Of a DNA stretch of 64,000 nucleotides, positions 1 to 64,000 are shown in pieces. The notes beneath the pieces were generated by a model that did no database searches, had not been told where the DNA came from, and saw only the letters and a list, made by a program, of their open reading frames with translations. The position numbers were made by a program, and so were the translations under genes. Position 1 is the stretch's first letter. Each line of letters starts with the position of its first letter. The stretch spans positions 1-64,000 of the forward strand of contig NZ_QHJG01000001.1 in the NCBI RefSeq assembly GCF_003184185.1, written 5' to 3'. Source of the DNA: Legionella qingyii (GTDB lineage: Bacteria > Pseudomonadota > Gammaproteobacteria > Legionellales > Legionellaceae).

Positions 1-368
1 AATTATTCTTTTTTTAAAAATAATGGTCACTTATTGTGACCATCTCTCAGGCATAAAGCGCGTGAAGTGGGCGGAATTAAATGAAATGTCAACAGACCCT
101 TGTGGGTAGCGAACTAAATTTTAAAAACAATTTCCGTTGACCTCGATTATTAGACAATAAAGAATTATAATCCCGAAAAAAATCTTGCTTCTGTTTCTGT
201 GATTTTTCCATAAGTCTTTTACTATTGACGTTAAATATAATATATTGGATGAATGTAAGTTCTTACTCGCTTCTTTTAAGAATAAGCAACAAAACAAACC
301 AAATTGTGGAAAAAATACTCGATCGGTAGAGGCTAAACCCAATTTGAGTTTTTCATCCGGCCATAACT
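1..368. other. Intergenic region upstream of the Pls-type synthetase
   Basis: No convincing gene. Positions 23-43 hold a perfect hairpin (8-bp arms ATGGTCAC and GTGACCAT, 5-nt loop). Read on the reverse strand it is followed by a T-rich tail, so it could be a terminator for leftward transcription, but no reverse-strand gene is visible next to it. The stretch from about 120 to 368 is very AT-rich and should contain the promoter of the forward synthetase gene; I could not pick a single good -35/-10 pair. Confidence 0.4.
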
Positions 369-3300
369 ATGAAACTTCATCACTTTTTTGAGCAATCAGT
401 TGATAATTATTCAGACAATATTGCTTTGATTTGCGATAATGCGTTTATTTCCTATCAAGAGTTAGAAAATCGTGCGAATCAATTAGCTCATTATCTTCAT
501 GAGAACAAAATTTCCAAGGGTAGCATTGTAGGCATTCTATTAGAGCGATCTATAGAATGCTATATTGCTATATTGGCGACGTTAAAAACAGGTGCAGCTT
601 ATGTACCTATTGAAGTAGATTATCCCGACGAACGGATTAATTATATTTTCTCTGATCTGCCTTTTGATGCGGTTTTAACTTCGTCTATGCAATTGACCCA
701 AAAGAATCTGGCATGGCCAGCTTTTTATGCAGTTGATCAATTGGCCGAGGAAATTTCCAGATGCCCCTCACAGCGATTAATTCTTCAAGAAGATTTAACT
801 GCTGATGACGTGTGTTACATCATTTACACGTCAGGCTCTACTGGAAAGCCTAAAGGAGTAGAAATTACCCAGCGCAGTATTTGCCATTATGTGCAAGTTG
901 CGAGCAAACTTTATGATATAAAAAGTAATGATAAGGTATATCAAGGCTTTTCTTTGGCATTTGACGCCTCTTTAGAAGAGTTTTGGATGGCTTTTGCCAA
1001 TGGCGCCGCCCTGGTTGCGTGTACAGCAAAAGAAGTGCGCTCTGGTCTAGGTCTAATCTCCTTTTTACAACAACACCGAGTTAGTGTTTTTTCAACAGTA
1101 CCTACTTTATTGTCTACTTTAGAAGGCCAATTACCGGATCTACGCCTTTTAATCCTGGGTGGAGAATCTTGCCCATCTAGTTTGGTTAAGCGTTGGAGCA
1201 GAGAGGGGCTGCGAATTATTAATACTTATGGCCCTACTGAAGCAACGATTATTGCAACTTATGCAGAATGTCATCCTGAACAGGAAGTGACCATTGGTAA
1301 ACCCTTGCCAGGTTATGAAGTCCTCATCGTTGATGAACAATTACGAGAAGTAGCTGTAGGAGAGGAGGGCGAGCTGTGTATTGCTGGAGTTGCCCTAGCT
1401 CGTGGTTACGTCAATCGACCAGAGGATACAGCAAAAAAGTTTGTTTTAAATCCGGTAAATAATAATCAACGCTTATATCGAACAGGGGATTTAGTTTCAA
1501 GAGCTCCTAGTGGTGATCTCCTTTTTGCAGGGAGAATAGATGATCAAATCAAATTGCGTGGGTTTCGTATTGAATTAAACGAAATTGAAACGATTATCAT
1601 GCAATATGCTGGAATTAAACAAGCCGTGGTTTCATTGCAAACCCTGGAGCAACCTACGCTCGTTGCTTATTTGATTCTTGATCCAAAAAATGCATTTGAT
1701 GTAAATGAATTTAAAATCTTTTTAAGGTCACGCTTACCTGATTACATGCTGCCATCCCTAATTGAGATTTTAGAAACGTTTCCAGTTTTAGCCAGCGGTA
1801 AAGTGAATCGCAAAGAGCTTCCTAGACCTGTGCAAAAGTCAGAAAATGTTTATATAGCACCAGAATCTGAGTTAGCTAAGGAAATTGCTCTAGTCTGGGA
1901 AAATGTATTTGATTGTAAGAATATTTCTGCTGGAGCAGACTTTTTCTATGATTTAGGTGGACATTCACTGCATGCCGCAAAAGTAATTTCTAATTTACGC
2001 AAAATACCTGCCTTAAAAAATATTTCAATACTTGATTTATATAAAAATCCAACAATTAAGCAATTAGAACAGAAGTTTAGTGCCCCTCATAGCAATCCAC
2101 AAATTGATGGGCAACAAACGGTTAAGAACAAGTACAAAGTACCACAATGGAAATACTATTTGTGTGGGGTTGGTCAATTTTTTGGATGCTTATTGCAATA
2201 CGCGGTAGGTACTTTACAGCTATTGGCTGTTATTTTGTGCTACAGCTGGGTTAGCTCTGAGTATTCGATTATTTCCAGAGAGTCACAGCTTGCATTTCTA
2301 GCTTTGTTTTTATCGATGCCAATCATTTCGTTATTTATCACGATTGGTTTGAAATGGATATTATTGGGACGGGTAAAGCCTGGTGAATATCCACTTTGGG
2401 GATGGTTCTATTATCGTTGGTGGTTAGTGCAAAGGCTGCAGAAGAATTTGTTTTTAGCTAAATTTTTAGTTGGTTCGCCATTAGCTGGTATCTATTATCG
2501 CTTACTAGGAGCTAAAATAGGTAAGAACTGTTATTTGGGTTCCATGCAAATTTCTGCACATGATTTGTTGACCATCGGAGATAATACTTCTATTGGTGCG
2601 GACAGTAGACTTAACGGTTATATCATTGAGGACGGTTGGTTAAAAATAGGCCCTATCAATATCGGCAATAATTGTTATATAGGTTCACGTGCCGTTGTTG
2701 GGTTAAATACACAGATTGAAGATCATGGCGTCTTGGATGAAATGTCCATGCTACCTGATCAGGGCTTAATTCCTCAAGGAGTCTATTTTTCAGGCTCTCC
2801 AGCGGTTCCAGGTACTATTCCTGCGGATCATGTTACTCGGAAAAAAGTTGCGGTTGACGAATCTACCATGCTGGAAAATACCCTTTTTGGTATTTTGCAT
2901 TACTTAGGCGTCGTTTTTGTCATGGTGGTTTATTATTTATGCTTAATTCCCTCAATCTCTTTAATTAGCTATTACTATGATCAGAGTCACTATCTGACCA
3001 CCATGTTTTTTGCCATACCTTTAGGGGCTATCCTGTTTTTAGGATTATATTATTCCGCTATTGTGCTCTGTAAAAAGATTATTTTGGATAAGGTAAAACC
3101 CGGTGATTATCCCTTGAAGAGTTTTTATTATTTCCGTCATTGGATTCTGGTGAAATTATTGGATGGGGATGAAATCTCGATTATGGCAGACACTTTATAT
3201 ATGCCTGCTTTTTTACGATTGCTGGGGGCAAAATTAGGGAAGGGAGTAGAAATGGGGGAAACTCCGCATATTATTCCTGACCTAGTCACCATTGAAGAAG

Positions 3301-4343
3301 GTGGTTTTACCGCCAGTTCTGTCGCTCTAGCCTGGCCTAGTGTTTATAATGGTTTTATTTCTTTTGCTCCGGTGACCATCGGACGTAGAGGCTTTGTAGG
3401 GAATGTCAGTTTATTATCTGCTGGTAAATCGATTGGTGAAGGCGCTCTATTAGGATGTCTATCAGTGACTCCATCAGATGGCAGAGCAGCAGAGCCTTAT
3501 TCTGCCTGGCTAGGTTCACCTGCTGTTTTTTTACCAAAGCGAGAGTTATTTGTTGGATTTTCTGATAAGGATACATTTTATCCCTCCAAAAAGCTCTATT
3601 TCATGCGCTTACTCATTGAATTTATACGAATTATTTTACCATCGACTTTTTCATTAATTGCATTATTCAATATGCTTTATGTCTTGGATTATATGTTAAG
3701 TGAGTACTCCTGGCTTGTTACCGCACTGATTCTTCCACCAGTAGAGATGTTCATTACAGTTTGTCTTGTTGGCGTGTTGGTCGCCCTCAAATGGATAATG
3801 TTAGGTAAATTAAAACCTTTAACCAAGCCTATTTGGGATCCCTTTATTTGGAAAAATGATGTGATCGAATATTCGTATAACTATTATACGAACCCGCATT
3901 GGACTAATAAAGTTTTAGGGACTCCTTTTGCGCTTTGGGTGCATCGTTGTTTAGGAACTAAAGCAGGGAAGAGGGTTTTCACAGACAGTGCCGAGTTTTC
4001 AGAATTTGATTTAATTACAATTGGTGATGATGTATGTATCAATGCCGAGACTATAATTCAAACTCATCTCTATGAGGATAGAATATTCAAAGTCTCAAAT
4101 GTCACTATTGGTTCTGGTTGTAATGTAGGTGTTGGATCAATTGTTCTCTACAACACGTTGATGGAAGAAAACTCTTCTTTGGGTAGTCTTTCTTTACTAA
4201 TGAAGGGGGAACGGTTACCTGAAAATACTCATTGGGCTGGTATTCCTGCACAATCGACAGCACTTGGATTGTCACATCAACAAGTTGCCCCTCAACTTGC
4301 TCCAGAAGAAAGTCCAGAAGAAGCTCTTCCAGAGTTATTGTAG
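369..4343 (+). CDS. Pls/PosA-type single-module nonribosomal peptide synthetase
   Basis: Domains in order. Adenylation domain (about residues 1-490) with core motifs YTSGSTGKPKG, TYGPTE, YRTGD, GRIDDQIKLRGFR and NRKELP. Peptidyl-carrier domain with LGGHSL, the phosphopantetheine serine being Ser533. A C-terminal half with three repeats of paired hydrophobic segments, each followed by a soluble hexapeptide/left-handed beta-helix-like block; KPGEYPL (about residue 668), KPGDYPL (about 908) and a diverged KPLTKPI (about 1146) mark the repeats. There is no condensation or thioesterase domain. This is the architecture of the epsilon-poly-lysine synthetase Pls and related homopolymer synthetases. 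My alignment of specificity residues to GrsA-Phe gives D199 A200 E203 S242 I262 G264 T286 I294 I295 K478, a pattern resembling lysine/ornithine codes. Likely a membrane enzyme that activates and joins a basic amino acid; product unknown. Start ATG is preceded by a weak ribosome-binding site. Confidence 0.85.
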   Translation: MKLHHFFEQSVDNYSDNIALICDNAFISYQELENRANQLAHYLHENKISKGSIVGILLERSIECYIAILATLKTGAAYVPIEVDYPDERINYIFSDLPFDAVLTSSMQLTQKNLAWPAFYAVDQLAEEISRCPSQRLILQEDLTADDVCYIIYTSGSTGKPKGVEITQRSICHYVQVASKLYDIKSNDKVYQGFSLAFDASLEEFWMAFANGAALVACTAKEVRSGLGLISFLQQHRVSVFSTVPTLLSTLEGQLPDLRLLILGGESCPSSLVKRWSREGLRIINTYGPTEATIIATYAECHPEQEVTIGKPLPGYEVLIVDEQLREVAVGEEGELCIAGVALARGYVNRPEDTAKKFVLNPVNNNQRLYRTGDLVSRAPSGDLLFAGRIDDQIKLRGFRIELNEIETIIMQYAGIKQAVVSLQTLEQPTLVAYLILDPKNAFDVNEFKIFLRSRLPDYMLPSLIEILETFPVLASGKVNRKELPRPVQKSENVYIAPESELAKEIALVWENVFDCKNISAGADFFYDLGGHSLHAAKVISNLRKIPALKNISILDLYKNPTIKQLEQKFSAPHSNPQIDGQQTVKNKYKVPQWKYYLCGVGQFFGCLLQYAVGTLQLLAVILCYSWVSSEYSIISRESQLAFLALFLSMPIISLFITIGLKWILLGRVKPGEYPLWGWFYYRWWLVQRLQKNLFLAKFLVGSPLAGIYYRLLGAKIGKNCYLGSMQISAHDLLTIGDNTSIGADSRLNGYIIEDGWLKIGPINIGNNCYIGSRAVVGLNTQIEDHGVLDEMSMLPDQGLIPQGVYFSGSPAVPGTIPADHVTRKKVAVDESTMLENTLFGILHYLGVVFVMVVYYLCLIPSISLISYYYDQSHYLTTMFFAIPLGAILFLGLYYSAIVLCKKIILDKVKPGDYPLKSFYYFRHWILVKLLDGDEISIMADTLYMPAFLRLLGAKLGKGVEMGETPHIIPDLVTIEEGGFTASSVALAWPSVYNGFISFAPVTIGRRGFVGNVSLLSAGKSIGEGALLGCLSVTPSDGRAAEPYSAWLGSPAVFLPKRELFVGFSDKDTFYPSKKLYFMRLLIEFIRIILPSTFSLIALFNMLYVLDYMLSEYSWLVTALILPPVEMFITVCLVGVLVALKWIMLGKLKPLTKPIWDPFIWKNDVIEYSYNYYTNPHWTNKVLGTPFALWVHRCLGTKAGKRVFTDSAEFSEFDLITIGDDVCINAETIIQTHLYEDRIFKVSNVTIGSGCNVGVGSIVLYNTLMEENSSLGSLSLLMKGERLPENTHWAGIPAQSTALGLSHQQVAPQLAPEESPEEALPELL

Positions 4344-4347
4344 TAAT

Positions 4348-4405
4348 GTAGCCAGGGAGAAGCGAGGCAGAACTCAGGTTCCGCTCTTCGCTTCAATCCG
4401 GCTAC
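4348..4405. repeat. REP-like palindromic element (copy 1)
   Basis: Lies between the convergent synthetase and panC genes. Its ends are the inverted pair GTAGCC (4348-4353) and GGCTAC (4400-4405), enclosing GAAGCGAGG on one side and CTCTTCGCTTC on the other, so the whole element can fold into one long imperfect hairpin. It belongs to the same family as copies near 5216, 28258 and 49705. Probably also works as a bidirectional terminator. Confidence 0.6.
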
Positions 4406-4416
4406 TATAATAGAAC

Positions 4417-5181
4417 TTACCCCAACAAATAATTGTCAATTAAGCGGATGTTATCAATTCGTACTGCCGCAAAACGACGACCTTGATGTTCTTCAACATA
4501 CTCTACAGCAATCCCTTTTTGAGTTAATTGTTTGATGATTTGCTCACATGTCAGCTCTTTTTGCTGGAATAATCTGGCAAACTCTTCAGCCAAGGCCTTT
4601 TGCTCTTGATTGAGGCGGTTATTACGTGAGCTGTAAGCTAATCCACTTGGTTCACGGATCGTTGGACATGCTTTAATTTCAATATCCATAAAAAAAGCAT
4701 TAACCATCCCTTGAATCAATAAGTATTGTTGATAGTCTTTTTCACCGAAGTATGCTCTTTGAGGCTTAGCTAAGTTCAATAATTTCATCACTACAGTTAA
4801 TACACCGTTAAAGTGCCCGGGCCTATGGGTTCCTTCCATGAGTTGGCAAAGTTGATGCTCATGTACCTGATAATTGTATTCATCCACATACATGGATTGT
4901 TCATCCGGAAGAATGCAAAAATCGACACCGGAATCTTCCATAATTTTAAGATCCGCTTCTAATGTTCGAGGATAAAGTTTAAAGTCCTCGGTTTGATTAA
5001 ATTGTGTTGGATTTACAAATAGACTGGAAATAGTATAGTGATTCTCTTTTTTACTGGCTAAAAACAGAGAGGCATGCCCCGCATGCAAATTACCCATGGT
5101 TGGCGCAAAGCCCAGAGTTAATTGGGTAGATAAAGTTTTACGAAAGCTTATCCATTCGTTCAGATCGTGAAAAATTTTCAT
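4417..5181 (-). CDS. panC: Pantoate--beta-alanine ligase (pantothenate synthetase)
   Basis: Catalyses ATP-dependent condensation of pantoate with beta-alanine to pantothenate, in the cytoplasm. Family signs: N-terminal [16 protein letters not shown] (the HAGH adenylate-forming signature), [15 protein letters not shown], the block [29 protein letters not shown], and [16 protein letters not shown] (the RDxxGLAxSSRN-type motif). Length 254 aa is slightly shorter than the usual 280 or so. It is the second gene after panB on the reverse strand, but 172 bp holding two hairpins separate them, so tight co-transcription is uncertain. Confidence 0.95.
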
Positions 5182-5215
5182 GAGTTACTCCTTAAATATA
5201 GTAACCATTTAAATT

Positions 5216-5270
5216 GTGGGCTGGGATGAAGTGAAGCATAACCCGGGTTGGAGTACTTTCACCCAGCTAC
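5216..5270. repeat. REP-like palindromic element (copy 2)
   Basis: In the panB-panC gap. GGCTGGGATGAAGTGAAGC near the left end and ACCCAGCTAC at the right end, with ACCCGGGT inside, are shared with the copies at 28258 and 49705. The inverted ends GGCTGGG and CCCAGC can pair. Probably a non-coding dispersed repeat. Confidence 0.55.
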
Positions 5271-5293
5271 AATAGTGCTAACAGTTACAATTT

Positions 5294-5346
5294 GTGAACC
5301 AGAATAATTTTTGATAAAAAAATCATCAATAATTATTTAGGTTCAC
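5294..5346. repeat. Long imperfect inverted repeat between panB and panC
   Basis: Arms begin with GTGAACC (5294-5300) and end with GGTTCAC (5340-5346). Inside them AATAATT and TTGAT are mirrored, giving a stem of more than 20 positions with about three mismatches around an A-rich loop. It lies directly downstream of panB on the reverse strand and may act as a terminator or attenuator between panB and panC. Confidence 0.5.
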
Positions 5347-5353
5347 TTTCTAA

Positions 5354-6142
5354 TTAAAATGAATGTTCCGCCGTTGGAAAATTGACCTGTTGAACCTGCT
5401 GTGCATAGGCATTTAATGCATCTAATAGAAGTTCTTTGCCTTGAAGGTATCTTTTGACAAACTTGGGATTAAATTCTGTTTGTAAACCCAGCATGTCATG
5501 CCAAACAAGAACCTGTCCATCAGTATGAGAACCCGCTCCAATACCAATAGTAGGTATACTTAACGACTCGGTTATTGTGAGCGCTAGTTGTTGGGGAACA
5601 CATTCGATGACTAGAGCAAAACATCCAGCCGCCTCTAACTGATGAGCTTGCTGGAGTAGTTGTTCTGCCTGCTCTTTGTTTTTTCCCTGTATCTTATAGC
5701 CACCTAATTGATGAATGGATTGAGGGGTTAAACCGATATGTCCAACAACTGGGACGCCTGCATTTACGAGATAGGAAATGGTGTGACACGTATCTGCATC
5801 TGCCCCTTCAATTTTCACTGCTTGCGCACCTGCTTGTAATAAGTGTTTTACATTATCTACAGTTTGATTGAGTGAACTTTTATGGCATAAAAAGGGAAGG
5901 TCACTGATTAAAAATTGCTGTTTTAGGCCGCGTGCTACAGCTTGGGTATGAAGTATCATCATCTCCATGGTAGCCGTAACGGTTGTTTCATGGCCGTGTA
6001 CGGCCATGGCTACAGAATCTCCGACCAGGACGCAATCAATATTTGATTCAGCTACAATGCAGGCAGATGGATAATCGTAGCAAGTTATCATGGAAATTTT
6101 TTGTTGTTCTTCTTTTTTACGTTTGAAATCATGAATTTTCAT
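5354..6142 (-). CDS. panB: 3-methyl-2-oxobutanoate hydroxymethyltransferase
   Basis: First committed step of pantothenate synthesis: transfers a hydroxymethyl group from methylene-tetrahydrofolate to ketoisovalerate, giving ketopantoate. A 262-aa TIM-barrel protein with MITCYDYPSA, VLVGDSVAM (metal-binding region), the GHIGLTPQS motif, VIECVP, and TIGIGAGSHTDGQVLVWHD, all characteristic of PanB. Length is typical. It lies upstream of panC on the same strand; the divergent gene beyond the 380-bp gap is an alpha/beta hydrolase. Confidence 0.95.
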   Translation of the reverse strand: MKIHDFKRKKEEQQKISMITCYDYPSACIVAESNIDCVLVGDSVAMAVHGHETTVTATMEMMILHTQAVARGLKQQFLISDLPFLCHKSSLNQTVDNVKHLLQAGAQAVKIEGADADTCHTISYLVNAGVPVVGHIGLTPQSIHQLGGYKIQGKNKEQAEQLLQQAHQLEAAGCFALVIECVPQQLALTITESLSIPTIGIGAGSHTDGQVLVWHDMLGLQTEFNPKFVKRYLQGKELLLDALNAYAQQVQQVNFPTAEHSF

Positions 6143-6522
6143 GCTGCGCTACCCCTTAATAACAAAGAGTAAGCAGTATGATGGAAAGCGAAACGCACTA
6201 TAGGTACCTGTCGCATGGATCAAGTCCTCCCAAAAAAATTGAAATATGAAGTCGCTGCCGATAGGTCAGCGCATTATGAGTAGCTATTCAGCCGGCTCAC
6301 ATTGGTTATCATATTGCAAATTCGGATAGATGAGAAGTGGATGTAAATGCATTTATCTCCGGGTGCAGCGTAGCTGTTTCAATATTGACGTTGCTGCATT
6401 TTGCACTTTATCCATTTTGTTCATCTATAATTCTGAGTTATCATTAATGTTTCGCACAGCGGCTATTTTATGTGGAAAACGCAACAATTTGTGTGAAATA
6501 TGTACTTTATAATGGGCTTTTT
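6143..6522. other. Divergent intergenic region panB / alpha-beta hydrolase
   Basis: About 380 bp with no supported gene. It must contain the divergent promoters for panB (reverse) and the hydrolase (forward). A short open frame from about 6330 has no recognisable content. The stretch 6420-6522 is AT-rich and likely carries the forward promoter. Confidence 0.4.
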
Positions 6523-7176
6523 ATGCAAATCACTGAAAAATTAACTCTCCCGGGTGAGCATGCTTTGTTTTTGCAAGGAGCGACTGGGAAACTGGAGGCA
6601 GTTTTAACTGTTCCAGAGCAGAATCATTCTGACTTCATCGCCTTTTTAGGGCATCCTCATTCCCTACAAGGGGGCACTATGAGTAATAAAGTAGTGACTA
6701 CCTTAGCACGTGTTTTTAGAGAATTAGGTATTCCTTCATTGCGTTTTAATTTTCGTGGGGTAGGCCAATCGGAAGGATCTTATGATGCAGGGATAGGTGA
6801 AAGCGAGGATATGCTGGTGTTGGTTCGTGAATGGCAAAAGGTGCAGCCCGAGAAAAAACTAATTTTTGCGGGCTTTTCTTTTGGTTCTTATGTGACTTAT
6901 CGCGCCTCGGCCCAATCGGATTCCAAATTATTAATTTCGGTAGCCCCGGCAGTGCATCATTATAATTATCAAGAATTTAATCCTATCCCATCTCCTTGGC
7001 TTATTGTACAAGGCGATGAAGATGAAGTAGTTCCTTCTGCTTTAGTTTTTGATTTTGCCGCCCAAGCTGATATACCGGTGATTCAGTTTGCGAACACAGG
7101 CCATTTTTTTCATGGTAAATTAATTGAACTGAAAGCAAAGCTCACGGAATACATTCGATCTCAGGTTATTTTATAA
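6523..7176 (+). CDS. Alpha/beta hydrolase, YqiA/dienelactone-hydrolase-like
   Basis: Serine hydrolase fold of about 217 aa. Visible: oxyanion-loop region FLGHPHSLQGG, FRGVGQSEG, nucleophile elbow GFSFGS, acid residue in QGDEDEVVP, and catalytic His in NTGHFFHG. I place the start at the ATG that gives MQITEKL; an in-frame ATG 51 bp upstream would add residues unlike the family. The substrate cannot be deduced. The stop codon overlaps the next gene's ATG by one base, so the two are probably co-transcribed. Confidence 0.85.
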   Translation: MQITEKLTLPGEHALFLQGATGKLEAVLTVPEQNHSDFIAFLGHPHSLQGGTMSNKVVTTLARVFRELGIPSLRFNFRGVGQSEGSYDAGIGESEDMLVLVREWQKVQPEKKLIFAGFSFGSYVTYRASAQSDSKLLISVAPAVHHYNYQEFNPIPSPWLIVQGDEDEVVPSALVFDFAAQADIPVIQFANTGHFFHGKLIELKAKLTEYIRSQVIL

Positions 7177-8270
7177 TGAATTTGATTATGCAATATGAAG
7201 CCGCAATTCATCGCGGTGACATCGACGATGATCCTTTGCAACGAGACATATTGACGCACCTGGAGTCTCTTGCTAATAACGTAAAAAAATCGAATTCATC
7301 CTGGTTTTATCCATTAATTAAACCTCGAATTAAGGGGATATACCTTTATGGCCCTGTTGGGGTAGGAAAAACATACTTAATTGATTTATTTTATGACTGT
7401 CTCGAAGAGAAAAAGAAGGCTCGCTTTCATTTTCATCATTTCATGCAACAAATTGATGCGCAGTTAAGACGATTACAAGGTCAGAAAAATCCTCTTCGCC
7501 AAATCGCTAAGAAATTAGCCAAAACGACACGGGTACTTTGTTTTGATGAGTTTATGGTCCATGATGTGGCTTATGCCATGATTTTAGCGGAGTTGTTGCA
7601 ATCTTTAATTGCTTATGGCGTTATTTTGGTAATTTCTTCGAATATACCTCCAGATGATTTATATCGTAACGGAGTTCATCGGAAACGATTTTTACCAGCT
7701 ATTGCAGCAATTAAGGAACACTGCGAGGTACTGCATTTAAATGAGCAAAGAGATTATCGGGTTGGGAGAGCGCCATTGTTAGACGCTTATTTATTTCCTT
7801 TAAATGAGCAAACCACCTCGGTTATGGAGCAACAATTCACGTTTTTGGCGCGTGAATTTAAAGAAAATGGTACTATTACAATACAGAATCGCGAGATCCC
7901 TTACCTTAAGCTTGCAGAACAATCGATTTGGTTTGCTTTTGATATTTTATGTAATTTGCCTCGTAGCCAATTGGATTATTTAGAGATTGCAGATAAATTT
8001 GACACTATTTTTTTAAGTAATATACCTGCATTAACAGCCAATCATACCTTGCAAACAATTATGTTCATTCACTTTATTGATGTGATGTATGATCGAGGAA
8101 TAAATATTATTATTTCCGCAGAGGTTGCAGTTGAGGAGTTGTATGTTGAAGGCGAAATGCAAGAAACGTTCAAGCGTACATTAAGCCGGTTGCTGGAAAT
8201 GCAATCGGTAGATTATTTGGCACGCCATCCCAAAAGAACACTTAAGGAGTTGATTTCAGATAATTCTTAA
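7176..8270 (+). CDS. zapE: AFG1/ZapE-family AAA+ ATPase
   Basis: 364 aa. Walker A in GPVGVGKTYL followed by LFYDCL, HFHHFM, Walker B in LCFDEFMVHDV, sensor region ISSNIPPDDLYRNG, and the C-terminal DFDxxx-type block of AFG1-like ATPases. In E. coli ZapE associates with the Z-ring and helps cell division under stress; mitochondrial AFG1 helps turn over membrane proteins. It starts one base inside the upstream hydrolase stop codon (TAATG), suggesting translational coupling. Confidence 0.88.
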   Translation: MNLIMQYEAAIHRGDIDDDPLQRDILTHLESLANNVKKSNSSWFYPLIKPRIKGIYLYGPVGVGKTYLIDLFYDCLEEKKKARFHFHHFMQQIDAQLRRLQGQKNPLRQIAKKLAKTTRVLCFDEFMVHDVAYAMILAELLQSLIAYGVILVISSNIPPDDLYRNGVHRKRFLPAIAAIKEHCEVLHLNEQRDYRVGRAPLLDAYLFPLNEQTTSVMEQQFTFLAREFKENGTITIQNREIPYLKLAEQSIWFAFDILCNLPRSQLDYLEIADKFDTIFLSNIPALTANHTLQTIMFIHFIDVMYDRGINIIISAEVAVEELYVEGEMQETFKRTLSRLLEMQSVDYLARHPKRTLKELISDNS

Positions 8271-8374
8271 TCGCATAGGTAGTTAAAAGTGACCCAAAAT
8301 TGGTTCCGCGTTGCTATACCTAGGCTATGAGTTGATCTGTGGATTTGAATAAATGTATAATTTTTTCCTAAATT

Positions 8375-8387
8375 GAGAATGATTCTC
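8375..8387. promoter_or_regulatory. Putative Fur box upstream of feoA
   Basis: GAGAATGATTCTC is a perfect palindrome around a central G and resembles the AATGATAATCATT-type core of Fur operators. It lies 54 bp before feoA, where an iron-responsive operator is expected. An exact copy of the 13-mer TGAGAATGATTCT (8374-8386) recurs at 41206-41218 before lptF. Confidence 0.7.
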
Positions 8388-8440
8388 GATTACATTTATG
8401 CTACTATTATTTAAGATATTTCACGAGTTGCTGTTAGGAC

Positions 8441-8671
8441 ATGATAAAAATTACAGAGTTAGTACAAGGTGATAGAGTACGGTTAACCAGTTTTGGTGCA
8501 ACAGAAATGCAATACAGACGCAGACTTTTGTCTTTGGGAGTGACTTGCGGGACTGAGTTTTTAGTTGTCCGAATGGCTCCTTTAGGATGTCCTATACAAA
8601 TTGAAGTCAGAGGAACGGCCTTAACATTGCGCAAGGAAGAGGCGAGCCAATTAATTCTGGAGCGTATATGA
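8441..8671 (+). CDS. feoA: Ferrous iron transport protein A
   Basis: 76-aa SH3-like protein, cytoplasmic accessory of the FeoB Fe(II) transporter. Typical pattern: LVQGDRVRLTSFG, RRLLSLGVTCGTEF, RMAPLGCPIQIEVRGTALTL. Preceded by a Fur-box palindrome, so likely iron-repressed. Its TGA stop overlaps the feoB start (ATGA), the usual coupling in feoAB operons. Confidence 0.93.
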   Translation: MIKITELVQGDRVRLTSFGATEMQYRRRLLSLGVTCGTEFLVVRMAPLGCPIQIEVRGTALTLRKEEASQLILERI

Positions 8672-10920
8672 CTCATGTATTATTGGTCGGTAACCCTAAT
8701 TGTGGTAAGACTACCTTATTTAATGCATTAACTGGTGATAATCAGCGCATTGGAAACTGGCCTGGCGTGACAGTAGAAAAGAAAACAGGGTCTTTTTTTG
8801 TAGGACAGCAACGAATTGAAGTGACTGACTTACCCGGAATTTATTCTTTAGTAGCTCATGCGGATGGCATCAGCCAAGATGAGGGAATTGCTGCTCAGTC
8901 TGTTGTAACCATTGAAGCAGATTGCATTATTAATGTGATCGATGCATGTCATCTCGAGCGGCATTTATATTTGACCACCCAAATTTTGGAATTAGGAAAA
9001 CCTGTACTGCTCGCGTTGAATATGATGGATATTGCACAGCAAAGAGGTATATCCATAGATCCAAACGCGTTGTCACAACAATTAGGTTGTCCTGTTATCC
9101 CGATCCAGGCACATAAAAAAATAGGCATGGCTCAATTGATGGAGGAGTTGACTCGGCTGCCTCAAGCAGTTTCTCCCTTGACGCTTCCTCTATCCCAAGC
9201 GATACAACAGACATTAATGACCTTGGAAAACACCTTGATTTACGAAGGTTATAGTCAATCGCTTGCTTATTATTATGCCCGCAGGCTTGCGGAGGGGGAT
9301 AAATTACTATTCGATAAGGCAATTACTCAGGATTTAACTTTATTGAACGAAGTAGATCCTAATCTTGATGTATTATTGGCTGATGCACGATATCAGAAAA
9401 TACATGAAATAGTTACGTCTGTACAGAAAAAGCGCAGTGATGCCAGTGAACATTTTACTGCAAAACTCGATAAGATTATGTTGCATCGTTTTTTTGCCCT
9501 CCCCATATTTTTTGCCATGATGTATTTGATGTTTTTATTTGCGATTAATGTAGGTGGCGCTTTTCAGGATTTTTTTGATATCAGTACCGATACAATATTC
9601 GTACAAGGGACATCATGGTTATTGCAACAAATTCATGCGCCTAATTGGATAATCGCTTTATTGGCAAATGGTGTTGGAAAAGGGATTAATACCACGTTAA
9701 CGTTCATCCCAGTCATTGCGGCCATGTTCTTCTTCTTATCCTTGTTGGAATCCTCAGGATATATGGCAAGAGCGGCTTTTGTTGTAGATAAGGCGATGCG
9801 GAAGATGGGGTTGCCTGGTAAGTCATTTGTGCCGATGATTGTTGGTTTTGGATGTAATGTTCCAGCGATTATGGCTGCTCGTACCTTAGATTCAGAACGC
9901 GATCGATTATTGACCGTAATGATGAGCCCTTTTATGTCATGTAGCGCACGTCTGGCCATTTATGCAGTATTCGTTGCCGCATTTTTCCCATCAGGTGGAC
10001 AAAACATCGTGTTTTCTTTGTATCTTGTAGGGATTTTGATGGCTGTATTAACAGGATTTCTCTTGCGCAAAACGACGTTAAAAGGGCATGCCTCTCCCTT
10101 AATTTTGGAGCTTCCCGCTTATCATAAGCCTGCGCTCAAGCGTTTATTTAAAGAGACTTTTATGCGCTTGCGTTTTTTTATTGTGCGTGCAGGTAAATTA
10201 ATTGTACCTATTTGTGTTATTTTGGGTGGTTTAAACGCCATTACTTTAGATGGTGGAATTAATTCGGGTGAAGCCAGTACTCAATCATTGCTCTCTTTAA
10301 TGGGTCAATCGATTACTCCTCTATTTACCCCAATGGGCATCCACCAGGACAATTGGCCAGCAACTGTAGGGTTACTAACTGGAATGCTGGCCAAAGAAGT
10401 GGTAGTGGGTACGTTAAATTCACTTTATGCGCAAGTAGGTCATGTGACTGAAATTGCTGCCGCACATTTTGATTTTTGGGCAGGTATTAAGGCGGCTTTC
10501 TGGTCAATTCCACAAAATTTAGCTCAATTGGGTTCTGCATTGATAAATCCTATATTGGCTAGCGCAGCAGATAATCCTGTATCTCAGTCAGTATATGGAA
10601 TTATGGCAGAGCGGTTTGATGGTAAAATAGGGGCATATGCTTATCTGCTGTTTGTACTTCTTTATATTCCTTGTGTATCTACTATGGCGGTCATTCGACA
10701 AGAAGCAAATAAGAAATATATGTGGATTTCTGTAATTTGGTCTTTTGTGATTGCATATGTTACTGCAGTTGTATTTTATCAAGTAGCTAAATGGATTCAA
10801 AGTTCAGAGCAAAGTATGGTCGAGATTCTTTTATTCTTATTGATCCTATTTTTTGTTATAGGCGTGCGCCAATACACCAAACGCAGCACAAGGAGGAATG
10901 ATGCTGTTGCAAATACGTGA
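8668..10920 (+). CDS. feoB: Ferrous iron transporter B
   Basis: 750-aa inner-membrane Fe(II) transporter. The N-terminal G domain has GNPNCGKTTLFN (G1), the switch region GNWPGVTVEKKTG, DLPGIYSL (G3) and LNMMD (G4). The membrane part has two Gate motifs, including SSGYMARAAF and FVPMIVGFGCNVPAI, and the conserved Cys-containing SPFMSCSARL. The last hydrophobic segment and basic tail (about residues 713-750) extend past the usual end of the core. The end overlaps the following feoC-like gene by about 20 bp. Confidence 0.95.
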   Translation: MTHVLLVGNPNCGKTTLFNALTGDNQRIGNWPGVTVEKKTGSFFVGQQRIEVTDLPGIYSLVAHADGISQDEGIAAQSVVTIEADCIINVIDACHLERHLYLTTQILELGKPVLLALNMMDIAQQRGISIDPNALSQQLGCPVIPIQAHKKIGMAQLMEELTRLPQAVSPLTLPLSQAIQQTLMTLENTLIYEGYSQSLAYYYARRLAEGDKLLFDKAITQDLTLLNEVDPNLDVLLADARYQKIHEIVTSVQKKRSDASEHFTAKLDKIMLHRFFALPIFFAMMYLMFLFAINVGGAFQDFFDISTDTIFVQGTSWLLQQIHAPNWIIALLANGVGKGINTTLTFIPVIAAMFFFLSLLESSGYMARAAFVVDKAMRKMGLPGKSFVPMIVGFGCNVPAIMAARTLDSERDRLLTVMMSPFMSCSARLAIYAVFVAAFFPSGGQNIVFSLYLVGILMAVLTGFLLRKTTLKGHASPLILELPAYHKPALKRLFKETFMRLRFFIVRAGKLIVPICVILGGLNAITLDGGINSGEASTQSLLSLMGQSITPLFTPMGIHQDNWPATVGLLTGMLAKEVVVGTLNSLYAQVGHVTEIAAAHFDFWAGIKAAFWSIPQNLAQLGSALINPILASAADNPVSQSVYGIMAERFDGKIGAYAYLLFVLLYIPCVSTMAVIRQEANKKYMWISVIWSFVIAYVTAVVFYQVAKWIQSSEQSMVEILLFLLILFFVIGVRQYTKRSTRRNDAVANT

Positions 10921-11119
10921 TTACATTTGCCGTGAAGGTGTCGTCAGTACCCAACAATTGACTAGGGAATTTCGTGTGGATCTTCCTGCATTACAACCCA
11001 TGCTAGATTTATGGATCGGGAAGGGCGTAATACGTAAATGCCAGGAAAAGGCAAATTGTCAAAGTACATGCTTTAAGTGTCACTCTAGCGCCCCTGAATA
11101 TTACCAATATCTTTTATAG
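10898..11119 (+). CDS. feoC: FeoC-like winged-helix protein with four-cysteine motif
   Basis: Small (72-73 aa) protein following feoB, overlapping its 3' end. N-terminal winged-helix pattern (LQIRDYICREGVVSTQQL), then a cysteine cluster C-x5-C-x3-C-x2-C in KCQEKANCQSTCFKC, as expected for FeoC-type putative Fe-S regulators of FeoB. Two adjacent ATGs are present; the AGGAGG at 10891-10896 is only 1 nt from the first and 4 nt from the second (10901), so the second may be used. Confidence 0.75.
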   Translation: MMLLQIRDYICREGVVSTQQLTREFRVDLPALQPMLDLWIGKGVIRKCQEKANCQSTCFKCHSSAPEYYQYLL

Positions 11120-11242
11120 CTTGCTGCTGCGCAAATTGTATTTTTTTACGGGTTTTTTACTTAAGCTGTTTTAACTTTCGTGCTCATTCACTAAATTTGG
11201 GCTAATATACTCATATAGGTTTGATTTACGTATGGTAAGCAA

Positions 11243-11890
11243 ATGGCTGATGAACCAGATATTCCTACTGTTGACGAAAACTCAGAGTTAATTGATAGTA
11301 TCGATAACAGCATCGACTTGCGCAAGTTACAAATGGAAGAAGATTTAAATGATCCTGTAACTTTGGTTGAGCGTGTTTATCAAATCTGGTGGCATTGGGC
11401 AGATTTTCAACTTTATATTGTATCTCCATCGATTGATCTTGTTTCTCCTCCTGTAATAATTAAACCCGAACTAATCTTCGGAACAAATGAGTTTGAATTT
11501 GTATATTCTATTCTTGATTCAGGATCAAAATTATCTACGTCTAAAGGCGAAGAGCTGTTCTCTGCCGGAATGTCAATGTATAAGCTCTACATGACCATAG
11601 AAAAAATGATATATATTCTGGTTGAGCGTTTGAAAGAAGAAGGCATTGATAAAGAAACAGAGGTGCAAGTAGCTTTCGGTGGGCATTTGCTTCCCCAAAG
11701 AAAAGCCTTTGAGTCGATTATCAATTTACCTTACAACGTCGTAGTAACTAACTTTGATCCGGGCGCATGGGGTGAGCGTTACTTACAAATTGTCAAACAA
11801 AATGCAGATAAGTATGGATATCCTTCTGAATCGCCGCGTGAAATATTTCGACAACCGTATAAAACATCCGGTTCAGGTCCAAAAAGATAA
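11243..11890 (+). CDS. lvgA: Dot/Icm coupling-complex adaptor LvgA
   Basis: 215-aa acidic cytosolic protein. I recognise it as LvgA of Legionella from its content (VYQIWWHWADFQLYIVSPS, EKMIYILVERLKEEG, AFGGHLLPQRKAFES) and its position just before sdhC, which as I recall is also its place in L. pneumophila. LvgA binds the IcmS-IcmW chaperone pair on the C-terminal tail of the DotL (IcmO) coupling ATPase and helps recruit a subset of effectors. The gene stands alone between feo and sdh with its own AT-rich upstream region (TAATATACT near 11203). Confidence 0.8.
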   Translation: MADEPDIPTVDENSELIDSIDNSIDLRKLQMEEDLNDPVTLVERVYQIWWHWADFQLYIVSPSIDLVSPPVIIKPELIFGTNEFEFVYSILDSGSKLSTSKGEELFSAGMSMYKLYMTIEKMIYILVERLKEEGIDKETEVQVAFGGHLLPQRKAFESIINLPYNVVVTNFDPGAWGERYLQIVKQNADKYGYPSESPREIFRQPYKTSGSGPKR

Positions 11891-12211
11891 GTATGTTCTG
11901 ACGGATTGTCTTTAATGCACTTTTGATTGGCTGTTCAATTATTTTTAGTTGAGTTTTATTGCTTCACTTTTATATACTTCCCCTGTGTAAAGGCTTGCAA
12001 CATCTTTACAAAAATTTCCTTAGCAATACAATAGATTGGTCTTTCATTTGGCACATCAAATATAAGCACAATAAAAGATCTAAATGAAAAAAGATCTGAT
12101 TATTTGCATCATAGAATGACAATTTGTAAAAATATTAATTTTGCTTGAGTCAGTTGTCGAAGTATTATCTAACAGTATTTACAAAATTTATTTTGAATTG
12201 AAGATTTTTTA

Positions 12212-12343
12212 ATGAATGAGGTAATTAAAGAAAATTTATTTGAATTAGATGGAAACAAATTAAAATTTGCTCGGATTAGGCAGGAGCTTATCTTGCACGA
12301 TAAAAACAGAGTGCTATACTTCGCATTTGTGCGATTTAATTAA
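12212..12343 (+). CDS. Small ORF of unknown significance upstream of sdhC
   Basis: Encodes 43 aa (MNEVIKENLFELDGNKLK to FVRFN) between lvgA and sdhC. No family recognised. The ribosome-binding site is poor, and the putative sdh promoter lies inside its 3' part, which makes a conserved protein less likely. It could be a chance ORF. Confidence 0.2.
   Translation: MNEVIKENLFELDGNKLKFARIRQELILHDKNRVLYFAFVRFN
12293..12320 (+). promoter_or_regulatory. Predicted sigma70 promoter of the sdhCDAB operon
   Basis: -35 TTGCAC at 12293-12298, 16-bp spacer, -10 TATACT at 12315-12320 preceded by TGC (extended -10). It predicts transcription starting near 12327, about 45 nt before the sdhC GTG start. Confidence 0.55.
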
Positions 12344-12370
12344 CATTTCTAATTAAGGAAGAAATTCACA

Positions 12371-12745
12371 GTGAACAAAAAAAGACCCGTTAATCTGGAT
12401 TTGGGCAGTTTAAAATATCCCCCTATGGCTATAGCGTCCATCTTACATAGGATTTCAGGGGTAGTTTTATTTTTACTGTTACCCATTATGTTGTACATTT
12501 TTGGCCAGTCAATGCAATCAGAAGAAACATTTGCGCAGGTGAAAAATTTGCTGTCTCATCCTGCTTATAAAATGGTCATGTGGGCATTTGGTGCCTCGAT
12601 GATTTACCATTTGCTTGCAGGGATTAGGCATCTTTTGATGGATATGGGGTTTGGTGAGCATCTTGATGCTGGTAGGCGTTCCGCTGTTTTAGTCATTTTT
12701 CTTGCCATTATTTTGTCAATTTTTCTAGGAATCTGGATATGGTAA
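12371..12745 (+). CDS. sdhC: Succinate dehydrogenase cytochrome b556 subunit
   Basis: 124-aa membrane anchor of complex II. N-terminal RPVNLDLGSL, the SILHRISGVVLF signature (quinone-site Ser/Arg region) and IYHLLAGIRHLLMD with the heme-ligand His; three membrane helices. It starts at GTG with AAGGAAG 10 nt upstream. The end overlaps sdhD by 7 bp. With SdhD it binds heme b and ubiquinone and anchors SdhAB. Confidence 0.95.
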   Translation: MNKKRPVNLDLGSLKYPPMAIASILHRISGVVLFLLLPIMLYIFGQSMQSEETFAQVKNLLSHPAYKMVMWAFGASMIYHLLAGIRHLLMDMGFGEHLDAGRRSAVLVIFLAIILSIFLGIWIW

Positions 12746-13086
12746 ATAATGTCACCAGCTTAACAGGTAATGGGTTAAAGGATTGGTTGATTCAAAGAGT
12801 TACAGCAGTTTATTTTGCTGCATATGCTTTTTTTATAATTGGTTTTTTGTTATTGCACCCTGAGCTGGGGTTTGCGCAATGGCACGCTCTTTTTTCCAAT
12901 GTATTAGTTCGAATTGCGTCTCTTATCGCATTGTTTGCGCTTTCATTGCATGCATGGGTAGGTATTTGGACTGTGACTACCGATTATATGAAGTGTACTG
13001 CTCTGCGTTTATCAGTACAAATGTTAGTAGTTTTATGGCTCCTTAGTCAATTTATCTGGGGCTTAATGATCCTTTGGGGGCAGTAG
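12739..13086 (+). CDS. sdhD: Succinate dehydrogenase hydrophobic membrane anchor subunit
   Basis: 115 aa with three hydrophobic helices. [14 protein letters not shown] near the N-terminus and [17 protein letters not shown], which carries the second heme-ligand His and the Asp/Tyr of the quinone site. It overlaps sdhC by 7 bp and is followed after 1 bp by sdhA, so one operon. Confidence 0.93.
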
Positions 13087-13087
13087 C

Positions 13088-14857
13088 ATGGCAATTGCAC
13101 GTAACACATTTGATGCAGTAATCATTGGAGCTGGTGGGGCTGGAATGCGAGCTGCACTGCAGATGGCAAATTCAGGTTTAAAAGTCGCACTTTTATCTAA
13201 GGTATTTCCAACTCGGTCACATACAGTATCTGCTCAAGGAGGTATTACTTGTGCACTGGGAAATGCGCATGAGGATGATTGGCGTTGGCATATGTATGAT
13301 ACCGTGAAAGGTGCTGACTATATTGGTGATCAGGATTCAATTGAATACCTCTGTAAAACGGGCCCTGAAGCTGTATATGAACTCGAGCATATGGGGTTGC
13401 CTTTTTCACGCATGGATAATGGTAAAATTTATCAGCGTCAGTTTGGCGGTCAATCCAAAAATTTTGGTGGCGATCAAGCCGCGCGAACCTGTGCTGCAGC
13501 GGATAGAACCGGGCATGCGTTATTACATACCCTCTACCAACAAAATTTAAAAGCTAAAACACATGTATTTAGTGAATGGTATGCGCTTGATCTCGTTAAA
13601 GATTCGCATGGACATATATCCGGTGTTACTGCGATGTGTATCGAAACAGGAGAGGTAGTATTTTTCCAATCAAGAGTATGTATTTTGGCTACCGGTGGCG
13701 CAGGCCGTATTTACCAATCTACAACCAATGCCTTTATTAATACTGGTGATGGTTTTGGTATGGCATTAAGAGCCGGTATCCCATTACAAGATATGGAAAT
13801 GTGGCAGTTTCATCCTACTGGAATTGCTGGAGCTGGTGTTTTGGTGACTGAAGGTTGTCGAGGTGAGGGCGGTTATCTGATTAATAAGGACGGCGAACGT
13901 TTTATGGAGCGTTACGCGCCGCGAGTTAAGGATTTAGCTTCCCGAGATGTAGTTGCTCGATCGATGGCACTTGAGATCCGTGCCGGTAAAGGTTTTGATC
14001 CTAAAGGAGTTGATCACGTTAAATTAAAATTGGATCACCTGGGTGCCGATCTTATTAAATCACGCTTGCCGGGAATTCGTGAGTTGTCTATGAAATTCGC
14101 AGGAGTTGATCCAATTGTTGAGCCAATTCCCGTAGTTCCTACTTGCCACTACAGCATGGGCGGTATACCTACAAATATGTATGGCCAAGTACTTACCAAA
14201 ACCAACGGTATTGAACATACTGTAGATGGTTTATATGCAGTAGGTGAGTGTGCTTGTGTTTCTGTACATGGTGCGAACCGTTTAGGTGGTAACTCATTAC
14301 TGGACTTAGTTGTTTTTGGCCGCGCAGCAGGATTGCATGTTGAAGAGCTATGGCAGTCAAATCAATTGCCTGAAATGACTTATATTAGTGATGATGATAT
14401 TGCTCCATCATTGCAACGATATAACCGATGGAATAATTCAACAGACGGTGAAAGCCCAGCAGTAATTCATGATGAAATGCAACGTGTAATGCAAGAAGAC
14501 TTCGGTGTCTTCCGTACCGGTGAAGTAATGGCTTCTGGCTTAAAACGTCTTCAGGCTCTGCGTGAGCGCTTGGCGCATGCTAAATTAGAAGACAAAAGTA
14601 AGATATTTAATACAGAGCGAGTTAGTGCATTAGAGTTGGATAATTTGATGGCAACTGCATATGCTACAGCGCAGTCTGCAATTGTTCGTACAGAAAGTCG
14701 CGGTGCTCATAGTCGTGAAGATTATCCAAAACGCGATGATGCGAACTGGATTAAACATACGCTATATTTTGAGGAAGGTGAGAAGATTGATTTTCGTCCA
14801 GTTAATGCATCACCTAAGCATGTCGAGCCTTTTGCGCCAAAAGAACGCGTTTACTAA
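13088..14857 (+). CDS. sdhA: Succinate dehydrogenase flavoprotein subunit
   Basis: 589-aa catalytic subunit oxidising succinate to fumarate with covalently bound FAD. Visible: dinucleotide-binding [14 protein letters not shown], flavin-attachment region [12 protein letters not shown], substrate-site [18 protein letters not shown], catalytic [15 protein letters not shown], and [19 protein letters not shown]. Length is typical. Part of the complete sdhCDAB set. Confidence 0.97.
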
Positions 14858-14871
14858 AGAGGATAGATTAC

Positions 14872-15597
14872 ATGGCAGCAGATAGTAGAAAATTGACCCT
14901 ATCAATATATCGCTATAATCCTGAGGTGGATGCTAAGCCTTATATGAAAGATTATGAATTGGAGATCCCAGTTAAAAGCGATCCGATGTTACTCACGTTA
15001 CTCGAACGTTTGAAAGCAGAACAGGACCCCTCCATCACGTACCGACGTTCTTGTCGCGAAGGAGTTTGTGGCTCGGACGGTATGAATATTAATGGGACAA
15101 ATGGCTTGGCTTGTATTACCCATGTGTCTCAGTTGAATACCGATAAAATAGTTGTCCGTCCTTTGCCTGGATTTCCTGTAATTCGTGATTTAGCAGTTGA
15201 TATGACGCAGTTTTATCAACAATATGAGCGTATAGAGCCTTATTTGCAAAATAATGAGGTTCCTCCAGCTCAAGAACGGTTGCAATCACCAGAGGAACGC
15301 GCTCAACTTGATGGATTATATGAATGTATTTTATGCGCATGTTGTAGCAGTTCATGTCCTTCATTCTGGTGGAATCCGGACAAATTTGTTGGTCCTGCTG
15401 GATTATTACAGGCAAGACGATTTTTAGCAGACAGTCGTGATACAGCCACAGCAGATCGTTTGGATAAATTGCAAGATCCATTCAGTGTATTTCGTTGCCG
15501 CAGTATTATGAATTGTACTAATGTCTGCCCTAAAGGACTCAATCCAACGAAAGCGATTTCCGAGATTCGCCAACAAATGTTGACAAAAGAGACCTAA
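14872..15597 (+). CDS. sdhB: Succinate dehydrogenase iron-sulfur subunit
   Basis: 241 aa carrying three Fe-S centres. [2Fe-2S] ligands lie in CREGVCGSDGMNINGTNG and the following LAC; the 4Fe/3Fe ligands lie in CILCACCSSSCPSFWWN and CRSIMNCTNVCPKGLNP. It transfers electrons from SdhA flavin to quinone. ATG lies 14 bp after sdhA with a GAGGA ribosome-binding site. Confidence 0.97.
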   Translation: MAADSRKLTLSIYRYNPEVDAKPYMKDYELEIPVKSDPMLLTLLERLKAEQDPSITYRRSCREGVCGSDGMNINGTNGLACITHVSQLNTDKIVVRPLPGFPVIRDLAVDMTQFYQQYERIEPYLQNNEVPPAQERLQSPEERAQLDGLYECILCACCSSSCPSFWWNPDKFVGPAGLLQARRFLADSRDTATADRLDKLQDPFSVFRCRSIMNCTNVCPKGLNPTKAISEIRQQMLTKET

Positions 15598-15652
15598 TAG
15601 TACTTTTCTTATTTTTAAGGTACTGGTAAAAGCCATGTATAGAAAAATATAG

Positions 15653-15724
15653 TTCCCATACAATGGGAATGATCTTAAATGAGCTCGAAATCAGTATAAG
15701 GATGATCCCCGCACTTGCGGGGAT
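15653..15724. repeat. Two hairpins in the sdhB-sucA gap
   Basis: TTCCCAT/ATGGGAA (15653-15669, 3-nt loop) and ATCCCCGC/GCGGGGAT (15705-15724, 4-nt ACTT loop). The second is an 8-bp GC-rich perfect stem, striking in this AT-rich background, but lacks a clear T-run, so it is more a processing or pausing structure, or a repeat, than a canonical terminator. It may separate sdh and suc expression. Confidence 0.5.
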
Positions 15725-15802
15725 AGCTGTTTTATCCACGGGGATGAGTGGAATAGCCAATTTACTGGTGGTAGTGATTAATACCCCTTTGGAGAAAAGA
15801 AA

Positions 15803-18607
15803 ATGAGCAGTTCCGATCTGCAAAAAAAATGGGCTTCTTCCTATTTATCTGGCGGAAGTATGGCTTATGTTGATAGTCTTTATGAAGATTATCTTGCTGA
15901 CCCGAGTTCGGTTTCATCCGATTGGCGAGCAGTATTCAGTGCTTTGCCTAAGGTTAATAGCGCCGAAAAAGAATTCTCGCATAGAGAAATTCGTGATTAT
16001 TTTTTGCAGAATGCAGATAAAAAAGCAATACCTGTCGTTCAAGCTTCAGATAGTCAGCAGTTTCGGATTGCCGATTTAATTAACGCATATCGCTCATTGG
16101 GCCATCATGCGGCCAAACTTGATCCTCTGGAAATGACAGAGCGTACTCCAGTGCCTGCATTGGAATTGGAGTATCACCACTTATCCGATGTAGATAGAAA
16201 CCGTAAGTTTTTTGCAGGCACTAGATTTAATGGTCCAGAAATGACTCTGGATGAAATATATCAAGCACTGCGCGAAACATATTGCAGCAGTATTGGTATT
16301 GAATATATGCATATTTCTAATACTGAAGAAATAGAATGGCTGCAAGAACGAATGGAATCTGTACGTGGCCGACTTAAGTTAGATGCAGCAAAAAAAATGC
16401 AAATTTTAAAAGATTTAATTGCTGCGGACGGTTTGGAGCGTTATTTAGGTACACGTTACGTGGGTCAAAAGCGATTCTCTCTTGAAGGGGGCGATTCACT
16501 AATTCCCATGATGAAAGAAATTATTGAGTGTGCTGGCAAAGATAATGTTAAAGAATTAGTTATTGGTATGGCACATCGAGGCCGCTTAAATGTACTCGTG
16601 AATGTACTAGGTAAAGAACCTAATCAACTGTTCCAAGAATTTGAAGGAAAAATAAAATATGAACGTACTGGTGATGTGAAATATCATTTAGGTTTTTCTT
16701 CAGATATAAAAACAAATTCGGGCTCAGTAGTACACCTGGCTTTAGCTTTTAACCCTTCACACTTAGAAATTATTGGACCAGTAGTAGAGGGATCTGTGCG
16801 TTCTCGTTTAGGTCGACGTAGTGATCTGGACAAAAAAGATAAAGTTGTTCCTGTCGTTATTCATGGCGATGCTGCATTTGCCGGCCAAGGTGTCGTAATG
16901 GAAACTTTTAATTTTTCTCAGGCCCGTGGCTATTGTACTGGTGGTACCGTTCACATTGTAATTAATAACCAAATAGGCTTTACTACCAGCAATCCTCTCG
17001 ATGCTCGTTCTACTTTATATTGTACTGATGTTGCCAAAATGGTTCAGGCTCCTGTTATTCATGTGAATGGCGATGATCCTGAAGCAGTGGTGTTTGCGAC
17101 CAGACTGGCATTTGATTTCAGAATGAAATTTAAACGAGATGTAGTAGTGGATCTCGTATGTTATCGACGACATGGCCATAATGAGGCAGATGAGCCGGCG
17201 GTAACCCAACCTGCAATGTATCGAAAAATTAAATCCATGCGCCCCTTGCGCGAAATTTATGCTGAACAATTGGTACAAGAAGGTTTTCTGACCAGTAAAG
17301 ATGCTGAAAAATTAGTAGATGCATATCGTGATGCCCTGGATCAGGGTAAAGCGGTTGTAGATTTGGTTCATGGTGATTATGAAGGTAAGTATGCAGTTGA
17401 TTGGACCCCTTATCTGAATGCAAAATGGACAGATAAAGTAGATACCACAATCAAAAAAGAGAACTTACAAAAATTAGCTAAAATATTAAGCACATTGCCA
17501 AAAGGTTTTGCATTGCATCCAGTGGTTCAACGCTTATTAAATGAACGTGATAAGATGACTGCCGGTGAGTTACCGATGAACTGGGGATATGCAGAAATTA
17601 TGGCATATGCCAGTTTAGTTCAAGAAGGTTATGGTGTGCGTTTGTCTGGCCAGGATTCTGGAAGAGGAACTTTTGCTCATCGCCATGCTGTATTGCATGA
17701 TGTTGAAACTGGAGAGGCGTTCACTCCTTTGGAGCAAATCACCAATGAGCTGGACCGACCTTTTTCGGTAATCGATTCAGTACTTTCTGAAGAAGCAGTA
17801 CTGGCTTTCGAATATGGATTTTCCGCCTCTGCTCCAAATTTCCTGGTACTTTGGGAAGCTCAGTTTGGTGATTTCGCCAATGGCGCGCAAGTGGTAATCG
17901 ATCAATTTATTAGTTCTGGTGAGCAAAAATGGGGTCGTTTATGTGGTTTAGTCATGTTATTACCTCATGGATATGAGGGACAGGGCCCAGAGCATTCATC
18001 AGCTCGTTTGGAGCGTTATATGCAGCTTTGTGCTCAGCACAATATGCAAGTTTGTACGCCAACTACACCTGCTCAGATCTTCCATTTATTAAGAAGACAG
18101 GTTATCCGGAATTTCCGTAAACCGTTGATTGTTATGACACCCAAGAGTCTTCTACGTCATAAATTAGCAGTTTCTCCATTGGAAGATTTATTCAAAGGTA
18201 AATTCCATACTATTATTCCGGAAATTGATGCAATTGATGCACAAAAAGTTACAAAAGTAGTGCTGTGCTGTGGAAAGGTTTATTATGATTTGTTGCAAAT
18301 GCGTCGTGATAAAGAATTAAACCATATAGCTTTAGTGCGAATTGAGCAATTATATCCATTCCCTAAAAAGGCACTTATGACTGAGCTAAATAAATATCCT
18401 CAGGCCAAGAAGGTTATTTGGTGTCAGGAAGAGCCACAAAATCAAGGGGTATGGTTTTCTTCTCAGCATAATATAATAGATTGTTTGCGTCCTGAACAAA
18501 CCTTGCATTATGCCGGAAGGGAATTTGCTGCGGCACCTGCTGTAGGAAGCCCTGCTCTGCATGCAAAAGAACAACAAGCTTTAGTAGAGCAAGCTTTATT
18601 GGACTAA
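15803..18607 (+). CDS. sucA: 2-oxoglutarate dehydrogenase E1 component
   Basis: 934-aa thiamine-diphosphate decarboxylase. N-terminal SYLSGGSMAYVDSLYEDYL (E1o peptide that contacts E2), AYRSLGHHAAKLDPL, MAHRGRLNVLVNVLGK, thiamine-binding GDAAFAGQGVVMETFNFS through NNQIGFTT, and RHGHNEADEPAVTQP. Converts 2-oxoglutarate to the succinyl-lipoyl intermediate with SucB. Length is typical (about 930). Confidence 0.97.
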   Translation: MSSSDLQKKWASSYLSGGSMAYVDSLYEDYLADPSSVSSDWRAVFSALPKVNSAEKEFSHREIRDYFLQNADKKAIPVVQASDSQQFRIADLINAYRSLGHHAAKLDPLEMTERTPVPALELEYHHLSDVDRNRKFFAGTRFNGPEMTLDEIYQALRETYCSSIGIEYMHISNTEEIEWLQERMESVRGRLKLDAAKKMQILKDLIAADGLERYLGTRYVGQKRFSLEGGDSLIPMMKEIIECAGKDNVKELVIGMAHRGRLNVLVNVLGKEPNQLFQEFEGKIKYERTGDVKYHLGFSSDIKTNSGSVVHLALAFNPSHLEIIGPVVEGSVRSRLGRRSDLDKKDKVVPVVIHGDAAFAGQGVVMETFNFSQARGYCTGGTVHIVINNQIGFTTSNPLDARSTLYCTDVAKMVQAPVIHVNGDDPEAVVFATRLAFDFRMKFKRDVVVDLVCYRRHGHNEADEPAVTQPAMYRKIKSMRPLREIYAEQLVQEGFLTSKDAEKLVDAYRDALDQGKAVVDLVHGDYEGKYAVDWTPYLNAKWTDKVDTTIKKENLQKLAKILSTLPKGFALHPVVQRLLNERDKMTAGELPMNWGYAEIMAYASLVQEGYGVRLSGQDSGRGTFAHRHAVLHDVETGEAFTPLEQITNELDRPFSVIDSVLSEEAVLAFEYGFSASAPNFLVLWEAQFGDFANGAQVVIDQFISSGEQKWGRLCGLVMLLPHGYEGQGPEHSSARLERYMQLCAQHNMQVCTPTTPAQIFHLLRRQVIRNFRKPLIVMTPKSLLRHKLAVSPLEDLFKGKFHTIIPEIDAIDAQKVTKVVLCCGKVYYDLLQMRRDKELNHIALVRIEQLYPFPKKALMTELNKYPQAKKVIWCQEEPQNQGVWFSSQHNIIDCLRPEQTLHYAGREFAAAPAVGSPALHAKEQQALVEQALLD

Positions 18608-18620
18608 TTGTGAGTTTCTC

Positions 18621-18657
18621 GTAGTCTGGAGTATGGCTTTGCCTTTTTCCAGACTAC
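18621..18657. repeat. Perfect 10-bp inverted repeat between sucA and sucB
   Basis: GTAGTCTGGA (18621-18630) and TCCAGACTAC (18648-18657) with a 17-nt T-rich loop. The GTAG...CTAC ends resemble the REP-like family. It could attenuate transcription or stabilise an mRNA end between E1 and E2 genes. Confidence 0.5.
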
Positions 18658-18696
18658 AATTTGTTAACGAATTTAATAAAATAAGAAGGTATAACC

Positions 18697-19911
18697 ATGT
18701 CTATTGAAGTCAAAGTACCTGTTTTGCCTGAGTCGGTTGCAGATGCAACTGTAGCAGCGTGGCATAAAAAAGTAGGTGATAAAGTTACCCGTGATGAGAA
18801 TTTACTCGATCTGGAAACAGACAAAGTCGTACTGGAAGTTCCTGCTCCTGCTGATGGAATACTGGCTGAAATAATGTTTCAAGAGGGTGACACAGTTCGT
18901 TCAGGTCAATTACTTGCCAAAATCAAAGAGGGTGCTGGATCTGAAGCTAAAGAAGAAAAAGCAGAAGCATCTAAGGCTAGTGAACAATCTGAACGTGATG
19001 AAGTAAGTGCTAAAGAAGATAAGTCAACCAGTCCTGTAGTTCGACGGATGATGGCAGAACATGACCTCCAGCCTGGGCAAATACAAGGCAGTGGCAAAGA
19101 TGGTCGTATTACTAAAGAAGATGTTCTCGCTTATATAGAATCGAGTAGAGAAAAAACATCCCAATCTAAAGAAAGTGGAAAAGAGCAAACACAAAAAGCA
19201 CCTATGGGCTTACGTGAAGAGCGTCGGGTTCCAATGACACGCTTGAGAGCTAAAATCGCGGAACGTTTATTGGAAGCTCAGCATAATGCAGCGATGTTGA
19301 CGACTTTTAATGAAGTCAACTTGAAAGCAGTGATGGACATGCGTACTCAATATAAAGACAGTTTTGAAAAAAAACACGGAGTCAAACTTGGGTTTATGTC
19401 CTTTTTCACCAAAGCTGTTGTCGAGTCATTAAAGCGTTTTCCTGCAGTGAATGCCTCTATAGATGGTCAGGATGTGGTTTATCATGGCTTTTATGATATT
19501 GGTATCGCCGTCTCTACTGAGAGAGGATTGGTCGTACCTGTGATTCGTGATGCAGATCAGATGAGTATGGCTGAAATTGAATTGGCAATTAATGATGCTG
19601 CAAAAAAGGCTAGAGAAGGTAAGTTAGCCATGGAAGACATGCAGGGAGGTACCTTTACTATCACGAATGGTGGGGTATTCGGTTCTTTATTAGCTACTCC
19701 GATCATTAATCCACCCCAAACTGGAATTTTGGGAATGCACAAAATTGAAGATAGACCTGTAGTGGAAAAAGGACAAATCGTGATTCGTCCTATGATGTAT
19801 GTGGCTTTATCTTATGATCATCGATTGATTGATGGTAAAGATTCAGTACAGTTTTTGGTAAGTGTGAAAGAGTTATTGGAAGATCCTGCTCGTCTTTTGC
19901 TTAATGTTTAA
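18697..19911 (+). CDS. sucB: 2-oxoglutarate dehydrogenase E2 (dihydrolipoyl succinyltransferase)
   Basis: 404 aa. N-terminal lipoyl domain with Lys43 in [14 protein letters not shown]; an acidic/Lys-rich linker (about 85-110); peripheral-subunit-binding domain [15 protein letters not shown] to [14 protein letters not shown]; a second charged linker; and a catalytic core ending in [16 protein letters not shown] with the catalytic His. It transfers the succinyl group to CoA. E3 (lpd) is not in this window. Confidence 0.97.
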
Positions 19912-19947
19912 TGAAATGTAACAGCGAAATTCGCTTTGGCACATAAA

Positions 19948-20036
19948 TGTAACTGGGTGAAGGCGCAGCTGGAGCCCAGGGGTTTTTAAATTTATCAATT
20001 GTACATCCTGAGTTTGGTCTTTCTTCACCCGGGATA
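19948..20036. repeat. REP-like imperfect palindrome between sucB and sucC
   Basis: Begins TGTAACTGGGTGAAGGCGCAGC and ends with TTCTTCACCCGGG; CTGGGTGAAG and CTTCACCCGG are inverted. Related in wording to the copy at 49705 (CTGGGTGAAGCG...TCACCCAGG). Dispersed repeat or terminator. Confidence 0.45.
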
Positions 20037-20098
20037 TGATGCATAAATTAACACTTATGAGTATTGACGAATTTTGCTTTTTTAGAAAGGTAATTGCA

Positions 20099-21259
20099 AT
20101 GAATTTACATGAATACCAGGCCAAACAATTATTTGCTAGCTACAACTTACCAGTACCAAACGGTGAAGTCGCTTACAGTGTTGAAGATGCAATGCAAGTT
20201 GCGTCACAGCTATCTACTGCGCGTTGGGTTGTTAAAGCCCAAGTACACGCTGGCGGTAGAGGAAAAGCTGGTGGTGTGAAATTGGTATCGAATAAAGATG
20301 AGTTAGCTGCAGCAGTCAAATCATTATTAGGTACACGTTTAGTTACATATCAAACCGATGCTCATGGACAACCAGTTAATGCTGTTTTAATTGAGGAAAC
20401 ATGTGATATTGGTAGAGAATTATATCTAGGAGCGGTTGTTGATCGCGCTACACGCCGTATCGTATTTATGGCTTCTACAGAGGGTGGTGTAGAAATCGAA
20501 AAAGTGGCTGAAGAAACGCCCGAAAAAATTTTTAAAGTAATTGTAGATCCTTTAGTTGGTGTGATGCCATTTCAATGCCGTGACGTAGGATTTAAATTAG
20601 GCCTCAAAGAGGATCAAATTAAGCAATTTACTCATTTGATGATGGGCTTAGGCAAAATGTTTGTTGATTGTGATCTGAGCTTATTAGAAATCAATCCACT
20701 AGTTGTAACAAAACAAGAACAATTAATTTGTTTGGATGGAAAAATTAATATCGATGGCAACGCATTATACCGTCAACCCAAATTAAAAAGCATGCGTGAT
20801 ACAACTCAAGAAGATGAGCGCGAAAATCGTGCCAGCGACTGGGAGTTAAATTATATTCCTCTAGATGGCACTATTGGCTGTATGGTAAACGGTGCTGGAT
20901 TGGCAATGGCGACCATGGACGTGATTAAGCTTCATGGTGGTGAACCGGCTAACTTTCTTGATGTTGGTGGTGGCGCGACTAAGGAACGAGTCAGTGAGGC
21001 ACTGAAAATTATTGTCTCCGATGACAACGTCAAAGGTATTTTGGTAAATATTTTTGGTGGTATCGTTCGTTGTGACCTCATTGCTGATGGTATTCTTGCT
21101 GCAGTGAAAGAAGTAGATGTAAAAATTCCTGTGGTGGTACGTCTTGAAGGTAATAATGCACAACTAGGTGCTGATATTTTAAATAAAAGTGATTTGAATG
21201 TGATTGCTGCAACCAGTTTAACTGATGCTGCGAAAAAGATTGTGGCAGCTGTTGCTTAA
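20099..21259 (+). CDS. sucC: Succinyl-CoA ligase (ADP-forming) beta subunit
   Basis: 386-aa ATP-grasp subunit starting [12 protein letters not shown], the usual SucC N-terminus; the in-frame ATG 63 bp upstream is not needed, and AGAAAGG precedes this start. Also seen: [14 protein letters not shown] (nucleotide binding), [23 protein letters not shown] and FLDVGGGA. With SucD it makes succinate and ATP from succinyl-CoA. Confidence 0.96.
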
Positions 21260-21281
21260 TTACTAAATTTCGAGGTTAACA

Positions 21282-22157
21282 ATGAGTGTATTGGTTAATA
21301 AAAATACTAAGGTATTGTGTCAGGGGTTTACTGGAAAGCAAGGAACTTATCATTCAGAACAAGCGATTGCTTATGGCACACGTATGGTTGGTGGCGTGAC
21401 ACCCGGTAAAGGTGGACAGAAACATTTAGGCTTGCCGGTATTTAATACCATGCGTGAAGCCGTTGAAGAAACCAAAGCGGATGCGAGCGTGATTTACGTC
21501 CCCGCACCATTTTGCAAAGATTCTATTTTAGAAGCTGCAGATGCAGGCATTCAATTAATTGTTTGTATCACAGAGGGTGTGCCCGTATTGGATATGCTAC
21601 AGGTAAAGGTCTATTTAGAGAATAATACTCAAGCCCGTTTGATCGGACCCAATTGTCCTGGAATCATTACCCCAGGCGAATGCAAAATTGGGATTATGCC
21701 AGGTTCAATTCACCTACCTGGTAAAGTAGGTATTGTTTCGCGTTCTGGAACTTTAACTTATGAAGCAGTAAAACAAACCACAGATAAAGGGTTTGGTCAA
21801 AGTACGTGTATTGGCATAGGTGGTGATCCAATTCCTGGAACCAGTTTTATTGATGCTTTAGCTCTATTTGAACAAGATCCTCAAACAGAAGCGATTATCA
21901 TGGTGGGTGAAATCGGAGGTTCTGCAGAAGAAGAGGCAGCCGAATACATTAAATCACATGTTAGCAAACCTGTGGTTTCCTATATTGCGGGCGTTACCGC
22001 ACCTGCCGGAAAACGTATGGGGCATGCTGGTGCAATTATTTCTGGTGGCAAAGGGACTGCAGCTGAAAAATATGCAGCTTTAGAAGCTGCCGGGGTGAGA
22101 ACAGTACGTTCGCCTGCTGATTTAGGTGATGCAGTTGCCGAAGTTACAGGCTGGTAA
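21282..22157 (+). CDS. sucD: Succinyl-CoA ligase (ADP-forming) alpha subunit
   Basis: 291 aa. CoA-binding Rossmann start with [52 protein letters not shown], and the phospho-His loop [21 protein letters not shown] lies 22 bp after sucC with a GAGG ribosome-binding site, so sucCD are co-transcribed. Confidence 0.97.
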
Positions 22158-22340
22158 TCTATCAGGGTGTAATTCTGGGTTAAACAAGGCTACTATTGAT
22201 TTCATGATTTTGTGCCTTGATGATTTTTGTCAATCCCGCGAAGGCGTAAATCTATTCTTGCACAGGCACATGTCTTGTTAGAAATGGGTTTATGCCTCTG
22301 CGAGAACAACATGTTCATGGTCAATATAAGTGAGCAACGC

Positions 22341-22378
22341 CATAACCCAGAACAATTGAATATTAACTCTGGGTTATG
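22341..22378. repeat. 11-bp inverted repeat just before pdxH
   Basis: CATAACCCAGA (22341-22351) and TCTGGGTTATG (22368-22378) are perfect inverted arms with a 16-nt loop. The arms (ATAACCCAG/CTGGGTTAT) echo the element at 50651. It sits between sucD and pdxH and may terminate sucCD transcription or be a mobile palindrome. Confidence 0.5.
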
Positions 22379-22402
22379 TACCCAATTTTCTTATGGTACT
22401 TC

Positions 22403-23050
22403 ATGACAAATTTTCGAAGCATTGCAGATATAAGACGAGAATATGGTGATCTCAATTTAAGTGAACAATCACTTCCCGAAGATCCAATTGTTCAATTTAA
22501 GCTTTGGTTTGAAGATGTTTTAAAAAATGAAAAGAATGATCCTACTGCTATGGTTCTCTCCACCGTAGATGATCAAGGTTTCCCAGATTCTCGAGTTGTT
22601 CTGTTAAAAGGTTTGGAAGGGGGGAATTTTGTTTTTTTTACGAATTATCAAAGTAAAAAATCAAAGCAAATTCAAAACAATCCATATGTAGCACTTAATT
22701 TTTACTGGCCAGAAATGGCAAGACAAGTGCGTATTCGAGGTCAAATAACATCGATTGATAAAGAACAATCAGATCTATATTTTTCTACAAGACCGATCAA
22801 AAGCCAATTCAGTGCTATTGTTTCTCCGCAAAGCCATGAAATTGAAGGAAGAGAAGCATTGGAAAAAGCCCTGAATGATTTAATTCAAAAACATGGACAA
22901 GAACCCGTGTTACGTCCTACATTTTGGGGCGGCTACATGGTTATTCCTAATGAAATTGAGTTTTGGCAAGGACGGGATAACCGTTTGCACGATAGAATTC
23001 ACTATTATCTAAAAAATGGGCAATGGACGTTTCATCGCCTAGCACCATAG
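22403..23050 (+). CDS. pdxH: Pyridoxamine 5'-phosphate oxidase
   Basis: About 215 aa, FMN-dependent, makes pyridoxal phosphate from PNP/PMP. Start taken at [15 protein letters not shown], the family's normal N-terminal block; the upstream ATG at 22376 falls inside a hairpin. Motifs: [59 protein letters not shown], and C-terminal [14 protein letters not shown] to WTFHRLAP. Confidence 0.95.
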
Positions 23051-23389
23051 TAATAACATGTATTGGCGGCAAAATTTGCCGGCAAGAAATTAAGTTCTGC
23101 CATAAATGTACATTTCATCCCTCTTTTTGTTCTTACTCTATTTTTTCTGTTTCTTAAAGATACAGAAAAAAACTTGGCCTGATAATTGCTTTATATAATA
23201 TAGAATTATAAAAACTCTCATTGATGTTGTTGTTATTTTTTTTCAGGTTAAAGAAAAATTTGTCAAGATTTAGTAAATGTTTTTATTTGGTAAATAAGCG
23301 TTTATAGAAAGTCGTAAAATTGTTTTAAGTGTAGAAATTATTAACAGTATTAAAGGTAAATACTGTACGAATAAATAGAGGGTATAATC
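23051..23389. other. Long AT-rich leader region before the letE-like gene
   Basis: 339 bp without a gene. It contains a hairpin near 23064-23086 (GGCAAAATTTGCC core) that could end pdxH transcription, a 10-bp perfect stem TTTTTTCTGT/ACAGAAAAAA (23141-23150 and 23162-23171), and an 8-bp palindrome close to the next start codon (listed separately). This is unusually structured for a gap before a small gene. Confidence 0.45.
23344..23366. promoter_or_regulatory. Inverted repeat upstream of the letE-like gene
   Basis: ACAGTATT (23344-23351) and AATACTGT (23359-23366) flank 7 nt, ending 23 bp before the start codon. It could be an operator or a 5'-UTR stem-loop controlling translation. AGAGGG at 23377-23382 is the likely ribosome-binding site. 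Confidence 0.4.
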
Positions 23390-23764
23390 ATGAACGACAT
23401 AACAGCCTTACTACCACATATTAAATTACGTTTTAACATTGAACATCCAAGCTATGAAGACAGTTATGCATTTGGATATGAATGTGCACTGGCAGAAGTA
23501 GCGGAACAAGATAATCCATTTCGTGAAGGAACCCAACAAGCAGAACACTGGTTAGAAGGATGGTGGGATGCAATTGAGGGCGAAGAACCTTTATTTGAAT
23601 TGAATGCTTTAGAAAAAGAGGAATTGACCACGGGTGAAGGGGTCGCTGCAAATGATCAAGAGTATGGTCATAAGCATGGCTTTTTGTCCCTGGTAATCGA
23701 AATTAGCGGTGCTATAGCAGCTTCTGCAATTGTTGGATACCAATTGTTTGAGTTGGTAGCATAG
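23390..23764 (+). CDS. letE: LetE-like transmission trait enhancer protein
   Basis: 124-aa acidic protein with a hydrophobic C-terminal segment (SLVIEISGAIAASAIVGYQL). I call it LetE from position (directly after sdh-suc-pdxH and before an MFS gene and fis, as I recall for L. pneumophila letE) and from size; I cannot confirm the sequence match. LetE was reported to promote expression of transmission-phase traits such as flagellation; its biochemical role is not known. The middle block YEDSYAFGYECALAEVAEQ is followed by EGWWDAIEGEEPLFEL. If not LetE, it is an uncharacterised small protein. Confidence 0.6.
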   Translation: MNDITALLPHIKLRFNIEHPSYEDSYAFGYECALAEVAEQDNPFREGTQQAEHWLEGWWDAIEGEEPLFELNALEKEELTTGEGVAANDQEYGHKHGFLSLVIEISGAIAASAIVGYQLFELVA

Positions 23765-23989
23765 ATTTTATACGTAAAAGTTATAAAGTGGTTGTAATTT
23801 TATTACTTTGTCGTACTAGTTTGCGTCCATTGGGATACGTAATCCCTTAGTGAGGGAGCTCCAGCAGAGATATGAACATTATAACAAAGTTATCATGTTA
23901 AAATCAGGAGATCCTTCGTCGTAAACTCCTCAGGATGACGTGATTACGAACGACATGTCGTAATATGCGTCAACCTCATTTGATATATT

Positions 23990-24379
23990 CTAATCTTTGA
24001 ACAGCTTGAGTATCATAGACCGCATTCGCGCGGTTTCGGACGGATTAAATTCTTTATAAATTTCACTACCTATGTTGAGGCATATAGTCACATTATCACC
24101 AAGCCCCTTAAGTAAGTCGACACCAGATAATTTAAGGAGTTTTATGTCCTTCACAATATCACTAGCCCAAGCATCAAGATAGCTCATTTCAGTAAATACT
24201 GGAAGGAAGATATGCTCTCCCTCTTGTAAAAATAACACCACAGGTTGGTCATCATTAGAACTTTGTTCTACAGGGATAATGAAGTTGGCTTTAATAAATT
24301 CAAGATAAGCTTTATTCGCTTCTTTGGAATTACCAGCTGCTTCAAGAGCTTCTTTAATTGCAAGGTTAAGAGCGTTCAT
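23990..24379 (-). CDS. SseB-like N-terminal domain protein
   Basis: 129 aa. The central part (QPVVLFLQEGEHIFLPVFTE followed by YLDAWASD) fits the SseB N-terminal domain pattern, in which a 'lPvFts' strand recurs. Function unknown; SseB-type domains occur in secretion-associated and many uncharacterised proteins. I start it at MNALNLAIKE, preceded on its strand by an AAGG; the longer frame (to 24451) has an unlikely N-terminus. It stands alone between letE-like and MFS genes on the opposite strand. Confidence 0.55.
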   Translation of the reverse strand: MNALNLAIKEALEAAGNSKEANKAYLEFIKANFIIPVEQSSNDDQPVVLFLQEGEHIFLPVFTEMSYLDAWASDIVKDIKLLKLSGVDLLKGLGDNVTICLNIGSEIYKEFNPSETARMRSMILKLFKD

Positions 24380-24764
24380 TTTTTGCCTTAGTTGTAATTT
24401 TGGACGATACCCCGGCATTTTGGTGTAAAAACAGCCGAAAATAGTATACATATAGCGATACTAGGTATATGTTATGCCATATATATCAAGTACGACAATT
24501 ATAACCATTTTCTGTACCTATGAAAATGAAACCAAACTATGTGTTGAAATAAATGACAACAGCAGTATAATGTAGGTTTTGTTTGACAGATTTATTGCTC
24601 ATTTTTTGGATAAATATTGTTAGTTTTTTTCATTTTTATACTGCTAACGATATAAAAGTGAGTTGTTAAATGAAATGCTGGCAATCTTTATCTTGGGGTT
24701 ATTTTTTGATGTGTGTGTTGTAACCCTACAAAGCCGACTAGGATCTTATTAGCGTAGAGAGTTT
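24380..24764. other. Intergenic region before the MFS transporter gene
   Basis: 385 bp, strongly AT-rich. It contains a good sigma70-like promoter (24544-24571, listed separately), which leaves a leader of about 187 nt before the MFS start. A 17-codon ORF within that leader (24670-24723) is noted but not supported as a gene. Confidence 0.4.
24544..24571 (+). promoter_or_regulatory. Predicted sigma70 promoter upstream of the MFS gene
   Basis: -35 TTGAAA at 24544-24549, 16-bp spacer, -10 TATAAT at 24566-24571 (perfect consensus hexamer). Predicts a start near 24578 and an untranslated leader of roughly 187 nt. Confidence 0.45.
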
Positions 24765-26060
24765 ATGAACAAAATACATGAGTCAAGAGTAGAAGTTTAT
24801 ACCAGTAAAAATTATATGGGATTTGCTTGGTTAGTATGGGGGTTGGCTGCTGCATTCTATTTTTCTGATTATATGGCTCGTGTTGCTCCTGGAGTAATGC
24901 ATCGATACTTACAAATTGATTTTGGAATAAACGAAGCAGGTTTTGGTATTTTGACTGCCTCATTTTATATCCCTTATATCCTTATGCAAATCCCTGTCGG
25001 ACTCACAGTAGACCGCTTAAGTATACGTTGGCTACTCACAGTGATGTCGTTAGTTACGGCTTTTGGCTGTTGTGTTTTTGGTCTTGCGGATAGCCTATTT
25101 ATGGGCTCAATAGGTAGGATGCTTATAGGTTTTAGCGCGGCTTTTGCTTTCGTTTGCTCACTTCGATTGGCTACATCTTGGTTTCCCCCTACAATGCTGG
25201 GTTTGCTTGCAGGTTTAACACAGGCTTTAGGAATGCTAGGTGCTGCTGCTGGAGAAGCTCCAGTTTCATTTTTAGTCACTAATGTGGGATGGCGCCACAG
25301 TATGTTGATTATTGCATTTCTGTTCATTGCACTTGCAGCCCTATTGTACCAATTCGTACAAGATAAACCTGGTGAGCATCGTAGTGAGATCCGCTCTGCA
25401 AATCAGCTCAGTATTCTTCAGAGTTTAAAAGTCATATTATCATGCAGACAAACCTGGCTTAATGCGTTATATGCTGGATTTTTATTTGGACCAACTGCTG
25501 TTATTGGCGAGGCAATTGGTCCTGCATATCTGCAATTCGGCAGGGGGTTAGGTGCTCATGCGGCCGCTTTTGCTACTGGATTAATTTTTATCGGTTGGGG
25601 TATTAGTGGTCCTTTATCCGGTTGGCTTTCAGACAAGATGGGACGTCGTAAACCTTTAATGATTATTTCTGCATTATTTGGTGTCGTTTTCACATCCTTG
25701 TATGTATTTAGTCCTACTTTAAGTCAAAACTCAGCTTATTTATTGTTCTTCCTTTTTGGTCTAACCAATACCGGTGTTGCTATTGCTTATGCCGTTTCAA
25801 CTGAAATCCATGATAGAAATGTGATAGGAACTTCTATTGCGTTTACTAACATGGTATCGATTTTTGTAGGGGCGTTATTGCAGCCCTTAGTCGGACGATT
25901 GGTTGACATGGTATCTGGTGCTCGTGCTTATAATGTCGAAACGTTATTACTTCCTGATTTCCAAGCAGGTTTGAAGTTGCTACCACTTTGTTCCATTATC
26001 GCACTTGTGTTGGCATTTACTGTTAAAGAAACATACTGTAAACCCCAAAAGCACGCCTAA
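24765..26060 (+). CDS. Major facilitator superfamily transporter
   Basis: 431 aa with twelve hydrophobic segments in the inner membrane. The loop 2-3 signature is IPVGLTVDRLSIRWLL, and the equivalent in the second half is GWLSDKMGRRKPLMI. The N-terminal SDYMARVAPGVM resembles the D-galactonate/glucarate and Legionella Pht-like branches of the family, but no substrate can be named. Start ATG preceded by GAGAG. The gene is probably monocistronic with a long leader. Confidence 0.88.
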   Translation: MNKIHESRVEVYTSKNYMGFAWLVWGLAAAFYFSDYMARVAPGVMHRYLQIDFGINEAGFGILTASFYIPYILMQIPVGLTVDRLSIRWLLTVMSLVTAFGCCVFGLADSLFMGSIGRMLIGFSAAFAFVCSLRLATSWFPPTMLGLLAGLTQALGMLGAAAGEAPVSFLVTNVGWRHSMLIIAFLFIALAALLYQFVQDKPGEHRSEIRSANQLSILQSLKVILSCRQTWLNALYAGFLFGPTAVIGEAIGPAYLQFGRGLGAHAAAFATGLIFIGWGISGPLSGWLSDKMGRRKPLMIISALFGVVFTSLYVFSPTLSQNSAYLLFFLFGLTNTGVAIAYAVSTEIHDRNVIGTSIAFTNMVSIFVGALLQPLVGRLVDMVSGARAYNVETLLLPDFQAGLKLLPLCSIIALVLAFTVKETYCKPQKHA

Positions 26061-26193
26061 GTGCTTGAAATTGTGTTGATTGATAAGAAAATAGTTACAA
26101 CTGTTTTTTTATATGCTTATCGCACTCTGATGTTATTTGCTGTTATACTTTCAGCTGCAGTTTTGTATGCGAATTAATAACATGGAGACGAGA

Positions 26194-27654
26194 ATGAAAA
26201 AATTTACAGGATTAGTAATTATCCTGGCCGTTCTAATTCTAGGCGGATATTATGGTATGGGCGTTCTTACTGAACGAACAATCAGAAAGAATATAGAAGT
26301 AATTGACCAGTCTAATGGGCTTTATGCTGAAATCCAACAATACAATAAAGGATTATTTAACTCTGAAGCTCAAATTAAGTGGCGCCTGCATATTCCCGAG
26401 CGTGTAGTACAAGATGAAAATGGACAGACTAAAACTCTTCCTGCTCAAGACTATAACATGGAGATGCCACTAACAATCCATCATGGCCCTTTTATTTATG
26501 CAAACAAACAATTACGTTTTGGATTGGGTTATGGTGAGGCAGTTTTTCCATTCCCTGCAGAATACAATCAACAATTTGAAGCTCAATTTACTGCAAACTC
26601 CGTAAAACCACAGTTAGATTTAAGTATTTTTGTTAATTACCTTAATGAAAGTACTGTGGAATTCAGCGTTCCTAATTTTAAATTAATTGCAAAAGATGGT
26701 TCTGGCGACCTTGAATGGTTAGGAATGAATTCAAAAACCACAATGTCTTCTGGGATGGGTAAAGTTGCTGGTAAAATCGTTCTGGATGGTTTAAAAGCTA
26801 CTAAAGAGGGTACTCGAATTACTTTAAACAAGGTATCCAGTGATTATGATTTGCATGAAACACCTGCCGGATTGTATCTGGGCGATGCAAATTTCTCCCT
26901 ACCTTCTTTTGATGTTTTTGTAAAAGATCAAAAACTGTTTTCGTTGAATGACCTTATAATTAAGTCAGATAGCGATATTGAACAACATCTTTTCAATACT
27001 CATTTTAACCTTGCTTTAAAATCAGTATTAGCGAATGGACAAAATTATGGTCCAGGGGAGTTGGATGTTGCTTTAAGAAATCTTGACGCGGATGTACTGG
27101 CTAAAATTAACCAACAAACAACAGCCATGCAAAATGGGAATGACACCCAACGGCAACAAGCAATGCTTGCTCTTCTCCCTGAACTACCCAAATTATTTAA
27201 CAAGGGTGCAGAGTTTGAGATTTCTAAACTTAGCCTCAAGATTCCTCAAGGACAGGTTGAAGGGAATCTTTATGTAACATTGCCTAAAGGTGAAAATGCT
27301 AATCCATTTGAAATGATGCAAAAAATTCAAGGAAAGGCGAAGTTACAAGTTCCGGCAGAAGCTGTAAAAGCGGTTATGAAGCAATCAGTGATACAACAAA
27401 TTTCCAATAAACCTGACTTGCAACAAACCTTAACTCAGCAGCTCCAAGCAAGCCAAGCTGCAGACCAAACAAATCAACCTGCTTTAACGCCTGAGCAATT
27501 GGCAGAAATGCAAACAAATAAACAACTAAGCGCATTACAACAAAATGGGCTAATTACAGTCCAAGGTACGGATTATGTAATAGAAGTGAGTTTAGACCAA
27601 GGTAAATTCACAATTAATGGAAAACCTTATGACCCTTCAATGATGAAATTCTAG
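26194..27654 (+). CDS. DUF945 family exported/membrane-anchored protein
   Basis: 486 aa. Starts MKKFTGLVIILAVLILGGYY, a signal-anchor helix, then TERTIRKNIEVIDQ, the usual opening of DUF945 (YdgA-like) proteins, followed by a long beta-rich repetitive region (LNEST, FKLIAKDGSGDLEW) and a Gln-rich C-terminal region (about 400-455). A GGAGACGAG ribosome-binding site supports this start over the longer frame. Function unknown; family members are large periplasmic/inner-membrane proteins. Confidence 0.8.
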   Translation: MKKFTGLVIILAVLILGGYYGMGVLTERTIRKNIEVIDQSNGLYAEIQQYNKGLFNSEAQIKWRLHIPERVVQDENGQTKTLPAQDYNMEMPLTIHHGPFIYANKQLRFGLGYGEAVFPFPAEYNQQFEAQFTANSVKPQLDLSIFVNYLNESTVEFSVPNFKLIAKDGSGDLEWLGMNSKTTMSSGMGKVAGKIVLDGLKATKEGTRITLNKVSSDYDLHETPAGLYLGDANFSLPSFDVFVKDQKLFSLNDLIIKSDSDIEQHLFNTHFNLALKSVLANGQNYGPGELDVALRNLDADVLAKINQQTTAMQNGNDTQRQQAMLALLPELPKLFNKGAEFEISKLSLKIPQGQVEGNLYVTLPKGENANPFEMMQKIQGKAKLQVPAEAVKAVMKQSVIQQISNKPDLQQTLTQQLQASQAADQTNQPALTPEQLAEMQTNKQLSALQQNGLITVQGTDYVIEVSLDQGKFTINGKPYDPSMMKF

Positions 27655-27778
27655 GATGCAACTGGAGTAATTTTGTAAGGAGTAGATCGTAAAAAGCAGC
27701 CTACTCCCTATAAGAACTTTTTGAACTGATATTCAACATTATATATTGATTTTTAATACAGTTTTTTCTGTTCTACCC

Positions 27779-27807
27779 TTGTCTCAATGGGCTTGTTTCG
27801 GTAATAT
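27779..27807 (+). promoter_or_regulatory. Predicted promoter of fis
   Basis: -35 TTGTCT (27779-27784), 17-bp spacer, -10 TAATAT (27802-27807). The leader would be about 23 nt and carries a strong AAAGGAGGAG ribosome-binding site 9 nt before the ATG. Confidence 0.45.
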
Positions 27808-27836
27808 ACTGTTTTTAAAAGGAGGAGCTAATAATA

Positions 27837-28118
27837 ATGACAACAATCAGTAATGAAGTAGTGGATAACACCGCTTCACTGGCCGAAAGCGTAACTCTTT
27901 CAGTGCAAAAATATTTTTCAGAGCTTAAGGGAACTGATCCTGTTGACTTATACCAATTTGTACTTGAAGAGATTGAAACACCATTATTTCGTGCAGTAAT
28001 GGAACATTGTAAATACAATCAGTCTCGAGCAGCAATTATGCTGGGGATTAGTCGTGGAACTTTAAGAACCAAATTACGTCGATATTTCGATGATAAATAT
28101 GTTGGTACTCGCGACTAA
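27837..28118 (+). CDS. fis: Fis-family DNA-binding protein
   Basis: 93-aa nucleoid protein with the C-terminal Fis helix-turn-helix NQSRAAIMLGISRGTLRTKL. The N-terminal part (about 1-45) has the acidic/hydrophobic region that forms the beta-hairpin arms in E. coli Fis. Unlike E. coli it is not behind dusB; it has its own promoter and terminator. Legionella carries several fis paralogues, which regulate growth-phase genes and effectors; by position this matches the one I recall as fis1. Confidence 0.88.
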   Translation: MTTISNEVVDNTASLAESVTLSVQKYFSELKGTDPVDLYQFVLEEIETPLFRAVMEHCKYNQSRAAIMLGISRGTLRTKLRRYFDDKYVGTRD

Positions 28119-28131
28119 TAAAATTTATAGT

Positions 28132-28162
28132 AAAAAAAGGGAGCTTTTAGCTCCTTTTTTTT
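28132..28162. terminator. Rho-independent terminator after fis
   Basis: Stem GGAGC/GCTCC (28140-28154) with an A7 run before and a T8 run after, so it can terminate in both directions. Confidence 0.85.
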
Positions 28163-28257
28163 AGGTTCAGTTTTTGGCTAGAGAATCCAGTCTGTAATAT
28201 AAATAGTTGTAAGGGTGTGGGGGATAAACTAAAAGATAGTGGACACTTATGATTAGT

Positions 28258-28332
28258 GTAGCCTGGATGAACCGAAGTGGAGAGCCCCGGGCTTCTATCA
28301 AAGATTTCCCGGTTGTTGTGGCTTTCATCCAG
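28258..28332. repeat. REP-like palindromic element (copy between fis and prs)
   Basis: Starts GTAGCCTGGATGAACCGAAG and ends GGCTTTCATCCAG; the ends CTGGATGAA/TTTCATCCAG can pair. Contains AGCCCCGGGCT inside. Belongs to the same family as copies at 4348, 5216 and 49705. Lies between converging genes. Confidence 0.6.
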
Positions 28333-28341
28333 ATTTTAAAT

Positions 28342-29289
28342 TTATTCTGCGAACATGGAACTTACAGACTCTTCTATATTAACTCGTTTAATAGCCTGAG
28401 CCAACATATCAGATAAACTTACAACGCGAATTTTCTCACATTTACGTGCTTCATCAGACAAAGGAATAGTATCTGTTACTACAATTTCATCTAGTCCCGA
28501 GTTTTTAATGTTATTGATTGCAGGGCCAGATAAAACAGGGTGAGTAATATAAGCCCTAACACTGTGAGCGCCACTTTTCTTAAGTTCGTGTGCTGCAGAG
28601 CAAAGAGTTCCTGCGGTATCAACAATGTCATCAACGATAATGCAGTTTTTATTCTTTGGCTCACCAATAATGTGCATTACCTCGGATTTATTAGGACCAC
28701 TACGGCGTTTATCGATGATGCATAACTCTGCATGGTCAAGACGTTTTGCGACAGCACGTGCTCTAACAACACCCCCGACATCAGGAGAGACAACCATCAT
28801 ATTTTTCAGATTTTGCTCTTTAATATCATCGAGAAGTATCGGAGTTGCATAAACGTTGTCGACCGGCATATAGAAAAACCCCTGGATCTGATCTGCATGT
28901 AGATCTACAGTAAGCACTCTACAAATACCTACTGATGCCATCATATCAGCAACAACTTTGGCTGTAATTGGCACACGTGCAGAGCGAACTCGACGATCCT
29001 GACGTGCATAACCAAAATAAGGAACTACGGCCGTGATACGAGATGCAGAGGACCTTCTTAGCGCATCAGCCATTGTCAGGAGTTCCATCAGATTATTATT
29101 TGCTGGAGCACAAGTTGATTGGATTATAAAAACATCTCTTCCTCGGACATTTTCAAGAATCTCGATCATCGTTTCCCCATCGCTAAACGTACCAACAGTC
29201 GCTTTGCCAATAGGTATTTGTAAATGAGAAGAAATTTGTTGAGCTAATTCCGGATTTGCATTTCCGGCAAAAATCATCATTGTGGACAT
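28342..29289 (-). CDS. prs: Ribose-phosphate pyrophosphokinase
   Basis: 315 aa. Makes PRPP from ribose 5-phosphate and ATP for nucleotide, His, Trp and NAD synthesis. Motifs: N-terminal [54 protein letters not shown], and PRPP loop [15 protein letters not shown]. Typical length. tRNA-Gln and lolB lie upstream on the same strand, an arrangement found in many gammaproteobacteria. Confidence 0.97.
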
Positions 29290-29437
29290 GTGTAAAAAGC
29301 CTTTAGATCTAGGTTAATCATTTAACTTAAACACATAGCAGAAGACAGCCAAAAAGATATTATTATTATTTGAGCATTACAAGACGCATCCTTCCAGGTT
29401 ATCTTCTGCTGTCTGTTTACTTGAATCAACAAGAATG

Positions 29438-29512
29438 TGGCAGGGGTGCTAGGATTCGAACCTAGGTATGCAGGGATCAAAACCCTGTGCCTTACCGCTT
29501 GGCGACACCCCT
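29438..29512 (-). tRNA. tRNA-Gln (anticodon TTG), CCA encoded
   Basis: Read on the reverse strand: acceptor AGGGGTG pairs with CACCCCT; D-arm GCCAAGCGGTAAGGC; anticodon arm CAGGG-TTTTGAT-CCCTG giving TTG; T-arm CTAGG-TTCGAAT-CCTAG; discriminator G followed by genomically encoded CCA. All arms are perfect, 72 nt plus CCA. It lies between lolB and prs as in related bacteria. Confidence 0.97.
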
Positions 29513-29761
29513 AAAATTTGCAGATTCTTACAATCATCCGTTATAAAATTGCGCTCATCCCTGCAAATGTGATGCGTATTTTGCAGTGGTTTTCGGAACA
29601 TGTCAACTTTGAATGCAATAATTTTTTGTATTTTTAACGAGAAGTAGGAGTTGACATTGAGGCAAGAATGTCATATGTAGTTGAGCAAGTAAAGCAGAAA
29701 CGAAATTTAGCAAGAAACTCCTAAACTTCGCTTCGTCCAAATTCAAGCTCAAACGCTGTAT

Positions 29762-30361
29762 TTAAACAGTCCAGTTTTGAATCACTACTTTGACCATTAC
29801 TCCATTTCCTTCAAGACGGATCATACTTGGCAGATCAATCCCTTTTACCGAAGTATATTTGGTGAAATTGATTGTATAGCCATTTTGCTTTAACTGTACC
29901 AGGTGATTGTAATCATCGCGATGTTCTGCTTGAACAGGGCCTGGAGCAGGAAGTCCTCTCACCCAATAATAAAGATTATTTACCGGGAGTCTGATTCCAG
30001 TTTGTTCTACTAATAGTTCATCAGCATTGTGTGACGTGACTTTTTTAGGCCCATCCTGGAATGTAACTATATCACCTTTTTTGTCGATAAGGACTGTTCC
30101 ACCACCTAAAGGACCCATTAGTCGAATTTGATAAGCACCTGGGCCGCTTTGTTTCCAATTCATAGTAGCCGACCAACCTTTATTTTTATTTTTTGCAGCC
30201 ATTGCACCACGAATTTCCCAGGAAGAAACAGTTTCTGTTTTTGCTTTACGTTGTTCTACTGGCATAACCTTGTTTTCAGGCAATTCTGCAGCAGGTCGGG
30301 GAGGGGCACAGGCGGTTAGCAAGAAAAAGGGAATTATTATAAAATGTTTCATACTTTTCAT
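29762..30361 (-). CDS. lolB: Outer-membrane lipoprotein receptor LolB
   Basis: 199 aa. N-terminal lipoprotein signal with lipobox LTAC (Cys about residue 18). The rest is the LolB-type beta-barrel: WEIRGAMAAKNKNKGWSA (usually GRLAV...), YQIRLMGPLGGGTVLI, PVNNLYYWVRGLPAPG. It receives lipoproteins from periplasmic LolA and inserts them into the outer membrane. In E. coli ispE separates lolB from prs; here no ispE is present. Confidence 0.9.
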   Translation of the reverse strand: MKSMKHFIIIPFFLLTACAPPRPAAELPENKVMPVEQRKAKTETVSSWEIRGAMAAKNKNKGWSATMNWKQSGPGAYQIRLMGPLGGGTVLIDKKGDIVTFQDGPKKVTSHNADELLVEQTGIRLPVNNLYYWVRGLPAPGPVQAEHRDDYNHLVQLKQNGYTINFTKYTSVKGIDLPSMIRLEGNGVMVKVVIQNWTV

Positions 30362-30441
30362 TTATCACCTCAAGTCCATTTTTGTAGTTTTTCAACTAAC
30401 AATACGCTAGACTGTTCGCATATGCAATCAGGTTAATTAAT

Positions 30442-30945
30442 ATGAAATTAAAAGCAATTTATCCCGGAACGTTTGATCCGGTTACCAATGGGCATGTTGA
30501 TATTATCCGTCGTGCGGCTAAAATTTTTCCTGACACGATTGTCGCTGTGGCAAGCAATAAGGCGAAACGTCCCTTTTTGCCGTTAGAAACAAGGATTCAA
30601 CTTGTAGAAGAGTCAGTTGCTGATTTATCAGGGGTTCGTGTACTCGGATTTGATAATCTGTTAATCGATTTTGTATTAGAACAGAATGCGGGAATTATTT
30701 TACGTGGTTTGCGCGCAGTGTCTGATTTTGAATATGAATTTCAATTGGCGGGAATGAATCGAAAATTATCCAAGCAAATTGAAACACTATTTTTAACCCC
30801 ATCAGAAAATTTTATGTATATTTCTTCTACTCTTGTGCGTGAAATTGCGAATTTAAATGGAGATATTTCTCAGTTTGTTCCTTCTTGTGTCGTACGGGAA
30901 CTCCAAAAGAGACAGGATGAGCATGGAACATCGAGCATTATTTAA
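30442..30945 (+). CDS. coaD: Phosphopantetheine adenylyltransferase
   Basis: 167 aa. Penultimate step of CoA synthesis (4'-phosphopantetheine to dephospho-CoA). Nucleotidyltransferase signature [19 protein letters not shown] with the GHxD motif, [20 protein letters not shown], and the C-terminal [11 protein letters not shown] motif. Its end overlaps the downstream gene by about 29 bp. Confidence 0.97.
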
Positions 30946-32680
30946 AGTACTTTTTCTAATTACAATCAGTGTTAATTTATTGTTTTATCCCACCATAACT
31001 AGTTTTGCCAAATCAAATGACATTCTTCCGCCGGGTTATGCTATAGCCAGCGCAAATCCATTGGCAACTAATGCAGGACTTGAAATTTTAGCAAGTGGTG
31101 GAAACGCTTTTGATGCAGCCGTTGCCGTATCAGCAGTATTAGCAGTAGTTGAACCATATCACTCCGGGCTAGGTGGCGGTGGATTTTGGCTTCTACATCA
31201 AGAAAATCAACATAAGAACATTTTTATCGATGGGCGGGAGACTGCACCGTTGGCTGCGAAAAAAGACATGTATTTGGCACCAGATGGGAGCGTGATACCA
31301 GGATTATCCTTAAATGGAGGTTTAGCTGCAGCAATTCCAGGAGAGCCTGCAGCATTGGTATATATTGCCAAAAATTACGGGCGATTACCCTTGGCAAAAA
31401 CATTGGCTCCTGCCATTAAGATAGCACAAGAAGGATTTTTGGTTGATAAACAATTAAGTTCATTTTTAAAGAATGCAGATCGATTGGAACAAATCAAAAA
31501 ATATCCAGCTACTGCTAAAATTTTCTTGAACAATGGGCGCCCATACCTCATTGGAGAGCGTTTAATTCAAACTGATTTGGCGAACACCTTAAAGCTCATT
31601 GCGGAAAAAGGAGAGCAAGGATTTTATTCCGGAGAGGTTGCTGAACGTTTGGTTAAAGGTGTGAATGCTGCAGGAGGTATTTGGACACTCGAGGATTTGG
31701 CTAAATATCGCATCAAAGTCAGAGAACCCTTGATTGGGGCATATCATAATATGCTAATTATTACTGCTCCTCCACCTTCAGCAGGGGGCATCGCCTTATT
31801 GACTATGCTGAATATTTTATCTCACTATTCCCTATCATCATTCTCAACAGTTCAATGGGTACATTACCTGGTAGAGTCCATGCGACTGGCATATTGGCAG
31901 CGTGAACGGTTTTTAGGCGATCCTGATTTTGTGACTATTCCTGTTGAAAAGTTACTTTCTGCAGAAAATGGCAAACAGTTAAGTACATTAATTCCTCCAC
32001 ATAAAGCAATTGCCAGTTCTATTTTGCAAGGGCAAACGAAAAATAATCAAGAGAAAAAGAATCGCATTACGAACACAACTCATTTCTCAATTATTGATGC
32101 CGAGGGGAATCGTGTTTCTGCAACCCTATCCATAAATTTTATTTTTGGTTCCAGTGTTGTGGCTGAAGGAACAGGTGTGTTGCTGAATGATGAAATGGAT
32201 GATTTTTCGAGTAAAGTTGGCCAAGAGAATATTTTTGGCATTGTTGGCGCAGATCAAAATGCGATCGCTCCTGGTAAAAGGCCATTATCCAGCATGACGC
32301 CTACTTTTCTTGAATTACCAGGGCGCGTAGCAATTTTGGGAACCCCTGGTGGTAGTCGTATTCCTACTATGGTGTTAATTGCATCATTGGTGTTTCATGA
32401 CGCGTATGGGGCAATTAGTATGGTATCGGCTATGCGTTTTCATCATCAGTATTTACCTGATGTGATACAGATTGAGCCTGATGCTTTGCCCCCATCAATA
32501 CAAGAAGCATTAAAAGCCATGGGGTATAATCTAATGCAGTTAGGACAAAATTATGGTGATATGCAAGCAATTACCTGGGATAAACAAACCAATATTTTAA
32601 CTGCGGCATCTGATCCGAGAGCTATAGGATTGGCAGCTTCCATAGTCAATACACCAAGTGGATATGGTGTTAGGTTCTAG
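30917..32680 (+). CDS. ggt: Gamma-glutamyltransferase (Ntn hydrolase)
   Basis: About 587 aa from [10 protein letters not shown]; the frame is also open 60 bp upstream. N-terminal signal peptide ([20 protein letters not shown]), so periplasmic or secreted. Family features: [57 protein letters not shown], and the autocleavage site NTTHFSIID where Thr387 becomes the N-terminal nucleophile of the small subunit. Also SSMTPTFLE and [12 protein letters not shown]. Cleaves glutathione and other gamma-glutamyl compounds. It overlaps coaD, probably the same transcript. Confidence 0.93.
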
Positions 32681-32691
32681 TTGTTTCGTAA

Positions 32692-32759
32692 TGTAGATAC
32701 TGTCTTTAAAAGCAAGTTTATAATGAACATTTAACTTGCTTTTAAAGACAGTATTTACA
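32692..32759. terminator. Very long hairpin between converging ggt and plsC
   Basis: Arms 32692-32718 and 32733-32759 are 27 nt each with a single mismatch (a G-U in RNA), 21 bp being perfect (32698-32718 with 32733-32753), around a 14-nt loop. It lies exactly between two converging genes, so a bidirectional terminator is likely, but it has no T-run and is longer than usual; a small palindromic mobile element is an alternative. Confidence 0.6.
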
Positions 32760-32765
32760 ACTATA

Positions 32766-33506
32766 TTAGTGAGGAGGATTTTCTCCAACCAGCTCTTTGA
32801 TTACCTCAAAAGTTTGATGAATGAGCTCATCTTTGTTTTCAAGAGTAAATTGTGATGCATCAATCGGCTTGCCTATGTGTATTTCGGCTTTTTGTTTGAG
32901 ATGAAAATTAAAAGTGCGAGCCGGTAAAATATTATTAGCACCACGTATACCTATAGGAATAATGGTTGCCTTCGACTGAATCGCAGTGATAAAGCCTCCC
33001 TTTTTAAATGAGCCGAGTTTTCCATCTTTGGAACGAGTACCTTCGGGAGCAATCCACATGACAATCCCACTTTCCATTAATTTCTTGGCAAATGCCAGGT
33101 CTTTAACGGCTTGATATCTATTTTTTCGGTCAATAAAAGGAAATTCTGCCGCTTTCATTGCTTGCCCCATTAAAGGGATCCTTGAGAGTTCCTTTTTTGA
33201 GAGCATGCGAATGGAGTTATTTGGGAATGCTTTAAATGCAAGAGGAATATCGTACGCACTGGAATGATTGCACATAATAATCGTGGCATTTCCTGCTAGG
33301 GGTTGAGTATTAAAAGGGTTTATCACTTTATACTCAACTTGCACCGCATTCAGCAATTGATCAATCCAATGATGTAATGCTTTATCCGTCCACGGACGGT
33401 TTATGGTTCTAGAAAAATATTTAAAGAGACAGCGTAAGCTGGTTACTCCTGTATAAAATATGATCTTGCAGAGAATCAATGCCGTTCGGAGTTGATTTAT
33501 TTTCAT
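32766..33506 (-). CDS. plsC: 1-acyl-sn-glycerol-3-phosphate acyltransferase family protein
   Basis: 246 aa. Acyltransferase motif I CNHSSAYDIPLAF (HX4D), motif II region FIDRKNRYQAVK, motif III WIAPEGTRSKDGKLG, motif IV IPIGIRGANNI. Acylates lysophosphatidic acid (or a related lysophospholipid) at the inner membrane. Ends 6 bp from the long hairpin. As Legionella has several members of this family, the exact acceptor is uncertain. Confidence 0.88.
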   Translation of the reverse strand: MKINQLRTALILCKIIFYTGVTSLRCLFKYFSRTINRPWTDKALHHWIDQLLNAVQVEYKVINPFNTQPLAGNATIIMCNHSSAYDIPLAFKAFPNNSIRMLSKKELSRIPLMGQAMKAAEFPFIDRKNRYQAVKDLAFAKKLMESGIVMWIAPEGTRSKDGKLGSFKKGGFITAIQSKATIIPIGIRGANNILPARTFNFHLKQKAEIHIGKPIDASQFTLENKDELIHQTFEVIKELVGENPPH

Positions 33507-33600
33507 TAGCGCCAGGGTTAAGTAAATTAGCGGTAATATAGCGCAAGTTGATTCGATTGCCCAGATAGTTTTTTAGGTAAGAATGCAATCTTTGTCACAA

Positions 33601-35655
33601 CTATCTGGGGTATAATGCAATTTTAGAAAAACCTATTGCCCTACCAATGGAATTGAAAAGGGAGTCGTTCGGGGGAACCATATGAATATCAAAACCGGAG
33701 GACATGATTTTGTCTTCCCCCCAACGTTCGAGCATGTAATTGTTGTATTGAAGTTGATGTAAATGACCAATTTCACTTAGTTTTTCTCTTGCCTCATATC
33801 TTCGTTCATCTTGAATGATTTCTAGATAACGCAGATTGTAATAAATATTCTCAGGCATTAGTTCCTTCGCTTTTTTGAAGTAGGGCATAGACTCTTGTTT
33901 TTTCTCCTCAAAATAAACCAGGGCATCAGCCAATAAATAATACATTTTCGCAAGCGTTTGACGCATTTCGTTTGTTTTGGATTCATTAAAGGCAATAAAA
34001 GCCCGAAGCTCCTTTTTCAACTCTTCTATTTCGCCGATGTGTTCTTTAATAAAATCAATTCGGGTATTTAAATGATCGTTGTAATCAATGGGGACAGCAA
34101 GTCGTGCAATCAAACAATCAATTTTTCGTAGTAACAATTTATTATAAACTTGTGTTAGCGCACTATTGCTATTGAGGAATAAGTACTTACTAAGATAAAG
34201 TTGTGCTTTATTCAATTGAGTGCGATCGGAATCCTTCGCAGAGTGTATTAATTCATCAACTGCTAATAGTGTAGATGCATAATTTACAGTTGCTTCCATG
34301 ACAAGAGAATCGTGAGGCTCGATACCCACTATTTTTTTAGCCCGGGTTACTTGCTCTTCGGCTATTTGCACTGCTGCTTCCGGATTTTGACTCAATAACA
34401 GTCGCTTTATTCGTGATTCATTTGCATTAAATTGAGTAAAATAATATTCTCGTAAACGTTCAAGCCCATATTTATTAAATTTGAAGCCAGGATTATCTGT
34501 ATATAAAGCATCAGCGTCATGAAAGCGGTTGCTTTCCATGGCACGGTCAAATTGATACAGAGTCCATTCTTCTTTCAGTATGATGTCTTGAGTGGAGTCG
34601 TCTTCCTCCATTATTTGGGGTTGGAGTCTGACTGCTTGAGCTAAATACTTAATGGTTTGATTGCCAGTGAGTAATTTGGTTATCGCCCATTTGTTGTGCT
34701 CCCTTTTAGCATCCTCTAAATAAGCTTTTGCTACTTGGGCTCGTAATTTGGAATAGGGTGTTAAATAGACAGCTTGCTCCTCGTCGTCAAAATTAACTTT
34801 AATGTAATCAACAGCTTTTTCTTGATCGTTCATATTGGCCGATAAAAATAATGCAGCAATGAGTTCTATCGCAACTTTTAATGCTTGGGGATCCAATTTT
34901 TTCTGAGTTAAATAATAATCAATAAACGATTCTTTAAACTTACTTTTGACTTCCGGAAACCATTGTAATGCTTCATGGTATTGCTGTTGCTCAACCAAAA
35001 ATTGCGCATAGGCCTCAGCAAAGGGACTGGAGTGAAAACAATATGTTTTGCTGACGGATTGTCTATAACAACGGATTTGGTTTATCGCATTTTTAATCGT
35101 TTGCTTATCTTGAGGATCAATTGAGGGAATTAAATAAGCCAAATGTTCTTGTATCAGAGTCTGACCAAAAGGGTAACTTTCACGAATGGATGCATTGAAC
35201 TCTGGAAAGGCGTGTGAATGAGTGATGAAATAACCCATTAATAATCGCTGTAGTTCTCCAGAGGTTTCATTTGTTCTTGATAAGTTAGTTAATTTTATAA
35301 AGCGACTAGATATGGGGAATCCATCGGTGCTTTTATTTAACTCTTTAGATTTAAAGCCTTTGATATAGCCAGTATAGGCGACTTTAGCTAAAGTCATTTC
35401 AATGCGATTAGGGTGGCAATGATTTTCAAAGCCTAACCAACCTTTAAATGATTCAAAAATAGTACGAAACCAACTAACTTGAAACACATCGATTCCATCT
35501 GTATACAATCGTTGCCGCGGATATGATGTGATTTCTCGCCAAAAGGTTTGGTATTCCTCTTCATCAAAATCATAAATAACGAAATCGGGAAGGTGAATTG
35601 TTCCTTTTTTCTGGTATTGTCGAGCGATGTGTCTTGCTAATTTTAAACACAACAT
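33601..35655 (-). CDS. Large alpha-helical protein of unknown function (TPR/SEL-like content)
   Basis: About 684 aa starting MLCLKLARHIARQYQ; a GAGG 6 nt before this ATG on its strand supports it over a TTG four codons upstream. I recognise no family. Content is mostly predicted helices with TPR-like wording (PFAEAYAQFLVEQQQYHEAL, YYLLADALVYFEEKKQESM and the following YFKKAKELMPENIYYNLRYL). No signal peptide or membrane helix. Likely a Legionella-specific helical-repeat protein; being a Dot/Icm substrate is possible but unsupported (the tail SLFNSIGRAIGFSKIALYPR is not a classic E-block signal). Confidence 0.75.
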   Translation of the reverse strand: MLCLKLARHIARQYQKKGTIHLPDFVIYDFDEEEYQTFWREITSYPRQRLYTDGIDVFQVSWFRTIFESFKGWLGFENHCHPNRIEMTLAKVAYTGYIKGFKSKELNKSTDGFPISSRFIKLTNLSRTNETSGELQRLLMGYFITHSHAFPEFNASIRESYPFGQTLIQEHLAYLIPSIDPQDKQTIKNAINQIRCYRQSVSKTYCFHSSPFAEAYAQFLVEQQQYHEALQWFPEVKSKFKESFIDYYLTQKKLDPQALKVAIELIAALFLSANMNDQEKAVDYIKVNFDDEEQAVYLTPYSKLRAQVAKAYLEDAKREHNKWAITKLLTGNQTIKYLAQAVRLQPQIMEEDDSTQDIILKEEWTLYQFDRAMESNRFHDADALYTDNPGFKFNKYGLERLREYYFTQFNANESRIKRLLLSQNPEAAVQIAEEQVTRAKKIVGIEPHDSLVMEATVNYASTLLAVDELIHSAKDSDRTQLNKAQLYLSKYLFLNSNSALTQVYNKLLLRKIDCLIARLAVPIDYNDHLNTRIDFIKEHIGEIEELKKELRAFIAFNESKTNEMRQTLAKMYYLLADALVYFEEKKQESMPYFKKAKELMPENIYYNLRYLEIIQDERRYEAREKLSEIGHLHQLQYNNYMLERWGEDKIMSSGFDIHMVPPNDSLFNSIGRAIGFSKIALYPR

Positions 35656-35794
35656 AAAAAACCTCAATAAAATTAAGCAATTGTATGGTAATTTAAAATC
35701 AAGTATTGGGCAATTGAGTTATAGAATGAACAGACTATAGCGTACTCTTACACGATCGGGATTTTGCCTTTATCGCTGCATTATTTGATGCAAA

Positions 35795-36610
35795 TTAATT
35801 TTGACATTTAGGGCAAAAAAAAGAATTACGCCCAGCGATTATGAGTGATTCTATAGGGTGTTGGCAAAGCAAACAAGGTTGATTTTTCCGGCCATATACT
35901 TTGAGTGACATACTGAAATAACCCGGTTTTCCGTCAAAAGCATAGAAGTCTCGGAGAGTAGTTCCGCCGCATAGTATGGCCTGTTTGAGTACTTCTTTAA
36001 TTTGTGTTGCAAGCGCATGGCACATTGATTCAGAGAGCATTTTAGCTGGGGTGGTTGGATGGATATTTGCTAAAAAAAGGCTTTCTGTAGCATAGATATT
36101 TCCAACACCGACTACAATTTCATTATCCATAATCAATGATTTGATGGGTTTATTTTTATTTTTCGCTCTTTGAAGTAAGTAATGACTATTAAATTCATCA
36201 GAAAGCGGCTCTGGGCCTAAATGAGCAAGCAGTTGATGTTGATAGGGGTTTTCATCGATATAAAGAAATAAACCAAAACGCCTGGGGTCACAGAAGCGAA
36301 GCATAAGGCCATTTGTCAACATCAATAGGATGTGATCATGTTTTTCTGGTTCACTCTTAGCTGGGACAATACGTAAATGTCCTGACATTCCCAGATGAAT
36401 TAAAAGATATCCTTTTGAGAGATGAATCAAAATGTATTTTGCTCTACGGGAAACGGTGACTATTTTTTTGCCAGCACATAATTGATCCAAATTCTCCGGA
36501 ACAGGGATGCGGAGTTTAGGATTACGCACAGTAATCCCTGTGATTGTTTGTCCTTCCAGATGGGATTTAATTCCTTCTTTTGTTGTTTCAACCTCAGGTA
36601 ATTCGGGCAT
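35795..36610 (-). CDS. mutM: Formamidopyrimidine-DNA glycosylase
   Basis: 271 aa. Begins MPELPEVETTKEGI, with Pro2 as nucleophile (after Met removal) and Glu3, as in all Fpg proteins. Mid-protein motifs HLGMSGHLRI, DPRRFGLFLY, VVGVGNIYATESLFLA, and the C-terminal zinc finger CLLCQHPIESLIIAGRNSFF then CPKC. Removes 8-oxoguanine and nicks abasic sites. ATG shares a base with the upstream small membrane protein's end. Confidence 0.97.
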   Translation of the reverse strand: MPELPEVETTKEGIKSHLEGQTITGITVRNPKLRIPVPENLDQLCAGKKIVTVSRRAKYILIHLSKGYLLIHLGMSGHLRIVPAKSEPEKHDHILLMLTNGLMLRFCDPRRFGLFLYIDENPYQHQLLAHLGPEPLSDEFNSHYLLQRAKNKNKPIKSLIMDNEIVVGVGNIYATESLFLANIHPTTPAKMLSESMCHALATQIKEVLKQAILCGGTTLRDFYAFDGKPGYFSMSLKVYGRKNQPCLLCQHPIESLIIAGRNSFFCPKCQN

Positions 36611-36861
36611 TATTTTTTATCGTCATGTTCAATGATTCTGCCCTGACTTTTCGTAGTTACTTCTGTTTTATCCGGGCTGCTTGGGAATAGATATTGTTTT
36701 ATTGTTGTGATAATCCAGAGAATACCTCCTATGATAAGACCCCAAATTAAAACGTAGGAAAACATAAATAGCAGTCCAAAGAACAGTGCAATAGCAACTC
36801 CTGCTATTAAGAAAGGCACTAAATTCTCAAAGATTTTTCCCAGGGAAAATTTATCGTTCAT
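36610..36861 (-). CDS. Small two-helix membrane protein, unknown function
   Basis: 83 aa. Two hydrophobic helices (LVPFLIAGVAIALFFGLLFM and YVLIWGLIIGGILWIITTI) followed by a charged tail ending in HDDKK. No family recognised. It overlaps mutM by one base on the reverse strand and probably shares its transcript. Confidence 0.7.
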   Translation of the reverse strand: MNDKFSLGKIFENLVPFLIAGVAIALFFGLLFMFSYVLIWGLIIGGILWIITTIKQYLFPSSPDKTEVTTKSQGRIIEHDDKK

Positions 36862-36939
36862 AACATAATTCCTATGTAATTATCTATTAATTATCGGCTA
36901 CATAATTAAATGTTGCAACGTAAAGAGTAAAATTGTGTT

Positions 36940-36976
36940 ATCCTTAAGATGATATAAGGATTTTCTGGAATCCTTA
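36940..36976. promoter_or_regulatory. TCCTTA/TAAGGA repeats before the desaturase gene
   Basis: ATCCTTA (36940-36946) and TAAGGAT (36955-36961) form an inverted pair; a third copy AATCCTTA follows near 36969-36976. They lie about 80-115 bp before the desaturase start, a plausible operator or 5'-UTR switch structure. Confidence 0.4.
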
Positions 36977-37054
36977 CAATATGGGTACCTAACTAAAGGA
37001 TGAGTTTTTTCTTAATTTGCATTTTTGCATTTTTGCATTTGAAGTGGAGCTATT

Positions 37055-38236
37055 ATGGTTTTTGGTTATTTAAACCTGTCTTTTTGGGGATATGTGATTG
37101 CAACATTGATTATGACGCAGATTACTATCGCAGCAGTAACGCTATATCTTCATCGCAATCAAACGCATCGAGCGATGACGTTGCATCCTATTGTCAGTCA
37201 TTTTTTCCGCTTTTGGTTGTGGTTGACGACTGGAATGGTTACTGCAGATTGGGTTGCTATTCATCGTAAACATCATGCATCATCAGATGCCGAGGGAGAT
37301 CCTCATAGCCCTGTCGTTTTTGGCATCAAAAAAGTATTTTGGGAAGGGGCTGAACTTTATAAAGCAGCTCGTAAAGATAGAGAAATGGTTGCCAAGTATT
37401 CCCACGGGACCCCTACAGACTGGCTTGAGCGAAAAATTTATTCCCCCCATTCTGCCAAGGGAATTATTTTGATGTTGTTCATAGATTTATTCTTGTTTGG
37501 TGTTCCTGGAATTACTATTTGGGCAATTCAAATGATGTGGATCCCCTTTCATGCTGCTGGGGTCATTAATGGAATTGGTCACTATTGGGGATATAGAAAT
37601 TTTGAATGCCCCGATGCTGCAAGAAATATTTTCCCCTGGGGTTTTTGGATAGGTGGAGAAGAGTTGCATAACAATCATCATACTTTTGCTTCTTCAGCCA
37701 AATTTTCAGTTAAATGGTGGGAGTTTGATATTGGTTGGATGTACATTCGCATTCTTTCTTTTTTAGGCCTTGCTAAGGTAAAAAAATTACCACCTAAACT
37801 GGCTATGGAACAAGGCAAGTTGCAAGTAGATTTGGATACTGTTAGAGCAGTGATTGCGAATCGCTTTCAAGTGATGTCTAATTATTACAAAAGTGTGATT
37901 CGTCCCATACTGAAACAAGAAAAGCATAGCGTTATTGAAAGCAAGGAAGAAAGGAAACTTTTTGCGCGTGCTGGAAGTTTATTGCGACGTGAAAATTGTC
38001 TCTTGAGTAATAAAGCAAAAGTTCGTTTATCTAATTTGCTAGAAGCTCGCGAACAGTTGCGTATAGTGTATGCCTATAAGCAGTCATTACAAAGTATTTG
38101 GTTAAAGACTGCCTCTTCCCAAAAAGAGCTAATCGACGCATTACAGCAATGGTGCCGACAAGCAGAAGAATCAGGTCTAGACGTATTGAGACAATTTGCC
38201 CAGCAGATTAAAGGGTATGTTCCTGTATATAGATAG
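37055..38236 (+). CDS. Fatty acid desaturase (acyl-CoA/acyl-lipid type)
   Basis: 393 aa. Three histidine boxes of membrane di-iron desaturases: HRNQTHR, HRKHH and EELHNNHH, with hydrophobic helices between them (FWGYVIATLIMTQITIAAV, IILMLFIDLFLFGVPGITIW). It introduces a double bond, probably delta-9, into acyl chains for membrane fluidity. The C-terminal 110 or so residues are a charged helical extension beyond the catalytic core. Start has a GTGGAGC ribosome-binding site. Confidence 0.9.
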   Translation: MVFGYLNLSFWGYVIATLIMTQITIAAVTLYLHRNQTHRAMTLHPIVSHFFRFWLWLTTGMVTADWVAIHRKHHASSDAEGDPHSPVVFGIKKVFWEGAELYKAARKDREMVAKYSHGTPTDWLERKIYSPHSAKGIILMLFIDLFLFGVPGITIWAIQMMWIPFHAAGVINGIGHYWGYRNFECPDAARNIFPWGFWIGGEELHNNHHTFASSAKFSVKWWEFDIGWMYIRILSFLGLAKVKKLPPKLAMEQGKLQVDLDTVRAVIANRFQVMSNYYKSVIRPILKQEKHSVIESKEERKLFARAGSLLRRENCLLSNKAKVRLSNLLEAREQLRIVYAYKQSLQSIWLKTASSQKELIDALQQWCRQAEESGLDVLRQFAQQIKGYVPVYR

Positions 38237-38370
38237 ATAATTTTTCTATAATTTCTCACTCTGTCGTATCATGAAGATGATAGGACAGAGTGAATTCGAT
38301 GGTTTTATTTGTTTTTTAGTTATTATTGTCTATAGTAGTATTTTATTGTCGCAATTACAGGGAGTTGGTT

Positions 38371-39111
38371 ATGATGAAAGGTGTAGCAATAGTTACTGGT
38401 GGTACTGGTGGTATAGGCACCGCCATTTGTCAACGTTTAGCTGCCGAATTTCAAGTTGTCGCGTGTTATTTCAAACATGGAAAACATGAAGAAGCGAAGC
38501 AATGGCAAGAAGAACAAAAAAAGCTCGGATATGATATTGATATCGTTTATGGTGATATCGCACAATTTGCAGATTGTGAAAAAATAATGGCCTTAGTCAT
38601 GGAGCGCTATGGTCGTGTTGATGTTCTGGTTAATAATGCCGGAGTTACTCAAGATTGCAGTTTACGAAAAATGACTCCAGAACAATGGCAATGCGTGATT
38701 GACGCCAATTTAACCAGCGTATTTAATATGACCCGTAATGTCATCCCCTTAATGCTCGATAAGGGTTATGGTCGTGTTATTAGCATTTCTTCAATTAACG
38801 GACGAAAAGGTCAATTTGGCCAATGTAATTATGCTTCAACCAAGTCTGCATTATATGGATTCACTAAAAGTCTCGCCCTGGAAGTAGCAAATAAAGGCAT
38901 CACTGTGAATACGGTTTCTCCTGGCTATATCGAAACGCCAATGCTATCTTCATTGAAAGAAGAAGTCCTCAAGTCAATCATCTCAAGTATACCTGTTGGT
39001 CGTTTGGGGTATCCAAAAGAAGTTGCTGATGCAGTTGCTTTTTTAGCCTCTCCGGATAGTGGATTTATTACCGGTGCGAACTTGGATATTAATGGCGGAC
39101 AGTATATGTAA
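38371..39111 (+). CDS. phbB: Acetoacetyl-CoA reductase (SDR family), copy 1
   Basis: 246 aa from MMKGVAIVTGGTGGIGTAI; CAGGGAG precedes it, so the longer frame is not needed. Rossmann motif TGGTGGIG, NNAG, catalytic Ser in ISISSINGRKGQFGQ and YxxxK in NYASTKSAL. The KGQFGQCNYASTK wording is that of PhaB/PhbB, which makes (R)-3-hydroxybutyryl-CoA for polyhydroxybutyrate. Directly followed by a second copy. Confidence 0.9.
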   Translation: MMKGVAIVTGGTGGIGTAICQRLAAEFQVVACYFKHGKHEEAKQWQEEQKKLGYDIDIVYGDIAQFADCEKIMALVMERYGRVDVLVNNAGVTQDCSLRKMTPEQWQCVIDANLTSVFNMTRNVIPLMLDKGYGRVISISSINGRKGQFGQCNYASTKSALYGFTKSLALEVANKGITVNTVSPGYIETPMLSSLKEEVLKSIISSIPVGRLGYPKEVADAVAFLASPDSGFITGANLDINGGQYM

Positions 39112-39192
39112 CAGTTAGGCCCAGGGTTAACCTTGGGCTTGATAGTCAGTTTTTCATTAATTCTCACAACATCCTAACTCATAGAGAATCCT

Positions 39193-39939
39193 ATGCAACA
39201 TAATAATATTGTATTGATCACTGGTGGTACTGGCGATATCGGCACCGCAATCGCGAAGGAATTAAACTCTTCTTATAAACATATTTTTGCTCTTGATCTA
39301 ATTTCTGACGAAGAAGGAAAAGCATGGGAACAAGAGCGATTAGATGAGGGATATAAGAATATCTATTTTCGACATATGGATGTTACCGATTATGATCAAT
39401 GTGGAACTGTTATTTCTTCCATTATTGAAGAGTACGGTAATATCGATGCGCTAATTAATAATGCAGGCATCACTCGCGATGCAGTATTTACAAAAATGAC
39501 CAAACAACAATGGGATGAAGTGTTAACTGTTAATCTTGATGGGATGTTTAATGTAACTCGTCATGTAGTTGAAAACATGAAAGACCATGAATCAGGACGA
39601 ATCGTCAATGTTTCTTCGGTGAATGCCCAAAAAGGACAATTTTCGCAAGCAAATTATGCTGCATCGAAAGCGGGTGTTTATGGTTTCACTAAAAGTTTGG
39701 CACAAGAACTAATGAGTAAAAACATCACCGTGAACAGTCTTTCTCCAGGTTATGTAGATACTCGGTTAATGAAAGGGATTAGACCAGATATCCTGGACGG
39801 GATTATTGCGCAAATTCCTGCTAAACGTTTGGCACAAACTCAAGAAATCGCTTGGGCTGTAGAATTTTTAATTAGTGAGAAGAGTCGATATATTACCGGA
39901 GCTAATTTAAGCGTCAATGGTGGCCTCCACATGTATTAA
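39193..39939 (+). CDS. phbB: Acetoacetyl-CoA reductase (SDR family), copy 2
   Basis: 248 aa, paralogue of the preceding gene. TGGTGDIGTA, NNAGITRDAVFTKMTKQQW, SSVNAQKGQFSQANYAASKAG. Same PhaB-type KGQFxQxNYAxSK block. The tandem pair is 81 bp apart; the gap contains GCCCAGGGTTAACCTTGGGC, a 10-bp palindrome. The two may differ in cofactor, expression or chain length preference. Confidence 0.9.
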   Translation: MQHNNIVLITGGTGDIGTAIAKELNSSYKHIFALDLISDEEGKAWEQERLDEGYKNIYFRHMDVTDYDQCGTVISSIIEEYGNIDALINNAGITRDAVFTKMTKQQWDEVLTVNLDGMFNVTRHVVENMKDHESGRIVNVSSVNAQKGQFSQANYAASKAGVYGFTKSLAQELMSKNITVNSLSPGYVDTRLMKGIRPDILDGIIAQIPAKRLAQTQEIAWAVEFLISEKSRYITGANLSVNGGLHMY

Positions 39940-39965
39940 AATGATAGTATCTTCCTTATTAAAGA

Positions 39966-39989
39966 CCCTCTCCTGCTGACAGGAGAGGG
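39966..39989. terminator. Strong hairpin after the second acetoacetyl-CoA reductase
   Basis: Perfect 10-bp stem CCCTCTCCTG/CAGGAGAGGG with a CTGA loop, 27 bp after the stop codon. Not followed by a T-run, so factor-dependent termination or mRNA 3'-end protection is possible. Confidence 0.55.
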
Positions 39990-40146
39990 TGTCGATTCAT
40001 CGCCATTCAGTTAAGGAATCAATCTGTTGTCTTCGTCCTACGGCGTGTTCCCAGGATCTTAAGGCAGTTTTTTAACTGATAAGGTAATGAGGAATAGGGT
40101 GAGATTTTTAACAATTCAAAATCACCTAAATATCAAGAGAAAAACA

Positions 40147-40545
40147 ATGACTCGATTAATAAAAAAATACAAAAATCGTCGGCTTTATGATACTGAAACC
40201 AGTCAGTATATAACCCTTGAAGAGTTACAGCGTTATGTTGTAGATGGAAAGCAATTTAAAGTAGAAGATTCCTTAACCGGAAATGACATAACCAACTCAA
40301 TTTTGCTACAAATTATTGTCGAGATGGAGGCTGGTTCAACTCAATTTTTATCTTCAGATATTTTGCGACAAATCATCGCTTTGGCAAATCATCCAATGCA
40401 TGCGTCTTTGAAACAGATGATGGAACAAATGTTTCAAGCTATGGAGAAACCTTTGCAAAATAACCCTTACCGCCAGGCAACTGAAACATGGAATCAGCAA
40501 ATGCAAAAAATGATGCAACAATGGCAAAGCTTATTTAAAAGTTAA
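40147..40545 (+). CDS. phaR: Polyhydroxyalkanoate synthesis regulator PhaR
   Basis: 132 aa. Contains the PHB/PHA accumulation DNA-binding domain: LIKKYKNRRLYDTETSQYI, LEELQRYVVDGKQFKVEDS, then GNDITNSILLQIIVEMEAG. C-terminal half is Met/Gln-rich (QMQKMMQQWQSL). PhaR represses phasin and its own gene and binds PHB granules. Start at MTRLIKKY, since the upstream in-frame extension is not conserved-looking. Confidence 0.93.
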   Translation: MTRLIKKYKNRRLYDTETSQYITLEELQRYVVDGKQFKVEDSLTGNDITNSILLQIIVEMEAGSTQFLSSDILRQIIALANHPMHASLKQMMEQMFQAMEKPLQNNPYRQATETWNQQMQKMMQQWQSLFKS

Positions 40546-40710
40546 ACCCGATATTTTCTAAAGGTAAGTTGCTTTTATCAATGAAAATAAGTGAGTTCAA
40601 CGTGTTTTCTACTTATGCTGCATCGCAAAATTTTTTTCGCTAACTCATTGACATATTTATTATCTATGTACTAATATTAAATTGTGCAATGCAACATAGA
40701 GGAGCGTATC

Positions 40711-41001
40711 ATGACTCAACAAAATTTCGAAAGATGGACTGAAATGGCGAAAAAACTTCAAGAGCCTTTTCAAGCCATGGCTGAATTGAATGTAAAAACA
40801 TTACAAGGTATGCATTATCTCAAACCTGAAGAGATTGCGAGCATTAAAAAACCTGAAGAACTATTAGAAAAGCAAATTAATCTAGCTGTTGAAAATGGTC
40901 ACAAGGCTTTAGATTACATGCAAAAATCTTTTCAAATTGTTGAGAAAGCAATGTTTGGATTCGTTCAAGAAGCTAAAAAAGCAACTGAAGTTAAACATTA
41001 A
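40711..41001 (+). CDS. phaP: Phasin-family granule-associated protein
   Basis: 96-aa helical protein: MTQQNFERWTEMAKKLQEPF, LNVKTLQGMHYLKPEEIASI, then a helix ending FVQEAKKATEVKH. Fits a short phasin that coats PHB granules. GAGGAGCG 8 nt before ATG. Next to phaR, its expected repressor, and followed by a strong terminator. Confidence 0.8.
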   Translation: MTQQNFERWTEMAKKLQEPFQAMAELNVKTLQGMHYLKPEEIASIKKPEELLEKQINLAVENGHKALDYMQKSFQIVEKAMFGFVQEAKKATEVKH

Positions 41002-41016
41002 TTAGTATCTATTTTA

Positions 41017-41052
41017 AAAAACAGTGCAAACAATCGAGTTTGTGCTGTTTTT
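41017..41052 (+). terminator. Rho-independent terminator after the phasin gene
   Basis: 15-bp stem (AAAAACAGTGCAAAC with GTTTGTGCTGTTTTT, two G-U pairs), 6-nt loop AATCGA, T-run within the right arm. Lies 16 bp after the stop codon. Confidence 0.85.
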
Positions 41053-41205
41053 AGATTTCCCCTGTCATATCCTCCATATACTGATCGAAGCCCTAAAAAT
41101 CGAGGTCGCCTTCATGTTGTTCTCCTTCCTTATTATAATTGATTGTTTCTGTGTGAGATAGAAAAGGCTTTTTTAGTTCTCCACAAGAGGATACAATGCT
41201 TAAGA

Positions 41206-41218
41206 TGAGAATGATTCT
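41206..41218. promoter_or_regulatory. Fur-box-like palindrome upstream of lptF
   Basis: TGAGAATGATTCT is identical to 13 bases of the putative Fur box before feoA (8374-8386). The 11-bp core AGAATGATTCT is a perfect palindrome about G. It lies 36 bp before the lptF start, a place where bound repressor would overlap the promoter or 5' leader. Confidence 0.4.
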
Positions 41219-41253
41219 ATGAATAAGATTACTAAAATGGGGGCATTGATTGA

Positions 41254-42333
41254 GTGATCATTTTTCGTTATTTAGCTAAAGAAGTGTTTGTCACTTTGAT
41301 TTCGCTAACTTCCATATTGGTATTAATTTTTCTGAGCAATCAATTCATTCAATATCTCAATCGGGCAGCTTCCGGAAATATTCCGGGCGTCATTATTATG
41401 AAGTTAATGATGCTGGAATTGCCCACTTTACTAAGTTTACTGATTCCATTAGGTTTTTATATTGCCCTGTTGCTTGCTTTTGGGCGTTTATATGCTGAAA
41501 GTGAGATGACCGTATTACGTGCTTGTGGGTATGGGCCAAATCAATTATTAAAACATAGTTTTATCATGGCAACAGTAGTGGCGATTATTGTGACTATAGT
41601 AATGATTTGGGTCAGCCCTTTAATATATATCGAACGTGCTAAGCTATTACGTACTACGGGGATACAAACCTTGGTTCAAACAATCATGCCTGGACGTTTT
41701 CATGCCATTAATGGTGGTCAGGAAGTGTTTTATGTTCAATCTATGAGTCGTGATCATGCCAAGGCTGAACAGGTATTTCTGGCAAAACGAAGTGTTGTCA
41801 ATAAGCAAATGCGTTGGGATATATTATGGGCGGATCAAGCCTTTGCTGAAACCGATGCAAAAACAGGTGAGGATTATATTATTCTGCAAAAGGGTAAAGA
41901 ATATCAGGGGGTGCCAGGCCATGCTGATTATCAAGTTGCGGAATTTGGCCAATATAAAACACGATTACCACATCCTGTAATCCAGGCATCTGAAGATCTT
42001 CGTACAATGAGTACTGCAAGCTTATTACCCTACAATAATAAAAGTGCTGCTAAGGCAGCTGAGTTACAATGGCGTATATCCGTACCCATCATGGTTTTTA
42101 CTTTGACTTTGATTGCTGTTCCCTTGTGCCGTATTAATCCTCGTTCTGGGAAGTATGCCAAGTTATTACCCGCAATCATTATTTATATTTTATATGCTAA
42201 CTTTTTGTTTATTGGGCGTGATGCAATGATTTCTGGAAAAACACCACAATGGATGGGTTTATGGTGGGTTCATCTTATCATTGTTATCTTTGGACTATTA
42301 CTAATCTGGCGTGATAGGGCGAAGCTGGCATGA
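41254..42333 (+). CDS. lptF: LPS export ABC transporter permease LptF
   Basis: 359 aa. YjgP/YjgQ-type permease: helices at both ends and a large periplasmic jellyroll domain between. IIFRYLAKEVFVTLISLTSI, ELPTLLSLLIPLGFYIALLL, SEMTVLRACGYG (LptB2-contact coupling helix) and C-terminal AAKAAELQWRISVPIMVFTL. Starts at GTG directly after an in-frame stop, with GGGGG 10 nt upstream. ATGA overlap with lptG. Confidence 0.93.
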   Translation: MIIFRYLAKEVFVTLISLTSILVLIFLSNQFIQYLNRAASGNIPGVIIMKLMMLELPTLLSLLIPLGFYIALLLAFGRLYAESEMTVLRACGYGPNQLLKHSFIMATVVAIIVTIVMIWVSPLIYIERAKLLRTTGIQTLVQTIMPGRFHAINGGQEVFYVQSMSRDHAKAEQVFLAKRSVVNKQMRWDILWADQAFAETDAKTGEDYIILQKGKEYQGVPGHADYQVAEFGQYKTRLPHPVIQASEDLRTMSTASLLPYNNKSAAKAAELQWRISVPIMVFTLTLIAVPLCRINPRSGKYAKLLPAIIIYILYANFLFIGRDAMISGKTPQWMGLWWVHLIIVIFGLLLIWRDRAKLA

Positions 42334-43403
42334 GTATGAAAATATTAGACCGCTACATAGCGAAAACTGTTCTCGGCTCTATTGCTTTAGTCACGCTCAT
42401 GCTAGTAGGTCTAGAGATTTTTATTTTATTTGTCGGCGAAATAAGTGATCTAGGTCGAGTTGATTACGGTATCGCTCAAGCAACGTTTTTTATTTTGTTA
42501 CAAATGCCATATCAAGTCTATTTATTTTTCCCTATGGCAAGCCTTCTGGGCTCTTTGATTGGCCTTGGAATTTTGGCCAATAATAGTGAATTAGTAGTAA
42601 TGCGGGCCTCAGGAATGTCTATAGGACAAATAACCTGGGCAGTTTTAAAAGCATCTTTAGTACTCATTGTAATCGTTACGGCACTGGGCGAAACCTTAGT
42701 CCCCTACTTATCTCATTATGGGAATGATTATAAATCGGCTGCAATCAGCGGTGGACAAACATTAAGAACCACAAAAGGTGGTTTTTGGATGCGTTATGGT
42801 AATGATTTTATTTCTGTGGGTGTGATACGATCTAATAATGTCCTAAACAACATTTATCAATTTCATTTTGATGTGCATCATCATTTAAAAATGTCTCGTT
42901 TTATTCGTGAAGCCAAATATACTCCAACCGGTTGGGTTGCCTATAATGTACAGCAAACGGATTTTAGCGCAGATAAAATCACAGCTCGGACTATTGCTTC
43001 TCTTCCTTGGGAGGTGCCTGTAAAACCCAAAATCTTGATGATCAGCAGTAGCGATCCGGATGAAATGACCTTGAAAGAATTGAATCGCTACATACGAGAA
43101 CAAAAGCGTAATCATCAAAATGTGCATAATTATCAATTCGCTTTTTTACAACGAATTATTCAACCACTTACGACGATGGTGATGATGATTCTCTCCATCC
43201 CATTTATTTTTGGGCCTTTGCGTTCGAGCACGATGGGATCAAAATTATTAGTAGGTGCTGCAGTCGGATTTAGCTTTCATATTTTAAGTCGCTTTTTTGG
43301 CCCACTCAGTACAGTTTTTCAATTGCCACCTGAATTAGCTGCTTTGGGTCCTACTTTTATTTTTGCCCTTTTAGGCCTATATTTGATGAGAAGAGTTAGA
43401 TAA
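42330..43403 (+). CDS. lptG: LPS export ABC transporter permease LptG
   Basis: 357 aa, partner of LptF in the LptB2FG extractor of lipopolysaccharide. MKILDRYIAKTVLGSIALV, FPMASLLGSLIGLGILANNS, ELVVMRASGMS coupling helix, and C-terminal QRIIQPLTTMVMMILSIPFI with FGPLR. Translation likely coupled to lptF (4-bp overlap). Confidence 0.94.
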   Translation: MSMKILDRYIAKTVLGSIALVTLMLVGLEIFILFVGEISDLGRVDYGIAQATFFILLQMPYQVYLFFPMASLLGSLIGLGILANNSELVVMRASGMSIGQITWAVLKASLVLIVIVTALGETLVPYLSHYGNDYKSAAISGGQTLRTTKGGFWMRYGNDFISVGVIRSNNVLNNIYQFHFDVHHHLKMSRFIREAKYTPTGWVAYNVQQTDFSADKITARTIASLPWEVPVKPKILMISSSDPDEMTLKELNRYIREQKRNHQNVHNYQFAFLQRIIQPLTTMVMMILSIPFIFGPLRSSTMGSKLLVGAAVGFSFHILSRFFGPLSTVFQLPPELAALGPTFIFALLGLYLMRRVR

Positions 43404-43498
43404 CGCTTCATCAAGGCATTTGATGACTTGTTCGATGTTTTGCTTATTACTTTAGTTTTGGCAAAACATTGCACATGCTGTAATAACACGTAGAGGAA

Positions 43499-44674
43499 TT
43501 ATACCACTTGCCCGGCTGCCCATCCCGATGACCAAGCCCATTGAAAATTATACCCTCCTAACCAACCGGTAACATCTAAGGCTTCCCCTATGAAATATAG
43601 TCCGGGGACATCTTGAGCTTCCATTGTTTTTGAAGAAATGGCATGGCAATCCACACCGCCAATGGTTACTTCGGCAGTGCGATACCCTTCGGTGCCATTA
43701 GGTTTTACTATCCAGGAGTTGAGTTGTTTTGCTATAGATTCCAAATCACGATTTGATAACTCGGCAAGTTTTTTTTCGGCAAGTTCTGGTGAAATAAAGA
43801 GTTCGATGACTCGTTTCGGTAAATGTAGGGACAAAATTGAGTTTAATTGTTTTTGTGGTTTTTCGAGACGTATATTTTTTAAGTACTCCAATACATTGAT
43901 TTCCGGCAATAAATTAATACAAATACTTTCTCCTGCATGCCAATAGGACGATAATTGTAAAATTGCAGGGCCACTCAAACCGCGATGCGTGAATAATGTA
44001 TTTTCACGGAATTCGATGCGTGCATTTTTTACTAAGCTATCAATACCAATCCCTGAAAGTAGAGCGACTCGTTCTTTCTCCAATACATCCAAAGTAAGAG
44101 GCACTAGTCCGGCACGAGTTGGCCATATTTTAATCCCAAACTGTTCTGCAACTTTATAGGCGAATGGGCTTGCTCCCATTGTAGGTATGGATAAACCACC
44201 ACTGGCAATGACTAAAGACTTACAACGAAATATCCCTTTTGAAGTTTGTATTTTAAAGCCTTGTGATTTTTGAATGTGCTCTATGTTGGTATTGAGTTGA
44301 ATAGTCGCTTCTGCAGCAGCACATTCCTTGAGCAGCATATCAACGATATCTTTTGACTTATTATCACAAAATAATTGTCCTAAGGATTTTTCATGGAACG
44401 GGATCTTATGTTTCTTCACAAGTTCGAGAAAGTCCCATTGAGTATAGCGAGTTAAAGCAGATTTAAAAAAATGGGGATTATGGGATTTGTACTTTTCAGG
44501 CTCAATATAATAATTAGTAAAATTACAACGGCCACCTCCTGACATTAAAATCTTTTTTCCTGCTTTATTCGCATGATCTAACACCAGAACTTTACGATGG
44601 CGTTTGCCTGCTTCAATGGCGCACATTAAACCTGCGGCGCCTGCACCTACAATAATGACATCAACTGCTTCCAT
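43499..44674 (-). CDS. HI0933/YhiN-family FAD-dependent oxidoreductase
   Basis: About 391 aa. N-terminal VDVIIVGAGAAGLMCAIEAG dinucleotide fold, KKILMSGGGRCNFTN, FCDNKSKDIVDML, LVIASGGLSIPTMGASPFAY, FTHRGLSGPAILQ, EVTIGGVDCHAIS and C-terminal GGYNFQWAWSSGWAAGQ. These are hallmarks of the HI0933 flavoprotein family, whose reaction is not well defined. The frame stays open to 44719; I prefer the start at MEAVDVIIVG because the fold begins there, but neither start has a strong ribosome-binding site. Confidence 0.88.
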   Translation of the reverse strand: MEAVDVIIVGAGAAGLMCAIEAGKRHRKVLVLDHANKAGKKILMSGGGRCNFTNYYIEPEKYKSHNPHFFKSALTRYTQWDFLELVKKHKIPFHEKSLGQLFCDNKSKDIVDMLLKECAAAEATIQLNTNIEHIQKSQGFKIQTSKGIFRCKSLVIASGGLSIPTMGASPFAYKVAEQFGIKIWPTRAGLVPLTLDVLEKERVALLSGIGIDSLVKNARIEFRENTLFTHRGLSGPAILQLSSYWHAGESICINLLPEINVLEYLKNIRLEKPQKQLNSILSLHLPKRVIELFISPELAEKKLAELSNRDLESIAKQLNSWIVKPNGTEGYRTAEVTIGGVDCHAISSKTMEAQDVPGLYFIGEALDVTGWLGGYNFQWAWSSGWAAGQVV

Positions 44675-44807
44675 TTCGGATCGACTTGAGTTAAACCTAA
44701 ACATGTGCAAGGTTAACATGCGTCTAGTTGGGATTCAAAGATTTCTCATTGCGCGCAATGTGATTTTTTTATACAATCATTCAACTTATTAATTATTAAT
44801 ACATTTT

Positions 44808-46034
44808 ATGTACATTCTAAAACATATTTTAGCGATTTTATTGGGTATTACCATATTGCCATTACGTATACTTGCATACAACATGTTGTATGCAACAATC
44901 GCATTGATTTTGGGCGTTGCAGCTGCAATAGGCTTGCCTATATATTTGGCTTTCGCATTTAAAAATAACGGCATGTCACCCATAACGAATTTTTTGTTGA
45001 CGATGATGATTGTTGTGCCTATGACATTGGCAATCACTGCAATCGCTCTTGCAATTACAGCGACTTATTTAATTTACAATACTGTAATTAATATGCTCGA
45101 ATCGTTCTGGCTGGGTTTTAAAAATGGTTTGCTTTATGAAATGGATGGCTTTTGGAGTGCATATAATTCGCAAACCCTCTTTGATGCAGATTTATCTTCA
45201 CGTGCTAGAGCTTTTGTTGCAGGGATTAACCCAGACGAGTTAATTGATGATGTTGATTTTGATGGATTTCAACGCATTAGAGGGGAATTACAAGACGTTG
45301 TCGTGGTGCACGAAGATTTAGAAGTTCCTGATTTGGAACATAAAGACACTAAGAAACCGCCTTTATTATGGGATCACACCCAATTACAAAAAATCGATGC
45401 ACTCATAAACGAATTAGCTGATGTCAAAGCCCCTTTACCCCATGAAGCAAAACAACGATTGGACTCTTTAAAAAAGTTGTCTATACAATATAACCTTTTA
45501 TCGAAAAAGCTGGAGGAGGTACGAACTGCTTTAGTTAACGATGACAAGACACAAATTAAGGATGAGTTAATCGCCTATAATGATGTGGAAACACCCATTT
45601 TGTTGGTGAAACAATATAAGAATGAAACGGATGGCAAATGGTATAATGTGCCTGCTAACAGTTACGTAACAGATAAGGAGAGTTTATTACATTGGTTAAA
45701 AGAAAATCCTCGCCATCCTCTAAACAAAGACTTGTTGAAAAATCCAGACCAGTATAATGGAATGACAACAAGGTATATCTGGTATGTTCTTACAATAGAG
45801 GACTGCTCTTCCCAAGAGCTAGATGAGGCGGCGGCCCAAATGTCTATTTTGGCGGATGCTTTGCTTGCTGTATTATCGAATTCGCAAAAAATAAAATTAG
45901 GCTTGGGTTCTTCTCCGCAATCGTTTTTTGGTTCGGGAATGAATCATTCCTCTCCTACAAAACTCGATGATGAATTAGTCAATCAGAATTCTGAAGTGAA
46001 TAATGTAGAATCGCCTAAAACCCAACTCAGTTGA
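44808..46034 (+). CDS. Membrane protein with U-box-like segment; candidate effector
   Basis: 408 aa. N-terminal 95 residues are strongly hydrophobic (three to four helices). A charged coiled region (about 190-245) follows. Residues 259-310 read DVETPILLVKQY, WYNVPANSYVTDKESLLHWL and RHPLNKDLL, which fits the U-box pattern (entry proline, central helix with LLxWL, HPLxxxxL). U-boxes are eukaryotic-type E3 ubiquitin-ligase folds that Legionella effectors such as LubX also use. The C-terminus is polar and Ser/Asn/Glu-rich (VNQNSEVNNVESPKTQLS), as in many Dot/Icm substrates. The U-box call is pattern-based only; alternative: unknown Legionella membrane protein. Confidence 0.6.
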   Translation: MYILKHILAILLGITILPLRILAYNMLYATIALILGVAAAIGLPIYLAFAFKNNGMSPITNFLLTMMIVVPMTLAITAIALAITATYLIYNTVINMLESFWLGFKNGLLYEMDGFWSAYNSQTLFDADLSSRARAFVAGINPDELIDDVDFDGFQRIRGELQDVVVVHEDLEVPDLEHKDTKKPPLLWDHTQLQKIDALINELADVKAPLPHEAKQRLDSLKKLSIQYNLLSKKLEEVRTALVNDDKTQIKDELIAYNDVETPILLVKQYKNETDGKWYNVPANSYVTDKESLLHWLKENPRHPLNKDLLKNPDQYNGMTTRYIWYVLTIEDCSSQELDEAAAQMSILADALLAVLSNSQKIKLGLGSSPQSFFGSGMNHSSPTKLDDELVNQNSEVNNVESPKTQLS

Positions 46035-46146
46035 GTAGTACCAACTATTCAAACATCCAAGTCTTTTTCTTTTGAATCATAACCGAGGTATTAATTTAAG
46101 CTTATACTGTAAGTATTCAAAGCGATTATTTTTAAGGGCACTCATC

Positions 46147-46419
46147 ATGAATGAACTTGATATTTTAAATTTATTTTATGATGAAATGAAAAATCGAGGC
46201 ATAACTCGCGATCAAGTGTTTTTAAGTATGGAAGAAGATGCAGCCGCTATGCTTACTCAAAAATTAAAACAATCGGTATCATTGGAATCCGTACAAAAAT
46301 TAACTGACATCTGTATTGCTAATGAATGGCTGGAACGAACAACAGCAGATCCTAATTATAAATATTTATCGTTAACTGAGGCCGGATTACAAATTATTTT
46401 AGCTAATCGATACAGTTAA
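46147..46419 (+). CDS. Small winged-helix-like hypothetical protein
   Basis: 90 aa from MNELDILNLFYDEMKNRG. Helical with a C-terminal strand pattern (NYKYLSLTEAGLQIILANRY) like the wing of MarR/PadR-type helix-turn-helix domains. No family named with confidence. It precedes carB, 73 bp apart. Confidence 0.6.
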   Translation: MNELDILNLFYDEMKNRGITRDQVFLSMEEDAAAMLTQKLKQSVSLESVQKLTDICIANEWLERTTADPNYKYLSLTEAGLQIILANRYS

Positions 46420-46492
46420 TTTTGCATCAAGGGTATAAACTTTAAGCAAAAGTAGGTAAAATACGTCAATTTTATTCTTTTTTGTTGCCAAT

Positions 46493-49400
46493 ATGCCAAA
46501 ACGAACCGATATTAAATCCATTCTTATCCTTGGAGCAGGTCCTATCGTGATAGGACAAGCTTGTGAATTTGATTACTCAGGTACCCAAGCGGTACGCGCC
46601 CTAAGGGAGGAAGGATATCGGGTGATCCTGGTAAATTCCAATCCTGCAACCATCATGACCGATCCAGAACTTGCAGACGCCACCTATGTTGAGCCGGTAT
46701 CCTGGAAAGAGGTTGCACGTATCATTGAAATTGAACGCCCAGATGCCCTTTTGCCAACTATGGGAGGCCAAACCGCTTTGAACTGTGCTTTGGACTTGGT
46801 CCGCGAAGGAATCTTGGCAAAATATAATGTCGAAATGATTGGCGCAACACGAGAAGCGATTGATCGTGCTGAAGATAGAGAAAAATTCCGCCAATTGATG
46901 ATTAAAATTGGTTTGGATATGCCCCGCTCAGCGATTGCCCATAGTATGGAAGAAGCAATTCAGGTACAGGCGCAGTTAGGCTATCCAGCTATTATTCGTC
47001 CATCATTTACCATGGGGGGCAGCGGGGGCGGTATTGCCTATAACCGTGAGGAATTTGAAGAAATTTGTACGCGTGGGTTGGAGTTGTCGCCTACTCATGA
47101 GTTACTGATTGATGAATCGGTGCTTGGCTGGAAAGAGTTTGAAATGGAAGTCGTACGTGACAAAAATGATAATTGCATTATTGTCTGCACCATTGAAAAT
47201 TTTGATCCTATGGGGGTTCATACAGGTGATTCGATTACTGTAGCTCCTGCACAAACGCTCACCGATAAAGAATATCAGCGCATGCGTGATGCGGCTATTA
47301 AAGTATTAAGAGCGGTAGGAGTTGATACGGGAGGATCGAACGTACAATTCGCGGTTAATCCTGAAGATGGAAGAATGCTGGTGGTTGAAATGAACCCGAG
47401 GGTTTCTCGAAGTTCTGCTTTAGCCTCCAAAGCAACGGGTTTCCCCATTGCGAAAGTCGCCGCTAAACTGGCCGTAGGCTATACTCTTGATGAATTAAAA
47501 AATGAAATTACCGGTGGAAAGACCCCTGCATCATTTGAACCAAGTATTGATTATGTAGTGACTAAAGTTCCTCGCTTTAATTTCGATAAATTTCCACAAA
47601 CTTCGGATACATTGACTACGCAGATGAAGTCAGTGGGTGAAGTTATGGCTATTGGCTCCAATTTTCAGGAATCGTTGCAAAAGGCAATTCGTGGTTTAGA
47701 AATAGGGCGCTGTGGTCTGCATTCTTTATTTCCAAAAGGTGATTTAGCACGTTTAAGAGGGCATTTGCGAGAGCCAACCCCAGATAGACTTTGGTATATC
47801 GCTGATGCATTTAGAAACAATATGTCTCTTGAAGAAATTCATCAAGAAAGCCGTGTTGATCCCTGGTTTTTAGCTCAGGTCGAGGAACTCGTCGCTCTGG
47901 AGCGCTCTATGGAAGGCAAAGCATTATCAGATATCGATACAGTAACTTTACGTTTGTTGAAGCGCCGTGGTTTTGCCGATGCTTATTTGGCTAAAATATG
48001 GACGTGTACTGAAGAGCAGGTACGTGCACGACGTAAAGAACTAGGAATTATTCCTGTGTACAAGCGCATTGATTCGTGTGCTGGCGAATTCCCTAGTGAT
48101 ACGGCATATATGTATTCTTGTTATGAAACCCGTTGTGAGGCGCGTCCGGATACGGACAAGAAAAAGATTATGATCCTTGGTGGAGGGCCTAACCGTATTG
48201 GTCAGGGAATAGAGTTTGATTATTGCTGTGTTCACGCAGCTATGGCCCTTAGGGAGGCAGGTTGCCAGACCATCATGGTCAATTGTAACCCTGAAACAGT
48301 ATCTACGGATTTTGATACGTCCGATCGGTTGTATTTTGAACCGGTAACCCTAGAAGATGTTTTAGGTATTGTTGATGTAGAAAATCCGGATGGAGTTATT
48401 GTTCACTACGGTGGACAAACCCCATTAAAATTAGCGCGCGCATTGGAAGCTAACGGTGTTAAAATTATTGGGACCTCGCCTGATGCAATTGATAGAGCGG
48501 AAGATAGGGATCGCTTTCAAAAATTGGTCACTGAATTGAAATTACATCAACCGGATAATGGTACTGTGCGTAGTGAGACAGAAGCCATTGCTTTAGCAAA
48601 TAAAATCGGTTACCCATTGGTGGTTAGACCTTCCTATGTTCTCGGCGGCCGAGCTATGGAAGTTGTGTACCAAGAAGATGATTTACGCCACTATCTATCG
48701 CATGCGGTTGCTGTATCCAATGATTCACCTGTTTTATTGGATAAATTTTTGAATGATGCAATTGAAGTAGATATTGATGCAGTATGTGATGGGAAAGAAG
48801 TATTGATTGGTGCGGTAATGGAGCACATAGAACAGGCTGGTATTCATTCAGGAGATTCTGCTTGTACTTTACCTCCCTTTAGCTTAAGCGTTGTGGTTCA
48901 ACAGGACCTAATGGAGCAAATGCGGCAAATGGCATTGAATTTGGGTGTTGTGGGTTTGATTAATGCACAATTTGCTATTCAAGCTGATGACATTTATGTT
49001 TTGGAAGTTAATCCAAGAGCATCAAGAACGGTTCCTTTTGTTTCCAAAGCGACAGGATTGCCTTTGGCTAAAATTGCTGCTCTGTGCAAATTGGGCATTA
49101 GTTTAAAGGAACAAGGTTTGAGCCAAAATCACCACATGCCCTCATTTTATTCAATTAAACTGCCAGTTTTTCCTTTTATCAAATTTTCTGGAGTAGATTC
49201 CATTCTTGGACCTGAAATGAAATCTACTGGCGAAGTGATGGGGATCGCCAGACGTTTCGGACAAGCTTATGCTAAAGCCCAATTGGGAGCCAGTTGTAAC
49301 ATAGCTAAGCGCCGTCGCGCTTTTGTCTCCGTTCGCGACGCAGATAAAACACGAGTAGGTGAAATTGCTAAGCGGTTGATTGAGCTAGGCTTTGAAATTA

Positions 49401-49696
49401 TTGCAACGCGCGGTACCGCATTGGCTTTGCAAGCAGCAGGAGTGGATTGTCGTCGAGTATTTAAGGTGAACGAAGGCCGGCCTCACGTTTTAGATTTTAT
49501 AAAAAATAATGAAATCGATTTTATTGTAAATACAACTGAAGGTAAGCAAGCAATCGCCGATTCTTTTGCAATCAGGCGCAATGCATTGCAACACAAGGTT
49601 AGCTATACTACTACTCTATCAGGAGCTGAGGCGGCTTGCTTGGCTATGAAATATGAAGATAGAGACACTGTAACTCGATTGCAGGATTTACATTAA
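46493..49696 (+). CDS. carB: Carbamoyl-phosphate synthase large subunit
   Basis: 1067 aa. Two homologous halves each with an ATP-grasp domain: first from [20 protein letters not shown], second from [36 protein letters not shown] and [16 protein letters not shown] mark the equivalent catalytic blocks. The C-terminal MGS-like allosteric domain (about 935-1067) includes [15 protein letters not shown]. Makes carbamoyl phosphate for pyrimidines and arginine with CarA, which is not adjacent here. Confidence 0.97.
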
Positions 49697-49704
49697 TAAA
49701 AATT

Positions 49705-49788
49705 GTAGCCTGGGTGAAGCGGAGCACAACCCGGGTTTTCCTATGACAGATTGAACCGGGGTACGACTTACGTCCTCACCCAGGCTAC
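49705..49788. repeat. REP-like palindromic element (best copy, carB-greA gap)
   Basis: Ends are a perfect 13-bp inverted pair, GTAGCCTGGGTGA (49705-49717) and TCACCCAGGCTAC (49776-49788). Inside are GCGGAGC, AACCCGGGTT and a second ACCGGGGT. This is the clearest member of the family and gives the consensus ends. Confidence 0.75.
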
Positions 49789-49888
49789 GATCGTTACAAT
49801 GGTTTCTTTAACTTAATCTGAAAAGCTCTTTTTCTTGTTGTATTGGAGAAAAGGTAGAATTACCAGGGAATTTTTTTTTGAGGTAGAT

Positions 49889-50365
49889 ATGAGTAAACAT
49901 CCTATGACAGTACAAGGTGCAGAAGCACTGAAGGAAGAATTAAATCGTTTAAAATTTGTGGATAGACCCCGTATTGTTGAAGCGATTGCTACAGCACGAG
50001 CTCACGGTGATTTGAAAGAAAATGCCGAATATCATGCTGCTCGAGAACAGCAAAGTTTTAATGAGGGGCGTATTCAGGAGTTGGAAGCAAAATTATCTCA
50101 CGCACAAATTATTGATATCAGCAAATTGCCCAATAATGGCAAGGTGGTTTTTGGCGCTACAGTTACTGTGTGCCATATTGCAACAGATGCCACAGTCACC
50201 TACAAAATTGTAGGTGAAGATGAGGCTGATATTAAACAAAATAAAATCTCCTATAGTTCCCCGATCGGCCGAGCTTTAATTGGCAAGGAATTGGACGATT
50301 CAGTAACAGTAAATACACCCGGTGGTATGGTGGATTACGAAATTATTGATGTGCAATACGTCTAA
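49889..50365 (+). CDS. greA: Transcription elongation factor GreA
   Basis: 158 aa from [19 protein letters not shown]-terminal coiled coil with the [15 protein letters not shown] acidic-tip signature (the tip enters the RNA polymerase secondary channel and rescues backtracked complexes), then the C-terminal FKBP-like domain with [22 protein letters not shown] ribosome-binding site 5 nt before ATG; the longer upstream frame is spurious. Confidence 0.96.
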
Positions 50366-50398
50366 AGACTCATAAAAAATTAGAACTTTCCCTCATGT

Positions 50399-50427
50399 AA
50401 CCTGGGCACAGCGTAGCTCAGGTTTTT
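50399..50427 (+). terminator. Terminator of greA, REP-derived
   Basis: AACCTGGGC pairs with GCTCAGGTT (one G-U) around an 8-nt loop ACAGCGTA and is followed by a T5 run. The arm sequence GTAACCTGGGC...GTAGCTCAGGTT resembles the REP-like family, suggesting such repeats can supply terminators. Confidence 0.65.
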
Positions 50428-50650
50428 GAGTGGTTGGCAGGTGGCACTTTTGCCATGAGAGCAGGGATTTATTCTATGTGTTTTGTGAGACAGGCAGAGC
50501 GCATTATATAAAGCTAAAGAAAATGGGCGAAATCAAGTTCTGATTTTTGATGAAAGCTTTGTTTTGAACTAGAGACTGTTGACAATTCACCTTACCGCCT
50601 ACGTGCCGTCGGAATAGAGATGGGCATTTAATTTTGATTGATGATGAAGC

Positions 50651-50686
50651 ATAACCTGGGTTTCAAGAACGAGATACCCAGGTTAT
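50651..50686. repeat. 11-bp perfect inverted repeat after the Tim44-like gene
   Basis: ATAACCTGGGT (50651-50661) and ACCCAGGTTAT (50676-50686), 14-nt loop, 12 bp from the reverse-strand stop codon. Preceded by GATGAAGC, as in other REP-like copies. Probable terminator for the reverse gene. Confidence 0.6.
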
Positions 50687-50697
50687 CTACATTAGAA

Positions 50698-51528
50698 TTA
50701 AGGTTGGAATACTTCCTGCTGAATACCGCCGACAACCCATTGAGAACTATTAGAGAATTGACGGAAATGCCAAATTTCATCAAGTTGACTAACGGGCTCA
50801 TTATCTTCTTTAATTGAACCGGTAAAGCGGACGCTGGCGATGAGCGAATTAGACTGTCTTGAAACATCAAGGAGCTCAGCATTTAAAGTGATTACATCTG
50901 TTTTATTCGCGGCATTTCCCCGCTCATCTAATTGCATCTTGATTTCAGCAAATACTTCTGGTGCTGTGAACTCACTCAAATCCTGAAGGTTTTTTTGATC
51001 ATAAGCAGCTTGTAAGCGGTTAAATGTCACTTTGGCTTCACGTAAAAATGTTTCAGGCACAAAACCTGCAGGATATTCAGACGCATTACTCGCATCGCTA
51101 TTTCCTGAACTGTTACTGAATGATTGGGTAAAATTATTAAAAGGACTTTGATTAAAAGAACGAGTTTGTCCTTGATTTGCTTGAAATCCAGGTTGCATTC
51201 TTTTACGGAAAAAGCCAATAACAAAGAAGAGAATTGCCCCCATAATCAACCATGACAAGATCCCATTAGCAAAGCCATGCCCCATAAATAAACTGGTAAG
51301 CAAGCCGCCAATTAATAACCCACTGAGTAATCCTCCCCATCGGCTTGTATTTTTTGTGTTTTGCCCAAAAACACTGGATTTTTGCACTTTATTTGGTGAA
51401 TACAGAGCACTTTGTGAACGTTGTATGCCAAAACTTCTGCCAGCACCAAAACGTTTCGCTGAGGCTTCGTTGACCAAAAGCCCAAAGCTTAGTAATGCAA
51501 TAAGTAAATAGGAAACAAGCGTACGCAT
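50698..51528 (-). CDS. Tim44-like domain exported/membrane protein
   Basis: 276 aa. Signal sequence (LVSYLLIALLSFGLLVNEASA), then a basic Ser-rich stretch, two hydrophobic helices (GGLLSGLLIGGLLTSLFM and ILSWLIMGAILFFVIGFF), a Gln/Asn-rich linker, and a C-terminal Tim44-like domain (about 150-276: FNRLQAAYDQKNLQDLSEF, DEIWHFRQFSNSSQWVVGGI). Tim44-like proteins of bacteria lie at the inner membrane with ill-defined roles. Confidence 0.8.
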   Translation of the reverse strand: MRTLVSYLLIALLSFGLLVNEASAKRFGAGRSFGIQRSQSALYSPNKVQKSSVFGQNTKNTSRWGGLLSGLLIGGLLTSLFMGHGFANGILSWLIMGAILFFVIGFFRKRMQPGFQANQGQTRSFNQSPFNNFTQSFSNSSGNSDASNASEYPAGFVPETFLREAKVTFNRLQAAYDQKNLQDLSEFTAPEVFAEIKMQLDERGNAANKTDVITLNAELLDVSRQSNSLIASVRFTGSIKEDNEPVSQLDEIWHFRQFSNSSQWVVGGIQQEVFQP

Positions 51529-51731
51529 AGTATCAGACCTTTCTTTTTAAAATAGAGACAATGAGTATATATCAATTCGAATGAAACTGCCTCTTTGTGG
51601 TTAAACATTGAACTATAATTAAAAAGTCGGAAGGATTTTTAAAAAATTCAGTAGCGTAACATATAATGGATTAAATCAATAAAATTTAATATGACCATTA
51701 TTGTATGTGTTAAGAACATAAGGAGTTCGTT

Positions 51732-52085
51732 ATGTCTGCATATCAAAAAGGAGATTTGGGAGACACTGTTAGTCGTTTTTTTTCAAAATCTCTGCACCAT
51801 ACTGATGAGTCCGAAAGAATATCGGTTCAATTACAGGATCTGGTGGGGCGTATTGAAGCGGGAATTGCATACTGCAAGCGACAAAAAGAAATGTATCCGA
51901 GAATACAACAATATTCAGACAAAATTTCGGTTTTAAATGCTACCAAAAACTATGTCTGTGGCAATATAGGGCTGGATCTTTTAGAAGAGTATATGAGGAT
52001 TTATCCTAAATGGGATAAAGACCCCGAAGATGAGGATACTAAGGCATTGATTTATGAAGCACGAGCATTGAAAGGTGGCTCTTAA
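51732..52085 (+). CDS. Small hypothetical protein next to icmF
   Basis: 117 aa with a good AAGGAG ribosome-binding site 8 nt before ATG. Helical, with SVQLQDLVGRIEAGIAYCKR, MYPRIQQYSDKISVLN and LLEEYMRIYPKWDKDPEDED. No family recognised; no signal peptide. It converges with the icmH-icmF pair. Confidence 0.65.
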   Translation: MSAYQKGDLGDTVSRFFSKSLHHTDESERISVQLQDLVGRIEAGIAYCKRQKEMYPRIQQYSDKISVLNATKNYVCGNIGLDLLEEYMRIYPKWDKDPEDEDTKALIYEARALKGGS

Positions 52086-52311
52086 TAAATTTCTTCGCTG
52101 ACGAATGGTAAGCGTTCACTTCTATTCACTGAACGGCTGTATTTGGCACATCTTTCGCGAAAATAGCACTTCGGAAGCCCCACATACTGATGTATGCTAC
52201 GTTTTCTCAGCATCATTTTGCGCACAACCTGCGCTCAAATCAAATCGCTCCCTCAGATTCAAGCATACCCCTGAATGGTTCCGACGAATGATTTGCTAAG
52301 GAAATCAGGAG
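52086..52311. other. Intergenic region 3' of icmF
   Basis: 226 bp between converging genes. Composition is less AT-rich than its neighbours, and a 64-codon ORF on the forward strand has no gene-like features. Possibly a remnant of a dispersed repeat; nothing named. Confidence 0.35.
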
Positions 52312-55233
52312 CTAGACTATAGATTCCTTTAATGTAAATCCATTCAAAATTCCTGGTGTGAAGGGATTCACTTGATTGTTTGTCTTCAAGAGGTAACGTC
52401 CCGAATTGCTGTTAATTTCAAAAAGAATTTGTAAGCTAGAACTGTCTTGTTCATCAATCAGGACATTCACTTTTTCGAGTAGTTTAAATAAGGCCCAAGT
52501 TCCTTGCTCTGCTAACTCATAATGATTCCCCTCAATTGAATCAAGGGCAAGTTTGGCATAGGATTGTGGCCAGGTAAAACGCATAACTGAGTCAGTGCTT
52601 TGATTATCGGTTAATTTGGTTCTGCCAATCTCAAGTTCTAGGTTCGCAACCACAGGATCTAGGCTAATTTTTTGTAGACTAAAATCAATTTTGCTTTCTT
52701 CACCATGATCAGGGAAAAACATATTGGTAATAATGTTCGCACGTATCAGCGCATCTAAGGTTTCTGAGGCAATAGGTAATACTGAGTCATTTACTGCTTT
52801 AGGTTTCCATTCTGCGCTGGAAATATCCAAGAACGGTTTAACATAGCTTTCGGTAAATGAGTTTAATGCGCCACGAGTAGAAAAGAAATGATTAAAGTCA
52901 CTTATCGAAATTTCTTCTTGTTGTGAGGCGTCAAAAGGATAGCGTCTGGCAATAGTGGTTTGGAATTCTCTGTAAACAGTCTGCTGCCATTGTTGGTTGA
53001 TATACTGACGGCTGTCTCTAATCAGAATACCCCATGCATCACTTGCTAATTGTTTGGTCCATGTACTTAAAGGTTCAGGTAATTGTCGTGCTTGATTATA
53101 AAGCAGGCTTACGGGGTCAGAAGCACTTTCACTGGAAAAGCGAGTTTTTGTAATATTAAACGCAGTTCTTCCGCCATCATTTATCATGGACAACGTTGAA
53201 ATAAAGCGTTCCAAATCAACGATTTTTTGGCTGATTTCTTTAGTACTGGAGTGGCTCATTAAATTCAAATCAGTAAATTGATTGGCAATCGCATGATTAA
53301 AAGGTGATGAGCTATTACTCAAGTCAGCTTTGGTTTCTTGTTGGATTAGAGCTGTTATCTTCCCTATCGCATGAGATTGTTCCAGATTTTTAACTACTTG
53401 CCGCCCTGTTTGATAGTCTTGGTAATGCAGGGGTTGTGATTTGCGCATGAACGTTTGCCACCAGGTTACGTAATCAAAACAATAAGCCTGAGTTATCATT
53501 TCCTGTAATTGATTTAAGTCATTGCGTGCGAGTACCCACTTTTCCTTTTGTAGGTTGTAGCTGATGCTCGGAATCTTTTGCATAACTTCGTTAAAACCTG
53601 CCCTGGTAAAGTAACTTGGCAACTCATTGGTTGCCAATATAAAGCCATCAATTGCGATTTTTTGTTTCGTGTCAGGGAAAAATTCTTTTGCAATCGAATA
53701 ATAAAGGTAACTAGTGGGTAATGCATTTAAATAATTTCTGGCATCACTAATTACTTGCTGTTTTACAGTTATATTTTTGGGTGGTTTACTTAACAGAAGC
53801 CTTAATAGTGCCAGTTGTTTCTTTAAAGCATGTTCAGGTTGGTTTTTCCATTGACTCGCGAACCAATCATGAACTTGCATTGCTGAGAAATGTTCTGGCT
53901 GGCTTAACATCAGGTAAACTTTCAATGCGTTATAACGAACGATAGGGGTATTTCCTGGATTATTGATTACATCTTCCAGCTCGCTGGTTAATGAGGGTAA
54001 AAATTCACCTTGTAGACGGCTTTCAGCATTATGGTGCAAATTATATTTTAATTGATGTACCGTAGGTAGCGATAAGGAATTACTGGGAATGTGGCTTATC
54101 GTTTTTGCCGCATTGGATAAATGATAAAGAGCCTGCTTTTCTTTATTTTTTTGACTATTGAGCACATCGTAAGCCAGTAATTCTTTACTTGTTTCATCGA
54201 GTAAATGAGCTGTTTTGTAATAGTTATAGCTTAAAATCAGCAGGCTGATTACGGCGATACTTGCGGTTACTGCAATAATGGGCTTTTGTGAAAACTTTCT
54301 AGCTTGTGGAATTTGGCTGCAATGCTCCTGAATGGTCCTTAATGCACCTTCAACAAAATAGGCTCTGAAATTTGTCGCCTGAGGAAAAGTATCTTGTACT
54401 ACCAAGGCATATTCATGCTGAATTCTCTTGTTTAAGCGATCAATACTCACCCCACCTTGCTCCGCACTACTAAAATAAATCGAATGTAAATTAAAGAGTT
54501 TAGGAGAAATTCCTTGAATTAATGCTTGAATAGGGGCGCGAAGGCTAGCTACCTGCAATGGAAATTCCCGAATTAAACTGCGTCGCATTGTAGAGCGGGC
54601 AGGGTGCATTTTATGAATTACTTGTTGGCCGATTTGTTCCGTCAGCTGGTTGAATTGTAATGAATAGGCTTCTATTTTTTTCTTTAATTCATTCCTGCAA
54701 TCGAGCGAAAACCCTAAAGGCTTTGATAAATCAGTTGTATGTTCTGATTGGTAAAATTCGGTAAAACCAGCGAGGGTATCCATTTTAGTAAACATCAGTG
54801 CAATATTGACGGGATAACCCAGGTTTGTTCCAAATCGTTCCAATAATTGTAAATGTGCTTTTTTCTGTTCTGCAAACTGTGCTGGATCGGCTATCAGCAG
54901 GTCGTTTACATCAATGCATAAAACAAGGCCGGTAATTTTTAGATAGGAGTTACATCGATTCAATTGTTTTAACGTTGTAAGCAATAAGGTTTTGCTATGA
55001 GTAAGCCAATTTTCACCAAGCTCAATGATGATCCCTTTTTGATTAAAATAAATTTTGGCATGTTGTTCGCTAAAAACAGGTATTTCTTCCATATTGCTTT
55101 GTTTTAATATGGCCGATTTTCCTTGAGCATTTCTGCCGGTAATCACTATAAAAGATAGCTCATTACTTTGTGGCTTTAGTTGTGAAAGTATTTTTTTTAT
55201 AGCATCACATAATGCGCGTAAAGAATTGTCCAT
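52312..55233 (-). CDS. icmF: Type IVB secretion protein IcmF
   Basis: 973 aa, matching the length I recall for L. pneumophila IcmF. Walker A GRNAQGKS at residues 33-40; a cytoplasmic GTPase-like region; one membrane helix near 315-340 (IIAVTASIAVISLLIL); a large periplasmic helical region; and a C-terminal beta-rich domain. IcmF with IcmH/DotU stabilises the Dot/Icm core at the inner membrane and helps target it to the pole (TssM homologue). Its ATG shares one base with the icmH stop codon. Confidence 0.9.
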   Translation of the reverse strand: MDNSLRALCDAIKKILSQLKPQSNELSFIVITGRNAQGKSAILKQSNMEEIPVFSEQHAKIYFNQKGIIIELGENWLTHSKTLLLTTLKQLNRCNSYLKITGLVLCIDVNDLLIADPAQFAEQKKAHLQLLERFGTNLGYPVNIALMFTKMDTLAGFTEFYQSEHTTDLSKPLGFSLDCRNELKKKIEAYSLQFNQLTEQIGQQVIHKMHPARSTMRRSLIREFPLQVASLRAPIQALIQGISPKLFNLHSIYFSSAEQGGVSIDRLNKRIQHEYALVVQDTFPQATNFRAYFVEGALRTIQEHCSQIPQARKFSQKPIIAVTASIAVISLLILSYNYYKTAHLLDETSKELLAYDVLNSQKNKEKQALYHLSNAAKTISHIPSNSLSLPTVHQLKYNLHHNAESRLQGEFLPSLTSELEDVINNPGNTPIVRYNALKVYLMLSQPEHFSAMQVHDWFASQWKNQPEHALKKQLALLRLLLSKPPKNITVKQQVISDARNYLNALPTSYLYYSIAKEFFPDTKQKIAIDGFILATNELPSYFTRAGFNEVMQKIPSISYNLQKEKWVLARNDLNQLQEMITQAYCFDYVTWWQTFMRKSQPLHYQDYQTGRQVVKNLEQSHAIGKITALIQQETKADLSNSSSPFNHAIANQFTDLNLMSHSSTKEISQKIVDLERFISTLSMINDGGRTAFNITKTRFSSESASDPVSLLYNQARQLPEPLSTWTKQLASDAWGILIRDSRQYINQQWQQTVYREFQTTIARRYPFDASQQEEISISDFNHFFSTRGALNSFTESYVKPFLDISSAEWKPKAVNDSVLPIASETLDALIRANIITNMFFPDHGEESKIDFSLQKISLDPVVANLELEIGRTKLTDNQSTDSVMRFTWPQSYAKLALDSIEGNHYELAEQGTWALFKLLEKVNVLIDEQDSSSLQILFEINSNSGRYLLKTNNQVNPFTPGILNGFTLKESIV

Positions 55234-56021
55234 TAGCTATCCAAAAGAGCAAGTTGGGTGTGTCCAAATAAAACGGTTTTCGCCTTATTTTCCAATAAAT
55301 ATTGGCTGGTCAAAAAAGCAAGTGTTACCATAGTAACCGCAGTAACCAAGGTAATGATGACCGCTTTATAATTCTTTTTAACAATTTTAGGTATAGGGTT
55401 TTCATTAAATAACCGGCGGGGTTGATGGAAGCGATTTTGCTGAATTATTTGATAGAGATCTTCAATATAATTATCTAATACCTGCCGTCCATCCGCCTTG
55501 AGATGGTAATGACCCTCAAAACCAATAATTAGGAAAAAATAAACTAACTCAATAAGATCAAGATATTGAGTTGGTCGTTCCTTAATGTAATTAAGGATTT
55601 CAAAAAAACGGTGTTGTGGTTGAGCATTATCATTAGTGAGTGGCGTGAATGCCTTAAATTCAGCAGAAATTTGGTATACTCGCATGTAATTTTTACCAAT
55701 CATTTCATCTATAGTTGCGGCCATTAAATAATAAGCTATGGCTGAAAAGTCTGCCGGATATTTAGAAGCATCCATTTTACTCTGAAAAGCAAGTAACTCA
55801 TGCTCAATATTATCTCTGATATTCTCAATAGGAGGCAGCGAGGGGCTAAGACAGAGTCGCTCTAATAGTGATAAAAGAGGACCTGCTGCTGCAACTAAAG
55901 CATTTGTAGAAAAAGGAGCAGTGAATAATTTAGAGCGATAGTAACCTTTCGGGACAAGCATTGTTCCCGAATCAATGAGGTGGTTGTTGACCAGTGAGGC
56001 TGGATAATGCGCAACTGTCAT
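55233..56021 (-). CDS. icmH: Type IVB secretion protein IcmH/DotU
   Basis: 262 aa from MTVAHYPASLVNN (the frame is open 48 bp further up). DotU pattern: PLLSLLERLCLSPSLPPIEN, YLMAATIDEMIGKNYMRVYQ, FFEILNYIKERPTQYLDLIE, FLIIGFEGHY and a C-terminal membrane helix (AVIITLVTAVTMVTLAFLTS). TssL homologue partnering IcmF. Here the pair is flanked by non-icm genes: methyltransferase upstream, small hypothetical downstream. Confidence 0.9.
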   Translation of the reverse strand: MTVAHYPASLVNNHLIDSGTMLVPKGYYRSKLFTAPFSTNALVAAAGPLLSLLERLCLSPSLPPIENIRDNIEHELLAFQSKMDASKYPADFSAIAYYLMAATIDEMIGKNYMRVYQISAEFKAFTPLTNDNAQPQHRFFEILNYIKERPTQYLDLIELVYFFLIIGFEGHYHLKADGRQVLDNYIEDLYQIIQQNRFHQPRRLFNENPIPKIVKKNYKAVIITLVTAVTMVTLAFLTSQYLLENKAKTVLFGHTQLALLDS

Positions 56022-56286
56022 GGTCTTGCTCCTAATAGGTCTTGATTCAAGCATGAAATCGTATTGCAAACACTCTAAATTAAAAAGAGATAATACGTTA
56101 TATAACGAGCATAGTTCAAGTGAGTCAAGCTTTATGATTTGACTATTTTGGTATAATGCAGCTGGAGTCCAGGCGGCACCGCCATTAAGTTAAGGATTTT
56201 TCATTCAAACGAAGGCGCGAAGATTTAGATCCATTTTGGAAAAATACCCTTAACCATGATGGCATGGTCGCTCATTACATAATCCT
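56022..56286. other. Intergenic region icmH / methyltransferase
   Basis: 265 bp. It must contain the reverse-strand icmH promoter. Contains CCGCCATTAAGTTAAGGA at 56179-56196, nearly identical to CGCCATTCAGTTAAGGA at 40001-40017 (one mismatch), and later a loosely inverted ACCCTTAACCATGATGGC, so a second dispersed-repeat type may lie here. Confidence 0.4.
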
Positions 56287-57084
56287 TCATAGCTTTATTG
56301 CTCGTGTCATCAAAAAGCATTGATGTATTTTGTTGTCCATAAAATATTGTTCGGCCAACTTATCAACTTCGGCGCGAAAATTCCTAAGTGCTTCAGAATC
56401 ATTTTTGGATTGTTCAACAAACGTTACAACGGGCCCCAGTGTTTTCTCCACGGTTCGTCTGTAGTGAGCTAAGCTTAGAGTTGGAAAATACATCGCATCA
56501 TAATCAAAAATTACTTCTTTGACTTGGTTGCCCAAACGATTTTTCACCACATCAGGAGAGCCCCAGTTCGAAGGTGAATCTATTGCTACAGGTGGTGGAT
56601 TATATTTACTAACTAATGCAAATAACCTTCCGACAAAATGTTCTGGAGGCCAAGTTGAAAAAGCAATAATCCCGCCCGGCTTGAGTACTCTCAACATTTC
56701 ATCAATTGCTAATTGTGCATTCGGGGCAAACATGTGCCCAAACTGACTCAAAACAACATCAAAGGATTCATCTGCATAGGGTAGTGCTTCTACATCACCT
56801 TGTTTAAAATCAACATCAACTTTAGCCAAAGTTTTATTTCTATCAGCGTACTCCAGTAATTGCGGACTTAAATCAAGGCCTGAAACAATTGCACCCATCC
56901 GAGCAGCAGTTATAGCAACTACACCAGTACCACAACCAACATCCAAAACAGAATCCCCTGCTTGCAACTGTGAAAACTTTACTAATGTTGGTGCTGTAAC
57001 AGTAGTCATCATATCTAATGGTGCAAATAACCCCCAGATTTCGCGTTGAGAATTTTTATATGCAATCAATAACTCGTTATTCAT
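56287..57084 (-). CDS. SAM-dependent methyltransferase (UbiE/COQ5-like)
   Basis: 265 aa. Class I methyltransferase: motif I VLDVGCGTGVVAITAARMG, motif II region VSGLDLSPQLLEYADR, DVEALPYADESFDVVLSQFG, motif III MLRVLKPGGIIAFSTWPPE. Substrate unknown; the small-molecule/quinone type is likely. Stands alone on the reverse strand upstream of icmH. Confidence 0.85.
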   Translation of the reverse strand: MNNELLIAYKNSQREIWGLFAPLDMMTTVTAPTLVKFSQLQAGDSVLDVGCGTGVVAITAARMGAIVSGLDLSPQLLEYADRNKTLAKVDVDFKQGDVEALPYADESFDVVLSQFGHMFAPNAQLAIDEMLRVLKPGGIIAFSTWPPEHFVGRLFALVSKYNPPPVAIDSPSNWGSPDVVKNRLGNQVKEVIFDYDAMYFPTLSLAHYRRTVEKTLGPVVTFVEQSKNDSEALRNFRAEVDKLAEQYFMDNKIHQCFLMTRAIKL

Positions 57085-57397
57085 TTCTTGTACCTTCGTT
57101 CCTTGTATTTAAGTATTTTGCTCTGCATTTTAAGCTTTAATAACAGCCTGATTACAATTATTCAGTTGCAAAGAATTAATTTCAGGATATGAGTATAGTA
57201 CTTGGATTCTTTTCAATTGTATCTATTGCCATAGGGCACATTCCATCGTTAGGCCTGGTTGATGGTGTGGATCGTATGATAAGGGATTTTCGGCATTCTT
57301 GGCAGCGCCTTGCCTTCCCTGACAAGCGGTAAATAAAGTCAACAACCATCCTGTTGGAGCGAGGCCCTCTTTGTATCAAAATTTTGAATTGTAGGTT
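57085..57397. other. Intergenic region with possible gene remnant
   Basis: 313 bp. From about 57182 to 57380 the sequence is less AT-rich and open on both strands (65 codons reverse, 47 codons forward starting MSIVLGFFSIVSIAIGHIPS). Neither protein is recognised; composition suggests a degraded gene or inserted fragment. Confidence 0.35.
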
Positions 57398-58140
57398 TTA
57401 TGGATTGAGACCCGAATTAGTTTTGATTGCAGGCGATTCATCCTGCTTAAAGTCGCGAATCAATGCTATAATTTCAGCATGGCGGCGCAATTGTTCTTTA
57501 TCGGTTTGCCAATAACATGCCTCACGCGTTGGTAAATATCCTCCCTTATCGTGTGCGTATTTATTAGCACCATGAGTCAACAAAATTGATACAGCCGTTT
57601 CATTATTAACATAAGCGGCTTGATGTAAAGCGGTCCATCCAGATTTTGTTGCTTTTATATTAACATCAGCACCGGCATTAATCAGTGCCTGCAAACATTC
57701 TCCATCTCGATCATGACATGCCAGATCAATAATAGGATAGCTTCCGCCACAATTCGTAATACATTCTTTTGTAATTAATTCCGGATTTTTACCGACAAGG
57801 GTGTTAATCACATCTTTACCACATTGTGTATAGATGCAGGCGTAATGCAAAGCAGTGCCATAGTCTCCTTCAACAGTAAGATCTGAATATTTAATATATA
57901 GTTCAATAATTTTTTTTAATCGAGGAGTATTGTTAAATGCGGTTCTCATCATAGCAAATTGCAACGGGGTTATTTTTTGTCCATTGAAAAACCTATAGTC
58001 AGAACATTTTGTTGAATTAATTTCACGTTGGTTAGGGCTTTTTTTTGATCTTCAATCAAAAGCTGTTCTAACTCATCCAATGATTCTTCTGAGGAATAAG
58101 TATTCGAAGATTCTACATATTTATGAAATTTACTAAGCAT
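57398..58140 (-). pseudogene. Ankyrin-repeat protein gene with a frameshift at an (A)8 tract
   Basis: The 3' part (57398-57964) encodes ankyrin repeats (YGTALHYACIYTQCGKDVIN; LACHDRDGECLQALINAGAD; GWTALHQAAYVNNETAVSIL then LTHGANKYAHD). It has no proper start: upstream in that frame are coding-like residues FFNGQKITPLQFAMM but no ATG. A separate 56-codon frame starts at ATG 58140 (MLSKFHKYVESSNTYSSEES to IEDQKKALTN) and stops just before. The frames join if one A is added to the (A)8 run at 58039-58046: the product would continue QKKSPNQREINSTKCSDYRF. So this is a recent frameshift, a phase-variable switch, or a gene rescued by slippage. Ankyrin proteins are common Legionella effectors; that role is inference. 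Confidence 0.7.
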
Positions 58141-58504
58141 CTTATATCCATTTTTTATTGTAATATGAGGTAAAAGGGTAATTTATAAGTCCTAACTCTT
58201 TGTCAATCAAAAAAATAGGACCGCCGATAATACAGGATAGGCGATATTTGCACAATGGGCTCTTTTCTCAAAAGATTTCTTCTAATATCATTACTCTTAT
58301 CTTGTTCATCACCCAAGCTTATTTTTGAATATATTTGCAGAGCATATTGCGTGGTTCCTTAACAATAGGGTACTATTCTTGTTTGCCAAATATAGAACTA
58401 TTTTGGTACTATATTTATAATATATAGGTAAAAAGTTAATTAAACCGAATTTTCGTCTCTAATTAAGACTTATTCAGTACTAGATTATTCGATTTTGAGG
58501 TGTT
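58141..58504. other. Divergent intergenic region ankyrin gene / suf operon
   Basis: 364 bp, AT-rich, no gene. The right end (58400-58500) has TATA-rich hexamers (TTATAATATATAGG near 58417) suitable as the suf promoter, and a loose dyad in GACTTATTCAGTAC near 58463 that could be a site for the Rrf2 regulator. No clear consensus to rely on. Confidence 0.4.
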
Positions 58505-58966
58505 ATGCTTCGCATCAGCAAGTTGGCCGATTATGGAACAGTAGTGATGGTTTATCTCGCAAGGCACGCGCAAGAATTGTGTAATGCTCGTGATATCGCA
58601 TTACATACTCATCTGACTGTACCTACGGTAAGTAAGATTTTAAAACGTTTAACCAGTGCAGGTTTGTTAGCCTCAGTACGCGGAGTGACTGGAGGATATC
58701 GATTGCGACGACCTGCAACTGAGATTTCTGTGTCGCAAATAATTTTTGCATTTGAAGAACATCGTGGTTTCACAGAATGCAGTTTGCAACCTAATGATTG
58801 TTCGTTACAAGGTGTGTGTACGATTCAGGGTAATTGGCGATTAATTAGTCAAGCAATTGAAACAGCCCTGGATAGCGTGAGTTTGGCTAGTTTGGCAAAA
58901 CCTATTTTGCAAGCACACGATGTGGAACGAGTTCGACAATTGGCAAGTGGAGTTAATCGTGGCTAA
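58505..58966 (+). CDS. sufR: Rrf2-family Fe-S cluster regulator of the suf operon
   Basis: 153 aa. N-terminal winged helix ([50 protein letters not shown]) and a cysteine cluster C-x6-C-x5-C ([15 protein letters not shown]) for an Fe-S cluster. Resembles IscR and the proteobacterial SUF regulator; probably represses the operon when clusters are sufficient. Overlaps sufB by 8 bp, so autoregulated with the operon. Symbol used in the functional sense; it is not homologous to cyanobacterial SufR. Confidence 0.88.
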
Positions 58967-60407
58967 AAGCAGTGAGCAAATTAATTCTCTGCTCGATAGA
59001 GAATACCAACATGGGTTTACCACCGACATTGAAGTAGATACTTTTGAGCCAGGCTTGGATGAAGACGTCATTCGACGTTTATCAGCAATTAAAGGCGAGC
59101 CGGAATTTTTGCTTGAATGGCGTTTAAAGGCCTACAGGCATTGGTTAACCATGTCACATCCTAAATGGTCCAGTGTGCATTACCCGCCCGTGGATTACCA
59201 GGCTATTTCTTATTATTCAGCACCTAAACAGAAAAAAGATGCTCCTAAAAGTCTGGATGAGGTTGATCCTGAACTACTGAGAACCTATGAGAAATTAGGT
59301 ATTCCTTTGAGGGAACAAGAGATGTTAGCTGGTGTAGCTGTAGATGCTGTCTTTGATAGCGTTTCTGTGGCAACTACGTTCAAAGAAAAATTAGCTGAAA
59401 AAGGTGTTATTTTTTGTCCCATCTCTGAAGCAGTACACAAATATCCAGAATTGCTCATGCAATATTTGGGTTCAGTAGTGCCTTATCGCGATAATTTTTA
59501 TGCCGCTTTGAATTCGGCTGTTTTTAGTGATGGTTCTTTTGTTTATGTCCCCAAAGGGGTACGTTGTCCGATGGAGTTATCTACTTATTTCCGCATTAAT
59601 GCGGCCTCTACAGGACAATTCGAGCGTACTTTAATTATCGCCGATGTGGACAGTTACGTTTCTTATCTTGAAGGTTGTACAGCGCCTATGCGTGATGAGA
59701 ATCAATTGCATGCAGCGGTGGTAGAGTTAGTTGCTTTGGATGGAGCACAAATTAAATATTCCACAGTCCAAAACTGGTATCCAGGGGATAAGGAAGGAAA
59801 AGGCGGCATTTATAACTTTGTGACCAAACGTGGCGCATGTCGCGGCAAGCGCTCTAAAATTTCCTGGACGCAAATTGAAACCGGCTCAGCAATTACCTGG
59901 AAATATCCCAGCGTGATTTTACAAGGTGATGACTCCGTTGGTGAGTTTTATTCAGTTGCCTTAACTAATAATTATCAACAAGCCGATACGGGCACTAAAA
60001 TGATCCATATTGGCAAAAACACGCGTTCAACCATTATTTCCAAAGGAATCAGTGCGGGTCGTGCACATAATGCGTATCGTGGTTTAGTTCGTATTGCACC
60101 AACAGCGACTAATGCACGTAATTATACTCAGTGTGATTCCATGCTTATGGGGTCTGAATGCTCTGCGCATACTTTTCCTTATATTGAAGTCAAAAACCCT
60201 ACGGCACAGATAGAACATGAAGCAACCACTTCAAAGATTAGTGAAGAGCAACTGTTTTATTGCCAACAACGTGGAATCGATACAGAGGATGCTGTTTCGA
60301 TGATTGTAAATGGTTTTTGTAAGCAGGTATTAAAAGAATTGCCTATGGAATTTGCGGTGGAAGCGACTAAATTGCTAGGTCTAAGTTTAGAAGGGGCAGT
60401 GGGTTAA
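58959..60407 (+). CDS. sufB: Fe-S cluster assembly scaffold SufB
   Basis: 482 aa from a GTG ([19 protein letters not shown]); the longer ATG frame lies inside the regulator gene. SUF beta-helix with SVQ/SGDK-type features: [56 protein letters not shown]-like [20 protein letters not shown], and the cluster-related Cys in [20 protein letters not shown]. Forms SufBC2D. Confidence 0.96.
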
Positions 60408-60408
60408 T

Positions 60409-61155
60409 ATGTTAAAAATCAAAGACTTAAACGTTGATGTAAATGGTCAATCCATTTTAAAAGGCATTGATCTCCAAGTAAATGCGGGTGAAGTTCATGC
60501 CATTATGGGACCTAATGGTTCAGGTAAAAGTACTCTGTCAAAAGTATTAGCTGGCCATCCTTCTTACCAAGTGACTCGTGGAGAAATGAATTATCTGGGA
60601 CAGGATTTGACTCCTTTGTCTCCTGAGGAAAGAGCGCGTGCTGGTATTTTTTTGTCTTTTCAATACCCAGTAGAAATACCTGGGGTAACCAACGTTAATT
60701 TCCTCAAGGCCTCTGTTAATGCGGTACGTAAAGGTCAGGGGAAAAATACACTTGATGCGATTGAGTTTCTATCATTCATCCGAGAGAAATGCCAGTTGCT
60801 GGAAATGGATGAAAGCTTCTTGTATCGCGGCATCAATGAAGGATTTTCTGGTGGTGAAAAAAAGCGGAATGAAATTTTACAAATGGCGGCTCTGGAGCCT
60901 AAGCTGTCTATTCTCGACGAAACAGATTCAGGCTTGGATATTGATGCACTGCGTATTATTTCTCATGGGGTTAATGCCATGCGGTCACCTGAGCGTTCTA
61001 TTATTTTAGTAACGCATTATCAGCGCTTGCTTGATTATATCGAGCCAGATTTTATCCATGTGCTGGTAAATGGTCGTATCATTATGTCTGGTGATAAATC
61101 ATTAGCACTTGAATTAGAGAAAAAAGGGTACAGCTGGCTTGAGGAAACGGTGTAA
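60409..61155 (+). CDS. sufC: Fe-S cluster assembly ATPase SufC
   Basis: 248 aa. Walker [10 protein letters not shown], signature [15 protein letters not shown], Walker [18 protein letters not shown], and the H-loop [11 protein letters not shown]. These are the SufC-specific variants of the ABC ATPase. Starts 1 bp after sufB. Drives conformational change of SufBD during cluster assembly. Confidence 0.97.
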
Positions 61156-61159
61156 CGAT

Positions 61160-62446
61160 ATGAGCGAGATTTTGGATTTTTACCAACAACGAGCAAAAGC
61201 CAGCTTATCTACTTTGCCTTGGCTTGCCCAATTGCAAACTAAAGCATTAAGGGATTTGAATCGACATGGCTTTCCAACACGACATGATGAAGACTGGAAA
61301 TACACCAGCGTTGATGCTTTATTAAACCAGTCGTTTATGTGTTCTGGAGATGGCCCCCAAGAGTCTGCAATTACAGCACATGATGGAAAAATAAATTCTG
61401 ATTTACCCGTAAATCAACCTATATCAATCCGAAATGGACTTATTTTCGGCATAGAACAGCTTACCAGTACCCTACCTAAAGGAGTGTTAGTTCTTCCTTT
61501 ATCTGTTGCATTATCAAAACATCCTGAATTGCTGCAACCTTATCTGGGAACTATTTTAAAGCAAGAGCATGGTTTTCATTATTTGAATACGGCCATGATT
61601 CAATGTGGCCTATTGATTTACATTCCAGCAGGTGTTGTGATTGAAGAACCAATTGCTTTAACACATATACAGACCCAAACGAATCAGGCGGTTTATTTGC
61701 GACATCTGATTATTGCTGAAGCAAAGGCTCAGGCTACAATCATTGAAGATTACCAAGGTTGGGCTGATTGTTGTTATCTGACAAATACTGTAACTGAAAT
61801 CGTAGTTGGTGCTGACGCTAAATTAACGCATTATACGATTCAAAGAGAGAGTAAATCGGCTTTTCATTTAGGCCATCTTTCAGTAAGACAATTGGTCGGT
61901 AGTGAGTTTGCCAACCATTCCTTAAGTCTTGGCGGACAATGGGTGCGTTCTGATATCAGTTTGTATCTGCAAGAAGAGAAATCCCATTCTTTGATGAATG
62001 GAATTTATGCTCCTGGTGAAGGCCAGCATGTGGATCATCATACAACAGTGCAACATCTGGTTCCCAACTGCACTAGCGAACAAGATTATAAGGGGATCCT
62101 CACCGGACGTTCGCGTGCGGTATTTAATGGCAAGGTATTTGTTGCCAAAGATGCACAGCATACAGATGCCAAGCAACAAAATAAAAACTTATTACTCTCA
62201 GCAAATGCAGAAGTGGATACCAAACCACAATTGGAAATTTTTGCTGATGATGTATTATGTTCCCATGGCGCAACCGTTGGACAATTAGATGAGGACGCAT
62301 TATTTTATTTGGCAACTCGTGGAATTGACCGACTGGAAGCATCGCACTACTTAATTCATGCTTTTGCCAGTGATAATCTGCGACTTATTCCCCATCGTCA
62401 ATTGGCGGATTATATGGGGCATTTATTAACACAACAGCTGGGGTAA
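61160..62446 (+). CDS. sufD: Fe-S cluster assembly protein SufD
   Basis: 428 aa. N-terminal HGFPTRHDEDWKYTSVDALL (the PTxxxEdWKYT SufD signature), a beta-helix core with IQTQTNQAVYLRHLIIAEAK, and C-terminal QLDEDALFYLATRGIDRLEA with LIHAF, shared with SufB. Starts 4 bp after sufC. Partner of SufB in SufBC2D. Confidence 0.95.
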   Translation: MSEILDFYQQRAKASLSTLPWLAQLQTKALRDLNRHGFPTRHDEDWKYTSVDALLNQSFMCSGDGPQESAITAHDGKINSDLPVNQPISIRNGLIFGIEQLTSTLPKGVLVLPLSVALSKHPELLQPYLGTILKQEHGFHYLNTAMIQCGLLIYIPAGVVIEEPIALTHIQTQTNQAVYLRHLIIAEAKAQATIIEDYQGWADCCYLTNTVTEIVVGADAKLTHYTIQRESKSAFHLGHLSVRQLVGSEFANHSLSLGGQWVRSDISLYLQEEKSHSLMNGIYAPGEGQHVDHHTTVQHLVPNCTSEQDYKGILTGRSRAVFNGKVFVAKDAQHTDAKQQNKNLLLSANAEVDTKPQLEIFADDVLCSHGATVGQLDEDALFYLATRGIDRLEASHYLIHAFASDNLRLIPHRQLADYMGHLLTQQLG

Positions 62447-62450
62447 GCTA

Positions 62451-63674
62451 ATGGACGCTTTGGATATTCATGCAATTCGTAGAGATTTCCCTACACTCCA
62501 TCAGAAAGTAAATGATTTTGATTTAATTTATTTTGATAATGCGGCAACGGCACAAAAGCCTAAAGCAGTGATTGAGGCTATTTCTCATTTTTACGAGCAG
62601 GATAACTCGAATATCCATCGGGGTGTACATACTTTAAGTGTCAGGGCAACCGAACATTTTGAAGCGGCCCGTTCTAAAGTAAAGCGCTTTATCAACGCCT
62701 ATTCCCCAAGTGAGTGTATTTTTGTTCGCGGCACAACTGAAGGAATTAATTTAGTTGCGCAAAGTTTGGTTGCACCGCGTATTTTACCAGGCGAAGAAAT
62801 ATTAATTACCCATATGGAGCATCATTCCAATATTGTTCCCTGGCAGATGGTATGCAAAAAAACCGGAGCCAAACTGCAAGTTGCACCTATTTCATTGGAT
62901 GGTGAGATTTTATTAGATGAGTTTGCCAAGAAATTAAGTAAAAACACCAAGTTTGTGGCTATTACTCATGTTTCCAATGCATTAGGTACCATAAATCCGG
63001 TCAAAGAAATGATTAAGATGGCCCATGATCATGGTGCTGAAGTGTTATTGGATGGCGCCCAGGCAATTCCACATTTGCCTGTAGATGTGCAAGATTTAGG
63101 ATGTGATTTTTATGCTTTTTCTGGGCATAAATTATATGGCCCTACAGGTATAGGTGTTCTCTGGGGTAAAGAAGAACTCTTGAACGCCATGTCTCCTTAT
63201 CAGGGAGGGGGCGAGATGATTAATTACGTTACCTTCGAGGCAACAGAATACGCGGCACTACCCTATAAATTTGAAGCGGGAACTCCTAATATTGCTGGTG
63301 CAATTGGCTTGGGAGCAGCCATAGATTATCTAGAGTCTTTGGATATGGAAGCAATCATCGCTTATGAACAGGAATTACTAGAATATGCAACTGCCGGACT
63401 CCAGTCTGTAAGTGGATTTAGTATTATTGGCACAGCCAAACAAAAAGTACCCGTTGTCACATTGGTACATGGAACAATCCACGCTCATGATATTGGCACT
63501 ATTTTGGATAGTGAAGGAATTGCCATACGTAGCGGCCATCATTGCGCGATGCCGTTGATGGACTTTTATAATGTTGCCGCTTCTTCACGAATTTCTTTGT
63601 CTTTTTATAATACCAAAGAGGAAATTGATGCATGCATACGGGCATTGCATCGAGTTAAAGAGGTATTTGCATGA
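62451..63674 (+). CDS. sufS: Cysteine desulfurase SufS
   Basis: 407 aa, PLP-dependent, releases sulfur from cysteine. FDNAATAQKPKAVI, NIHRGVHTLSVRATEHFEAA, THMEHHSNIVPWQ, DGAQAIPHLPVDV, PLP-lysine in FYAFSGHKLYGPTGIG, and the catalytic Cys in RSGHHCAMPLM. Group II desulfurase, which needs a sulfur acceptor (here probably SufU). The stop overlaps sufU by 4 bp. Confidence 0.97.
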   Translation: MDALDIHAIRRDFPTLHQKVNDFDLIYFDNAATAQKPKAVIEAISHFYEQDNSNIHRGVHTLSVRATEHFEAARSKVKRFINAYSPSECIFVRGTTEGINLVAQSLVAPRILPGEEILITHMEHHSNIVPWQMVCKKTGAKLQVAPISLDGEILLDEFAKKLSKNTKFVAITHVSNALGTINPVKEMIKMAHDHGAEVLLDGAQAIPHLPVDVQDLGCDFYAFSGHKLYGPTGIGVLWGKEELLNAMSPYQGGGEMINYVTFEATEYAALPYKFEAGTPNIAGAIGLGAAIDYLESLDMEAIIAYEQELLEYATAGLQSVSGFSIIGTAKQKVPVVTLVHGTIHAHDIGTILDSEGIAIRSGHHCAMPLMDFYNVAASSRISLSFYNTKEEIDACIRALHRVKEVFA

Positions 63675-64000
63675 GTGCTGAACTGCGAGAACTTTATCAG
63701 GAAATCATTATCGATCATAATCGCAATCCACGTCATCATTATGAAATGAAGGATGCGACGGTGCACGCGAATGGTTTTAACCCTTTATGCGGCGATAAAT
63801 TAACTGTTTATGCAAAAATAGAAGGGCATTTGATCACTGAATTGAGTTTTTTAGGATGTGGTTGTGCAATATCGCAAGCATCCGCCTCCTTAATGACTGA
63901 TTCAATAAAGGGGAAAACAATCGAGGAAGCTCATGAGCTGTTTCATCGCTTTCATCATATGTTGACTCAAAATGAGGAAGGTCAGTTACATTATATGGAT
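63671..64000 (+). CDS. sufU: SufU-like Fe-S assembly protein (partial, cut by window end)
   Basis: The first 110 codons are present, starting MSAELRELYQEIIIDHNRNP. Contains NPLCGDKLTVY and FLGCGCAISQASASLM, which carry the first two Zn/acceptor cysteines of IscU/SufU; the last Cys lies beyond the window. No SufE or SufA is present in the visible operon, so SufU is the likely sulfur acceptor for SufS. Confidence 0.9.
   Translation, partial: MSAELRELYQEIIIDHNRNPRHHYEMKDATVHANGFNPLCGDKLTVYAKIEGHLITELSFLGCGCAISQASASLMTDSIKGKTIEEAHELFHRFHHMLTQNEEGQLHYMD

What the first reader, a model, noticed from the sequence alone, without database searches (positions are those of the whole stretch)
369..4343. 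Pls-type synthetase with a lysine/ornithine-like specificity code
The enzyme has one adenylation domain, one carrier domain and a three-fold membrane/hexapeptide C-terminal half with no condensation or thioesterase domain. That is the plan of epsilon-poly-lysine-type synthetases, which make homopolymers of basic amino acids. My manual alignment with GrsA gives the specificity residues DAESIGTIIK; the E at the third place and the DAExIG pattern resemble Lys/Orn-activating domains. A cationic polymer from an intracellular pathogen would be a notable and possibly undescribed product.
Basis: partly seen in the sequence, partly recalled or inferred. Interest (0 to 1): 0.75.

Follow-up and report, generated by a model that had tools for sequence, protein, structure and literature searches.

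The report
Predicted poly-lysine synthetase in Legionella
A Legionella relative carries an intact, well-conserved enzyme of a known family that strings one basic amino acid, most probably lysine, into a short positively charged polymer; the enzyme kind is known, but I found no report on its product in Legionella.

Summary
ORF 369-4343 (+), 1324 aa: one adenylation domain, one carrier domain, and a C-terminal half of three membrane-plus-beta-helix repeats, without condensation or thioesterase domains. NCBIfam already names the family (TIGR02353, Pls/PosA; 558 bits, cut-off 423). The code DAESIGTIIK is right: it differs from epsilon-poly-L-lysine synthetase (7WEW, DAESIGTVVK) by two Val-to-Ile changes, keeps the lysine contacts a review names for 7WEW, and lacks the Met and Ser tied to ornithine in PosA. 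120 of 120 listed homologs keep DAES[IVL]GT[IV][IV]K. Best reading: an iterative membrane L-lysine polymerase making epsilon-poly-L-lysine-like oligomers. The window is Legionella (93% DNA identity to Fluoribacter gormanii). The gene stands alone among housekeeping genes, under purifying selection (dN/dS 0.07), with over-cut-off matches in 45 of 143 Legionellaceae genomes. It lies apart from the actinobacterial Pls branch. New member of a known kind. Not shown: activity, product, linkage, length, export, role.

The parts
369..4343 (+). Pls/PosA-family synthetase gene, 1324 aa
   Evidence: ORF; TIGR02353 558 bits, cut-off 423; homologs to 97% identity
369..1820 (+). adenylation domain (residues 1-484)
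   Evidence: PF00501; PF13193 below cut-off; GrsA, LgrA, 7WEW, 8G95 matches; model of residues 1-490, pLDDT 90.1
963..1802 (+). span of the ten specificity residues D199 A200 E203 S242 I262 G264 T286 I294 I295 K478
1911..2072 (+). carrier (thiolation) domain; phosphopantetheine serine S533 (codon 1965-1967)
   Evidence: PF00550; G530 G531 H532 S533 L534 invariant in 18 aligned rows, the window included
2121..2855 (+). C1 repeat with TM pair 1
2847..3581 (+). C2 repeat with TM pair 2
3567..4268 (+). C3 repeat with TM pair 3; holds the only histidine of the C half invariant in 50 rows, H1233 (codon 4065-4067)
4417..5181 (-). panC (pantoate-beta-alanine ligase), convergent neighbour; housekeeping, not part of the system
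   Evidence: sequence; gene name by recognition
5354..6142 (-). panB, housekeeping neighbour
   Evidence: sequence; gene name by recognition

Best explanation
The gene encodes a single-protein, iterative, membrane-bound L-lysine polymerase. Inferred cycle: the A domain makes lysyl-AMP from L-Lys and ATP; lysine is loaded as a thioester on the phosphopantetheine of S533 (attached by an Sfp-type transferase, reported for Legionella but not looked for here); the C1-C3 body on its six-helix membrane base holds a growing chain and joins it to the loaded lysine through an isopeptide bond (side-chain amine to carboxyl), repeatedly. The product would be a short epsilon-poly-L-lysine-like polycation. 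Shown here: domain plan, code, repeat structure, conservation, selection. Inferred from family members: every catalytic step, linkage and product. Unknown: chain length, export, biological role (antagonism of competitors, an effect on the envelope or on the protozoan host are all open).
For: TIGR02353 Pls/PosA over the cut-off. A-T-C1C2C3 plan, six long TM-type helices, no C or TE domain. Code 8/10 identical to 7WEW, read as DAESIGTVVK from its alignment with L085; 27 of 27 readable loci, of the 30 that one search returned from the class of a Rhodococcus genome, have that same code. Lysine contacts of 7WEW kept with near-identical spacing. Ala at the chain-length position. 120 of 120 listed homologs keep the code pattern. 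Purifying selection: dN/dS 0.071 against F. gormanii, beside panC 0.089, panB 0.110 and feoB 0.116.
Against: No activity or product data. The family score (558 bits) is well below that of the 30 actinobacterial loci fetched (693-886 bits), identity to the 27 readable ones is only 29-33%, and the trees do not place it beside them, so the substrate is carried over from a distant enzyme. Positions 8 and 9 are Ile instead of Val. I recognised no dedicated exporter, polymer-degrading enzyme or regulator next to it. Fold comparison of the A-domain model does not single out 7WEW (rank 27).
Confidence: 0.8

Rival explanations
1. It polymerises L-ornithine (or a shorter diamino acid), as PosA does.
For: PosA is a characterised Gram-negative member; its A domain is among the PDB matches; PosA also binds lysine in a crystal, so the two specificities are close.
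Against: PosA code DMEHNGTVSK against DAESIGTIIK, 5 of 10 alike. PosA Met218 is Ala200 here, His260 is Ser242, and Ser313, whose change to Ala cost PosA 183-fold, is Ile295. Loci with the PosA code (such as L055, L062, L064, L073) form another branch.
Confidence: 0.08
2. It activates lysine, but the product is not a free polymer: one or a few lysines are passed to another acceptor (a lipid, amine or envelope component), the hexapeptide-acyltransferase-like body acting as a transferase.
For: Matches of the C half in solved structures, all weak, are mostly acyl- and acetyltransferases and gamma-carbonic-anhydrase-like proteins with left-handed beta-helices; there is no thioesterase, and no dedicated exporter recognised nearby.
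Against: The characterised members with this plan that the papers name make homopolymers; the three-repeat, six-helix body is intact.
Confidence: 0.08
3. It takes another basic monomer, such as beta-lysine or D-lysine.
For: The published epsilon-poly-beta-lysine code DGESISVVNK shares Asp, Glu, Ser, Ile and Lys; stereochemistry cannot be read from the code.
Against: That code has Gly at position 2, Ser at 6 and Val at 7, against Ala, Gly and Thr here.
Confidence: 0.04

Closest known systems
Pls, epsilon-poly-L-lysine synthetase of Streptomyces albulus (A domain PDB 7WEW)
   Same: A-T-C1C2C3 plan with six TM helices; code 8/10 identical with the two differences Val to Ile; the lysine contacts named kept
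   Different: 29-33% identity to its likely actinobacterial relatives; separate branch of the tree; no gene recognised as a peptidase like PldII, which a paper lists in the gene context of Pls
PosA, delta-poly-L-ornithine synthetase of Acinetobacter baumannii (8G95-8G98)
   Same: same family model and plan; Gram-negative pathogen; Asp and Glu anchors and Thr of the pocket
   Different: code DMEHNGTVSK; the Met, His, Asn, Val and Ser positions differ
DAES-code homologs of Bacteroidota (Pedobacter L019, Hymenobacter L026); I met no characterisation of them
   Same: near-identical code; grouped with the Legionellaceae rows in the C-half tree (86% SH-aLRT), not in the A-only tree
   Different: 32-35% identity over the C half; longer stop-to-stop frames, 1498 and 1565 aa

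Membership tests
Pls/PosA family (TIGR02353) | terminal domain over the curated cut-off | tested here: met
   558.2 bits, cut-off 423.1, profile 9-695 of 695
Pls/PosA family (TIGR02353) | A and T domains, no condensation or thioesterase domain | tested here: met
Pls/PosA family (TIGR02353) | three tandem C repeats separated by six TM helices | tested here: met
   hhalign 100/100/99.8% and hydropathy; model
epsilon-poly-L-lysine synthetase (Pls) | lysine pocket as in 7WEW | tested here: met
   D, E, S, T, K contacts kept; code 8/10
epsilon-poly-L-lysine synthetase (Pls) | phylogenetic place inside the actinobacterial Pls branch | tested here: not met
   separate branch in the full, A-only and C-half trees
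epsilon-poly-L-lysine synthetase (Pls) | makes epsilon-linked lysine polymer | not testable with these tools
   needs enzymology
delta-poly-L-ornithine synthetase (PosA) | ornithine pocket (Met at position 2, Thr and Ser supporting) | tested here: not met
   Ala200 and Ile295 here; Thr286 is shared

The most novel reading that the evidence does not exclude
A second, independent lineage of lysine-polymer synthetases (Legionellaceae, with Bacteroidota and a few others) makes a poly-lysine whose job is not antibiosis in soil but life inside or beside protozoa, for instance acting on the vacuole or on the bacterium's own surface. This would explain a stand-alone gene under purifying selection like that on its housekeeping neighbours.
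Probability: 0.2. Interest if true: 0.65.

Novelty: new member of a known kind. Interest (0 to 1): 0.4.

Why it matters
If the prediction holds, about a third of the Legionellaceae genomes searched (45 of 143), from an amoeba-associated group that includes human pathogens, encode a maker of a membrane-active cationic polymer. In my paper searches I found no report of one from Legionella (open-licence papers only, and searches list 20 of 80 and 20 of 46 papers), and the Legionella natural-product survey that I read in part does not contain the word lysine in its main text. The sequence gives a sharp prediction (lysine, not ornithine) for a lineage in which I met no characterised enzyme. The enzyme kind itself is published and already named by NCBI annotation.

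Tried and rejected
Structure as a specificity test: Foldseek of the A-domain model ranks GrsA and anabaenopeptin A domains, among others, above 7WEW (rank 27), so the fold does not decide the substrate. PDB search of the whole protein or its profile: the top rows are bimodular gramicidin synthetase, whose two domains add up; this led to using L085 to read the 7WEW code.

Biosynthetic cluster: looked for and not found. Neighbours are ftsY, ftsE, ftsX, rpoH, two alpha/beta hydrolases, panC, panB, a third alpha/beta hydrolase, an AFG1/ZapE-like ATPase and feoB (names by recognition except the Pfam hydrolase rows). I considered the two hydrolases upstream as polymer-degrading enzymes; one is a dienelactone-hydrolase-family protein with a match in 20 of 20 examined genomes, 7 of them with an over-cut-off synthetase, one with an interrupted copy and 12 without, so a tie to the synthetase is not supported.

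Recent gene import into the window: not supported. GC of the region (0.38-0.39) lies within the range of the window, 0.36-0.42, and the same slot holds the gene in several species. In other Legionellaceae it lies elsewhere (L007, L009, L010, L012; G071), so the slot is not universal.

Cluster F of PMC5126622 (single-module 'A, T and C') might be this gene, but the text I saw does not settle it.
Full report
What is there. The ORF at 369-4343 (+), 1324 aa, is exactly as described. hmmscan gives TIGR02353 'Pls/PosA family non-ribosomal peptide synthetase' at 558.2 bits, cut-off 423.1, covering profile 9-695 of 695. Pfam shows one AMP-binding domain (7-347), a weak AMP-binding_C (405-478, 22.1 bits, cut-off 24.5), one PP-binding domain (515-568) and hexapeptide repeats; no condensation or thioesterase domain. 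The carrier motif G530-G531-H532-S533-L534 is invariant in 18 aligned rows, the window included.

The C-terminal half. I cut residues 585-1300 into thirds on an alignment of 50 family members, the window included, and compared them as profiles: C1-C2 probability 100%, C1-C3 100%, C2-C3 99.8%. The AlphaFold model from that alignment has mean pLDDT 92.4 and pTM 0.91, with three repeats of two long helices, a strand, short helices and a left-handed beta-helix (the handedness follows from the family, not from a measurement of mine). A hydropathy scan gives six segments in three pairs. Matches among solved structures are weak and mostly to hexapeptide acyltransferases and gamma-carbonic-anhydrase-like proteins. 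This is the C1-C3 and six-TM plan described for Pls (passages of PMC8117764, and PMC8506220) and modelled for PosA (section of PMC10522769). Across the 50 rows the only invariant histidine is H1233 in C3, with E1236 and K1241 close by; a catalytic role is my inference.

The code. Of the 120 homologs listed (of 7991 with E <= 0.001; the others were not listed), 120 keep DAES[IVL]GT[IV][IV]K. Of 80 loci from the genome-contig scan (itself a capped list), 76 gave a readable frame; L014, L024, L036 and L048 were dropped. Outside Legionellaceae the codes were of several kinds, among them DFEY.., DMEH.. (the PosA type), DLED.. and, mainly in Bacteroidota, DAES... One of them, L085, aligns to PDB 7WEW (epsilon-poly-L-lysine synthase) at 550 bits, and 7WEW itself reads DAESIGTVVK there, the last Lys being that of the closing GKVDR motif.

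Lysine rather than ornithine. In 7WEW the substrate contacts named are D213, E217, S256, T301 and K495 (passage of PMC11253843); the window has D199, E203, S242, T286 and K478, with the same offsets from the Asp for Glu and Ser, one residue less for Thr and three less for Lys. PosA, with code DMEHNGTVSK, uses Asp217, Met218, Glu221, Thr304 and Ser313; loss of the hydroxyl of Ser313 cost 183-fold and of Thr304 33-fold, and changing Met218 to Ala raised the efficiency with lysine nearly tenfold. The authors tie position 2 to chain length: Phe for Dap/Dab, Met for Orn, Ala for Lys. The window has Ala at position 2 and Ile at the Ser313 position. Code identity is 8/10 with 7WEW and 4-5/10 with the five other codes compared.

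Where it is. The best matches are Legionella; the window is 93% identical in DNA to Fluoribacter gormanii ATCC 33342 over about 12 kb, and the protein is 97% identical. No whole genome is held for the window. In L001, L002, L008, L011 and L025 the order is ftsY-ftsE-ftsX-rpoH-hydrolase-hydrolase-synthetase-panC-panB (gene names by recognition). L004, L005 and L006 share the upstream side, but panC is not next to the gene; L003 shares the two hydrolases and its contig ends soon after the gene. In L007, L009, L010 and L012 none of these neighbours was found beside it, apart from a 28% FtsE-like match in L009. Among 20 genomes searched for panC and for the upstream hydrolase, nine have the two convergent and close: about 2.0-2.4 kb apart in eight and 119 bases in one. 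Eight of the nine have no over-cut-off synthetase; G071 has one on another contig. I read two of the nine (L114, L116), and there a biotin-carboxylase-like gene (named by recognition) and an AAA_28 gene (Pfam on the L114 copy) fill the gap.

Distribution and selection. 45 of 143 Legionellaceae genomes have a TIGR02353 match over the cut-off; the 45 include one frame of 708 aa (G079) and the 1139-aa frame of L. longbeachae. Most weaker rows are short stretches, and the control of 14 well-known genomes behaves alike (13 ring, 1 over the cut-off). Completeness of these genomes is not told, so absence is not proven. Copies in L006 (L. longbeachae; open frame 1139 aa) and G073 (one internal stop, split over two frames) look shortened or interrupted. 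dN/dS of the whole gene is 0.071 against F. gormanii, 0.064 against L. steelei and 0.118 against L. santicrucis. The C half is lower than the A domain in the first two (0.047 and 0.044, against 0.082 and 0.066) but not in the third (0.114 against 0.095). For comparison panC has 0.089 and 0.064, panB 0.110 and 0.071 in the first two, and feoB 0.116 in the first. dS is above 0.95 against L. steelei and L. santicrucis, so those ratios are rough; against L011 it was mostly saturated and is not used.

Phylogeny. Legionellaceae form one clade (SH-aLRT 100). They are not beside the actinobacterial Pls branch in any of the three trees; of the 12 DAESIGTVVK actinobacterial rows, 11 form that branch and L110, a long row, falls elsewhere. 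In the C-half tree Legionellaceae group with four Bacteroidota, one cyanobacterial and one Xanthobacteraceae row, all with DAES codes (14 rows, 86%); the A-only tree and the full tree do not recover this. The PosA paper mentions a small third group of unique sequences and epsilon-PL homologs; whether this is that group I could not check, since supplements were not readable.

What is known. NCBI records already call several of these proteins Pls/PosA family. PMC10522769 (abstract, sections 10, 11, 13, 14 and passages) reports PosA and a wide spread of the family; the search counts no occurrence of Legionella in it. PMC5126622 (abstract, sections 16, 17, 20 and passages) surveys Legionella natural products, does not contain 'lysine' in its main text, and reports a single Sfp-like transferase in all strains analysed. 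Searches for poly-lysine terms with Legionella gave 0 papers and 10 papers that from their titles and the starts of their abstracts are about other things; I saw the 20 best of 80 and of 46 papers, titles and starts of abstracts, and nothing there names this gene. The library holds open-licence papers only.

Verdict. An ordinary but real and well-supported member of a known enzyme family, in a genus for which I found no report of its product, and on a branch apart from the characterised lysine enzyme. Catalysis, linkage, chain length, export and role remain inference.

Noticed in passing
L081:597-1313 (-) and L117:1-1296 (-), Fluoribacter gormanii genome: A stand-alone 238-aa protein resembling a single Pls C repeat (best NCBIfam match TIGR02353, 52 bits) lies next to a GH3-family adenylate-forming enzyme (Pfam), with acyl-CoA-dehydrogenase-like and carboxyltransferase-like genes beyond (by recognition). 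It could be a split, one-repeat relative of Pls; short frames with similar weak matches occur in Legionellaceae with and without an over-cut-off synthetase.
   Followed up: partly
L006 (Legionella longbeachae) and G073:C1:378072-380122: Copies of the synthetase gene that look shortened or interrupted, suggesting loss in some species.
   Followed up: no
L114, L116 (Legionellaceae genomes without an over-cut-off synthetase): The hydrolase-panC gap holds a biotin-carboxylase-like gene and an AAA_28 gene where the window clade has the synthetase.
   Followed up: partly
window 22-44: A stem-loop of 9 pairs (G-T allowed) followed by a T-rich stretch on the minus strand, terminator-like, about 325 bases upstream of the gene.
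   Followed up: no
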